Source: Coffea arabica
Taxonomy: Eukaryota > Streptophyta > Magnoliopsida > Gentianales > Rubiaceae
Assembly (NCBI RefSeq): GCF_036785885.1
Contig: NC_092320.1
Coordinates: 18,663,557 to 18,727,556 of the forward strand
Length of the DNA stretch: 64,000 nucleotides
Reading direction: 5' to 3'
Shown: positions 1-64,000 of the stretch, in pieces
How positions within the stretch are numbered: the stretch's first letter is position 1
Layout of the letters: each line of letters begins with the position of its first letter
Notes under the pieces: generated by a model
What the model was told of the DNA's origin: nothing
Database searches by the model: none
Seen by the model: the letters and a program-made list of their open reading frames with translations, nothing else
Made by a program: the position numbers and the translations under genes

Positions 1-118
1 CAATTCTGCAACTTCTTCTGCATAACATGTCAAATCTATGAAATGACTAGCTAGCCACTAATTTGTTATTTTGTTAGTACTTAACTCAGACCACATTTAT
101 TTTTGGTACATATTTCAG
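1..118 (+). other. 3' part of the BOP intron (partial)
   Basis: AT-rich sequence ending in a pyrimidine-rich stretch and a TTTCAG acceptor at 113-118, directly before the BOP coding exon. BOP genes have one intron between the BTB exon and the ankyrin exon, which fits this position. The open frame extends left to an ATG at 71, but that ATG lies inside the intron and is not the start. Confidence 0.75.
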
Positions 119-1126
119 AAGCAATTGGCCAGCATGGTTGAGAAGGCCTCAATTGAAGATGTCATGAAAGTGTTAATAGCTTCAAGAAAACAAGACATGC
201 ACCAACTCTGGACTACTTGTTCACATTTGGTAGCAAAATCTGGCCTACCACCAGAAGTCCTTGCTAAACACCTTCCCATCGATGTAGTAGCCAAGATTGA
301 AGAGCTCCGCCTCAAAACATCGCTTGTTCGAGGATCTCTGATGCCTCACCACCACCACCACCACAACCATGATATCAGTGCTGCAGCTGAGCTCGAGGGC
401 CAGAAAATTCGCCGAATGAGACGGGCACTCGACTCGTCTGACGTCGAACTTGTCAAGCTTATGGTAATGGGAGAAGGGCTTAATTTGGATGATGCATTGG
501 CCCTACATTATGCAGTTGAGAATTGTAGCCGAGAGGTGGTAAAAGCGTTGCTTGAGCTTGGAGCTGCTGATGTTAACTACCCAGCTGGGCCAGCAGGCAA
601 AACCCCACTTCACATTGCAGCCGAAATGGTGTCCCCAGACATGGTGGCGGTCCTTCTTGACCACCATGCCGACCCAAATGTCCGAACTGTCGATGGGATC
701 ACTCCGTTAGACATCCTTCGAACCCTAACTTCTGATTTTCTATTCAAGGGTTCTGTCCCGGGGCTAACTCATATCGAACCAAACAAGCTCAGGCTTTGTC
801 TGGAGCTAGTTCAATCAGCTGCTATGGTGATCTCTCGGGAGGAAGGCAATGCAAATGCGCCAGCTTCGGCTACAATCTACCCTCCAATGAGCGAGGAGCA
901 TACGAGTAGTAGTAGCAGTGGCAACATGGCCAACTTGAATCTTGATTCGAGAATGGTTTATCTGAATCTTGGTGCAGCTGCATCAGCTGGCCAAATGGGG
1001 TGCAAGATGACTGACGGAGATGAACATCACAGTAGCCACGGTAGCCAAAGAGAAGCTTTGAGTCGCCATGGTTCCCAAGGTGGTTGTGATCCATCGATTT
1101 ATCACCATCATTCTCATGATTATTAG
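119..1126 (+). CDS. BOP: BLADE-ON-PETIOLE-like (NPR5/NPR6-type) transcriptional co-regulator, last exon
   Basis: This is the second and last exon of a BOP1/BOP2-type protein, a nuclear BTB-ankyrin co-regulator that acts with TGA bZIP factors in leaf, petiole, organ-boundary and abscission-zone patterning (family knowledge). The exon opens after the TTTCAG acceptor, reads KQLASMVEKASIEDVMKVLI and stops with TAG at 1124-1126. It covers the helical linker after the BTB domain (KQDMHQLWTTCSHLVAK), the hallmark KIRRMRRALDSSDVELVKLM, ankyrin repeats (DALALHYAVENC, GKTPLHIAAEMVSPDMVAVL, VDGITPLDILRT) and the C-terminal TLTSDFLFKG and NKLRLCLELVQSAA segments. Typical BOP tail features follow: a conserved MVYLNLG and a histidine-rich end. 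A run of six histidines sits near position 350. The BTB/POZ exon lies outside the window, so the protein is partial here. NPR1-type salicylate receptors are less likely because the tail is short and BOP-specific. Confidence 0.95.
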   Translation, partial: KQLASMVEKASIEDVMKVLIASRKQDMHQLWTTCSHLVAKSGLPPEVLAKHLPIDVVAKIEELRLKTSLVRGSLMPHHHHHHNHDISAAAELEGQKIRRMRRALDSSDVELVKLMVMGEGLNLDDALALHYAVENCSREVVKALLELGAADVNYPAGPAGKTPLHIAAEMVSPDMVAVLLDHHADPNVRTVDGITPLDILRTLTSDFLFKGSVPGLTHIEPNKLRLCLELVQSAAMVISREEGNANAPASATIYPPMSEEHTSSSSSGNMANLNLDSRMVYLNLGAAASAGQMGCKMTDGDEHHSSHGSQREALSRHGSQGGCDPSIYHHHSHDY

Positions 1127-4100
1127 TAATTTAGCTTCATCAACTGTCGAGGAAGTGGAAGAACCCTCTCTAGATCTTTCTCTATCTCTCTCTTCCTCTT
1201 CTTTGAACCTATCTTTCTTGATTTATTGGCCAGCCTTCAGAAGTGGGATGGACGGACAAGCACAAAAAGGTTGATCAAAACCCATGAAGATTTATTTTAT
1301 ATTTTGAGTCAACATATAATCTTTTGTCAGTTTTTCGGTCTGCTTTTGTTTAGGTTCTCTATATTAAAAAAAAAAAAACTCTGTTCTCGCTACTTTTACT
1401 CTTCTGTCTTGGTTAATTTTTTTTTTCTTTTTTCTTTTTGGTTTTGGGTTTTTCTATTATTTCTCTGTGGTGGGTTTTTTTTTTTTTAATATTTTCTAGG
1501 TCTTTCCAATGATAAATGATGCGCAGTGCATGTGGTGGCAATTAGGGATGGATGGAATTTTTCTCACCAGATGGGACAAGGAGAATCCAAGTTTTGCTGA
1601 GTGATGGAGAGGACGCAGGTCATCAATCTTTTCAATCCCCGGCCTGTCAACTCCTTTTGTTTTTATTGGTACATCTAATGTCATGGACAATTTTCAATGA
1701 TCTATTAGTTTTACTTTTCTAGTCTCCTCAACCAAGTGCCAACCTCTCATAACACTATAGAATAACTATTAGATGTCGAAGCATATATTCATTATTATTG
1801 CCATTTAGTAATATTTTTATCTACAATTTATATTATGTAAATATAGCACCATAATGAATTGGCTATGTGGTAAAAAGTTAGAAGTATACATATGCACACT
1901 CTGATATGATAAGTTAAACGGATGTTTGATTTCTTGTGGTGGTGGGGCTTTAGTTCATTGAGGGCTTTGTTTGGACATTGGGACATTTAATAATGCAAAT
2001 GAGGGAAATGAGCTGTCTTTCTGCTTTTACTCTTTTTTTCTTTCCCTAATGCCTTCATGGGGGTTGGGAGAAACTTGATTGGCTTTAATTGTGTCTAATT
2101 AGATATTTTTAAAGACATGGGTTGGATTGGGACAAATTGATTGGCTGTCTTGCATGAAGGTAACATTGAATGTGACCACACGACAGCTCAATTTTTTGGT
2201 ATATCTAATGCCGGATTCTTTCCATAATCCTCTTTTTTGTCTCCTCCTCTTTCCTTTTTGAGCTTTCTAACTTATTGAAAAACTTAATAAAGAGATGAAA
2301 CCCTAGGAATTGAACATTCTCTTGCTTAATTTAACCACTAAATTCTGGTTGAGGATAGTTGAAGCTTCTGTACATTTTCTTTTACCCCACCCATTCTCTA
2401 GGCCATTTCTAAGTCCCTAGATAAAGAGCATCGGAAACGGGATTTTCTGTTGGGGGAAAAGGAATAGGGATGGTGGTGGGGGGGCAAGGGTCATGTTCTT
2501 GAACGCTGTGGATTCTTTCATTGGTACAAGTTACAATAAGATACATGGTCTTACTCTTTTGGGTACAAGAATATAGCTACCTTATACTGTGAAGTAGTAC
2601 AAGGAAAATAACTTTGGTTAATTTTCACGGAAATATCAAGAAACAGTCGCTTCTGCGAGTCATTTTGACATTAAAAATTGAGGGAAACAACAATCAAATT
2701 GCAGTATAATATGACATAGCATTTCTCAGATGTGATTTCTAATTATCTTTTTGGCTATAGTATACATCTAATAGTAATTGAATTATCGAGTTCAATAAAG
2801 GAATAATTTGTCGTCGTGATTAGGAGGCAGTATATAATGTAATTGTGGACTCATAACTTAAGATTATAACTAGACCTTCATTAATTTGAGAAATAGCATA
2901 CAGATTAGCATGATTCCAAGTAACATCTCAGAGAGTTGCTCAAAATCCATTCTTGTCTCTCCTTCTTGACAATCATTTATCATCTTTGCAATTCTTGTTG
3001 TCCAGCTTGGGGTCTAAGTATTTAACCCTTGTGCATATATCATCAGTTTCTGTTTTTGTACGGACACCTTTTTCATTGTCTTGTCACGTCCCTTAAAAAC
3101 AAGAAATCCAATAAGTTCTGCCCTTTAAAATGCTTGCTTGTGTTTCTTCCTTGAGGAGTTAATGCGCTTTTTGAACATATAATGCGATGTCCGAATCCCC
3201 CCTTTACCACCCCGAAAGAAAAAGAAGAAAAATGAAAGAAAAACCTATGCGGTTAGCCTGCAGTTTTGTATAATGATGATTGTTAACAATTTTCTTATCA
3301 ACATGAAGAGATGGAATGGAAAAAACTGCGATTTGAGCAGTTACATGACCATGTCATCTACTACAATTTACTAGTATTCTCTATTTGGATTCTGAAGTAA
3401 TCCTTTGGAAACATAAAATGTCATTAGTAATCTCCTCATTCCAATTACAATTTGACATTCTTCTCAAAAGAAATGTACTTATATGAGCAACATGGACTAG
3501 CTTAGATAAAATGTAGTTTTCCCAAACCTGGTCTTTAAGTTAATTGTCGGATAAAACTATCGAAATATGCAGGATTGTCAACTCAAGCCTTGCTTGTCTC
3601 GAAAGAAACATTTGTTGTTTAACCATGGCTTACTTCCCATGCATGATTTGCGGCACTGAACCGTCAATGAATTGCACATTTTAGACCTGCCATATTCTGC
3701 ATAATTATCTTAGATCCATCCTTCATTTGATTAGTTTGCTGGCATTGTGCATATGTTGTTAATTTCATCCTTTGTTTAATTTTTTTGCCCCGCTGAAATC
3801 CAATTTAGGCACTTAAGACTTGTACATTTTGTGGATGCTAAAGGTTGATGTTTGAAGTAGCATTGACCTTCTTCTTCTTCTTCTTGAATTGATGGAAATC
3901 AGTTGTAGATGAAATAATTGTATTAACATTATGTCTTTTTTTCATTTCTTTTCTTAGTTTTAACCCATTTATCTATCGCAGTTGGTTATGTACTGATAGA
4001 CAATTAAAAGCCTTGCAAATTAGAAGTTCTTTGAAACAAGAGATGAAAAAGAGAAACATCAAATCCTTAATTATTTAGGGGTAAGATGGGCAAATAAATG

Positions 4101-5250
4101 GGGAGACAAATTTTTAAGTACATAATTAATATCTGCAGTCATTTAAGATATCTAAATATCTTATTGGTCTTTGTTGTTTTAGAGATGTTTGAAATCAGTT
4201 AGGATCTATGTGCCACTATCGGGTGCCAAATTCAGTGTCGGTCCCATCACGTGATGAGAAAGGAAACTTAAATATACGATACATGACAATTAAAATAAAT
4301 AGAATACTTGACATAAATATAGAAGCGATACTGAATTGTTACTGGAAACTGGTATTGAGTATCTCATGCGATCTGAAATGTATGAAATGTATACATTTCT
4401 CAATTTGAATATAGCATTTAGATGCGATTAGTATCTCTACAGCTTAATTATATTCTCGAATCATAATGGTGGTGAATGCTTTTGTTAGAAGGATCCATGT
4501 AAAGTACAAAATAATTAGGGTTTGCCACTCGTTTTAATTAGAAACGAGGTATAACTTTTTTCAGTTTATCTCTTGATCCTCTTAAATGCAATCCCATTTA
4601 GTTTCTCAAATATGAAATAGAACAAATCAACACAAATAAAAAAAAAAAAGTGGTAGACCCGATAACTATGTCTTGTACTTAGGCATGCAATTTATTTTCT
4701 TTTCAAGTACAATATTTTTATAATTGGTCCTATATTAAGGAGAGAGAGAAGGAAATAGAGATGGATCCAACTAAACCATTGAGAATTTGGGAGGAATTAA
4801 ACGGCCTCCAGAAATGTTCTAAGAAATCCTGGACAGAAAATGTTCCAAGAAATGTTAAAAGTTGAGGATCAAGATAATTACACAGACTTTGATATCTCTT
4901 GCTTGAAACAAAATCTCATAGCCTCTTTTTCCTAACAAAAACCAAAAAATATGGTGCCTTTACTGCTTAAACGAACTGATTTTGAAAAGAAAAGCGGTAG
5001 ATTATGTCTTGGATGCACATGGCGCAAAATCTTGAAGGGGCCTTTTGTCAATCGGAAAAGATCTACAATAGTTGGGAAACAACTGAAGAATGAAAAATTA
5101 TGAAACATGTCTAAATCAATCATGTTTATGAGTTTTACTCTTGTGGAAAAAATTCACAAAAGCCTCGTATATATGCGAGTGGGAAGTCAAGGCAATTTGG
5201 CTTTGAACTCGGTCATGATACCACTTTTCTTAGCAACATTTATAAAGATT
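1127..5250. other. Intergenic DNA downstream of BOP
   Basis: AT-rich DNA with no gene I can support. The first few hundred bases should hold the BOP 3' UTR (a CT-rich tract near 1170-1205 and T-runs at 1410-1490). Short simple repeats occur, such as (CTT)n near 3867-3886. Open frames here are short and show no recognisable domains. Confidence 0.6.
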
Positions 5251-5263
5251 ATAATATTGCCTA

Positions 5264-5452
5264 TTTATTTTTTTTCTGACGGAGTGGGTGTCCGGGTCAA
5301 TGCTTACGAGGTCCGACTAATCCCATTCCAGTTCGGGTCGAAAGGCCCCATTCCCGAGCGCGTTAACAGCGGGACTCAAACTTTAGTTGCCAGGAAGGTC
5401 GCCATATCCTAAAGAGAGAGAGCGGACCGCTCGAGCTATCCCGTGGGGGCTC
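5264..5452 (-). mobile_element. SINE (tRNA-derived, Au-like), minus strand
   Basis: Read on the minus strand this starts with a tRNA-like head: a box A-like TAGCTCGAGCGGT, then a box B-like GTTTGAGTCCC. It ends in the plant Au-SINE-type tail ATTAGTCGG...GACCCGGACACCC and a short A-rich tail (the T-run at 5264-5276 of the + strand). A perfect 13-bp target-site duplication, ATAATATTGCCTA, lies at 5251-5263 and 5453-5465. Length 189 bp. It is transcriptionally a pol III-type unit by descent; whether it is active cannot be told. Confidence 0.85.
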
Positions 5453-5561
5453 ATAATATTGCCTACATGCTAACATCAAAGTATTAGTTTTTGGGGTGTG
5501 CAATTAACGTCAAGTATTTCAAATTTAGGGCAGCAAATTATAGAGTGTCTCTTTGTTAAAT

Positions 5562-5562
<1 letters not shown>

Positions 5563-5605
<43 letters not shown>
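5563..5605. repeat. (CT)n(TA)n compound microsatellite
   Basis: About 24 bases of CT repeats run straight into about 18 bases of TA repeats. Confidence 0.95.
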
Positions 5606-8083
5606 GCAAGGAGGGATGAAATTTAAAAAATAAAAAAGGGGAAGGAGAATTAGAGCTCATGAACTCTAAATCCTAGAATTTCAATTTTAACCATTAGACC
5701 AAGACTTTCTTGATTCCCTCCCCACTGGCTTAGCAGTCTTAAGGAATTTACTAGTGATCATATCTATTATTTTCAGATTTCAGGTTCTCACTTTAATTGT
5801 CACGCTATTGCAAAATCATTTTTCAGGCAGTTACCTTGAATTTGGTTGCTATTAGTATTTGGCCCAACATCCCAACAAATAGAAGTATCTTTATATTACT
5901 GTGAGAAAATAAGTTACTTCGTAACCAAATTAATTTGATATTTACACATTTCCACCAGTTTCTTGCACATCTTTGGAATGTTTTTTCAAGACCAGATGAC
6001 AACTATGTATATATATGTAGTTGACCAAATGCATGACAAGACTGTGTGTGAATATCATTAACCTTATTTTTCTCTAGTGTTCATGATATAAAGTCTTGAG
6101 TATAGTTATCGGTCCCATGACTCCCCACAAATGTAACAGAAAAATTGGTAAAGACCAATTCCAGTAAACGAAACCCCCCAAATTGAAACTGGACGTTGTA
6201 TTGCAAGAGGTTATGCCAAAACGGCTAGAGAATCTATGGCAGGTAATTAACAATGGGCTATTTTATCAACTAAAAAATTTCTGCAGCTGAGAACTATTTA
6301 CCATCTCGGGGAAAGCACAAATGTGAGTTCATCCACATAAAGGATTAGAAAATCTTCAAAATGGAATTTTGAGATGTCGGCCAAGCCATATGTAGCAATA
6401 AGCCTTTTTCTAGTGTATATTTATGGGTTAATCTGTTATGTGTGGAGCCGGTGTCATCTTATTTGCAAATTTTTGACCCTTAGGTATAGGCAATTCAGGG
6501 TGGATAGGAAGGTTAGAATTTCACACTAAACTTATACTCTTTTTTGATATGCTTCTACTGTACCTTCAAGGTCCAAAATAGAAATATGTTATATATATGT
6601 ATATATATATATTGCCAGAAAAATATGCAAATGGTCTTTGGTAGCAGGAGATGCCATAGTGGAAGTCATAGACACACGCTTATATTCGAACTGTTACTAT
6701 TTTTTGATGCAAGATATTTTAGATGGGGTGCAATCTTGTCAGAGTTGGAGGACTGAGGGAAAGAAATATGATTAAGTTTGAGATATTAAGCAAATAATTT
6801 AGTCATAATGTAACTAATAGAAACCACGGCTATGTAACTTTCTTTTAGTTCGTTCTTTTATTGCAAATCAAGGATAATTAGAAGAGTTCACCTGTAAAAA
6901 GCGACCCAACAATATCATAACATTTTTAAACGATGGATACAAATATGGAATTTCCTAAAAGAAAATTCTATGCTGAGCGACTTGAGCTAGAGAAACAAGC
7001 TGATTTACATCCTTGATTTAAGTATGTCCATGTTTGCATTTGTGTCTGTGTCATCTAGGAATGTTATGATTTTTCATCATTTTTTGTAGGTGGACTTGTA
7101 TAAGATTTTTCGAACGAAAAAAATACCCAAAAAAATATATATATACCCAACACTTTCAACATTATGAAATAACCATCTATTTAAAGTATTTTAAGGAGAA
7201 CTTTTGACAACAATGTCTCAACAATCATCAGATCTTCATGGCCTTAGTACCAATGAAAGATGTTCCTTGGTCATCACTTGTGCACAAGTAATTGTAACAA
7301 TTGAATTGAGCAATAATTCCAGTGTCGTCAAGATAGTGATATAAATCTCCTGAACCCTTTACCATATTTAATTTACTTCACAATTCTTGAAGCTCAAAGT
7401 CAAAAGAAACTTTATCAACTTGTTGTATGTCATTAGTCTTATTTTAAACGAAACTTAAAAGGTGAAGTCACTTCTGTTCTTGTTGTGCTCTTTACTGCAG
7501 CCATCGTCCGTACGCTTTTGGGCAAAAGGTGAAAAACAGTAGGATATGATATACCCCAAAAAAAAAAACAAAGAGAGAGAGAGAGAGAGTAAAAAAGGGC
7601 TATGTGATCCTGGCAGAAATTTTCATGGGAAAGTTGGTTGACGTTGTTGCAACTAGAGAAATGGAATCTAGAGTAGGCTTGATTTCCAAGTCATTTCTAT
7701 TAAAATTTTCTCTTGACGTATGTTTTGGATCACAAAGAAATAAGTGGCCAACATATTCTGAAGTGACGGGGCAATGACAAATTCTTAATCTCCTGCTGGT
7801 TGGTTGGCTCAGTAATTTTTGCCAGTTAGATTTGCAAAATCAACTCAGAAAAAGTGAAAAATGAAAAAGACCTTTATAAATTTTTTTTTTATAAGATCTC
7901 GAGTTATGTGAAGATAGAGACAGATAGAATATGGTGAATTAGGACGATCTCTGTTGAGATTTAGTATGATTCTATTACTTTTCCTTTGATTTGCAAGATC
8001 ATACTGATGCCGAACTCCTTGCATAAGTTAATTTTGGGAAGTATACAGAAGAAGATTTAAGTGAACTGTACTTTTATGACTGA
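5606..8083. other. Intergenic DNA, no gene seen
   Basis: AT-rich sequence without a recognisable gene or complete element. Small TA tracts lie near 6590-6612 and 7135-7145 and a GA tract near 7572-7590. Confidence 0.55.
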
Positions 8084-8397
8084 GGGCCTGTTTGGAAGCT
8101 TGGTTTTTTATCAAGTTTGTATAAAACTAGTTTTTTAACAACTTTTACTACAGGAACCCAAAAAACTTATCAAAGTTTTTAACCTACACACTTAAAATAT
8201 CCAAAACACAACAAAAAAAAATTCCCTTCCCCTTTTCTTCTTCTTCCTCCCTCACTACCACCTCTATTGCCGGCTTCGTCACCAATTTCCGGTGCCGGTG
8301 CCGGTCTTTTTTTTTTCCCCATTTTTTTCCCTCTCTCCCTCTTCCTCCCCTGCCATCATCCTCCCTTGTCTTTTTTTTTTCTCTCTTACGTCTGGCG

Positions 8398-8935
8398 CAG
8401 AGGGGGGTGGCACAGAGAGGGGCGGCCAAGGGGGCAGTGGGGGTAGGGGGAAGGGGCGGCCAGGGGGGCAGTGGGGGGAGGGGGAAGGGGCAGAGGGGGG
8501 CTGCGGGGGGGAAGATGGGGGAGAGAGAGGCGGCGGGGGGAGGGGGAAGGGGGCAGGGAGGGGGACGGCGGGAGAGAGAGGGAAGGCGGGAGGAGGGGCA
8601 GAGGGGGGCTGCGGGGGGGAAGGCGGGGGAGAGAGAGGCTGCGGGGGGAGGGGGAATGCGGGGGAGAGAGGGAAGGCGGGGGGAGGGGGAAGGGGCAGAG
8701 GGGGGCTGCGGGGGGGGGGAAGATGGGGGAGAGAGAGGCGGCGGGGGGAGGGGGAAGGCGGCAGGGAGGAGGACAGCAGGGGAGAGAGGGAAGGCGGGGC
8801 GAGGGGCAAAGGGGGGCTGCGGGGGGGAAGGCGGGGGAGAGAGAGGCTGCCGGGGGAGGGGGACGGCGGGACGGCGGGGGAGAGAGGGAAGGCGGGGGGA
8901 GGGGGAAGGGGCAGAGGGGGACGGCGGGAGGTGGA
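8398..8935. repeat. G-rich minisatellite, about four units of 97-111 bp
   Basis: Units each contain GGGGGGCTGCGG, GGGGGAGAGAGAGG and GGGAAGGCGGG blocks. The CTGCGG landmarks fall at about 8501, 8609, 8706 and 8817. The + strand is almost pure purine with dozens of G-runs, so it could form G-quadruplexes. Long open frames in several phases across it are low-complexity artefacts. Confidence 0.9.
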
Positions 8936-8968
8936 GTTGTAGCTGGGGCTGGTGGAGGTAACGGGGAA

Positions 8969-9085
8969 GAAGAAGAAGAAGAAGAAGAAGAAAAAAAAGA
9001 GAGGAAAGAAAAGAAAAAGGAAAGAAAGAAAAAGAAAAAGAAAAAGAAAGGGAAAGAAAAAAAAAGAAAAAAAAAGAAAAAAAAA
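8969..9085. repeat. GAA/AAAG-rich purine tract
   Basis: Runs of GAA pass into AAAAAG and GAAAG repeats directly after the minisatellite and inside the PIF-like element. Confidence 0.9.
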
Positions 9086-9225
9086 GTTTTTCACCTTACA
9101 AAAACTTTTACAAAATTTTTCACCTAACAAAAACTTCTACAAAATTTTTTCAAAAACTTCTACAGTGCACTACAGTAAAGTTTTAGACAAACTCCCAAAA
9201 AACTCAGGTTCCAAACAGGCCCTGA

Positions 9226-10969
9226 GTTAGGTAATAAAGTAAAAAAAAAAATTTATAATAAAGAGTTTTTAAACCATCATGTAAATAAGAGATCTGACTT
9301 TTTACTTTAAAGAAAATAATGATAATAAGTGTACGTACGTAGTAAACTCTACTGGAGTGCCGTGTAATACTACCGAATTGGTGAACTTATTAATGGGAAT
9401 GCTGTGAATTGGTGTAACTGTGCTAAGTAGGCATAGCGAACTTGAATCACCATAGTGATTCACATAATGCATAGATAAAAGGTTATAAGGCAAAGGCAGC
9501 GGGTAAATTTTTAGTTACCGTTGTGCTTAGAGCGAATAGCACAAATGGTTAATAAAATATTTTGTTCTTGTAATGTTGAGAGAAGTTATTAACAGAATTA
9601 TATAGATAAAGAGACTTGGTGAGTTTGGCTTCCTCATCTGCATGACCAACAAGTGGTAGCTCGCAATATTCAGTTTAACTGGTAGAAATATTAGTCAGAT
9701 GATTATAATGTCGTTGATTCAACTCTCAAGCCTTTTGCTTTGTAATGTTTGAAATCTTCTCTTATCGAATAAAGAAAAAAAAAAGAAAGAAGGAGGAGGA
9801 GGAGTAGTAAAACGTCTTACAAAGCAAACAATCATCATAATTTGTGAAGTTATCACAAAAAATATATGTTTTGGGGTAAATTTAATGACAAAAACAAATG
9901 AGTGATTTAAGTGGGAATTTAGTCACTCATTGAGGTTCCCATGTAGCATTCAGTATATACCAGTGATGGCAAGGAAACAGAAAACAAATGTAGATAACTT
10001 ATTTGAACTAATAACGTGGAAGCTTCGAAGATTAGTATATTTGAGACTTCATTAACCCACACTTTCAGTCGTGCATAAAGGGTTTCTCAGCATACGAACC
10101 TACATGAGAGGTAGCAAAATTGGACCGATTTTACTCGTAGGCCATAAATGCAAAAGAAGTAAAGAAATGAGAATGTTTTTCCCTTTTGTTTTTGTTTTAC
10201 TCTTTTGGTGTCTTTTTTCGCTTGCAATCGTCTGTCCCATCTGTTTCGGATAAATTATGTAATCACGTGGTAGTTAAACAAAAACGTAATAGATGGGACA
10301 GAGACAAAATCCGGACAAATGATTTGAAACGGTCTTTTTCCGGCACCTCATCGAGCCAAAAGATGATAAGATATGTTGCTTTTTCTCTTCATCAATTAAA
10401 AGAAGATGTAGACACCAAAAGATATCCAATTGACCCAAAAAAAAAAAAATGGAAAACCGTTTACACAAAAATCGTCTGCAGCCATTGTATCAACATGCAT
10501 GGAAAATTCAACAATCTGTTCATTACTTTATGGAAACAATAACTATAAGAGGGAAAATTAGTATAAAAGGAAGCTTGACTAAGGGTTAAATTGATTCATT
10601 TTGTTTTTAAAATGGCACTTATGGTACTTACATTGTTGTGATTCTTGTGAAGTTAGAAAAGATGGATTCTAATAGCATCACAAACATATATAAAACTTGA
10701 AAATTCTTGTGAAGGGCCTGTAACATTCCCACTTGTCTGTAAAGATTTGGAAAATAAATTATTAAAGAGCATGTTGATTCAATTCATGGCCCGGAAGAAA
10801 AACGCCCAGCAAAGCAAAGTTGGAGGATTCTGAGTTTATTATTATTTTTCTTCTAAGACATTACACGAAACCACACTTGTGGAATACTACAACTACTTAC
10901 AACTAATCCATAATCGATTATAATTTATAACTAAATCTTGTTTTTTTCCTTTTACCTTTCCACCCTCTC
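9226..10969. other. Intergenic DNA, no gene seen
   Basis: AT-rich. A 118-codon open frame near 10186-10542 shows no domain and ordinary AT-rich composition, and I do not call it a gene. Imperfect inverted segments with GTCTGTCCCATCT (about 10231) and AGATGGGACAGAGAC (about 10291) suggest a small MITE relic. Confidence 0.5.
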
Positions 10970-10980
10970 CTCACACCCTT

Positions 10981-11562
10981 TGTTTTAAAACTCGGACCGG
11001 ACCGGCCGGTCGAACCGGGAACCGGCCAGGTAGCCGGTCCGAGTCATATTAAAAAATCGGAAATTTAAAACTCGGTCAAAGCCGGTCAAAAACCGGGTTT
11101 GACCGGAAAAAAACCGATTTTTCCGGTTCAACAGTAATTTTTTTTAAAAAAAAATTCAAACTTTTTAATATTATGTTTTGACCCTCTAAATTGTTAAAAC
11201 TTATTGATATACCTCAAATATTTGATACTTTATAAATATTGTCCTAAAATTTGATGTTATTTTTCAATTAAATTCATAATTTTAATTCTAAACTTGTTAA
11301 TATTTATTAAATAATATAAATTGCTACTTGATTGTTCTAATTTCTTTGTATTTTCTTGTTAAATATATTTGAAACATCAAATATATATGAATATGCCTTT
11401 ATTAATATCAATATATTATTAGATATTATATATATAATATTTTAATTTTTAAATAATTTTTATTTATGACGTCATCCGGTTCGACTCCTATCGACCCCCG
11501 GTCGAACCCATTGACCCCTGACCTCGGCCGAGTTACTATCCGGTCCGGTTCTGAAAACATAG
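10981..11562. mobile_element. Mutator-like MITE with CCGGTCCGG ends
   Basis: An 11-bp direct repeat CTCACACCCTT flanks it at 10970-10980 and 11563-11573. Imperfect inverted ends read TGTTTTAAAACTCGGACCGG on the left and, reversed, TGTTTTCAGAACCGGACCGG on the right (three extra bases, TAG, lie outside the right end). The subterminal parts are dense in CCGG and GGTCGAACC motifs, while the ~400-bp centre is very AT-rich. The 9-11 bp duplication length points to Mutator-type insertion. No coding capacity. Confidence 0.7.
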
Positions 11563-11573
11563 CTCACACCCTT

Positions 11574-12788
11574 CCTATCTCCAACTGCCAGATTCATGAT
11601 TTGAATCCTAAATCTGATAAGTAAAGGGAGCTTTAAGAGTGTTTTCTTAGCCACTGGACCAACCTTAGTGATTAACTCTTATCAATTACAGCTTAACTCA
11701 TAATTTTGAGACTTGAGATCAAGACTTGTAATTTCCGTGCCTGAACAATTAAAAAAATTTTAAAAACTAATATAAACATTAATTTTACATTTTACTCCTC
11801 ACTTTTTCCCCCCAGCTCTCTAAAGGGGTTTTTAACCTTGAATTTAATCATCACAAACAGATTAGAACTGAGGATTCGACAACATGGACTTGTCAATGAG
11901 TCCTCGACCCAGACCCATGAAAAAAATTTGTTTTAGGATTCAATGAACCCAAGGTTTGCCGCTCATTGTCGGGAAGGATTGGGCCCAAAAAGTGTGGCCT
12001 CTCATTTCTAAACGAATGATGCCTGCAACTACAATTGAAATCAAAGGTAGGGATCTCTTGGAGGCCCAAACCTGACCTAAAAGAAACTAGGCCAGGGATC
12101 CACCGTCCACGTATCCTTTTATTTTTATTTTTATTTTATATTACAATTACTCTTATTGTATACTAGGAAGGGCAAAATATTTCTAAAAAAAATCTGGATA
12201 TTAGAATGTCGACCAAGGAATTTGATCCCTTGACCTATATTCAAGTAAAATTTTAAAAGTCTTTTGGTTGTCAAGGATCTACATATCATTTGCAATTTTT
12301 TTTTTTGTAAAGAGTATTAATCAACCCTCACGGTGGGATTAATTCTAGAGGATTACAACTCAACAATTCAGCAATATCATAATCTAACCCATAATTGGTG
12401 GGGATGAAAACTAACACATAAGGTAATATTATGGTTCCCATTTTAGTGAGAATTAAATCGAGACATACACCAGCTCTTGGGTTTGTAGCCAGGGGAAGGG
12501 AATTAAAGCCCTTCCTCATTGCTTGGTCAGGCGGGATCGATCCCTTGAATTTTTTTTTTTTGTCAATTTAATTAATAGAAGAATTCTTCTAATAGGTGTC
12601 CAATGGATGCTTATTAAAATATACTTTTGGTATGAGATTCGTAGAAAGATAAAATTAATTAGGAAAAATATGTAAATATAAGAGAGAGTATTAGTTATTA
12701 GTATGTTCATATATATGATAGTTTACGTGGTATTTAGATGTGTTAATTAGTGTCCAATGGACACTCATTAACAAAACCCTTAATTTTT
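11574..12788. other. Intergenic DNA, no gene seen
   Basis: AT-rich DNA with low-complexity runs. The motif GTGTCCAATGGA occurs near 12597 and 12751 and may mark the ends of a short decayed MITE. No gene. Confidence 0.45.
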
Positions 12789-13067
12789 AAAAGTTTGGAT
12801 TGGTCATTTTTTGAAAAAACAAGTTTTTCAACTATAATGCTATAGTAATACACAAACAAAAATAATTTCAAAAAATACCAAAAATACAACAAAAAAAAAG
12901 CAACCTCAAAAATATTTAAAAAAACTTCAAAAACATAAAAAAAAATAACCTTAAAAAACACCAAAAATACAAAAAATAACTTCATCTACAGTAAAAGTTT
13001 TTCAATTATATTGTTACGATAAAATATTTTAAAAACACCTCCAAAAATAGCTAATCCAAACAAATAG
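12789..13067. mobile_element. Small MITE with GTTTGGATT ends
   Basis: The left end reads AAAGTTTGGATTGGTCATTTT and the reverse complement of the right end reads TGTTTGGATTAGCTATTTTT, with an A-rich body of AAAAATACC-type motifs. Length about 280 bp. The boundaries and the target duplication are not clear, so the family is not assigned. Confidence 0.5.
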
Positions 13068-13483
13068 TTGAATCTTCCAAATTTAGAAGACTATCTTGAA
13101 TCAATATCTAGTGGAAGATGATAGTGAATTATACTCAAGCAGACACACACACTTATCCTGCAGTGTATAGAGGCCTAAAAAATCAGCATTGATGCTCAAA
13201 TCCTCAATTTACTGTATTGAACCACTGCTTAAATTATTGGGTTCTTTGTAATCCCTTTCAAGGCACTCAACTTCAAATGGGTCATTTCAATTCAAATACA
13301 AGGCTTAACCCCACCAAACAGACAAAAATGAAAAGCAGGAGGCGCTCAAGATTTTGCACCCACCTCAATATGCAAAGCCACGTACTAGTGCTATTTCTTC
13401 CTAATCAAGAATTCCACAATTGAGAATCCCATTTATCAAGTTAGTGTATTGAGAAATGAGTCTTACTAAACCGGAAAAAAAAA

Positions 13484-13486
<3 letters not shown>

Positions 13487-13514
<28 letters not shown>
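13487..13514. repeat. (CA)n microsatellite
   Basis: About 14 CA units follow a 13-base A-run. Confidence 0.95.
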
Positions 13515-13517
<3 letters not shown>

Positions 13518-13739
13518 TGAAGAGTATTTTCGAAATTCAATCAAGTTTTGTTTGGATTGTGATTTTCTGCAGGAAAGTTTTATATTTTTCGTAAACATAA
13601 TTAGGAATGATTTCACGTACATTAAATCGTTATAATATATATTTTTTTATAAAATTTTTAAAAATAAATTATTCTCTTAATTTATAGCTTATTTCAATCT
13701 CCGTTATCCTAGCCTTATATTCCTCGTTGCTCGTTTCAG

Positions 13740-14133
13740 CGCAACGGATCTTCTGTTCCACATCCTGTGCCACTCTCTGTCCCACTTTTTATTATATTGC
13801 TATTTCTCTTTCACAAACATCATGTTTTAATTCTTTTTTATTTTCTTAAGATCCAATAACTATTAATTGAGTAATACACAAAATTTAACAAACTCAAAAA
13901 ATCAAAATGCATAAAAAATGAGATTTTTTATGAATTTTCTGCTGTATTTTTTAATTTTCTATTATATATTAGTTTTTTGAAGCTGTTGTATTTATTTTTA
14001 ACTCAATTAATAGTTATTGGATTCTAAGGAAATAAAAAAGAATTAAAACATGATGTTTGTGAAGGAGAAATAGCAATATAATAAAAAATGGGACAGAGAG
14101 TGGCACAGGGTGTGGGACAGAAGATCCGTTGCG
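13740..14133. mobile_element. Mutator-type MITE with long terminal inverted repeats
   Basis: A 394-bp element made almost wholly of two inverted arms of about 140 bp. The left arm starts CGCAACGGATCTTCTGT and the right arm ends ACAGAAGATCCGTTGCG. Both arms hold CTGTGCCACTCTCTGTCCCA and a CAAACATCATGTTTTAATTC block. The flanks TCGTTTCAG (13731-13739) and TCATTTCAG (14134-14142) form a 9-bp target duplication with one mismatch. Long inverted arms and a 9-bp duplication are the signature of Mutator-like elements. No transposase. Confidence 0.85.
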
Positions 14134-14703
14134 TCATTTCAGGCCGTGTTGTCTGCACGAAGTCACGCGGTTTTGACTCTTGTCTTTGATTTTCTACGGC
14201 TCACTCAGGCATTGGATTGCGGAAAATTTGAGACTGTACACGTAGCGATCATAAAGAAAGAGACTATACACGTAGCTTTGTCGATTAACAACACCTGGGG
14301 GCAGCCCATTGAATAATTTGAGTTAGCCAGCAAAAAACTTTTCCATTTCAGATCCTGTGGGAGTCCTCGTTCCCTTGACAAGAAGGATTAGTACCTGTTT
14401 AATTCGTTAGTGTACAGGCAAATGTCTGATATTATTCCTAGCATAATCGTACAGTTTTATCTTTTTTACTATGTAATAATAATAATAATAATAGTGAAAT
14501 AATTATTAGATTCTTGCTGTTTAAAATGTCTTACCTCATTTGACTTTGAACTGATATTTGATTTGTTTTTCACACGATGATTTGATGATTTTTCAGATCA
14601 GATATATCTATGTATGTATTTTCTGTCATTAACATGATTTTCTTCTTTATCAAACAACTCGTGCCAGACGATTTTCAACTAATTTAGCAATAATATTGGT
14701 TCC

Positions 14704-14708
<5 letters not shown>

Positions 14709-14756
<48 letters not shown>
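14709..14756. repeat. (TA)n microsatellite
   Basis: About 24 uninterrupted TA units. Confidence 0.97.
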
Positions 14757-14760
<4 letters not shown>

Positions 14761-15422
14761 TTTCTTGTACACCCTTTGACCTTCTATAGTCTAGTTTTTT
14801 AAAAAAAATTTTTTTATGGGGGTCTTTAGCCTTGATTAACAACAAGCATGTACGGTAAGCAAATATTAAAAAAAAAAAGGTTTGCAAAAATTTAGGGTTT
14901 TTGGCTTTTCCTTCGAAATATCATGAAACATGTCGAGGACGTACTTGCTAATAATTGAAAGGCATAAAATAAAGGAAGCAAATTAGAATTCACATACTTA
15001 TTTCCTACCTATTAATAGAAAAAAGAACGATTGCATTACTTCATCACGAGGAAAGATGACACTGGCTTATGAAGCCAAAGACGATCGTGGACTGCTTTTC
15101 AACCAATGAAAATCAATTTCTTAAGATTTCACATCTGATCTGAGGGACTAAAATGAGATCATCCAAATATAAGAGGGACTTTTGGCAATTTACCTTATGT
15201 GTCATTTATAATAAAACATTTGCTGATGAAAATTTCCAGCAAGAATCATACCATCATTTTTCACTAACTGCATTTTCATTTTTGTTTTTTATTTTGATTC
15301 AAAAGGAGACTCTAAACATTTAAAACGGAAATAGAGGAGGAAGGAAGTCTTGATAGGACTTTCCCTTTTTGGGGATAATCCTTGATTGTGTATTTATTTA
15401 TTTATTTGATCTTCTCAATTAT

Positions 15423-15672
15423 GAAAAACTGAAGTCTGAAATCTAAATTCATTAAATTATTAAATTGTTATGTATTAAATCTAATACATTTGAGTGCATA
15501 TCACATTTAGTGATAAGTAAATAGTTTATCACTTAATTTTATGAGCAAGTTTTGACTAAAAAATTTAGTACCACTTAATTAATTTAGATGTTTAATTTTT
15601 AGTTATCAAACGGTATGAATATGTTAAGATCTGAATCCATTAAATTTAAATGCTGAACTGAATTATCACAAT
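15423..15672. mobile_element. Decayed copy of the PIF/Tourist-like MITE at 20423
   Basis: It shares long blocks with the element at 20423-20710, including AACTGAAGTCTGAAATCT, TACATTTGAGTG, AGTGATAAGTAAAT and GTTATCAAACG. The outer terminal bases are lost, so no duplication can be read. Confidence 0.75.
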
Positions 15673-16562
15673 CCTTGACCAAATTTCTTCTTTGGGCCAC
15701 TAATCTTATCGAAAAATGGGTAGTGACACCTCAAATCGCCACAAGGCAAACAAAGAGCTCATGAAAATGACTCCTACCCAATATTTATCTGACAACTAGA
15801 AATCCTCACGACTGTGAGAAAGGACCAGTAGTTTTCACCTCAATTATGTCAAACTCACTCAGCAGTTTAATTCTTTCTTAAGTAATCACAATTCAAATCT
15901 CATACCAAACTCAATTAATTAAAGAACCCAAATGAGAACCATTTGTCACAACCCTGATCCTTCCCTCCTTTTCTTGCCTTCTATTTTCTTGTCCCCTGAC
16001 ATAATCCCGTGGGCAAACCGTGTTTATCTTTGCCTTTTACTTTTCTTTTCACACTTCCAGGGAATATATCCCATGAGTTTGATATTTTTCCTTTTAGGGA
16101 TTTTTTGGGTGAATAAAGTGTGCAAACCAGTGTGAAAAACTTCCAAGTATTCTCACAGCTTTTGGTTTCATTGTGGGATACTTTCTGCTTTTTTGATTGT
16201 GCCTGCATGAAGCAAAGAATCTATTGAGGGGTTAAAAAAAAAGGGCCAAATATGCAAAGGCAGATGATTGGAATATTACAGGCTGGTTGCTTAAAACTAA
16301 TGGCTTTTGACAACTCTTCCATTCTTTCATCATAGACTCTATAAAGCAGGAAACCGAGAGTAGTGCTCAGATTACGTCCCTTCTGTTTTCCTTTCTCCTT
16401 TTCAACGGAGGATAATTACGTGTTTCTTTATCTCTCATACCTGTATTATTCTTTTATCCTAGAAAAGTCTGGACGGTGCATCATTTTAATAGAATACAAC
16501 AAATCAGCTGAGTAAACACGGGTTCGGTTTAATTGTACCCTTATCCATGGAAAGTGAAATGG

Positions 16563-16575
16563 TATATATATATAC
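16563..16575 (+). promoter_or_regulatory. Candidate TATA box of the CYSTM gene
   Basis: TATATATATATAC about 130 bp before the CYSTM start codon. A second TATATATATAC lies near 16643-16653, only about 50 bp from the start. The first gives a more usual 5' UTR length, so I prefer it. Confidence 0.4.
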
Positions 16576-16701
16576 ACTTGAGCCTGGTTTAGAGGCCAGA
16601 TGACAACCACAGAGACACTCAATAATACATCGTTGCATTTGACATATATATATACATACAACCTTTGATTCTTCTTTGCTTGTACTGCTTCTTCTTCCAA
16701 A

Positions 16702-17291
16702 ATGGACAGGACAGAAAACCAGGTTCCTCCGGGTTAGTACCTCTGCCCCTCCTACTGATCCTGTTCCCCACTACTCTCCAGTAAGAGAAGAGGGGAGGGG
16801 ATGGAACTGGAAGGATCTTTTTATGGGCTTCTTTTTATTCTTTCTTAGCTTTTTTGGGGTTCAAGAAGCTAATTTTGTCTTTTACTTTCTGCTTGAAGGT
16901 TATCCAACTGAGAATCCTACGATGGGGAAGAAGAAGAAGAAGAGGTGTTGGCCACAATCCAAACCAAAAGGAGAAAGGGGATTTATTGAAGGATGGTAAG
17001 TCTATACACACCTTTTTATCTTCATATCCAAGAACAATAAAGATTAGTGACAGAACCACAAGAAAAAAACAACAGATATGGATTAAGATTTAGCCTGTTA
17101 TTATTGCTAACTTTCACGAGTGTTTGTTCACCATTTTTGCAGCCTGTTTGCCCTCTGTTGCTGCTGGATTTGTGAAATGTGCTTTTAATTGCATATTCAC
17201 CTTGGAAGAAGCTGATCAGTGTTTCGTTGTTTATGGGTGCAGTCTTTTTGCGCTGTGTTGCTGCTGGATCTGTGAAATGTGCTGTGACTAA
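16702..17291 (+). CDS. CYSTM-domain microprotein with two alternative last exons
   Basis: A small cysteine-rich transmembrane module protein of the kind found at plant cell membranes and linked to stress responses (family knowledge). Exon 1 is 16702-16732 (MDRTENQVPP, donor GTTAG). Exon 2 is 16899-16995 (GYPTENPTMGKKKKKRCWPQ then SKPKGERGFIEG, donor GTAAG). Exon 3a is 17143-17188 (CLFALCCCWICEMCF, stop TAA). All junctions are GT-AG and keep frame, giving 57 aa: a Pro/Gln-type N-terminus, a lysine-rich stretch, then the Cys-rich hydrophobic end. Exactly 100 bp downstream, 17243-17291 repeats the last exon with its own CAG acceptor and encodes CLFALCCCWICEMCCD plus TAA (58 aa). Choice between the two acceptors would switch only the last residues. 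An apparent open frame through intron 1 is read-through. It faces the GLDH gene tail to tail. Confidence 0.85.
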
Positions 17292-17943
17292 TATGTTATG
17301 ATATGGATTGGCGCTACATCTGCGTTACTTTTTCTTCGTGTATTTGCTGAGTTATGTAATCATGTATTCTGACGATTTATTACTGTAAAATTTTGTGTGT
17401 GTGATTTATCATACGATCAATAAATATTGTGTTTCTCTTCCTCAAAAGTTGATTGCCCCACTTTTCCAGTTTCACAACTAGTGATTCACGCATGTATCCA
17501 TCTAAAAGTGGCCAAAAAAACCTAGTTTTAACTGATGACACAAAACCAGTTTCAGCCATTTCTCCCCATATACGTTACTGTTTACTCTTTACCTGATGTG
17601 TTGAATCTGTTGTTCTAAAAGTTCCCTTCACATTTGGTAAATCAAAGTGTCTTTGAACCATATAACAGCAGCAAAACGAGGTTACAAGCCTCAATTATTC
17701 TTTGAATTTGAAAGCACAAGTTTGAGCGTTTGAAAACTGAGTGAGCACCAGCATTGAGAGGCCAAGGCAAAAGATACTCTTTAATTGAGTGTATTACCAT
17801 ATCATGTACAAACCACATCCAATGGCTAAACATGTGCAGCTCAAGGCAAAAGCGCAGAGAGAGGGTTAACATGATGATTTTCTTATATCAGATATCTGCA
17901 GAAGTACACAAGTTCTAACTAACCAGGAAGCTTTCAACAATCA
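17292..17943. other. Convergent 3' region between CYSTM and GLDH
   Basis: It should contain the 3' UTRs of both convergent genes. An AATAAA-like CAATAAATA lies at about 17419 for the CYSTM side. No further gene is seen. Confidence 0.5.
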
Positions 17944-20900
17944 TCAAACCGTCGTCTCCGATGAAGGAAACAACTTCTCCAGCATGTTATTAGAAAGAAT
18001 TCTGTTAGGATCCAGCTCTTTCCGTGCTCTATTGTATTCATCCACTGGAAACCGCTTTCTTAGCCTTGCTTGCAAAGCTGCAAGTTCTTCCTTGTCCTTC
18101 GGCACCTGCACATACCAGAAATGTCAACAAGCAGAATGAACTCCAAACAAACACCCAATTGTCAAGAATGGGACCCTTAGATAGATAACAAGAAGCATAA
18201 AATGGAATATCACCATCCACTTGGATTACTAGCTTTTCCTGGTAAAAGAATACACGTAAAATATATGACCAATGGAGTTTATGGACTCATTTAAAGGTCA
18301 ACAGCTATCGTTGTGGCTGAATTGTGCATATGCTGCTCTGTTCTTACAAAGTTATATGGTACATTTTGTCCTCAAGTCTCAAATTTAGCCTCTTATGCAG
18401 CAGAGAAGTCTCTATGGTTATATAACAGGTAGCACTTTCCCACATATATAATCGCTAACAATAAGATGAATAGTCTTCTCTATCTGTTATAACAGGACCT
18501 CAAAGATTTTACTTTTGAAATATCAAATAGGAACGTTGAGTTTGTCATAACAAATTCCTCACATCTGCTCAAGGCTAAAAATATGCACACATCTCTGTTG
18601 CAAAGCTCCTCCCAAATTCTTCCCTTTTCCTACCCAAAATCCATCTCTTCTTAGCTCTGTTCCCATTTTTAAGAGCAACATTACTGGAAAGTTGCAGACT
18701 GGAATAAGCATGTACTTACAAGCCATAAAGTAGGATCAAAATTAGAATAAATATGTAACCAAGCAAAAGTGGGAAATCTGCAATTACATATATATACCTC
18801 CATGTTCAAGTCCTCAATTTTATACAACCTCTATCAAAACACGAACTTTCTAGCCTTCAATTCATACCTCAATCTTGGCCCAATGTTCATAAGCAGAATA
18901 ACGATCCCATAATTGTTTGTATGTAAGATGCCTGTAGTGGAAGAATTCTTCTGTTATTTGTTTTCTCTGACGAGCATCAGTGGTAGGAAGATACATAATT
19001 ATTCCAACCTGGTAATAGAAAAATGAACTGGATGAGAAGATTAAAAAAAAAAATAATACTATAGTGATGCACGCTAATGCTTATTCACCAGTCCCACTAT
19101 AACTAATGCAGCAAATAATACTCCCTCCGTCCCAATAATTTAGTCGTGTTTGGGGAATCCAACTTTTTAACAATAGTAGTTGTGATTGTGATATTTGTGC
19201 TTTTCTTTCCAATTATGCCACTTTCAATGAGACAGAGGGAGTAGTAGAAAAGGCATTTCTGGAAAATAGAGAGGAGAATTTTTATTTTCCTTGCAAATAG
19301 AGAGAGGTGAAATTGCACTTCAATATCTATGACCAGCGATAATCAAACAGATTGAAAGCACTTCTATTGATAACAATATTCAAGAAAAGTGAGCAAATCT
19401 AATTATTCTGCCAATGTCAGTTTTAAAAAGAGAATTCAAGATGTTTTTTTATCCTTCCAGTCTCCCACTCCTGGTGGTCTCCTTCAGTTTGGTTTTTCTG
19501 GTGAGCGCGATAAGTTATTAATAATATGAGAAAACAGAGAAAACAAAAACGAAGGTTACTGAAGCAACTTCCTTAAGGTATCCAATCCAGAAAATTACTA
19601 AGCTGAGGCTATATCATTAGGGGATCTTGGTGAGACCTGCAGCTCATGTAAACAACAAACTTTACTGCTTCAACTTGTGACCAGATGGGTTAAACAGTTA
19701 TGCAGTGAAATGTATATTGAAGAAGCCAATATGGAGACTGAGACTTGTGTACAGCAAACATATACCTGTGGGCTTATGTTTTGGGCATGTAACATGAATT
19801 AAAAGTCTACACAAACACATTAAAATAAGTAACAATCATATCCAATATAATTATAAACTAAATATTCCATCAGTCATCCATAAAGGAGTAATAAGGAAAA
19901 GGTATGGACAACAAAGGTTATGCAGGATGGACAAGACTCCTAAAACTGTTAGATCTGTGAATGGCAAATACATTCACCCTAGCATCCAAAGAGGCTATTT
20001 TGCATGACATAGGGACACAGAAAGTAAATCCTGCCTTTTCAGGGTTACTGTCTACACCTCCACTACAAGTTATGCATAAGAACTTAGAATGTGAATGCAC
20101 ATAAAAATAAAACATGAAATGGTGAAGAAATGAACATATGAGAGGATAAGAAACTTTTAGTATTACAAGGTAGATTAGTGGGCTCCATTAAACTTTCCAT
20201 GCAGTTGGCTCTGCTGCTTCCACAATACACTCATGTCATTCTCCCCTAAATTTTTAAAACAATTAACATAAGCTGTGTACCAAACATCCCAGGCATTTCC
20301 GATTTCTCATCCATTTTGAGCCTTTTATAGAATATGATATAGTTGAAAAATCTAGTCTCTAAAGATACAACTGAATAGATACAGATCAGCTAATGGAAAA
20401 TGAGATACCACAAGTCAACTTAGGGTGCGTTTGATAAAACTGAAGTCTGAAAATTGAAATCTGAAATCTGAAGTTTGAATCTATTAAGTTATTGAATTGT
20501 TAAGTATTAAATCAAATACATTTGAGTGTATGTCATGTTCAATGATAAGTGAATAATTTATCACTTATTTTTGAGAGCAAATTTTGCCTAAGAAATTCAG
20601 TGGCACTTAATTAATTCAGATGTTCAAATTTTAATTATCAAACGCGTCTGAATATATTAAGATTTGAATACATTAAGTTTAAGTGCTGAATTGCGTTATC
20701 AAACAAGGCCTTAGCATATTAAACTATTTAACAACTATAAATGGAGGCTAAAAAAAGTTTACTCCATATTTTCAGAATATGGAGTCAGATACAGCCCCTC
20801 AGGTCCAACCAATTGATGAATAGCACATGACACTATATGTGATTCAGCAACATGGATAGTTGCTTCTACTTATTCTAGTTAAGGCAAAGATTTATATCAA

Positions 20901-23900
20901 CTATGTGCAGCAAATAAAATAAAACTGAATAGGAAACAGGAAATGAAGAAGAAAATGCAAGATACTACTACCCAACTCAATCATTCTCCTCTCCATCTTT
21001 GTTCAACCATCACCATTACTTGATACTAACTCTGTCAGTATCTCTTTTGTTGGACCATGTTTCTTCCTGTAATACTCCTTTTGCCGCCAATCATCAATCT
21101 TTACTAAAACTAAACAGCACATCAGATTGAATCCTAATCCAAATAGACCAGGAATAACTGAAGACAAGCAGGAAAAGTCCCCAGCTTAAGAAGAAAATGA
21201 TTTGATATTGGCATCTATGGTTGAAAGGGATTTTTAAAAACTTACAGTAGCATATTACTCATGCAAATTAGCAAATACAAGGAATACTAGGTCCCAATGG
21301 CAGGTCAAAAAGACAGCGAGAGAGGATAGTGACATTACCCATGAGAAAATATCATCCTCCACTGGACTATGAGCAGGACTCATGAAGCTTTTGCTGCAAG
21401 CTGTCCATCGCTGCTCTATGGGTGCAGGAGCAGGTACATTTTCCCTCTCTATGAGTTGAGTTAATTCTTCTATGTATCCCAAGTCACTCATGCTAGGTTT
21501 GGATAGTGTTCCTGTGGGAAAACAGATTTCTGAGACCCACTGCTGCCCACCACAATCAAAGCCCAAAATTTCATCACTCCAGCCTATTCGGTATCCCTCT
21601 GACTTCCTCCAGAACTCGGCCTCAGCTTGGTTGATTTTTATGACATGGTTTTTGTTGAGGGGATCTAAAGCCAGTAATTTATCTCTAAGTTCTGTAAAGG
21701 AGAGCTCATCTATGTCTGGTTCATTTTCACTTGAAGTTCCAGCGGCATTTACTCCAACTCTGCGAAAAAGATAGAAACTCATTGGCTAAACTAGACACAA
21801 AGACCAAATTGACAAGGATAAAATCAGTAGTTCAACTTTTTGAGGAAATGATTGTACGAGTCTTTCTCATTTCTTTCTTGTGCAAATACTTCATTCTTTG
21901 AGGAAAGTTTAAGTAATGGCACCAATTGTTTACCAGTCAAGCATATCCTATTGAAGACTAAACAGAGAGCACCAAATAGGAAAGAAATAACAGCAGATGA
22001 CATAACCATGCAAACGAGAATGATCTGCCCAAACCACAATTCAGTGGGAATAATGACGTAGGCAATTTCTGATTTAAAGGAGTCAACAATGCATTTTTTA
22101 CCTGTACTCCTTTAGAGACTCTCTGTAGAGATCTCGAAAAGGTTGTATAGCTTCTTCCTGGCTAAACTGAGGCTTGAACTTCGGTGGACCTTTCCATTTA
22201 GAAACAGGATTACAAGTCACAACTACAACCGTGTCCGTGTATGGTATATGCAAGTACTTCACATGCTTGTTCTCTGATAAAAATTTCCTGCAAAAGAAAA
22301 TTACAATGAGCTGTCAGAAAAATAAAAATATATATATAACTTATAGTGAAATCTGCGAAAGCTATTGGAACAATCAGCAAGAGCAAATAAAGAGAGTAGC
22401 ATAAGGTGCTCCCATTTCCCAGTCAAAATGTCATGTTTTTCAGTTTCACTCAACACATGTCTAGCAGCAGGAATTTGCACTAAATTTGCAGAAGGTAAAC
22501 ACCATTAATATTAGATTGGTTTCAGCCTGCTCTGGCGGCTTAAATATCCAGAATTCACAACGAGAACGAAGGTCAGTGTTTCAGCAAGATAGACATTCAA
22601 AAGACTACGATGAATGAGCATGAGGCTTGTCGCGAGTAAAACTGAATATAGTGATTAGACTAAACCACAAGCGGATAAAAGGCAAATCCAGTTTAAAGGC
22701 TGTCCTTGGTGCAAAGCATAAGTAGGTCTGCACTTCATTCATTTGAATACACGTATAATATTCAATACAAGCATCCACTCAATGAAGCATGCTGATAAAT
22801 CCGCTGCCATTGCCCTCTATTTTATCTAGCTAATTTCATGATATGAGAAGTTAATTATGCATGCAGATTCCATATTTCATCATCAGTAATATGTTAAGTA
22901 TGACAGTTTACTCCAGAGATTGAAATTTCATTATCAAATAATTGAAAATATTTACTTGTGATTTTTCTTGATATCTTTCAGATTAGAGACAAATGTGTGT
23001 TCTAAAAGCTCCTGTCTCTCAACACACTGAAGAGTGACTTCAGCAACCACTCCAAGGCCCCCAAGTCCACAACGTGCCAGATAAAAGAGCTCTGGATCGT
23101 TTTCTTTTGAAATTTCAATGGTTCCCTTTGCAGGAGTAACCAATTTCATGCTGACAACCTGCTCATCGATGGGAGGCAACCTTGCACCAGTACCATGTGC
23201 ACCAACCTAAAAATTTGCAATGACAAAAAATTTCAGATAATGAAAGTATCGCTAAGGCCTTAATGTGGAAGGCAAGTTTTTCACTTTAATGTTGCAGTTA
23301 CCTAAAGCAGTATATTAAAGAAGCAAAATAGATGATGAGCTGAACCAAAGCACTTGTTTGTTTTCACTTGAACTTGAGAATTAATTTGATCAAAGTGCTT
23401 GGCAGGAGAAACATTGCACTTGGAGAGAGACAGAGAGAGAATTTCCAGAGTCTCATAATGCTATTAAGCAGGTAGCTTATCTTGACTGTAAAGAGCAAAA
23501 TAAACTATCCAATTAAGTGAACTATAAAGAAGCATATTCCCAGGTCTGCAATTCTTTGCACCCTTAATTCTGAAAATTTACACAAAATGAACTAATGATA
23601 TTATCTAGTTTGTCAAACTGAATGGTAGAATAGCGAGCCAAAAATTCCACTTGGAAGACACCACGAAAAATTAACTTGGCATGACATCAAAGAATTCAGC
23701 TAAATGTAGGTAAAACTTCCCAGTAAATCCGCAGTGCCCCTTCATCAATTTACAGCTTGGTCCTTGAATTTAGCACCCCCACACCCCCCCCCTCCCAAAA
23801 AGAAAGAAAGAAATCATTTTGAACTTTTGATGAGATATAGATCAGTCCAACTCTAACCGTTGATAGTCTAATTTCATTACACAGTACTATGTAAGTTAGA

Positions 23901-24776
23901 ACACACACTTCAAAATCAAATGGGCCCCCAAAAAAAGAACTCTTTTTTAATTAACACATTCTGGAATTCAGCTAAAACGAGCAAATTAGACTTTGGGCAG
24001 GCAATTTTAAACGAAACCAATAATCTACTTCAATCATAACATAAACCCACAAAAATCTACTCAAAACCCAACAAAATATGAACGCAAATAGCCTTAGAAA
24101 AAATGCAGAAGGCCACCTGAACAATACCACCAACTTGCTGTTCCCTGATTGATGCAAAATTCTGCAAAGTAAGCCCGTAATCTTTAATCCCGTCAACAAG
24201 CTGCTGAACCCTTATCCCAGCTTGGACTCTAACTCTTTTCTTCTCCTTATCCACTTCCAAAACCTTATCCATCAATGCCAGATTCACCATTCCTGATCGG
24301 GTCAACCCGATCCCATTCGGAGACAATCCCGAGCCTACAGGCCGAATCTTCTGCTTCTTCTCATGGGCTTTCTTCACAATCTCCTCCAGCTGCTCCAACG
24401 ATTCGGGCTGGAGGAATGTCCGGGTTTGGACCTCGTGGGTCCCGCTCCAATTGGAGACCGTGTGGAGCTCTTCCGGTAACGGAGCGTACCGGAAGAGTTG
24501 GGCTTTTTTGTGCTTGGCGTCCTCCGGAAATGGGAAGGAGTAGTAGGTTGCGGCACCGCAGCCGAGGACGAGGAGCGTGTAGCCGAGGTACTTCCGGATT
24601 TCAGCATCAGTGGCTGAGGAAGGCAGTGGCGGAGGTGGTGATGGAGGTGGAGGAGGAGGAGGAGTGGAAGCGGTGGAGCAATGGCGGAGGAGGGCTGTGT
24701 TGGGGGATTTAAGGGTGGTCGGGTGGTGGTGGAGGAGCGATTGGAGAGAGCGTTTTAGATGAAGAGTTCGAAGCAT
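17944..24776 (-). CDS. GLDH: L-galactono-1,4-lactone dehydrogenase, mitochondrial
   Basis: Catalyses the last step of plant ascorbate synthesis, oxidising L-galactono-1,4-lactone with cytochrome c as acceptor in the inner mitochondrial membrane; it also assists complex I assembly (family knowledge). Six exons on the minus strand: 24776-24117, 23206-22956, 22287-22102, 21759-21339, 19008-18868, 18105-17944. All junctions are GT-AG and in frame, giving 606 aa, close to the usual ~610. The N-terminus is a basic, Ser/Pro-rich targeting region with a poly-proline run (about 39-51) and a hydrophobic segment YLGYTLLVLGCGAATYY (about 63-79). The likely mature start is after LFR, at YAPLP (about 97). 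The FAD domain shows RPVGSGLSPNG, where Leu stands in place of the flavin-linking His of related oxidases, as expected for GLDH. The C-terminal ALO domain includes GWSDEILGFDCGG, WDRYSAYEHWAKIE and ELDPNRILSNNMLEKLFP. Intron 4 carries two MITEs. Confidence 0.97.
19121..19241. mobile_element. Stowaway-like MITE in GLDH intron 4
   Basis: Ends CTCCCTCCGTCCCA and, reversed, CTCCCTCTGTCTCA, flanked by TA on both sides (19119-19120 and 19242-19243). Length 121 bp. CTCCCTC ends with a TA target are diagnostic of Stowaway (Tc1/mariner) MITEs. It sits about 110 bp upstream of exon 5 in gene orientation. Confidence 0.88.
20423..20710. mobile_element. PIF/Tourist-like MITE in GLDH intron 4
   Basis: Ends GGGTGCGTTTGATAA and, reversed, GGCCTTGTTTGATAA. 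A TTA duplication lies at 20420-20422 and 20711-20713, the classic PIF/Harbinger target. Length 288 bp, non-coding. Relatives lie at 15423 (decayed) and 44884 (left-end fragment). Confidence 0.88.
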
Positions 24777-26150
24777 TTGGATTCTTTTTCAATTTTTTTT
24801 CCCCTAAACAATTGTTAAGATGTGGGGTTTATGACTGGTTTTAGTACACACTTGCTGGAGCTGATGAGAAGGCATAAGAAGAGAACATGGAAATGGCAAA
24901 AGAGAATGATCAAGTGGCTATAGCAGATAATGTTTGGTTTTGTGGGCCTCATACCAAGAAATGCAATTTGACTAGAGTTCGATTTTTATAGTTGGATTTT
25001 GCAAAAGTGAGATTTTAATTCGGGGAAAGTGTTTACATGTAGGGTAGCAAACGTGAATTTGTGCATTCAAATATTTATGAGTTTATTTAGATTTAAGGTA
25101 TGAACACCTTGTGAAATTCAATGTAGTAAACAGAAAATGTTTAAACTCATTTAAATCATTCTTACATTATTGAGGGTCAAAGCTGTAGAGAGTTCTACCG
25201 TCCCTTTTGGATATCGTATCGATAAGATTAAATGTATAGAACGAGAGATACCAATTTTTAAATTATTTCAAGAGTTTAAATCACTGAATAATGTGACAAG
25301 ATATGAGTGGATTAGAATTATGGGTACCGTACTCAAAAGGGATCGTAAATATTTTCCCAAAACTGCGTCATGCAGTCATAGTCTCCAATAAATTCGAACT
25401 TCTTGTAGTAAGATGAATGCATGCACAAATGAATCCAAAATGTTCAAGATTTTGTCATGCAAAGGTGAACATATCTTGGCCATGATTTTTGTTTCGTCGT
25501 ATATTATGATCCACAAGTGTACAAGACGTCATTGCTATGTCAATTAAGATGTGTCAAGTTGAAGAACAACAAGAAGTGCTATTAATGATTGACAATGATT
25601 AGAGATATTAAACTCAATAGCGGTTTGTTTGTTGTAGTCTCCTTATTGTGGCAGATCACTGAAATATTTAGTTAACATATGATCTATGTTTTGTTTTACT
25701 AGCACCTAATTGACAAGGGAATGGGCAGGGGGGAAAAATGAGAACCCAATTGTTTTAATGATACCTAAATGTTAGGTAACCAGAAATTTGACAAAGATAC
25801 AGTATTAGTTTTTTTTTTTAATATATACTCTTCCTCATGCCTTTTTAACTCGCAGCTGCAAAGTATAAGATCCAAATTCTAAATCTGACAGCAGGGAGGG
25901 AGAAGATTCAGTATTAGTTTCCAAAGGATGAAATGATGCAGTTGAGTTTATGATGTTTCATTTACTTGACCAATGAGCACTTATTCCTATACCATCTTGC
26001 CGAGCCAGAGTTTTGGTTAGACAAATGGAAGACATATTGCACGCATTCAGTTCTGCTGGAGCAAGGTTACAACGCCCAAAATGCATCATGTTAAACTATT
26101 ACGAACCGAATTACAGATGTACAAGGCAATATTTTCCTTTAAGAAAAGGG
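24777..26150. other. GLDH upstream region and intergenic DNA
   Basis: Promoter side of GLDH followed by AT-rich DNA. No gene or clear element is seen; a 73-codon frame near 25170 has no recognisable content. Confidence 0.5.
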
Positions 26151-26151
26151 T

Positions 26152-26527
26152 AAAAAATAAAAAAAAATCTCGTAGTTTCACAACGTACAAAAATCACACC
26201 CCATACTTTAAACTAAATTATAAAGATGACGGAATCCGTTAAAATTAATGGAAATAGCTTATTAGAACAATAAAAAAAAATTATACCTAATTTTTAACAA
26301 ATATACCTGTAGAACAGCCTTAACTCCCAATTCTCTCTCTCTCTAGAGATTGAAACAAATGATTTTGTTGAGCTGTTTTTTGCTTAATTATATTAGGGCA
26401 TTTTTGTCATTTCATCTGTCTTCGTTAATTTTAACGGATTCTGTCATCTTTACAATTTAGTTTAAAGCATGAAATGTTGTGTCGTACGTTTTAACACCAC
26501 AAGAGACTTTTCTATGTATTATATTTA
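26152..26527. mobile_element. MITE with ~90-bp inverted arms
   Basis: The left arm contains CTTTAAACTAAATTATAAAG then ATGACGGAATCCGTTAAAAT. The right arm contains the reverse complement of the same string (ATTTTAACGGATTCTGTCAT, then CTTTACAATTTAGTTTAAAG). Both outer parts carry CAACGTAC/GTACG motifs. Length about 375 bp. The ends are not sharp, so the superfamily is uncertain. Confidence 0.7.
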
Positions 26528-27007
26528 AAAAACTGGTTTTCAATTAGGTGGAAATTCTTAGTTTTGCCGGTCATTTTAAGGATGGAAAGGACTAAACTTA
26601 GCATGTATAATTTGGTGTTTGGATTAACTCTGCTCTTTCATGCTTGGATCAGCTCATCTCATGTAGCCTAAAAGGTCAGCTTCCATGAGAAATTAGCAGT
26701 GAGGAGAAGTAATTGGACGCATGAAACTTTTATTCTCCACCTTAAACTTAAAGCCTAGTTTGGTCATTTTGAAACAGGATAAATCTTTTTATTGAGTGAA
26801 TCGAAAGAAGGGAACATCATGATAAATTTCTTGTATCATGTTCGTAAATTTTCAACCAAAATAAAATGAATTCATACGCTCATTTGCCATTATCCTTTTT
26901 GTTCTTGAGAATAATTCTCAATTTTTTGTTAGGTCATTCGCGCAGGTTTAGCCTTGCAAGATCAAGGACAACACCCGTTTGCCCTCTGACAAATCAAGTT
27001 CAAATTA

Positions 27008-27054
<47 letters not shown>

Positions 27055-27390
27055 AGAGTGATTTATTCAAACAGGCGAGACAAGCTCAAAGAGATTCTGC
27101 CACAGCTAACTTGAACAAAATTGTGCTCGTCCAGTCACCGAAAGCAGCTCTCCTCCAGAACTAAATGCTGTAAGCCTGTTACACTGAAAAAAACCTCGCC
27201 AGATCCTATTTACTTGCTAATCTAGGCTGCATAGTGCCTCAGGGAATGAAAATGGAAGTTTTTACTCTTTCACCAACAAAGGCCAAAAGATTTTTTGAAC
27301 TCACCAAAGAACAGAAAAACCAGCACACAAGACAAAACCATGTTGCAAACAGCCAAACACCAACATGCAATTCAACGTCCTGAAGGAATT
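26528..27390. other. Intergenic DNA with a C homopolymer
   Basis: No gene seen. Open frames crossing the C-run give poly-proline on paper only. Confidence 0.5.
27010..27044. repeat. Poly-C tract (35 C) followed by 11 A
   Basis: An uninterrupted run of about 35 cytosines, rare in plant DNA. Its true length may be uncertain because such runs are hard to sequence. Confidence 0.9.
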
Positions 27391-27394
27391 TTAA

Positions 27395-27888
27395 AATGCA
27401 CATTGAGAATCTGGAATGCTTTCCAGTATTTTTCTTGGCACCAAAAGGTTGACAAAATTGAAGTGCATGAAAAACTAAAGGAACTAAACTGCACAGAGAA
27501 AGCAACTATTAAGCACCAATTCAAGAAACCTCCTGCTCACATAATTATATTTGCCCACAACTTTGCGAGAGGGGAAAAAGACAGAGGGCATGTAGCATGA
27601 AATTACGAATAAATGCCCTTATATCTTGAATGCATATATTCGTAATCTTCTCAATGCACACTGGGAATCCGGACTGTTTTTAAGTAATTTTCTTGGCACC
27701 AAAAGGTTGAACATATACAAAGTGAACGAAAAACTAAGGAATCTAAACTGCACAGAGAAAGCAACTATTAATCACCAATTCAAGAAATCTCCTGCTCACA
27801 TGTTTCCCCATAACTTTGAAAGAGGGGAAAAAGACAAGAGGGCGTCTAGCTTGATAGCTTGAAATTACGAAGATATGCCCTTATATCT
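27395..27888. repeat. Direct tandem duplication of ~235 bp (offset ~260 bp)
   Basis: Copy A is about 27395-27626 and copy B about 27653-27888. Shared blocks include TTGGCACCAAAAGGTTGA, CTGCACAGAGAAAGCAACTA, CACCAATTCAAGAAA and CGAGATATGCCCTTATATCT-like ends. It lies just 3' of the SEC14-like gene, so copy B may overlap that gene's 3' UTR. Confidence 0.85.
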
Positions 27889-28025
27889 GCAGGGTTCAAA
27901 CACCCTACCAAGCTTAACTTGGCATACAGATATTGTAAACATGCTACACAGATATTGTAGCATATTGGACTGCAAATTGTACACATAATTTCCAGTCAGA
28001 AATACTACATGTATTCTCTGGAAGG

Positions 28026-30171
28026 TCACTCTGCCCGATGTCTTCCAAATGAGTAGGGCATAGTCGAAATCTCAGTTACATGAAAAGGATCAGGTTCAAT
28101 TCCATAGTCAGTTAAAGGCCTAGTCTCTAGCACACTGTCGTGTTGCAGAACGAATTCGGGGATCTCCAGTTCTCCTTTCTTTATGTCATCCCAGAGATAC
28201 TGCAAGCGGCTTACATATTTGATTTTCCAATACAATCTACACTCAAACAAAAGAAAAGACCAGTGAGCAACATGCATGACACAGCGAGACTCGTGTTTCT
28301 GAGTCATAACTTCAGTTACAAGACTCCCTTAGTCCAAATTGAATCAGAAGCGGTTCATAGAAGCAGGCCATCATAATTTTTCCAAAGGGCAGTAAGTGCA
28401 GCAAAATTGTTGAATCTACACGCAGCACCAGTATTTGCTGAAGGCAATGGGTATCATGAACATACATGCAATAACAAAATCTGGAAACGTTCAGAAGTAA
28501 TTAGATTCAGCAACAAGTTTGTAAATTTAGGCATTCGTGCTGCTTGATCACAGAAATAATTTCAAGTCCCATATGCTAATTAATTTGTAGTTCTCTTCTC
28601 CCAATAATCTACATTCTGATTTGTTTGCATGTTAAATTGACAAATCAGCTTTAAACAGGATTATGTTCAAAATTTGGTCTTTTAAGTAGTGTGGGTTGTT
28701 CCAATATGAGATAATTCAGGATTTACAGCATCAATCGAACATTAGAAGTTAAGGGACTAATTACTGCAGGTATATAACCTAGATTACTGGACATGAACTA
28801 ATTGCCTCTGCATAATGTTTCTTTCTGCTATCATAATAAACAATGAATAGGCACTCAGATAATGACCATATAGCTTCCAGACATTTTGACAGCACCACAT
28901 GTAGCAACATAGACTAAATCTTTTACACAAAATGATTAGAAAAGTTCAAGAAAGAACTAACCCTCCACTTAAGAAGAACCTTCCCAGCGTGGCAAAGACA
29001 AGCCTTGACCACAGACCAGGATGAATGAAGTATACAACCTGAAGCCTGTCCTTGTGATCTGAGGGTAGCTCTTCATAAATCCACCTCAAGATGGTAAGGC
29101 CAGGTGAATTGTCATCACTTTGCACTGTAGTATGCATGTAAACGATGCAATAAGGCCCTTCTGGCAGCTCAGTCGCTATCTTGTGGAATACATACTTCTT
29201 CAGCCGTTCTCCACTAATCACAGGAGCTGAAAAATAAATTGAACCCAATTAATTTCACTTACTCCGAAACAATCTATGTTAAATAAAAGGTTAAAAATCA
29301 ACAAAACGTTCAAGCAAAAGATGATTATTGAAATCAACGCTTTGCCTCGATAGTACCAAACTAAGAACTGCAAAGAAGACTTACAGCAAATATAACAGAA
29401 TGACATCCCATTATAGTATGGCACGCCCGTAGTTAAAAGCACACCAGCAGAACTCCAAAAAAGAAGAAAAAGAAAAAGAAAAATGGGGGAAAAAACCCAT
29501 GTGCTCATAGTTCTCCAAAAGGGTGAAGTTTCGAGCTAACATGATGATTTCCCTATAGATAAACATAAGGCCAGAAAACAGAAAAGAAAAGAAAAAGAAA
29601 GCAAAAAGAAAGTAAGAGTTCTCAAATTAATAAGCAAAAGCAAAAGAAAAAGAAAACTTTTAGCAGAAAAACAACTAAAAGTCAGCATACAAACCTAAAA
29701 ATACAAGCTAAAACTGATAGACCTATAATCACAACTCACTGGCCACAGCTCAGAAATAATCAAAAAAATAAAACTCTAAATTTCAAATTGAACAACAAAA
29801 AAAAAAAAAAAAACCCAATTAGTATACTAGCCAAACCTAAACAATTAATACTAATACAAATAACTATAAAGGTTGATGGGCGATTGTATCCAAAATTATG
29901 TTGGTTAATTTTAGGTACCAGGGAAGTATTTTCCGACGATACGAAAGATACGATTCCCGGATTTGTCGGAGCCAGATTCAAGGCGGAAGAATTGAAGGGC
30001 TTCGAGATCGGAGAAGTCTTCTTGTTCATAAGATTGGCAATCATGCCACTGTTCTTCTCGATTTTCGCGGTCCGCTTGGGACAAAAAGGGCCGGCCATCT
30101 ATACCTAAATCGGAAGCTAAAACTAGCACCGAGAAATCTTCCGACGCTGAGCCTGATGAACTGCCCGCCAT
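28026..30171 (-). CDS. SEC14/CRAL-TRIO-like protein (GDAP2-type lipid-binding domain)
   Basis: Three exons on the minus strand: 30171-29919, 29226-28962 and 28236-28026, all GT-AG and in frame, giving 242 aa. Exon 1 starts MAGSSSGSASEDFSVLVLAS; an upstream in-frame ATG would add only MHVL. Exon 2 carries the conserved core PEGPYCIVYMHTTVQ and LQVVYFIHPGLWSRL, which matches the compact CRAL-TRIO (SEC14-like) fold of plant 'SEC14 cytosolic factor family' and GDAP2-like proteins. Exon 3 reads YVSRLQYLWDDIKKGELEIP and ends in HDSVLETRPLTDYG and FGRHRAE. No signal peptide or membrane segment is seen, so it is probably cytosolic or peripheral. The ligand and function are not established for this type. 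Its start faces the PPR gene head to head, 1.5 kb away. Confidence 0.88.
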
Positions 30172-31651
30172 TAGCACGTGCAAGACACGCGAACACAGTC
30201 GAGCCCGCTACACCATCTGATTTTTCTCAGGTCAACACTATTGGTTGGATACTTGGATATTTTTCCTTTGTGGATAGATTCTCAAATTTTTTCCCATTCC
30301 CCCCTCAAAATTCATCATAACTTTTAAGGATCCCCTAGTTGTTGGATTGCGTCAGTAAACCTCTCTCACTTTTTAATTTGCTCAAATTAGTACATTTTTT
30401 TTCCCTCAAGTACAAAAGAGAAATGCTCATAAATGGACACTACTTTGTTTGGCTATTTGATTCATCATTAGGATTGAAAACGAGTCAAATTACTCAAATC
30501 AAACTGAATTTGATTTGATAAGAATTTGTTGGAATTTGGTTTGTCAACCAATCGAGCCAAACTTAAACAATATTTTGCGTTCGATAAATTTTCAAGTTTA
30601 GCACGAACTTAATTTGATTTGCAAAAAAAATTGAAATTTATAGGCAAAAAACACTCAAGTTACTTGAGCTCAACTCGAGTTCGACTTGATAAGAATTCGT
30701 TTGATTTTGGTTCATTATATAAACAAACAAAGTCTGAACATAATTTCAGCCTCCATTAAATAATCAAGCAAACTTGAATACCAGGATGTTTAGCTTTATT
30801 AGATTCATTTACACCCCAACCCATCATGTCATTTGTAGAAAAAATCCTACATGCTTACTATAGAGTATGTAAACTACAAAAGTGAGAAAGATATTGAGTC
30901 TATTACATTATGTTACATAATATGTTACGTAGTGTATTAGTATTAATTACCCATCTTCGATTAATGATGGCGTATCATTCCTTGTTTTGTAGATACATAT
31001 AAGGAATAACTCGTCATAATATTTAGTGACTTGATTGGTACTTGCACGTTGTCAAGTAATGTACATAGTGTATCTAATATTTTTCCCTACGTGAATAGTT
31101 TCTTCTTTTTTTTCCTATTTTCTTTGTTGTTAGCAGTATTAATGTTATAAAATAGTAATCTTAAGGTTTTACTCAAATTAAGAATCATAAGTTTTACTAA
31201 CCATGACAGACATCAAGAAGTTTAGATAATTTTTAATCACCTAGAATTCATATATAACTAGCATACCAATGGTAAAAAAGCCAACCAATCTAATGAATAA
31301 ATAAAATGACAAATTTCTTAAAAAATTAATGGATGTTAAATCGGTTTCAACAAATAGAAAAAGATTGATATTCATATTTCACTCACATATTAGGGTACAC
31401 AACCTTTTAAAAAAAAAAAAATTTATCAGTTTTGCTCCCATTGAGATACTAATTAACCGTATAGTAGGCAAACTGGGCAAATGTGAAGAACTAAAAACTT
31501 TAAAGGGGAATGATTGATGCAATTGAATGATTGAGAGGATAAAGTGTAAATACTCTTTAGTTTTTGCAGGGGAAATTCGAATTGCCCTTATTTGGCCACC
31601 ACTTCTCTGACATAAAAGAGGAGGATAATTCCAGGAATCGAGCGTTATGTC
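30172..31651. other. Divergent intergenic region between the SEC14-like and PPR genes
   Basis: Contains both promoters. Between about 30470 and 30740 two related segments (TTTGATTTGATAAGAATTTG and TCGACTTGATAAGAATTCG with ACTCGAG-type motifs) look like a decayed repeat. No gene. Confidence 0.5.
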
Positions 31652-33532
31652 ATGGCCTCGTTACAGCTCCTATATTCCACCCCACCTCCCAGCTCCAAGA
31701 CCACCTACTCCCCCTCCCGTCTAGACCTGTGCTCAACAATGGCCGAAATCAAGCAACACCATGCCCAAATCATCAAGTTAGGTCTCTCCTCAGACAACGA
31801 CACCATAGGCCGTGTCATCAAATTTTGTGCCATTTCTGAAACCAAGGACTTGAACTATGCCCTCAAAGTTTTCCATACATTGCCTAGCCCAGATCCTTTC
31901 ATATATAACACCATTATCAGAGGCTATTTGCAATCAAATTTGCCCAGAAACTGCATTACTTTTTATACAAAAATGTTGGAAGATTCAGTTATTCCCAACA
32001 ACTTCACTTTCCCTCCTCTTATAAGAGCTTGTTGCGTAGATAATGCTATTCAAGAAGGCAAACAAGTTCACTCCCATGTCATTAAATATGGGTTCTTATC
32101 AGATGGTTTTGCGCAAAATAATTTGATTCATATGTATGTGAATTTCAACAATTTGGAGGATGCGAGAAGGGTGTTTGATAAATTGGCCTATAAGGATGAT
32201 GTTTCTTGGACTACATTGATCAATGGGTATGCTCAACTGGGCTGTCTTGATGAGGCTTACAAAGTTTTCGAGTCAATGCCAGTTGATAAAAGAAAAAATT
32301 CTGCGGTTTCTTGGAATGCGATGATTGCAGCTTATGTTCAGAGCAGTAGATTTCACGAGGCATTTGAATTGTTTGAGAAGATGAGACTAGAGAATGTGAA
32401 GATGGACAAGTTTGTCACTGCAAGTATGTTGTCAGCTTGTATTGGACTGGGAGCTTTAGAGCAAGGAAAATGGATACATAGGTACATAAAAGAGAGCAGG
32501 ATTGAAGTCGACTCAAAATTGGAGACGACAGTTATTGATATGTATTGCAAATGTGGGTGCTTGGATGAGGCCTTTGAGGTGTTCAAAGGGTTGGAAAGTA
32601 AAGGGATTTCTTCATGGAATTGTATGATTGGAGGACTGGCAATAAATGGTAAAGGTGTGGCAGCGATTGAGCTTTTGAAGGAGATGGAGAGGGAGAAGAA
32701 TGTAGCTCCTGATTATATCACATTTGTCAACTTGTTAAGTGCTTGTGCTCATTCAGGGTTAGTTGATGAAGGAAAGTATTACTTTAGATATATGACAGAA
32801 GTTTATGGCATTGAACCGGGAATGGAACATTATGGATGCATGGTTGATTTGTTAGGTAGAGCTGGATTGCTGGAGGAAGCAAGAAAGGTTATAGATGAGA
32901 TGCCAATGAGACCTGATGTCGGTGTACTAGGGGCTCTTCTTGGGGCTTGCAAAATCCATGGGAACATTAAGCTAGGAGAGGAAATTGGGAAGCAAGTAAT
33001 AGAACTGGAGCCTAGCAATAGCGGGCGTTATGTGCTGCTAGCTAACCTATATGCCAATGCAGGCAGATGGGAAGATGTTGCTTATGTGAGAAAGTTGATG
33101 AATGACAGGGGAGTGAAAAAGGCTCCAGGCTGCTCTGCAATTGAATTGGAAGGCGCTGTCAACCAGTTTATTGCAGGAGGAAGGACTCATCCCGAAGCTA
33201 AAGAAATATATGCCAAGGTTAATGAAATATTGGATCGCTTAAGATCTGTAGGATATGTGCCTGTTACTGACGGAGTATTGCACGACATCAGCGAGGAAGA
33301 AAGGGAGAATCCCCTGTACTACCATAGCGAGAAACTGGCTATTGCTTTTGGTTTGTTAAGGGCCAAACCAGGGGAAACTCTTCGTGTCACAAAGAATCTA
33401 AGAGTTTGTAAAGACTGTCACCAGGTTAGTAAGTTAATCTCAAAAGTTTATGACCGAGAAATAGTTGTCAGGGATAGAAATCGTTTCCATCAGTTTAAAG
33501 GAGGAGAGTGTTCGTGCAATGATTACTGGTAG
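31652..33532 (+). CDS. Pentatricopeptide repeat protein, PLS class with E and DYW domains
   Basis: Intronless, 626 aa, stop TAG. Proteins of this class bind organelle transcripts in a sequence-specific way and often direct C-to-U RNA editing (family knowledge). The first ~29 residues are rich in Ser, Thr and Pro, suggesting a plastid or mitochondrial transit peptide; a second ATG at codon 30 would remove it, so the first ATG is preferred. PLS repeats run from about residue 40 to 440, e.g. YNTIIRGYLQ, VSWTTLINGYAQLGCLDEAY, VSWNAMIAAYVQ and YGCMVDLLGRAGLLEEA. The E/E+ region follows (GALLGACKIHGN, RYVLLANLYANAGRWEDVA). The DYW deaminase end has the zinc and catalytic residues intact: H558-S-E560, C586-x2-C589, H613, C620-x-C622, and the terminal DYW. 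The closest named relatives are At5g66520-like proteins; the RNA target is unknown. Confidence 0.96.
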   Translation: MASLQLLYSTPPPSSKTTYSPSRLDLCSTMAEIKQHHAQIIKLGLSSDNDTIGRVIKFCAISETKDLNYALKVFHTLPSPDPFIYNTIIRGYLQSNLPRNCITFYTKMLEDSVIPNNFTFPPLIRACCVDNAIQEGKQVHSHVIKYGFLSDGFAQNNLIHMYVNFNNLEDARRVFDKLAYKDDVSWTTLINGYAQLGCLDEAYKVFESMPVDKRKNSAVSWNAMIAAYVQSSRFHEAFELFEKMRLENVKMDKFVTASMLSACIGLGALEQGKWIHRYIKESRIEVDSKLETTVIDMYCKCGCLDEAFEVFKGLESKGISSWNCMIGGLAINGKGVAAIELLKEMEREKNVAPDYITFVNLLSACAHSGLVDEGKYYFRYMTEVYGIEPGMEHYGCMVDLLGRAGLLEEARKVIDEMPMRPDVGVLGALLGACKIHGNIKLGEEIGKQVIELEPSNSGRYVLLANLYANAGRWEDVAYVRKLMNDRGVKKAPGCSAIELEGAVNQFIAGGRTHPEAKEIYAKVNEILDRLRSVGYVPVTDGVLHDISEEERENPLYYHSEKLAIAFGLLRAKPGETLRVTKNLRVCKDCHQVSKLISKVYDREIVVRDRNRFHQFKGGECSCNDYW

Positions 33533-34203
33533 CAGATTGGGAGATTGAGCAACACCAATAACACATTTATACACGTCGACCATTGAGTTTTCCATATTCT
33601 GCAGCTCCCGCTGCTTTTCTCAGTTACAAAATTGAATTACCAAATCCACTGTCCCTCTGCTCTTAAAGTGAGAGCTGATCAAGCAAAGCTTATGGTCTCT
33701 CTCCACGAGAGAGTAAAGGTAAGGTCAACAAGCATTTTGAGAAGATTCTTAGGGGAACTCAATGGAGAGGTAGCCTGAACATTCACTTCTATAAGTTTGA
33801 AATGCTGGAAGAGGAGAGAAATGAGGGAAGATAAAACTGAATACATCCCATGAAGAACTGAAATTAGGAAGGCTACAAGGGACTGCAATCCTGCTTCAAT
33901 ACTAATTGGCTAATATCCTGAAACAATTCAGCATAGACAAGTATAAGGATTATATAATTCAAAATAATGTAGGAAGAGGCAAATGGTAGTTTAAAAAAAA
34001 AAAGCATCAACTTGGAAAGATCCAAAAGCTGAATAATTAAATCAAATGGACTAAGATCTACGCCATATTTATTTGCTTCATCCAAAAACTTTTACGAATA
34101 TAGTGGCTTGAACTACCTCTGTCTATACATCAAAAAGGGGAGAAAACAAAAAGTCCTCGAACTACCCCTAAACAAGTCTAACTTTTGCAAATCCCAAATC
34201 GAA
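33533..34203. other. Convergent 3' region between the PPR and P5CR genes
   Basis: Holds the 3' UTRs of both genes. No separate gene seen. Confidence 0.55.
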
Positions 34204-37200
34204 CTAATTCGGTGAAAGTTCCTTTCCACGTTTTGCAGCAGCAACAACAGCATTCATCAAAATCCCACGAAATCCAGCCTTCTCCAGCTCATGAATTCCA
34301 GCAATGGTTGTCCCACCAGGTGACGCAACATCATCTTTTAGCTGAGCAGGATGCTTCCCTCCATTAATAGCCATCGATGCTGCTCCAAGTACCTGCAACA
34401 GAATCATCTCTAGTTGTTCAAGTGACATGAAATCTGACATGCATGTTTATTTGGGTTTAGTTGAATTTGAAATTCAAATTTTGCATAATTGTTATTCATT
34501 CAACGTTGACAGCATATAAATCTTTATACACTGCAAACATTTTGCATAGTTGTCAGTATAGGAAAGATTAATCCTTATAAAAACTGCAAACATATATCTG
34601 AGATGACCATGAGATTTTTAATGTCAATTTTCACTTTCATCAGAAAAAATTCAAAGGAAAAGGACAAAAAATATAACATCACATGATATAAGCTAGTGAT
34701 AGATAAATGACATCATACTCAACAAGCAGAAAGGAGCAGCGGACATCACAGTATCAATGATATCTTACAATCGAGCCATTTGAAAATTAAATCTATTATA
34801 TCCTAGAAAAAAGGAATATATTTCTGACACACAACTATGTACATATCAGGTCTTACATACTACACTTACTGTTTGAGAAGCTAAACCAAGCGCTAGTTCT
34901 CGAGGTAGACCTGCAGCAACACCTCCATCAGCTAAAGCTTCTATGGCTAAATAGATATAGGCTGGTCCACTTCCACTGAACATATCCAGAAAACAGAACT
35001 CCTAGTTAGACAAATCGAAACTAAATCTTTTTCCAATAAACTAAACAGCGCAAGGGCATGCATCTTTATGAGCACTATAGAGGCAGGAACTATTAACCCC
35101 TTTGCTGACACTAGGGCCTTAATATAAGCATTCAAATTATTCTTAGGGCCACATCTAAAAGTACAAGCACAATGTTAGGACCAAGAGAAAAGCAACATAC
35201 CTAAGGCCAGTTATAGCATCAAAAAGCTTCTCATTAGCTCTCCACACCTTACCAATCGCTCCAAATAATCTAGATACCAACTCTCCATCCTCCTCTGTGG
35301 CTGTTGCACCCAGGCTGATAACTATATAAAGAGAAATAAGTTCAAAATAAATGATTTTGATCGCTGTATCTGATAAAGATGCTAATCATAAAGGAATATC
35401 TGTTTCAAGAGGAAGCTGAATGCTAAAGCTAATGAGAGAGAGAGAGAGGGGTAAAAGCAAATTTGTGATGATATGCACCTCAAACTGCAAAACTACTATT
35501 CAAAGTAATTAAGAAAGTTCAAAGGAATGAAATGCAATATAGGCTACAGAAGACAATGCTATACCAGATGCTGCCTGACCAATGGCAGCTGGAGTGTTTG
35601 GCATTACTCTAATAAACCGGGTATGGCCAGCCCATTCCTGTTCAAGTTATTCAACATATTCAGAATTGAGAAAACACATTCACAGTGACAGTGACATGAT
35701 TCGTAGACTTTTTCTTCTCCCAGGTGGTAACAAAAAAACTACAAGAGCAAAAGAAACATGGTTTCAACATCTGAAATTTCTCTATAGAAATACTTTCATA
35801 ATGTTGAAAAAAGAAATTATTTCTTTTTCTGAATATAAGCAAAGGAAAAGAGATAACTCATACAATCTGTAATTTCAGTAGTTTGATAGTAAAATCACCT
35901 AGCAAGGAACCTCACCAAGTTAAACACATACATATCAGTTCAATTTAGCAGCAAAAGATATTGTTGCCCGTTTATGTTCTTTCCTCAACCAAATACTGTG
36001 CTTGTTCCTAAGTGAATATAGAATAACTGAAGCAGCCCATGATCACCAAATTTAAGGAAAACCTTTGAAGTTCTCAACAAACAAGATTTTCAATCAATTA
36101 ATGTAGGGATTTCTCCAACCACCATTAACATTGTTAAAGCAAACTGTAAGATTATAAATTTACACATCCATAAATCTACTTCAGACAACCCCGAATTAAG
36201 TAGAGAACAGCCACTTTCGCTACAAACAACATGGGATACCTTACCATATTTTTTCCTTATGTTTATAAAATGTTTCCAAAATTTCTCAAAAAGGTCATTG
36301 ATCAAGATCCTCTTAACATGCTCGAAAGCTCACAAAGATTGGATATCCTATGTTCCAAATGTACCAGTAGTCATAAAGTTTGTATTAATCCTGGTAATGT
36401 AGGCCACTAGTAAATTAAAAACTAAATATTGTCCTGTGTTTTCCTTGCTACTTTTTCAGATAAGTCGTCTGCTATTCTTGCTTTGATTAATTATTCTGTG
36501 ACATTATCTTTATAGAACAATCACTTGTAAACATGAAGTCAAATGAAACAGAAGGGCATGAAATAAATACATATACAGAAAGTCACCCAAAGAATCACAG
36601 AAGCATCAACTGCTGCACTATAAGACCATACCAACAAACAACTGAATAGTTAAAGTTTGATCAAGTGCACCAATTACTTTTAATTTTTCTTTTCCTGTCT
36701 CCTGTATAAGTGAACAAATATTTTGGACCACTAGAAATTGAAATCTAGGGACTTGATAGATTTATTTAATTTGTTGGAAGCCTTAATAAGGGAGAAGAAG
36801 GCTTCGACGAGACAAACCTGAAGATCCTTCAACTTAACTCCTGCAACTACTGAAACCAAAAGCTGCTTCTCAGAAAGAAGTGGTTTTAACTCCAGTGCCA
36901 CATCCTTAACTGCAATTTGTAGATAGTCAAATTGTTAACTTCACTTACTTCAAATATACGTATGCCAAAACAATTTAAAAACAACATAACAAAAATGTTT
37001 ACTCATCCTGCCTGAATAAATAACTTCGACAAACAACTTTGGGTGTTCAGTTATCAATTGTGAACAGTGACATTTGACTAATACAAAACATTAAATAAGT
37101 GCTATGCTGGTATCCCGCAAAACTTCCTAATATTCCTGGAAAGATGGAGAATTAAAAAATGTTCAAGAACCTGGCATCATTCTGAAATGCTAAAATGATT

Positions 37201-38195
37201 GCCAAGTTGTGCTTATAGTTAGTTTAGATTAGGAAACCAGCAGCTTAACTAACTTGGAAGAAGAAAATAATAGCCCCTTGTCAGCAAATCATCAAACAAT
37301 ATCATGAATTGAAGACGAAAATTAATCCAAAGAATGTATTTGCTTTAAAATCAAGTAGCAGCTTGCGAGGAGCTCTGGAGAAAAAACCCAAGAACATAGC
37401 TCAGATTGGAAAAGGCAAACTGGAACCGGAAAAGGTAAACTGGAACTGGAATTACCAATTTGAGGTTTCACAGAAAGTACGACCACATCACAGTCAGGAA
37501 TTACCTGCTCTTAGTAAACATGAAAACGCAAGAAACATCAGAAATAGTTCAAGAATGTATCGCTAATCCAATGAAACACCACACAAGGTTCTATTAAATT
37601 CTATAGTTCAAAATTTTGACATGACAGAGTCCAAAAAAGTTAAATAAATAAATAAACAAATATAAAAAATCGACCAGGGAAATTTATTTTTTTTTTCAAA
37701 AAGGAAGAAAGGTTCTTCATTTCTTGTAATAACTCTACCTTAAAAAGGAAAATTTCACTCAGCAAATGGGCTAGAAAGGTTCAGATTGAATAACACGGCA
37801 AACCCACAACACAAAAAATGATCTTTCCGCTTCCCTTGAATCTCAACCAGCAATTAGAATCACTCAAACTAATGAAAAAGAAAATTGACGAAATTTTTAC
37901 ACACAGCATCCAAAGAATAATTTATTAAAGAAACCGGGAAAAATGGGACTAAATAGTCGATCAGCTTTCCGACGAGAACGTGAAGAACCTGATGATTGTG
38001 CTCGAAAACTGTGACCCCAAATGATTCGAAAGCTGAGCTGCGCTGGGGGCGGTGATGAGCAGTTCGGATCCGGGAAGCGGGTAAAACACCCGACTTGACA
38101 ACACCGCGTGCTATGCTCTCCGCCATTTTGCCGGCACCGATGAAGCCGAGATTGTAGGTGTCGAGGGGAATCGGAGCCACGTTGCTGGACGCCAT
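34204..38195 (-). CDS. P5CR: Pyrroline-5-carboxylate reductase
   Basis: Catalyses the last step of proline synthesis, the NAD(P)H-dependent reduction of 1-pyrroline-5-carboxylate, in the cytosol and possibly plastids (family knowledge). Seven exons on the minus strand: 38195-37989, 37504-37456, 36909-36818, 35637-35565, 35321-35201, 34975-34870, 34392-34204. Every junction is GT-AG and in frame; the total is 278 aa, as usual for plant P5CR. The N-terminal Rossmann motif is [17 protein letters not shown] (about 14-30). Further family blocks are [48 protein letters not shown] and the C-terminal [20 protein letters not shown], the proline/P5C-binding signature. Exon 2 is only 49 bp. The start ATG is the first in frame with the exon and gives [12 protein letters not shown]. 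Confidence 0.97.
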
Positions 38196-39131
38196 TTCTG
38201 TTTTCCGTGCAGAATAGGGATCGGAACTATATATCCCATGAAGGCACAAGGAATTTAAACTAACCTCAAAATACAAAAGTTGGTTTTAAGTTAGTTTCTC
38301 GTGTCCTTCCAAAAAATAAAAATAAAAAAAGTTAGTTTCTCGTGAGCACCTGTTAGGATATTCCATGAGTCCCACAGATTAAGAAAGATAGATTAATTAA
38401 ATTTTATTTTAAAAAAAAGTAATGGATCCATTTGGATTAGTTATTTTTAAAGATTTTTTTAAAAATTTTATTATAATAATATATATGAAAAACTTTTAAT
38501 GTAAATGGATAGAAGTATTAGAACATTTATTTCAACAGCAATAATGATGTTATATTGTACAATTCAAGACACGTATTAAAGTAATTATGAGTAAAAATGT
38601 TGATTGTATTCAATAAGGAAGGTTATATTTATTGATAATGAAATATATTAAATAAAAATATTTTAAAAGTTAAAATGTAATTAAAAGATGAATTATAATT
38701 TGAGATGGATGAAAAAGAAAAATAAAAATATTAAAGTAGGGGTGTACCAAATAATAAATCTAATTCCAAAATTACTAAAATTTTAATAAATTTGATTTAA
38801 TTATTCCAATGGCAATGGTAGGTATTAGCTGTAGGGTACGGAATTGGAGACGAGAAACTACGCTAGTGGATCCCGCAATTTAGCTACCAATCAATAACAA
38901 CGAGGAAGGTCCACTTTCGGAGGAAAGTAGAAGAGGTAGAATTGGCCATGTTATTAGCAAGAGCTGTTCGTTAGAGTCCAATAAAAAAAGGGCTCCATCC
39001 CTTTCTTTCCCTGGCCTTCTGGCAACCAATTTAGGCAAATGGGTCAGCCCTCACAGTGGGGGCCTCTTTTTATTAGGATACAAAGTAACCAAGTGAAGCT
39101 TATGAACAGGATTATCATTATCTTTATGCTC
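38196..39131. other. P5CR upstream region and intergenic DNA
   Basis: Promoter side of P5CR, then AT-rich DNA with GGATTAGTTATTTTT-type MITE remnants near 38450. No gene. Confidence 0.5.
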
Positions 39132-39144
39132 AAGTATCAACCTT

Positions 39145-39326
39145 CGCGTTCTTCGCGTTCTTCGGGCGGACTTCGCGTTCTTCATTAAGGCGCCGGTCCT
39201 GGTTTCGATTCCGAGCTTGGACAGCCTGGGGTATTTTCTCGAGGATCGGTGGGGCCCGCTCTCCTCGGGATTAAGGGACTAGTCGGGTGTAGGCCCGGAT
39301 ACCCTTAACTGAAAAAAAAAAAAAAA
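39145..39326 (+). mobile_element. SINE (Au-like), plus strand, with poly(A) tail
   Basis: A perfect 13-bp target duplication, AAGTATCAACCTT, lies at 39132-39144 and 39327-39339. A box B-like GGTTTCGATTCC and an Au-type 3' part (GGACTAGTCGGGTG...GGCCCGGATACCC) precede an A-run at 39312-39328. The 5' head has decayed box A and three CTTCGCGTT repeats. It aligns in outline with the SINE at 5264. Confidence 0.85.
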
Positions 39327-39650
39327 AAGTATCAACCTTTTCCTTTTTTTTTTTTTTTCTCTTTTTCGGCAACTTCAATTATGTGGAGTACCATATTCAA
39401 TCTACTGTTAAGTCTTAGCCTGGAGCTGGAGGCTGTCTACTTTGTTTGTGATTAGAATTTAGAATGCACTGGTCATGGCCAATGATAATTCTTAGATTTG
39501 TATCTGATGGATAAACTTTGTAATCCGAATTATTGGGAATAAATGGAAAAGTAGCAGTAGAATTAGAATACAAAGCAAATCTTGATAAGAATGGGGACCT
39601 GATCAACATGTAACCAGTATATGTATGCATCTAGTGTGTGTACTATAGAG

Positions 39651-39984
39651 CAGTGGCGGATTTAAGGTGGGGGCACTGAGGTCTCTCTTAAATTTCGATA
39701 GTATCCATAGAATTTTGATATAATCTCGAGTGTGCCTCTGGAATTTTTTTATGAAGGAAGTAAAAGAATTACGTGGTTCTTTAAGTTGGTTCATGAATTA
39801 ATATTCTAAAAAAAATATGTGAACCATAAAATTCCATTTGAAGCAAGCTAAAAGAAAGGCTTTTATTTTAACTTGTTAGTGAATATTTTTTTTTTTTGGC
39901 TTAAAAAACTAGAAAAAGAGTAGATAACAAATTTTAATGTTGCTTTTATGCTACTAAGAATTTTTTCTGGCTCCGCCATTGCTG
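39651..39984. mobile_element. hAT-like relic with CAGTGGCGGA ends
   Basis: Left end CAGTGGCGGATTTAAG and, reversed, right end CAGCAATGGCGGAGCCAGAA. TAGAG occurs on both sides (39646-39650 and 39985-39989), shorter than the usual 8-bp hAT duplication. Length 334 bp, non-coding. Ends of this kind are common in plant hAT-type elements. Confidence 0.6.
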
Positions 39985-39989
39985 TAGAG

Positions 39990-41394
39990 ACATGAATCAT
40001 CATGATAAAGAATAAAGAGGCTTGGACCATTATAATTCCAGTAATCGATCATCCCCAATCCATCATTTAGTACGAATCCCCTTCCAGAAAAGAAAAAAAA
40101 AAAAGACAATCCTAATATATTGCGATTTAACATGCTGGATCGGGCAACTATATATTGCTGATCTTAGATAAAAAGAAACATGTATGAGCTTTTTCGTTGC
40201 TCTTAATCTCTCTGTTTTCTTATTGAACCGACCTTAATTTCATTAAGAAACGGGCTGGTTAAGCACTATATCAGACCAAGTCCTTCTCACGCGCAATAGA
40301 TTATGATGACACGTACCCTTAATTTAATAGTATATGTTAATGGTTAATTGATCATAAACAATGCTAGCTAGCTGGTCATCCTAATAACTAGTCGAGGTGT
40401 GTTTGTCTACGAGATTATTTGGGATAATTTTTTTTTAAAAAAATACCGTAACACTTTTTTGATGTAACGTATGTGAGAAAAAAAGGGTGATTGAAAAATA
40501 TGTTGATGATTGATACAAGCAAATCGATGTATGTAAATAAGGTGTTTTTTTTTTCTTTTGAGTTTTCATGCATGGCATGGTAGTGAGATTAAAGTTGACG
40601 AGAGGAGCTTCATGCATCAACTCAGAGCCAAGGATCCAAATCGTGTTGCACTCGCATACGAGTGCTATAAAAGATATCCTAACTTTTGCTTTTCTGGTTT
40701 GTCAAGCTTTTTTTCTTTTGTAACTAGAAAAAGTAAACCATATAGCTGATACTATAGGTTATTTTGCTAGAGATCTTAGGTCTGATTAGTGTGGAAAGAT
40801 TCTTATCTCCTGCGGATTACTAGGAAAAGCATATAGAAAGTTAATTAGGGAATTACCCAATTGTGTAAAGTCTAAGTACTGTTGTGAATATTGGCACAAA
40901 AAAAGACAGAAGTAAATATGACATTTGTGTGTGTCTCTGCATGAATATATGTTGTAAAGTAGAAGTTTTTAAAAGATTTTCTTTTGAAGAAAATGAAATA
41001 CTAAATGAATAGATAGTTTTTAATTCAAGACAAGTTGACGTACAGGATTAAGTGGTTGAAAAAGAAAAACATTATGTGGATAAATAGTTGTTCAATCCTA
41101 AACTGATTCAATGTTACTCTATAATAACAAAGGAATAAAAATCTAATTGTAATCCAAAGATAGAATGTTGCATTATGTTCAATTAAATTTATGTCCAATT
41201 AAGATGACTTCTCCACATGCGCATTAATTGTGTTAGTAAGGCTTCCTAGGACACTTTGTTTTTTTTTTCTTTGCTAAAAAAAAAAAAATGTTTTGGTTCT
41301 CAAAATTAGCCTATTAAGTTTATCAATTCATATTAACTGAATAAATACAAGTTTGTGTTAAGCTTTAGTAAAACGTCCAATGCAAGTCCTTCCT

Positions 41395-41458
<64 letters not shown>

Positions 41459-43879
41459 GCATAGCAAGATACATACACACAGTGGAAGGGCCTTGCAGTG
41501 TGTTAGTACCAATTTTACACATTTAAATACTTATTTCTTGACTTTCAATACTATAAAATTTTCATACATATATATGTAAGTGTAAGTGGGATGTCTCGAA
41601 ACCAAACCTCTTATGTACACTCTCTTTTTTCGTAACACCCAACCCATCCCTCTTCTATAAGTTATAAAATTTTCATGTATAAAAACTTATTCATACAGTG
41701 TTTGTTATATAAGATATGTCTAATGAGTTGTTGAAAGAGACAAGACGGTTGCATCTAACTGATCTAAGAAATTATGAAAGTGATTAGAGTGACCACGAGT
41801 GCGATTGTTTATATGGAATGCTTACATTATATTAACACTTGCCCTATAGAAAAACGCTTTAGATACGGCATTTAAAATTAAGACTTGCTTGTAGAAAAAC
41901 CTTTTTGAATATATTGTGGTTATGAACTGAATTACCGTACAAGGACCGGTCTTGCCCGAGGGCTGTACATGGACTAGTTTGATTAAGGCTTATTTGGTGT
42001 GATGAAACGGGATTAGCTATACATGGATTAATTACCATGAGATCATTTGACTTAGACATTTTTCATCCTCTATAAAGAAAAGTTGCAATTTAAGTTTGGT
42101 TGGTATTGGATTATTTATGCAATGTTCCATAGAAGGTCTATCGAAAGCTCTTTTCGCTATCGGTTTCAAGTTTCGAATCTTGAGTCTGATAATTAATGTG
42201 GAAAGAAGGGTGAGAGGTAAAAAAAAAAAGGGTCTAATGTCATGTTTGATAAATATAGAATTGATTTAATAATAATAACCAAAAATAGGTCAAAGTAACT
42301 TTTGGAAACAGATCATAACATTTTCCCTAAGATGACATGAGCTGAATGAACCATAAGACATTAGAGATAAAAAAAAATGCAAGTAAACCAACAAAACAAT
42401 AATATGTTTCCGGACTAAGTATAGCTCGACTTTCTTTTTTAGTTGAAAGGGAGATTGTAAACTTTACGAGAAGAAAAGAGACAGAAAAGAAGTTAAAAGT
42501 AAGTTGAATAGACACTCAAAATCACTTGGTTAATATTCTAATCAGGGAGATTTGGTTGGATGGTAAAATTGGAGTGATTGTAAGTAGACAGTTTTAAATT
42601 CAAGACCTCACACTTAAAAAAAAAAAATCACTAATGATCAATAAAGTTGGATCTCGAGAGCATTAGCCAAGATAAAATGATTGGGAAACGTAGACAGCTG
42701 CGGTTCAAATAGGCCCGAACCGAACCAATGTGCATCGAGTTGTACCATTAAATTCACATTTCAAATGTGTGAGCCTAATCGACCCCCTAATCGATCTGGG
42801 AGTTCAACCGTGTAGTGGGCTTGGCCTCCCAACGAACTTGTGAAATGGCCCGTCCGGGACTGGTTCAATCAAAAATTTACTTGCACTTAAATATTCTCAT
42901 AGGTTTGTCTCCAAAATCAGTTTAGCACATTTTCTTTGTGTCCTTAATCCTCATGCAAGTTAGCATATATCATGTTTGCATACGTGGAATTAGAAAAGTT
43001 TGTTTGAAAGGGATTCAACTAAAACTTAAGTATATAATTTAAAATATTTTTAATTTTTACGGGCACAAAGGTTTAAATTTACACAATTTTTTTTTAAAAA
43101 AATTTTCAACTTTTCAAAGGAGAAAAACCATTTTTTAAAACTTAAAAGCATGGGCTCCTCTCTGCCACCCCCTAATTCCACCCATGTACGTTTCATGTTT
43201 GCATCTCAAACTCTTCCTTCTTCCTTCCCTTCCCACTGATGATATATAAAGTCTAGCTTGAACTTAAAAATACCTAATTGAGTTGGGTAAATAGAAATAT
43301 TTACCACAAAAAATTTACATTTTCATGGAGCGTGATTCTGTGCATTGAATAGATATTATTTTTCCCCTAAAGGACCTGCATAAGATTTTTACTTAAATAA
43401 ACATAATCGACGCAAATTATTCACCGCAAGTTTGCTTAAACTAGTTCACTACAAGTTGCACTATGTACTAACTAGAAAATTGTCAAAATAGGTCATCATA
43501 GTAGGGAATATAAAGCCAGTTAGGGAAGGAATAATCGAACGGAACTGCACAAAACACAATTGCACCGAGTCCTTGTCCGAACTTCATCTTGAATCTCATT
43601 CGTTTGATGTGAAATACACTATACGTGGACATTATTTTGTCTGTGTACCCAAACATTCTGCCAATACTAGAAATGCGACATCGTTACCGGTGAGCATTTG
43701 GATCTGTTTGGTAAGCATGATTTGCAAAAAAAAAAAAAAAAAAATTCGAATATTATTCTACTTGTATCATAAGTACAACTTCTAACTAACATTTTATTTC
43801 ATATATATCACATCATAAAAGATTTCATATGTGAAAGAATCCAATCTATGCATTAATTCAACCAAACCGCAAGATGCGA
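39990..43879. other. Gene desert, no gene seen
   Basis: AT-rich, with a long TA microsatellite near 41401 and T/A homopolymers. Short open frames (40-95 codons) have no recognisable content. A GC-richer stretch near 42690-42870 has no clear identity. Confidence 0.5.
41401..41450. repeat. (TA)n microsatellite
   Basis: About 25 TA units followed by GTATATATGCATA. Confidence 0.97.
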
Positions 43880-44150
43880 AGCAAGACGAGTATCCTGATA
43901 ACTACGAACATTCCACGGGGAACGTTTCTACCATAAACTTCAGGGAAGCAAATCGATGCGCGGACACGCTGGCTAAATGAGGGAGGAAGCTGTGATGATC
44001 ACACCCAAACTTCTTTCTTTCTTTTTTTTTTTTTTTTTTATTTATTGCTGTCTAGATTTTGTACTCCCCTTTCTTTTGGATGATTTAAGTGAATTTTCTA
44101 CCTCTTGGATGACTGTATTATGAGAACTATTTTGTAAACTTTTATTTTAT
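43880..44150 (+). pseudogene. LINE 3'-end relic (RNase H domain tail)
   Basis: In one frame the sequence near 43908-44000 reads STGNVSTINFREANRCADTL then AK, stop, GRKL. FREANRCADTLAK is the conserved C-terminal motif of the RNase H domain in plant L1-type LINE ORF2 proteins. A stop codon lies directly after it, and a T-rich 3' region follows. The upstream part of the element is not recognisable. Confidence 0.7.
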
Positions 44151-44883
44151 TTTATTTTCAATGCATCTCTAATTACCAAAAAATAAGTAAAAAGGTGCAG
44201 TGTGGTTTCCGAATGAAGCCAGCATAGGTGACGAGTAAAGCCCACGAAACAAAATTTTGGACTATATTTTCAGGAAGCAGGCTTTAAAGTTAAGAGCGTT
44301 AATAAATCTATAAAAGAAACTAGCCAGTCTTGTCGATCAAGCTGAACAAAAATATCAGAACTTATGATTCAGAATTCCTGCCCACATGCTCAAATAATTT
44401 TTGTCTAGTGTTAAGGGGGACGCTTCTACTATGTACAGAAGGTATTCCTCTGCGCACGCTGGATAGAATCAATGGAGGTTTAAGTGTTTAACAACTCGGT
44501 CTGAGACACGCTCGACTGATATTGGAATGTGGATGAGTCTAATCAGTTGGGGTGGATCAAAAGAGTAAATTAAGAAACGTACAAAATTAAAAGGACTGAC
44601 TTGCAAAATAAAAGAATCCGATGGGTATCAATGCAATTCGTTAGTTGAAGAGATTGTACTTCTAATGCTTGCTGCATTCTTCTTTCTAACTATGGAAGAC
44701 TGCGATGTTGAATATTTTCTTGGAGTCGCAGATAACGATCTAATTTCGTTTCAGGCTATTTAGACTACGTTTCTAATATTAACATTTTCGGCCCGTTAAT
44801 ATAATGGTCACCTAACTTCTATGCAGTTTAGGCCCATATAATTTATTTCATATTAAATGACTTTGTCACAGCTTATAATTACT

Positions 44884-44921
44884 AAGGATGCGTTTGATAA
44901 AATTGAAGTCTGAAAATTGGA
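44884..44921 (+). mobile_element. Left-end fragment of the MITE family at 20423
   Basis: The start GGATGCGTTTGATAAAATTG and the following AAGTCTGAAAATTG match the left end of the 20423 element almost base for base, preceded by TAA. The rest of the element is absent or unrelated. Confidence 0.7.
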
Positions 44922-46411
44922 AAAAATTATTCGTATACATGATTAATGAGGTATAAAAATTTTTATTTTGTTAAATGTGAAGGGACTATGGATCAGATTA
45001 TGTGAAATGTGATTTGATAATTTTACCCCTAAAAAATGATCACGTACAATGTACATGATGGATTTTGGCAAAAAACTAGTAAAAAACCTAATAGGATTCA
45101 AATTTGACTAATGCGAATTTGTAAGGGTATAAAATTGTACTTTTAAAAATAAGGAATGAAAAAAATTATTTTATAAAATATGAGGGACGTTTTTGAACGA
45201 TTTTGCTATTCATTCACTACCAACTTCATATTTGGTGAGTTATCTCCATGAAATCTGATACTAGAGTCACCCTTTTTCCAATTTGGGAAATTTCCCCTAA
45301 CATCCCAGTATTTTGAATTTATTGATGATTGACTGACATTTGTTCTAGTTTCCAGCAGTTAGAAATAAAAGATGTACGGTAAGCAGATTTTAAATTTATT
45401 GATCCCCAATTAACACATTATCTTTATTAATTGATTTACTTCTTGGTTCTCAACACCATACTTTTTCCAATTTGGGATCTTCCTTTAATATGCATTTCGG
45501 TTTATAGATACAATTTCATCGTTATGCAACCTAGCCAAATTTATTTACCATTGAATCACACTTCTTTATTGGTCATTAATACAGTTATGATCGTATTTAG
45601 ACTTAAGTATCTATATTACAATCATGCCATTCAAGAATTGCATTCCACTAAATCTAATTTTTCAAAAGTTTTCCACCATTTACATTCTTACACCTCATTT
45701 CTATGAAATAATTTAGTTTTTCTTTTTCTAACAGGAGAGGAGAATAACTAATTCTAATTGTGTATTAACATATGAAGTTAGATTACATGAAGCATCTGTG
45801 ATGGACAAAAATACAATTACAACATTATCCGATTTTAGTTCTTATTTTGTCAATTTTGTAAATACTCATCCACTAATCATTGGTTTTAACCTCAACTTCA
45901 ATTTCAATTACACTTGTAATCATTACTTATTATCGATTTTAATCTCAACTTGTAGTCCTCACTTATCATTGGTTTTAATCTCAACTTCGATTACATGACA
46001 GTTAATTAATCATTAGTTATCATCGGTTTTAATCTCAATTTCAATTTCATTTAGATTAAGATTATTATCATTTATCTGTAATCTCGATTCTAGAAAAAAA
46101 AGCCACTATGTCAATTATAATTGTGATCACTTATCTACATCTTGATTCTGGTTCAAAAGTTGCTTCCTTAATTATATTATCGATCACTCATCTGCAATCT
46201 TAATTCTGGTTATAAAGCCACTATGTCTATTATGTTTCCAATTTCCATCCACGCCAATTAATAGTTCTAATTGAACTCACTTTAGATTTTAGTTTGCTTT
46301 AACCTATTTATGTATGTTTACGATACTCATCCATATTATAGCTTATTATTGTATTCAAGTTCAACTTGAAGTCTGGTTTACTCAAAACTTCGAACTTGCT
46401 TAGATAATTAC
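44922..46411. other. Intergenic DNA with a degenerate tandem repeat
   Basis: From about 45870 to 46060 the phrase ATCATTGGTTTTAATCTCAA recurs three to four times at spacings of about 60-70 bp. No gene seen. Confidence 0.5.
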
Positions 46412-48095
46412 GGGCCTGTTTGGAACCTGAGTTTTTTGGGAGTTTGTCTAAAACTTTACTGTAGTGCACTGTAGAAGTTTTTGAAAAAATTTTGTAGAAG
46501 TTTTTGTCAGGTGAAAAACTTTTTTGTAGAAGTTTTTGAAATGTTACTGTAGACGTTTTTGAATTATTTTTAGATGTATTTTTAAAACATATTTTTGAGT
46601 ATTTTATAATTTATAATTTTTATATTTTTAAACATTTATGCATTTATAATACATTTAGAAATATTTAGAAATAAATATATTTATATATTTATATAAAAAT
46701 ATATAAATGTATTATATTATATATAATACGTAATATACATATATTTATAAATTTATAAATGTATAATTAATATAAATGTATAAATTATAAATGAATATTA
46801 TATAAATGTATAAATTATAATTTATAAATGTATATGATGATTATGTCTAAATGTATTAATATAATTAATATAAATGTATAAATGTATAATTAATATTGTT
46901 TATAATTTATAATTTTTATTGTTTAAATATTTATATGCATTTATGCATTTATAACACATTTATAAATATTTATAAATAAATATATTTATATATTTATATA
47001 AAAATATATTAATGTATTATATTATATATAATACATAATATACATATATATGTAAATGTATAAATGTATAATTAATATAAATGTATATATTATAAATGAA
47101 TATTATATAAATGTATAAATTATAATTTATAAATATATATGATGATTATGTATAACTGTATTAATATAATTAATATAAATGTATAAATGTATAATTAATA
47201 TTGTTTATAATTTATAATTTTTATTGTTTAAATATTTATATATATTTATGCATTTATAATACATTTATAAATAAATATATTTATATAGTTACATAAAAAT
47301 ATATAAATGTATTATATTATATATAATACATAATATAAATATATTTACAAATGTAATGATTGTATATTATTATAAATGAATATTATATAAATATATAAAT
47401 GAATATATTATAAATATATAAATATATAATATTATGTATAAATGTATTAATATAATTAATATAAATATATAAATGTATTAGTATTATGTATAAATGTATA
47501 ATTAATATTGTGTGTTAATATTATGTATAAATGTATTATATTATACATAATACATAATATAATTGTATATAAATATACATAAATATATATACATAAATGT
47601 GTAATATATATAATATGTATTATATAGATTAAATATATAATATATAATATTTATATAAATGTATAATTACATATTTATATTAATATTAATTTATATGGTA
47701 TATAATATTTATATAAATATATAAAAATATATTTTAAATAAAATAAAATATTTATAATATGTTTAAATAAATATATAAATATATAATATTGTAAATATAT
47801 AACGTATATAATAAATTTTTGAGGGTGAGGGACTCAAAAATTCAAAATTTTTTTTTTGAGGTTATTAGAGGCGCCGGAACAGGTGACCGGCGCCGGGAGA
47901 GGTGGTGGAGGCGGTGTCTGGTGTGGTGGGTTGGGTGAGAGAGGAAGAAAAATTTTTGAGAAATTTTTTGTGTATAGATTTTTGAAGTGTGTAGGTAAAA
48001 AACTTTAAAAAGTTTTTTGGGGTTCCTGTAACAAAAGTTGTTAAAAAACTAGTAGCTAAAAAACTTGGTAAAAAACTAGGGTGCCAAACAGGCCC
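46412..48095. mobile_element. PIF/Harbinger-like element with AT-rich tandem-repeat core
   Basis: Ends GGGCCTGTTTGG (46412-46423) and CCAAACAGGCCC (48084-48095), flanked by the 3-bp duplication TAC (46409-46411 and 48096-48098). Its first ~110 bp match the reversed right end of the element at 8084 nearly base for base (GAACCTGAGTTTTTTGGGAG, TAGTGCACTGTAGAAG). Its right ~150 bp match the other element's left end, with GGTTCCTGTAACAAAAGTTG and a CCGGCGCCGG patch at 47885-47900. The ~1.2-kb core is almost pure A/T in about three ~300-bp units. No transposase. Confidence 0.82.
46611..47815. repeat. AT-rich tandem repeat, ~300-bp units
   Basis: Units begin TTATAATTTTTAT at about 46611, 46908 and 47212, with shared inner blocks such as CATTTATGCATTTATAA and TATAAATGTATAATTAATAT. 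The last part degenerates. Little other than A and T is present. Confidence 0.85.
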
Positions 48096-48098
48096 TAC

Positions 48099-49017
48099 AT
48101 TTCCTCTCATCTCTATTCTTGGTACATCAATTAACAACCCTAATTGATTTCACTCCATATTTTAGTTTGCTTTAAACTATTTATGTTATCTTTATGATCT
48201 CTCATCCATATTGTACCTTACGTTTGTATTCGGGTTCAATTTGAACTTCGGTTCGCTCGAAAACTTTGATCTTGATTACATAATTACATTTTCTCTTGTC
48301 TCTATAATTGCTTGGGAGAATATTTGTCCTAACTTTCCCCACTTGAATAAAATTTAATCATTCATCAATTCAATCACTGACTACATCGTAATTTCAATTC
48401 TACATAAATAGTCGGTCATCAACCGTTAATTCGAACTTCGATTCGATTATTTATTTCAACATATCCAAGTACTGCCAAATTATTTATTTGCTTTTATTTT
48501 GCCTTTTTTTCAATAGCACGCACAAATACTAATTGGTCTTTGAGCTATTTTTTTCGCTAGTTGCCTCCAATTTGGAAGCTTGGAGCTACATTCAAATTTA
48601 ATTTCATTTCCTGGGGTACATACAGAACACCAAAAATGCATAGAGGAGCATAAGTTCATTTCAGGTGATCCCTTGTGCAACATCCGGTTGTGGCCTGTCT
48701 TTGGTTGTCGCATTTAACTTAACTGTCCATTACTTGGCCCCATCTAGTTTTTTTTTTCCCATAACTGTTCATTACTTGGCCCATGTAGTTTTTTTTTTTT
48801 GGTCGATACGATAGATTTCATTTCTACATTTACCCCTATTTTATATTAAGAGAAGGAGGGAGCTAAAGAGGTGAAGGGAAATCTGGTGAACTACCACTGG
48901 TCTATATGCATTTGCTGACGAAATTTCAGAAAAGATTGGATATTAAAATGCAGGTCAAAAGATCCCTTAACCTACAGTCAAATAAAGCTTTAAATCTTTC
49001 TTCGTGGTCAATTACTC
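48099..49017. other. Intergenic DNA, no gene seen
   Basis: AT-rich; no gene or complete element recognised. Confidence 0.5.
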
Positions 49018-49302
49018 TAAGGGTGTGTTTGGTTCCCACAGAATTGGAGGCTTAGAATTAGAATTGGAGCACCAATTCCAAATCTTCGGTTTGAACGCTA
49101 CCGGTGCGAGAGAATTAGAATTCAATTCGAATTCTACGGGCCATCAATTCCACAAATTCAATTCTTTGGCAAGACCTAAGAATTACAATTCCAATTCCAC
49201 ACTTTCACCTCCTATTCGGGTTAGTACGTGGATCCTAGATGGATTAAATCAGTAAATTTACGGGTCTCCATATAATGAACAAAAGCAAAACTGAAATGAA
49301 AG

Positions 49303-49324
49303 TCTCTCTCTCTCTCTCTCTCTC
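49303..49324. repeat. (TC)n microsatellite
   Basis: About 11 TC units just before the captured gene segment. Confidence 0.95.
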
Positions 49325-49429
49325 GTCACAGACCAACCACCGTTTCTTGTGCAGCTCTTTCTCCTCCGTATCTTCCTTCTCCGCCTCCTCCCATACTTCC
49401 TCCTCTGCCTCCACCTATACTTCCATCGC

Positions 49430-49742
49430 ACCGTTCCTGTTTTCGTGCGCTGATGCGTTGGAAATTGACGGGCGTGACTTCAAGATGGCGGAAGTTTGTG
49501 GGGCCACGACTGCTAGCCGGGCCGTGGGGCTGAGGTCAACGGATGGGAGAAAGAAGATGGGGGCCATTGGTGGTGGGGTGGCCATGAGCAATCCAACGGC
49601 TGCAGCTATCACTCACGTGCTGAATAACAAGCAAGAATTCTGCAAGGGAGTGGAGGATTTAATAATGGTGTCTTTGGGCAATGGTGAAATGGATTGCGCT
49701 GTCGGAAATCACTGGAATTCTTCCCCGGCGGAGTATTCTTAG
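49430..49742 (+). pseudogene. Captured patatin-like phospholipase fragment
   Basis: The frame reads APFLFSCADALEIDGRDFKM, AEVCGATTASRAV, GGGVAMSNPTAAAITHVLNN, KQEF, KGVEDLIMVSLGNGE, up to a TAG at 49740-49742. This is the C-terminal half of the patatin domain of plant pPLAIII-type (PLP) proteins around the GGxAMxNPT block. The Gly-x-Ser-x-Gly active-site region is missing. Against the usual family pattern two residues (Pro-Phe) seem lost after KQEF. An open frame starts at 49275, but its first ~50 codons are Ser/Thr low complexity of unknown origin. It is unlikely to encode a working lipase; a chimeric transcript is possible. Confidence 0.82.
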
Positions 49743-50973
49743 GAATGCTTTAGCACCAGCAATGTTTATTTACTATCAAATTAGACAAGACCATCATGAA
49801 GTTGAAATTTGATAGGAACCTATTCGGATTTAATTTAATATTAGAATGGCCATTTATTAAAAAATAGTAGTAATGTAAAATTGTGCTTTTCTTTCTCTTT
49901 TTTCTTTTGGCTAAAATCACTTTGTTTGCATATTCATCTATTAAAATTTCTTGTAAGATACAAAGTTCAAACATTTATAATAGGTACAAGTTATGACTTT
50001 CCTTCCTTATTCATATCATAGAGTAGTCATTTGATTTTCTAAAATTTAAAGTTCTTAACTTTAAAAAAAGTATCAAGGTTTTAACTTGATAAATATTAAC
50101 TACATTTTAAGTTAGAATATACAATTATTTTTTATTTAATATAATTTAATTAAGAAAAAAACAAGAATAATTTTTTTTTGCAGAAAAGGAACTAATTTGT
50201 TTTTTTCTTTAAAGCTTTAGTAACAATTAGTTAAATGCAAGAAAAAATAAATTATTAAAGGCACTAATTGGCTTTTTCCTTAAAGCTTTAGTAACAATTA
50301 GCTAAATGTTAAAAAATTATTATATAGTAAAAAAAAAGAATTTTTTTATGTAAGAAAATGTTAGTTGGAAACAATTCTAATTTTTAATAAATTCTTCTCC
50401 CATCCAAACAAAGAATTTGGAATTCCAAATGAATTATGTATCAATTCTATGCATTACCCAAACAAAAGAATTCCAATGTTTTGGAATTCCAATTCATAGA
50501 ATTCTAATTCTATGGAATTCCAATTCCAATTCAATTCCAATTCTGTAGAACCAAACGCACCCTAATAGTAGTTGGTTTTGGCCCATTAAGTTGTGTTGTC
50601 CCATTTTTATTGCTTCTTCCTACCATGCATAGATGACCACAACTTTGCTATGGATCCATTTTTTTTCTTTTATCAGGCGGGTCTTGTATACTTTTATTCA
50701 TACTCCTATTCTAAGCCTATACTAAGGGGGGGAGGTCCAACGGAATTTAGAGAAATCGATGGGGACTAAACCACCATCGGATCAGACGGGTGCACTAAGC
50801 ACCTGTATGGATTTTGAAAAAGTTACATATAGTGGCACATTGATGGGAGACAACCCTTGACCTCTCACCCAACCAAGACTTAAAGTCTTTGGTGGTGGCC
50901 AACGGACCAACAGCCCGTTGTTGGTTGCTATAAATCCTATTAAGGGTACTAAGACTAGTAGTACTAGGAAGGG

Positions 50974-51850
50974 AAAAATACAAAAAAACCCCATGTGATT
51001 AAGTTAACCTATGAAAAAATCCCTTATGATTTCAAATCATACATTTAACCCCCTTATGGTTTGAACTATTTTGAAACAGTAACGGAAATCATCAAAACTA
51101 ACGGAGGGGGATGAAATGACATAATTATCCTAATATATATAAGTAATAAAAGACCATCTAGCAACGATTCTATTAAGCAAATTTATAGAAAAACCCCCTG
51201 TGGTTAAGCCAGTCTTGAAAAAGCCCCTTATGGTTACATGCTACTTTTATTTATTTATTTTGTGCATAGAAATAAGGCAAGTTGTATTTGGAAGTTTTTA
51301 TCTATTTATTTTCTGTATAAAAATAAGGCGAGTTTTATTTAAAATTATTTATTTATTTATTTTATGTATAGAAATAAAGTGAGTTGTATTTGGAGGTTTT
51401 AGGTTGTTTTTGGAAATTTTATGAGTTCTAAGGAATTTAATAGGTATATCAGCTAAAAATTTGATTTAAAAAATTATTTTTCATGTCAAGCAACCTCAAA
51501 CTTGTTAATTTAAATGATTTTTATCAAAATTTCACATTAGTTCAAACCACAAGGTACTGGATTGTATGATTTGAAATCATAAGGGACTTTTTTGTAGGTT
51601 TGTTTAACCACATGTGACTTTTCTGTATTATAACTTTAAGGGTATAATAGGTATATCAACTAAAAATTTATTTATTTCTAGTACAAATACTCTCAAAAGA
51701 AGTGCGTATATTTCAAGACTATTAATTCAGACGATTTTCGTAACTTTTTTAAATTAGTTCAAATCATGAGATATCAAAATGCAAGTTTTGAAACTATAAA
51801 TGACTTTTTTGTATATCCCCTTAATCTCAAGGGGCTTTTCTATATTTTAC
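50974..51850. mobile_element. Compound MITE: two interleaved inverted-repeat pairs
   Basis: One pair has arms of ~95 bp at about 50974-51068 and 51540-51632, sharing CCCTTATGATTTCAAATCAT and a CCACATGTG/CATGTGATT block. A second, related pair starts near 51180 (AGAAAAACCCCCTGTGGTTA) and ends near 51850 (reversed: AGAAAAGCCCCTTGAGATTA). The pairs overlap rather than nest. All four arms belong to one family. No coding content. It abuts the promoter block of the methyltransferase gene. Confidence 0.7.
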
Positions 51851-51857
51851 CTTGCCA

Positions 51858-52055
51858 GGAATTACACGTAATGCATTACGGAAGCAGCAGAAGAATCTTG
51901 ACGCATACGAAACAGCCGCCACTATTGACGTCCGATGCATTTTAGCACAGCAATTGAGCTGATGCCCCTTTATTTTTCTGGTGTCAAAAGTGGATTTTTG
52001 CTTTGCATCTGACAAGCAAATTTGTCCTTTTATACCTTTCTTCTTCAATTCTCTC
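51858..52055 (+). promoter_or_regulatory. Promoter block of the intact methyltransferase gene
   Basis: Homologous to 54090-54360 upstream of the second copy. Shared parts are ATTACACGTAATGCATTACG, which contains an ACGT core, CTTTGC segments and GACAAGCAAATTTGT followed by a TATA-like TTTATAC at 52028-52034. Conservation through a tandem duplication marks it as the likely core promoter. Confidence 0.55.
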
Positions 52056-52318
52056 TTTCTCAGGCACATGATCAACTGGTTCTTTAACGCTGTAGACCAT
52101 TAAATTACATGGGCTTACGTGCTCAATTCTGCTCATCACAGACCTTAATAGAAAAGAAAAAGGGAAAAAAGATGGCTGTAGATCTGTAAGGTGTAAACAA
52201 AGATTCAAGTCATCTCAACTCAGAACACTTGGAACGGTTCAGAAAGTCCCCCTATAAGGAGATCTATGCCTGTAGATCTGTTCATCTTAAACTACCGAAA
52301 GTAAGGGGAAAAAAGAAA

Positions 52319-53229
52319 ATGGCATACTTGTACCTTAAACAGGGAAAGAATTACTCGCAATCCCGGCCAAATTATCCAGAAGAATTGTTCCACTTCATTG
52401 CATCCAAGACACCGCACCATGACCTTGTCTGGGATGCCGGCACTGGCAATGGACAGGCAGCATCATCGGTGAGTCTGAGTCCTCTTTCTATTCCATAAGT
52501 AATTTGTTTTCCATATGATTGGTTTCTGTTTTCTTTCAAGAAAGTAGCGAGCCTGGTTAGCAGACTATAATGTAAGTTGATGAATTGCAGCTAGCAAAGA
52601 TATACAAGAATGTGATTGCCACGGATACCAGCCAGAAACAGCTCGAATTAGCTTCTAGGCTTCCAAATGTGCAATACAAGTGTACTTCTCCAACAATGTC
52701 TGCTGAAGAGCTGGAAAGGGATGTGGCAAAACAAGCCACCGTGGATCTTGTGACTGTTGGCCAAGCCATCCATTGGTTTGATCGTCCCAAGTTCTACCAG
52801 CAAGTGCAGTTGGTTCTAAAGAAGCCACAGGGAATAATAGCAGCATGGTGCTATACTACCCCACAAGTCAATGCTAGAGTTGATGCTGTTTTTAATAAAT
52901 TTTACTTTGTTGATTCTAGGCCTTACTGGCACCCTGGCAGAAACTTAATTTATGACAAGTATGAGAGCATTGAATTTCCATTTTTTCCGGTAGAAGGAGC
53001 TGAGAACACAGGGCCATTTGAATTCATGACTGAAAAATTGATGAGTTTGGATGAGTTACTTGCTTATGCAAAATCAGGTTCGGCATATGAAACAGCACTG
53101 GAAAAAGGTGTGGATCTCATGAGTGAGGACGTGATTGAGGAATTTCGGTCTGCTTGGGCCGAAGATGGCAACAATCAGAAGGTTGCTAAGTTCCCTATTT
53201 ATCTCAGGATTGGTAAAGTCGGAAAATGA
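52319..53229 (+). CDS. SAM-dependent methyltransferase (plant embryo-abundant/At2g41380-like), intact copy
   Basis: Two exons, 52319-52468 and 52591-53229, with donor GGTGAGT and acceptor TTGCAG in phase 0, giving 262 aa. It belongs to the class I SAM methyltransferases annotated in plants as putative methyltransferase DDB_G0268948-like or embryo-abundant-like; the substrate is unknown. Motif I is WDAGTGNGQA at about 38-47. ATDTSQKQLE (the acidic loop after strand 2) and VDLVTVGQAIHWFD (motif region before the substrate pocket) follow, and the C-terminus is KFPIYLRIGKVGK. No signal peptide or membrane segment, so probably cytosolic. It heads a tandem array whose other two members are pseudogenes. 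Start chosen because MAYLYLKQGKNYSQSRPNYP matches the family N-terminus and the relatives at 54499 and 57104. Confidence 0.93.
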
Positions 53230-54089
53230 AGTATTAGGCTCGATCGGAGGTATACTGAGTGGACCCTTCATCGCATTGTTATCCCCCATCTATCATAGAT
53301 CATAACCATCAACAACCCCTCCCTGGGGAATTCATGATATAGGTTGAATAAATGATATCTTGTTGAATTGCAATATAGGTTGCATTTTTTCTTTTCCAGA
53401 ACTTTTTGCTTTTGTGGAATAAAATTCCTTATTTGAGTGTTCTAGGTGGATGACTTGCATCAGTATGTACTTGATCAAATTTAAATAAAGAATAGTATCT
53501 TAGGACAACGTAAATGTTTGCATAGGTTTTCAAAATGAGTTTGTATACAAATCCTATCACCAGTATAATCATTTCCAAATGAACTTAATGAATAGAAGTA
53601 ATAAATAAATTGGTAACAAAGCACCTGTTTGGCCGTTCAAATTCTGGGCAAAAAATAAAATAAGGTAGTACCATATAGGCTACACTATAAAACAATCAAC
53701 CCCAAACAAAAAATAAACTCAAATGAAGTGGCACGAAGAGGATGGTAAACTTTTGGCTTTATAAGTTTGGTCACTAGTAGAGTAAATAAGGATATTACAA
53801 CAATAAATGTAGACATTAACACAAGCAAAAGCATAATTAGAAATTTTCTCTTTCATTGAAATTTGTGCCTTAAAATTTATTATAGTTTTACATATCGTTA
53901 TGTTAGTGTTTATTTTTATCGTTTTAGTGTTTATTTTTGTTGTACTAGTATCTACACTGCATGGTACAGTTGAGGCTGGTATTTGTAGAGGCGTCTTATC
54001 TGTCAAGTCTTAACTGTACAACAATAATAGCAGACTCAGCAGTCGGAAACTACGAATGACAAGTTTTTGACCAAAAAAAGGAAAAAATA
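53230..54089. other. Spacer between methyltransferase copies 1 and 2
   Basis: 3' UTR of copy 1 and AT-rich spacer. No gene seen. Confidence 0.5.
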
Positions 54090-54360
54090 GGAATTGCACG
54101 TAATGGATTACGCAAGATTCTTGACAAGTATGAAGCAGATTTCGTCCACTCTCTGCATTCATGTGCTGAGATACCAAAGAGTAAATACCCAAACAAAAAT
54201 AACGATCAACAAAAATTTCTAGTATCTCTTAATTAACATATAACAACAAAGTTTGATGTCCCTTTCAATTTCAGGTGTCAAGAACGAACTTTGCTTTGTG
54301 CTTTCAGGTTTACATGTTGACAAGCAAATTTGTTCTTTTTATATCTCTCTTCCTCTTCTA
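54090..54360 (+). promoter_or_regulatory. Duplicated promoter block of methyltransferase copy 2
   Basis: Matches 51858-52055: GAATTGCACGTAATGGATTA near 54091, GTGTCAAGAAC, and GACAAGCAAATTTGTTC before a TTTTTATATC TATA-like site near 54337. It is extended by about 70 bp relative to copy 1. Confidence 0.5.
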
Positions 54361-54498
54361 TCCTTCCAATTACTTGTTTGCTTGTATACTACTATCTATT
54401 AGTTAGGCATGCATGTCACTCCAGGACTATATAAGGACATAAATACCTGTTCAAATTTGTTCACCCCAGATATTCAGGAAAAAAGAAAAAGGAAAAAG

Positions 54499-56058
54499 AT
54501 GGCAGATTTGTTCCTCAATCAGGCAGAGCAATACTCTGTATCTAGGCCGAATTATCCACAACAATTGTTCCATTTCATTGCATCCAAGACACCCCACCAT
54601 GACCTTGCCTGGGATGTGGGCACTGGCAGTGGCCAGGCAGCTTCTCTTCTCTTCGTCTTGTGCAGCAACTCTTTTTCTTGCAATTAGAAAGGCCAATTAA
54701 AAGCCTGAATGCATTGTATAATTTATATTAAATGATTTCAGCTAGCAAAGACATTCAAGAATGTAATTGCCACTGATACTAGCCAAAAACAACTTCAATA
54801 TGCTCCCAAGCTCCCAAATGTTCGGTATCGTTCTACATCTCCGGTCAGGGGTGGCAATTTTCGACACGAACCTAACACGAAATTAATGGGTTTGGGTTGA
54901 GGTTTTGGGAATTCGGGTCAGAATCGGGTTGAACCCGATGAACCCGAAAAGAAAACAGGTCGATTTCGGGTTAACCCGTGGTGGCCTGATATGACCCGTT
55001 TACGAATTAAAAATAATTTAATAAACATAAAAATAATTTTATCTAATTAAACTAAGTTATTCTTTTTTTTCAAAGGCATTAATTACTTAATCCTAAATGA
55101 ATTTATTTAATTTGTGTGAAGTTGAAATTATTATAGTTGGACAAATAATATATTATATTATTTTTTACTTTTATACTGTTTTAATTTATTTCATATTTTG
55201 TTTGGGATAAAACACTTTTACGATGTTTAATTTATTTTAGATTTGGTTTGGAATTATTTATTTAAATTTTTATTACTTGATTATGTAATTAGTTTTGTGA
55301 GAAATTAATTTTATTAGAAATTACAGTGATAAATTAATAAATTAAAATTAAGTTTCGGGTCGACCCGCCAACCCGTCAACCTGAAATTTTCAGGTTCGGA
55401 TCAATATACCTGACCCGTCATGGGTTGACGGGCCAGGTTCGGGTCAACAGATTCTCTGACGGGTCGGGGTCTGACCCGACCCGCCAACCTGATTTAGACC
55501 CGAATTGCCACCCCTATCTCCGGTCATGTCAGCAGAAGAGCTCGAAAGGGATGTTGCAAAACCAGATACTGTGGACCTGGTGACCATTGCCCAAGCCATC
55601 CATTGGTTTGATCTTCCTACTTTCTTCCAGCAAGTGAAATTGGTACTGAAGAAACCTCAAGGAGTAATAGCAGCTTGGTGATACACTACCCCACAGGTGA
55701 ATGATAGAGTTGATGCTGTGTTTAGACAGTTTTACTTGTTGATTCCAGGCCTTATTGGCACCCTGGAAGAAATCTGGTGTTTGACAAGTATGAAAGCATG
55801 GAATTTCCATTTTTGCCAGTAGATGGAGCTGAGCACACGGGGCCATTCGAATTCATCACTGAAAAATTGATGGATTTGGATGATTATCTTGGGTATGCAA
55901 AATCAGGTTCAGCATATCAAACAGCACTGGAAAAGGGTATTGATCTCTTGAGCGAGGATGTGATTGAGGAATTTACGTCTGCTTGGAATGAAGATGGCAG
56001 CAATAAAAAAAGTGTTAAATTCCCTGTTTATCTCTGGATTGGCAAAGTGGGAAAGTAA
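54499..56058 (+). pseudogene. SAM-dependent methyltransferase, copy 2, disrupted
   Basis: Homologous to the intact gene at 52319. Exon 1 (from 54499) reads MADLFLNQAEQYSVSRPNYP and keeps motif I (WDVGTGSGQA). The expected GT donor after AAS is replaced by CTTCTCTTCGTC, so the canonical splice site is lost or shifted. Exon 2 starts at 54742 (LAKTFKNVIATDTSQKQLQ). It is interrupted by a 671-bp hAT element at 54846-55516. Beyond it, a TGC-to-TGA change gives a stop at 55679-55681 in IAAW(C)YTTP, and one base is missing near 55735, shifting the frame. The C-terminal part (FEFITEKLMDLDDYLGYAKS to VGK, TAA at 56056) is otherwise well kept, so the decay is fairly recent. Confidence 0.92.
54846..55516. 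mobile_element. hAT element inserted in methyltransferase copy 2
   Basis: Inverted ends CAGGGGTGGCAATTTTCG and, reversed, TAGGGGTGGCAATTCGGG. A perfect 8-bp target duplication TCTCCGGT lies at 54838-54845 and 55517-55524. CAGGGGTGGCAA/TAGGGGTGGCAA ends with an 8-bp duplication are diagnostic of hAT. GGGTCGACCCG, GGGTTGACGGG and ACCCGAC motifs fill the subterminal parts; the centre is AT-rich. No transposase, hence non-autonomous. Confidence 0.95.
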
Positions 56059-57003
56059 ATTATTTGGCTTCTCCTGGGTTCATACTTCATAATAGATGAC
56101 TAATCCCATATCATTTGCCGGCGGAAATTAAGGTTAAGGCCTCAGTAAATTTAGCTTTTGTCCTCTGTCACCAGACATTTTCTTCGGTGGAATGGGTTAG
56201 GTTTTATCGCTAATTGCACAATAGATATTTAACCTTTCTCTGGTGCTCTTCAATTTCCTGCATCTGGATTTCCACTTTTACAAATAGTATTTGAAAGAGA
56301 CTCAAAACAAGTTCACAACCACTTTTTGTCTGGTATACACGCTTTTGTATAACTGTTGCAGTAATATTTTTCATGAATTCTTTCAAACAATAAAATCCAA
56401 CGGACCTGATGGTCGTCAGTGAATAACCTCTAACCATGAAAATATGTACTTAAAGAAAGAAATATAGGAATGGGATTAAGCCAAGGGAAACTTAAAACCT
56501 TCACAAAACGAAGTTACACTCATAAATACTTAATCAAATTATGAAATTACTTGGTTCTTGCAATTAACTTGGTTTTCTCTGTTGGATGTTGTCATGGATG
56601 AACTGAAGGAGTTGACCAACATCATTATTCAATGGGAAACAACAGCAAATTGAGACAGGGTCAACATGATTATAAAAATGTATAGGACAGCAAATCAAAT
56701 GAGGAAAATGATGAAATGTGGAGGACAGGGTCAACGGGGTTATTCAAGAAACATGTCATTTTGGCTGATGCTTTAACCAACTAAGCAATAATATGTTAAT
56801 ATTGTCCCCCATCAAGTCAACGCTCGATTATAATCTCCATGCTGTTAATATTTTGATGCTGCATCCCTCTTATTATTAAAACATATGTACATCGTGTTTT
56901 CTAAAATGTACATAAATTAAGCATTTAATTGCAACTTCCAGCTGATATATGTGCAGAGTATACTCGAATTAAACCAGTCCAAATCAATCTCATCCGTGCA
57001 TGC
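56059..57003. other. Spacer between methyltransferase copies 2 and 3
   Basis: AT-rich; no gene or complete element seen. From about 57003 the sequence becomes homologous to the 5' leader of copy 1 (CAGAAAGTCCCC-like, GAGATCTATGCCT). Confidence 0.5.
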
Positions 57004-57103
57004 GTGAATCGGTTTAGAAAGTCCCCATTAAAAGAGATCTATGCCTCTAGATCTGTTTGTCTGAGACTACCGAAAATTGAAAAAGAGAAAGGAGAAAAAG
57101 AAA

Positions 57104-57660
57104 ATGGCGTATTTGTACCTTAAACAGGGAAAGTATTACTTTATCCCGGCCAAATTATCCAGAAGAATTGTTTCACTTTATTGCATCCAAGACACGCCGG
57201 CATTGGTAATGGACAGGCAGCATCATTTGTGAGTAGCCTTTTTCTTCCATAATTAATTGTTTTCGCACCAATGGCTTTTGCTTTCTTTCAAGAAAGTAGA
57301 AAGCCTGGTTAATCAGTAGATTATAACAAAATTTGATGAGTTTCAGTAGCAAAGATATACAAGAATGTGATCGCCACTGATAACAGCCAAAAGCAGCTTG
57401 AATTTGTTCCTAGGCTTCCAAATGTGCAATACAAGTGTACATCTCCAGCAACGTCTGCTGAAAAGCTGGAAAGGGATATCCCCAAACAAGCCACCTTCGA
57501 CCTTGTGACTATTGGCCAAGCCATCCATTGGTCTGATCGGCCCAACTTTTACCAGTACGTGCAGTTGGATCTGAAGAAGCCACGGGGAGTTATAGCAGCT
57601 GTTAATGTAGCTTGCAAAATAGGAAAGGTTTGCACCTTTTGGAAGCACCTTTTACAGTGA
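57104..57660 (+). pseudogene. SAM-dependent methyltransferase, copy 3, truncated
   Basis: Closest to copy 1: the 5' leader from about 57003 is shared. Exon 1 (57104-57228) starts MAYLYLKQGK but has a 2-bp deletion after KYY that shifts the frame, and about 26 bp are missing across the segment encoding PHHDLVWDAG, destroying SAM motif I. Exon 2 (from 57347) has lost its first base. It then reads AKIYKNVIATDNSQKQLEFV and DIPKQATFDLVTIGQAIHWS up to GVIAA. After that it departs from copy 1, reading NVACKIGKV, which may be the C-terminal IGKV joined by a large internal deletion. No working enzyme is possible. Confidence 0.9.
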
Positions 57661-58578
57661 AACTTCATGTTCCTTTGAGAGGTTACATGTGAACAGTTTC
57701 TAACGGTTTTCTGAATGTTGTGGGTGTATAAATCAATAAGTTGAACACCAGAAAACTAACTTAAGCATTTTTTATTCTTGACTAGACAAATCCAAGAACT
57801 TGCTACTTGATTGTCTAATTAGAATTCATTGTATTCTAAAGTTTTTGTCCAGAAACCGGATTAGCAAGATAGTGGGGGCAATCAAGTTTCAAGGACCACC
57901 ACAAAAATCCCTCCAAAAGTGAGAGTTTCTCTCTCTAGGTTAGAGTGCGAGTCTCTCAACCTTGAGAGTTTCAAACCTTTTCAAAATTTTCAAAATTTCC
58001 GCAAAGACACACATATAATCCCAAGCTTCGGACATCAACCAGAATCCTTTATGCGTTGATGAAGTTAAGAAGATCGAACTTCTAAGAGTGAGATAACAAA
58101 AGCCGAGAACTTTGAGAGAATCTTGCCCCCCACTCAGGGGAAAGTTTGCATTTAAGTTTTAGCAACACTGTCGGAATATGAGAGCAAGCAGCAGCGATCT
58201 TAGCTAATCTGGCACGAGGAAACAGACTCCATGGAAGACGTAAGGGTGTTGACACGTACCTTCAGAGCCATTATCACCACTGTTCCTTGTTGTGTGCTTC
58301 ATATCTGCTAGAGTTTTTAATGTCTCTCTTTCCCAAAAGTTTTTTTTTTACGGAGATGGAAGGTTATAATTAAAATAACAAAAAAGAAGAAAGTTGTTTA
58401 AGGAAAAAAAAATTAGGGATATAAAAGATTTTTGTTGGTTTCTTTCAAAATCAGGGAGGGGGTCCTCCTTCTTTTTTAACGACTAAGTCTGCCTGGGTAG
58501 CTTCTTTGGTCTTTTTCTCGAATAGTCTTGGTCTTAGTAGTGATAGTAGGAGGTAGCTTAAGAATCTGTTTATACCCC
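57661..58578. other. Spacer and possible LINE 5' UTR
   Basis: No gene seen. The 5' end of the LINE cannot be fixed; its leader may reach back to about 57.9-58.4 kb, where GC content rises (GAGAGTTTCTCTCTCTAGG near 57921, GGGAGGGGGTCCTCC near 58455). Confidence 0.4.
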
Positions 58579-60126
58579 ATGGCGGAGGAACTAGCAGATG
58601 CGATAAGAAAGCTCGCCCTTTCAGATAAAGAACTGGAAAGTACTGACCTTGGAGGTGAAGAGTTAGATGGAGGTATTCAAGAATGTCAGTTAAGTTTAGT
58701 GGGGAGAATTAAAAGAGAGAAAGTGGTGAACTTTGTTGGAGTTAAGAACTTTGTGAACTCAGCTTGGGGGTATCCAAGGAATCTGAGGATCATAGAATTG
58801 GGTCCAAACATATTTCAGTTTTATGTTCCAAATAAAGAGGACAGAGATAGGATAGTAGGAGGTGGACCGTGGGTCATGGACAATCAAATACTGGTGATGA
58901 AACACTGGTTTGAAGGTATAGAGGAAGACATTTCTGCTTTTGACCTGGCACCTCTCTGGGTCCAAGTTTGGAATCTACCAGTACACTGGATAACAAAAGA
59001 AGCGGGATGGAAAATTGGTTCTGTATTTCAGGAAGTAAAGGATGTTCTGGTGCCTCAAGTTGGAGGGAAGGAAGGTAGACACTTAAAGCTATTAGTGGTA
59101 CTAGATACCTCCCTACCTCTACTCAGGGGATCGACAGTTAAAGTTAATGGAGCTCTAAAATGGTTGAACTTCAGATATGAGAGATGTCCAGATTTTTGCT
59201 ACAAGTGTGGAGTAATTGGACATGGAGAAAAGTCATGCAAGGAAGTAATACAGATTTGCAAAGGGAAACAGGAACATCAGTACGGTCCTTGGCTGAGAGC
59301 CAATACAGGAAAATCATCACCCCAAAAGGAACAACAAAATAAGTATACCTCTGAGAAGAATCATTGGGGCTATAAAGATGGAGAGCTAGTTCTATTAAAT
59401 CCTAAGGAAAAGGTGAATATGATATATAGTCAAAAGGACTTTATGCCAGGGAGAAAGGAAGTCAATAAGAAGGGTAATGAAGAGGAACAGACAAGTAGGG
59501 AAAAGTCCAAAGAGGTTGGAGGAGATGAGGTACAACAACAAAGATTTGAAGATAGCTGCAGTAAAGAGAAAATGCATAGCTTCAATTCAATCAGCAGCAA
59601 AAGTCATAAGGATATTTGTGCCAGAGAAGCTTAAAAAATCCTCATTGGGGGAAAGAGCAACAGTGTTCTTGAAGAAGGAAGGATGAGTATATCTGAGAAG
59701 GTAGAGAAACATGGGAAGAATAAGGGTGAAGTGGAGAGGAATGGACTTGAGCAAATAGCAGAGGAGCTAATGCAAGTAACAGTAGTGGAGGAAGATTCTG
59801 GTAGACCAGAAACAAACTTAATGCAAATTGATCCAGGATCTTCTGACGTGGGTTCAAAGGCCGCCCAAAAACATAACAGGAATATGAAGAAACAGTTGAG
59901 ATCTCCCAACATCTCAAGACAGCAATTGAGAGAATTGAGGGGGAACAGGTCTCTGACATCTCAACAAGGGAAAAGGAAACTAAATTAGGTGGATGAAGAC
60001 ATGGTAGAAGTGCAGGTGAATGAAGTTGGTCTTAAGAGAAACAAAATGGAAGAGGGGGAGGGGAATCTGAGTGAGGATCTGGAGGGGGTAGGGGTCAACC
60101 TCAACTGGCCCCTAAAGTTTCAATGA
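58579..60126 (+). pseudogene. LINE ORF1 (DUF4283 / zinc-knuckle RNA-binding protein), two premature stops
   Basis: Starts MAEELADAIRKLALSDKELE; an upstream in-frame ATG at 58528 is less likely. The N-terminal DUF4283-type domain covers about residues 40-190 (VVNFVGVKNFVNSAWGYP, GGGPWVMDNQILVMKHW, LAPLWVQVWNLPVHW). A CX2CX4HX4C zinc knuckle follows at C207, C210, H215 and C220. A hydrophilic tail follows. In-frame stops are TAA at 59632 and TAG at 59986; the same frame then continues to a TGA at 60124-60126 that overlaps the ORF2 start, which I take as the original end (515 codons). ORF1 proteins bind the element RNA. Confidence 0.88.
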
Positions 60127-63100
60127 AGGTTCTGGTGTGGAATTGCCATGGAGCAGGGAGCCCATTGACAGTTCCCTAGCTGAGGGAGGCTAACAACCTC
60201 CTCTCCTCAAACTTAATATTTCTAAGTGAAACCAAAAACAGGTATAGTTATATGAAAAAGGTCCAAAGAATTCTGGGATTTGAGGAAAGTGTGATTATGG
60301 AAGCTATGGATAGGAAAGAAGGCATGGCCTTGTTTTGGAACAATGATATTGAGGTTAGGAAAGTTGTTACAACTGCCCTTACTATAGAGGCACTAGTGAT
60401 TGACCCAGATACTCAGCTTGAGTGGTGGTTTATTGGGGTTTACATGAGCTGTGATGCTAATATAAGGAAACATTAGTGGAAGGTTTTGACTGTGAGACAA
60501 CAATTGTGGGGGGATAAATGGCTTTTAGAAGGGGATTTCAATGACATTCTTTCTAATGAAGAGAAGTGGGGAGGGAGAGCAAGAGATGATAAAAGTTTCA
60601 AGGATTTTAACAGTTTTATTGAGTATAACAGCCTTGTGGACCTAGGATTTACGGGTAACCCCTAGACATGGAGCAACAATTGGGAAGGGGAGGGGGAGAT
60701 AAAGCAAAGATTGGACTGGGGTTTGAACACCATAAGCTGGGGTCAAAATTTTGATAAAGCTAAATGTGAACATGTGGAAACTCTGGGATCAGACCATAGC
60801 ATGTTGCTCATAGATAATTGGCCTAGAGTAGAAAAATGAAGATCAAGATTTTTCTTTGATAAGAGATGGCTAAAAAGGGAAGACATTAATCAAGTGGTCG
60901 AGCAAGCTTGGAAACAGCCAGTTGAAGGGAACAATATGTATAGGATTACTAGACAGATTGCTAATTGCAGAGTGGCTCTACTCAAATGGAAAAATAACTT
61001 CACAGGAAACTCTTTGCTAAGAATCAATCAAGCTAAGCTTCAGATTAAAGAGATTAAGGACTCTAAGGACTCAGGAGTTAAGGATAAGATTGCATATTTG
61101 AAGAAGCAGTTGAAAGAGGCTTACTCTCATGAAGAGCAGTATTGGGCTCAGAAAGCAAGGATTGATTGGCTGAGAGAAGGAGATAAGAACACCAAATTTT
61201 TCCATGCTTGTGTGAAGGGAAGGAGAAGAAAAAACAGAATGCTTAACATTCAAAAGGAGGATGGAACTTGGACAAACAGTGAGGCGGAGCTGGGAATGGA
61301 AGTAGCTGACTACTATAGAGCCCTTTTCTCTAGTTCAGGGAGTGAGGGTATAACAGAGATTCTTCATGGTACACCTACTACTATCACTACTGAGATGAAT
61401 GCTAAGTTAACTAGAGAGGTGGATGAGATGGAAATTAAATCAGCTCTTTTTTCCATGAATCCTAATAAGGCACCAGGTCAAGATGGTATGTCTCCCTTGT
61501 TTTTTCAAAAATTCTGGCATATTGTTAAATCTGAGTTAATTGCAGCCGTAAGGCATTTTTTCCAATCTAGCAATTTGCCAAAGTCTTGGAATCATACGGT
61601 CATCTCCCTCATACCCAAAATTCAGAATCCTGCCAATTTGAAGAGCTACAGGCCAATTAGCCTCTGTAATGTTGTGTACAAAGTGATTTCAAAAATATTG
61701 GCCAATAGATTCAAGAAAGTTTTAAGCCACTGCATTAGTAAAAATTAGTCTGCTTTTATCCCAGGCAGGCAAATTCTTGACAATGTTATCTTGTCTCATG
61801 AATACTTGCATAACATGAAAAATAAGAAACAAGGATAGAATGGTTTTATGGCGGTGAAGCTGGACATGTCCAAGGCCTACGATAGAGTGGAGTGGAAATT
61901 CCTTGATGCCATGATGGATAAGATGGGCTGCTGTACAATCTGGAGGAATTGGATATGGAGTTGCCTCTCCTCAGTTACATGCTCCTTCAATATTAATGGA
62001 GTACCAAAAGAGTTTGTAATTCCAGAAAGAGGAATAAGACAAGGTGACCCACTGTCTCCTTATCTTTTCCTCTTATGTTCAGAAGGGTTCTCCAATTTAT
62101 TGAAGCAAGCTGAGGAAGATAAAAGGATCTCAGGAATAAAGATTAGTAGGACTGGACCAAGCATGACTCACCTATTTTTCGCCGATGATTCATTGAAGCC
62201 AGGGAACTCATTCAAATTCTGAGGAAGTATGAGAAGGGGTCTGGTCAATCTATAAATCTGGAAAAGTCCTCGGTGTTTTTCAGCAGCAACGTGAGTCATC
62301 AGAGGAAAGGGGAAGTGATACAAAGCCTAGGCACAATTTAGGTGGCTACTCAAGGAAAATACCTGGGGCTCCCTATGGTGATAACAAGATCTAAACAGCA
62401 AGTTTTTGGATACATTAAGGATAGTATCAGTAGAAGAATGAATAGTTGGAAGAACAAGTTGCTCATCCAAGGAGGGAAATAAGTTTTATTGAAGGTAGTT
62501 TCCATGGCAATGCCAGTTTATACAATGTCCTGCTTTAAACTCCCTAACAAATTGTGCAAAGAAGTGACCTCCATTTTTGCTAACTACTGGTGGGGAGAAA
62601 ATGATGGAAAAAATGAGATGCACTGGTGCTCATGGAGGAGATTGGCTAAAGAGAAAAAAGAGGGAGGTCTAAGATTTAAAGATTTGCAGAACTTCAATAA
62701 AGCCTTGTTGGCTAAACAGGTCTGGAGACTGATTTCCAAACCTAATTTATTAGTCAGCAGGGTCTTGAGGGCAAAGTACTTCCATAGGGACTCAATCTTT
62801 AAGTGCAAAGTCCCAAAGTGTGCTTCCTGGATTTGGCAAAGCATGATGAATGTGAGAGATTTTGTGCAAAAAGGAACTAGGAAGAAGATAGGCAATGGCA
62901 AGGCTACAAACATTTGGGAGGATAACTGGATTCCAGGAAATAGGGATGGAAAAGTCACATCTGCAAGGCCTCAGAATTGCAACATTAAAAGAGTAGATGA
63001 GTTGATCAGTGGCTTTAGATGGAGGAAACTATTGGTACTGAGAACCTTCAACAGGAAGGATGCTAACGAAATTCTGGATATCCCTATAAGTATCTCAAGA

Positions 63101-64000
63101 AGGGAAGACAGCAACTACTGGCTCCATAGTGGCAATGGCATCTATACGGTCAATTCTGGGTACAAGGCATTGAGTAGAGAAACAACCCAACATATAGTAG
63201 GAAAAGTTAATGAGGCAGAAACGAGCTTAGCAAACTGCAATGGAAAGCAATGGAAGTGGTTGTGGAAGTTGAGAGTCAAAAGCAAGATAAAACACTTCAT
63301 TTGGAGGAGTCTACATGGGCTAATTCCAGTTAATGCCTTGGTGTTTAATAGAACAAACCAGGGAGATCCAATATGTGATGGCTGTGGAGATCAAAATGAG
63401 TCTATTGAACATATGTTTTTCCAGTGTAGCAGAACTCAAGAGGTATGGAAGATGGCCCCAATACAGTGGGATGGATTAACGGGACTGACAGGGAATTTTA
63501 GAGATTGGTGGAATGCAATGCTGGAAGCCTCAGGTAGGACAGAGGGGAAGGAGCATATAGAGCTTACTACGAATATCCTGTGGCAAATATGGAAAAGGAG
63601 AAATGAATGGAAGTTTAACGCTAAACGAAAGCACCATTGGAAAACAGTTAACAAGGCTCAACAGGATTGGCAAGAGCAAGCCTCAGCTTGGAGTACTGAT
63701 ATAAGGACCCCTGAGGATGCTGGAAGAGAAGGAGGAGAAGTAGAACCAGTGGAGGTACGAAGTGATGAATTGCAGATCAAAATATCAACTACTGTGCAGG
63801 AACAGACCAAAAGTGTTGGTATTGGGATTTTAGCAACTAACCACAGACATCAGGTGGTGTCAGCCTGGGCACTAATTGATAGGAAAGCAGTAAATTAGTT
63901 GCAGACTATAGCAGAAGCTGTGAAGATGGCCATTATAAAAGCCAGATATCAGCAATGGCAGAAAATTACAGTCCATGTTCCCAGCCCACAGCTACTGAAA
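60123..64000 (+). pseudogene. LINE ORF2 (endonuclease, reverse transcriptase, RNase H), multiply broken
   Basis: Starts at ATG 60123 (MKVLVWNCHGAGSPLTVP), the opening of the APE-type endonuclease; its other motifs are LSETK, LEGDFNDIL and GSDHSMLL. The reverse transcriptase (about 61440-62190) shows NPNKAPGQDGMSPLFFQKFW, ISLIPK, LKSYRPISLCNVVYKVISK, AVKLDMSKAYDRVEW, GIRQGDPLSPYLF and the FADD catalytic box at 62178-62189. A zinc-binding RVT region (WLWKLRVKSKIKHFIWR, CDGCGDQNESIEHMFFQC) and the start of RNase H (QTKSVGIGIL) follow. In-frame stops: 60177, 60474, 60663, 60837, 61746, 61836, 62339, 62480, 63896. Just after FADDSL a deletion near 62195 shifts the frame by +2 and removes part of the palm. 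Truncated by the window end. Confidence 0.93.

Follow-up and report, generated by a model that had tools for sequence, protein, structure and literature searches.

A CYSTM microprotein gene with two homologous last coding segments, probably an old pair of alternative membrane tails

Gene content of the window

The window, meaning the whole 64-kb stretch of DNA analysed here (C11:18663557-18727556), contained a three-exon CYSTM gene in which the last coding segment is present as two homologous versions, A and B (Table 1). Several other features were encountered around it. An open frame on the forward strand (71-1123) displayed DUF3420 and ankyrin repeats, which we take to be the domain pair of NPR1-type immune receptors. 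Long overlapping open frames occurred on both strands at 8279-9130, the minus-strand frame having no Pfam match at E 0.001. A neighbouring gene or genes occupied 17941-24776 on the reverse strand, with FAD_binding_4 in frame 24060-24776 and a C-terminal coding exon, read by eye, near 17941-18110. Further along, a forward open frame of 626 codons (31652-33529) carried PPR repeats together with E, E+ and DYW deaminase domains, and is presumably of the organelle RNA editing type. Three forward frames within 58528-63898 displayed DUF4283 and a zinc knuckle, a match to reverse transcriptase that was weak and fell under its cut-off, and zf-RVT; they probably represent non-LTR retrotransposon remains. 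The gene content is that of a plant.

Exon 2 of the CYSTM gene ends as ATG|GTAAGT, inside a Cys codon. Intron 1 is 166 nt long, and intron 2 is 147 nt (to A) or 247 nt (to B). The product of the A form would be 57 aa long (MDRTENQVPPGYPTENPTMGKKKKKRCWPQSKPKGERGFIEGCLFALCCCWICEMCF, with the C-terminal end ...CLFALCCCWICEMCF) and that of the B form 58 aa, identical to the former except for a terminal ...CEMCCD (C-terminal end ...CLFALCCCWICEMCCD). The amino acid switch takes place at codon 15, which is TTT (Phe, then stop) in A and TGT (Cys, then Asp and stop) in B. A previous sequence-only reading of this DNA had placed the two segments 100 bp apart in the same phase; its coordinates, spacing and phase were right, the acceptors ending at 17142 and 17242 and completing the split codon as TG|C and TG|T. 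The Phe end and the Cys-Asp end that it had opposed to each other at the C-terminus were borne out by translation.

Table 1. Features of the CYSTM gene in the window and last exons of its paralogues
Feature	Position	Strand	Details	Basis
Coding exon 1	16702..16732	+	from ATG; MDRTENQVPP and first base of a Gly codon	sequence, phase
Coding exon 2	16899..16995	+	ends ...YPTENPTMGKKKKKRCWPQSKPKGERGFIEG and TG of the split Cys codon; then donor GTAAGT	
AATAAA inside intron 2	17036..17041			
Candidate branch point for acceptor A, TGCTAAC	17105..17111	+		motif
Acceptor A (CAG)	17140..17142	+	14/20 pyrimidines ahead	
Last coding segment A	17143..17188	+	ends ...CEMCF-stop	
Candidate branch point for acceptor B, CTGAT	17212..17216	+	kept in C12 copy	motif
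Acceptor B (CAG)	17240..17242	+	12/20 pyrimidines ahead	
Last coding segment B	17243..17291	+	ends ...CEMCCD-stop	
AATAAA	17419..17424	+	sole such signal downstream of B in a scan of 16000-17600; would serve both forms	
Paralogue last exons	C3, C4		CLAALCCCCLLEACF, CLAALCCCCLLDACF	
Paralogue last exon	C14		CLAALCCCCLLEECCF	
Paralogue last exon	C13, C14 (one on each)		CLAALCCCCLIDECCCDPSIIFVS	
Paralogue last exon	C3		CLAALCCCCLLDECCCDPSVIFVD	
Paralogue last exons	C9, C10		CLAVLCCCWIWDRCCWY / CLAILCCCWIWDRCCWY	

Family membership and paralogues

Microproteins of the CYSTM family influence immunity and stress tolerance and are anchored in the membrane by a short cysteine-rich tail. Both forms matched the Pfam profile CYSTM (PF12734; cut-off 25.2), the A form with 56.2 bits (E 3.7e-15) and the B form with 54.7 bits (E 1.1e-14); neither form matched in NCBIfam. 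Both are small proteins with a cysteine-rich stretch running from residue 43 to the end. The last exon, which encodes this module, begins within a Cys codon, and the last exons of eight paralogues read as CYSTM ends likewise.

These eight paralogous last exons were found in the same genome (131 contigs, 1.198 Gb) and were varied in their tails, which included ACF, ECCF, RCCWY and ECCCDP. Their translation presupposes that exon 2 supplies a TG, as was seen for two of the eight, in which exon 2 ends with GF[ML]EG-TG. Such variation shows that different ends are tolerated or used within the family, and as translated the tails of A and B fall within the paralogue range. A second TGYTGYTGY stretch was found at none of the eight paralogues within ~1.5 kb downstream, a search that a strongly diverged copy would escape.

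The first pattern search of the genome returned 11 matches (a control pattern gave two), composed of three at the CYSTM gene, six CYSTM last exons and two spurious ones (on C8 and at C11:33459190), which ran into a stop at the split codon. A second pattern returned 37 (control three), with four at the studied gene, the two spurious ones again and 31 others; 12 of these 31 were translated, yielding two CYSTM-like exons, and 19 were left untranslated, so that the list of paralogues is a lower bound. The two exons in question, C9:8379278 and C10:7529287, have CAG ahead and display an unusual end, CCCWIWDRCCWY. The Pfam profile, which performs poorly on split exons when applied to a genome, gave three matches, none of them at the studied gene and one, with 26.9 bits at C10:39943387, just over the cut-off. 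A protein search gave six matches, four of which lay at the two copies of the CYSTM gene (see below); the other two, on C5 and C6, had E values of 0.65 and 0.74 and one internal stop each. No relatives were confirmed among 92 pattern matches in the bacterial and archaeal collection and 44 in the viral one, a result with no bearing on plant orthologues.

Splice signals and type of event

TGCTAAC and CTGAT are of the branch-point consensus type, and their candidate branch-point adenines are located 32 nt upstream of acceptor A and 27 nt upstream of acceptor B, respectively. The pyrimidine content ahead of acceptor B falls inside the range of 10-12 per 20 bases displayed by five paralogue acceptors, and B is therefore not unusually weak; the acceptor of intron 1 in the CYSTM gene has 16. 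Since acceptor A comes first and has the better tract, the B form may nevertheless be minor. When the pre-mRNA of the region was folded, 95 of 100 shuffled sequences did at least as well (z +1.83), and a special RNA structure guiding acceptor choice was thus unsupported.

The arrangement had been described as tandem alternative last exons. Two homologous endings are indeed present; the notion of separate last exons had to be given up. Because a single AATAAA lies past B in the scan of 16000-17600, and because B would belong to the 3' UTR when acceptor A is chosen, the layout is that of a single terminal exon offering two acceptors, and the event, if real, would strictly be a choice between alternative 3' splice sites. 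Each segment has its own stop, which makes the choice mutually exclusive by layout.

Likeness of A and B and long-term selection

Over their 14 shared codons, A and B displayed five differences, all five synonymous, and the same residue at all 14 positions. The sequence-only reading had reported synonymous differences only, over 15 shared codons; the five silent changes stand, and the shared stretch has to be reduced to 14, codon 15 changing from Phe to Cys. The chance of five random substitutions all being silent was 4.5e-5 without transition bias and rose to 3.5e-4 with a bias of 3. Divergence starting at sequence A was also simulated at eight levels, with 4000 runs per level, no codon bias and a transition bias fixed at 2. 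When B was neutral, five differences without any amino acid change were obtained in 0 runs at all eight levels. When both copies were constrained, the same outcome was commonest (23% of runs) around 0.5 mutations per site per branch, and its share was at least 12% between 0.25 and 1.0. The simulation rejects neutrality of B since the duplication. It also leaves very little room for B as a relic or chance copy that was never coding, which we consider highly improbable: a neutral B would have gained several amino acid changes by the time it had five differences (3.5 on average at the lowest level simulated). Long-standing protein-level selection on both A and B after the duplication appears well supported.

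The 30-base core of A occurred twice in the window within three mismatches and in none of 100 shuffles, and the 64-kb window held no third copy at this threshold. A looser motif gave 21 matches in the window against a shuffle mean of 7.5; by eye, only the two already known were taken as exons. The pair is organised as a tandem-duplicated exon would be: the homologous segments are adjacent, have their own splice sites and share the same phase, and the comparison of A with B in the window copy indicates long-term coding constraint on both.

The second copy of the locus and recent constraint

A second copy of the locus was found on C12, 95% identical across the 601 bases searched. Several other gene pairs were likewise encountered on neighbouring contig numbers (C3/C4, C9/C10 and C13/C14), a pairing that may reflect an allotetraploid such as Coffea arabica or else a phased diploid. 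In the C12 copy both frames, the stops, the acceptors and the candidate branch point of B were intact, and A and B were 98 bp apart, with a 2-bp indel beside CTGAT.

No base differed between the copies in exon 1 (0/31), exon 2 (0/97) and segment A (0/46), which, when pooled (0/174), has a probability of 2e-4 under the background rate; the stretch ahead of segment A (17101-17142) was also unchanged (0/42). Segment B differed at two of its 49 bases (4.1%), close to the non-coding background of 4.75%, and its surroundings were below it, with 1/52 between A and B and 2/148 in the 3' UTR. The difference between A and B in this respect (0/46 vs 2/49) did not reach significance (Fisher p 0.50). Of the changes in B, one was silent and the other, GCG to ACG in C12, replaces Ala by Thr; it probably arose on the C12 side, since A has Ala there. 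When A and B are compared inside the C12 copy, the 14 codons contain six silent differences and one that replaces an amino acid.

The claim that both copies had stayed under protein-level selection after the duplication thus holds for the long term, on the strength of the five silent differences and the simulation. It could not be extended to the recent history of B, for which constraint is unproven because the C12 segment carries one synonymous and one Ala-to-Thr change. Non-synonymous decay of the second exon in orthologues had itself been named as a sign against the proposal, and this sign was encountered once, in a mild form, in the C12 copy. Constraint on B may have relaxed in C12, or the changes may be due to chance. 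It is conceivable that B was long a working end and is now relaxing, being rarely or never spliced in at least one copy, with A as the only important product today. The near-background divergence of B in C12 next to unchanged exons 1, 2 and A, its one non-synonymous change and the favourable position and tract of acceptor A would suit such a history. In both copies B nevertheless retains its reading frame, stop, acceptor and candidate branch point; two changes are too few to tell, Ala to Thr is mild, and this history was judged unlikely.

The slow change of the 3' UTR raises a further alternative, in which acceptor choice acts through mRNA stability or translation and the difference in tails is incidental. 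According to the coordinates, the A form has ~103 nt more UTR, carrying B, than the B form. Constraint on UTR or RNA does not, however, predict that five of five differences fall on silent third positions, and the region does not fold better than shuffles, so that an effect of this kind seems quite improbable.

Age of the duplication

Non-coding divergence between the C11 and C12 copies corresponds to ~0.024 per branch. Because A and B are best described by ~0.5 mutations per site per branch, their duplication looks roughly 20 times older (10-40 or more) than the C11/C12 split, an estimate carried by only ~7 silent sites and one that gene conversion between A and B would turn into an underestimate. 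The flanks displayed no A/B likeness beyond chance, since 185 of 500 shuffles attained the score on the upstream side and 441 of 500 on the downstream side; a duplication reaching into the flanks was hence undetectable, and the result is in line with an old event. If the duplication is this old, related genera should share the A/B pair.

Proposed switch

As far as the sequence goes, the observation is real, and the argument for selection on A and B is sound once corrected as above. The reading we favour, and hold to be probable, is an old alternative-acceptor switch of a membrane tail with long-kept A and B endings. The gene product would be a tail-anchored membrane microprotein of the CYSTM type, and its last coding segment would have been duplicated in tandem long ago, creating two competing acceptors. 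Splicing of the donor at 16995 to 17143 would give the -CF end and leave B in the 3' UTR, and splicing to 17243 would give the -CCD end. The two forms would share a cysteine-rich stretch of 14 residues, and their difference would be limited to the very C-terminus, which is probably exoplasmic. Both acceptors are presumed to be used, and the tail, in which an extra Cys and an Asp replace Phe, might tune S-acylation, dimer formation or sorting.

A wider version of this proposal can be advanced only tentatively, being possible rather than probable. In it, the switch is far older than the split of the copies and common to many related plants; one gene would supply two tails of a kind that the family otherwise splits among genes, and stress-dependent choice of acceptor would re-tune anchoring or pairing, not the amount of protein. 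If the switch is true, a natural pair of tails from one gene would offer a clean test of the role of the extreme C-terminus.

Comparison with known systems

Alternative splicing arising from tandem exon duplication was reportedly treated by Kondrashov and Koonin in 2001, and alternative ends generated in this manner are known. The CYSTM pair resembles tandem exon duplication in general by having two homologous coding segments side by side in one phase; it differs by the shortness of the terminal segment (15-16 codons) and by products that diverge in no more than their final one or two residues.

The predicted proteins have the cysteine-rich C-terminal module of plant CYSTM proteins such as Arabidopsis CYSTM1, the PCC1/PCM group and Bs5 of pepper and tomato. 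In PMC13205671, the 'exon 3' fragment of Arabidopsis CYSTM1 (Table A1; translated by eye) is of the same length as A, 46 nt, and starts one base into a codon. Bs5 is described, in the portion available, as having three exons with a TM deletion in exon 3 (PMC10030403). In PCC1, both self-association and anchoring at the plasma membrane depend on the cysteine-rich C-terminus (PMC3903633), and tomato lines edited in Bs5 and Bs5L were disease-resistant (PMC11536453, in part). Unlike the locus studied here, CYSTM1 and Bs5 are presented without a second last-exon copy, and the string 'splic' is absent from the available portions of PMC13205671 and PMC10030403; in that of PMC8049917 it appeared solely in a software title among the references. 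A limited search of the literature on CYSTM splicing and isoforms, with the main paper on the CYSTM family outside its range, retrieved no report of alternative last exons and no CYSTM case of tandem exon duplication giving alternative ends. This agrees with the earlier reading, which knew of no such switch in the family.

A further parallel was FLM/MAF1 of Arabidopsis, in which, as given in the accessible text of PMC3266260, splicing picks one of two exons and thereby switches a short segment of the protein. The exons of FLM/MAF1 are internal and belong to a MADS protein, whereas the CYSTM pair is terminal, would depend on acceptor choice and has the same residue at all 14 shared positions. 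Protein-level splice switches seldom persist in plants according to the conclusion of PMC2674458, which was available in part; if true, the CYSTM pair would stand against that conclusion as a plant switch of this kind that has long been kept.
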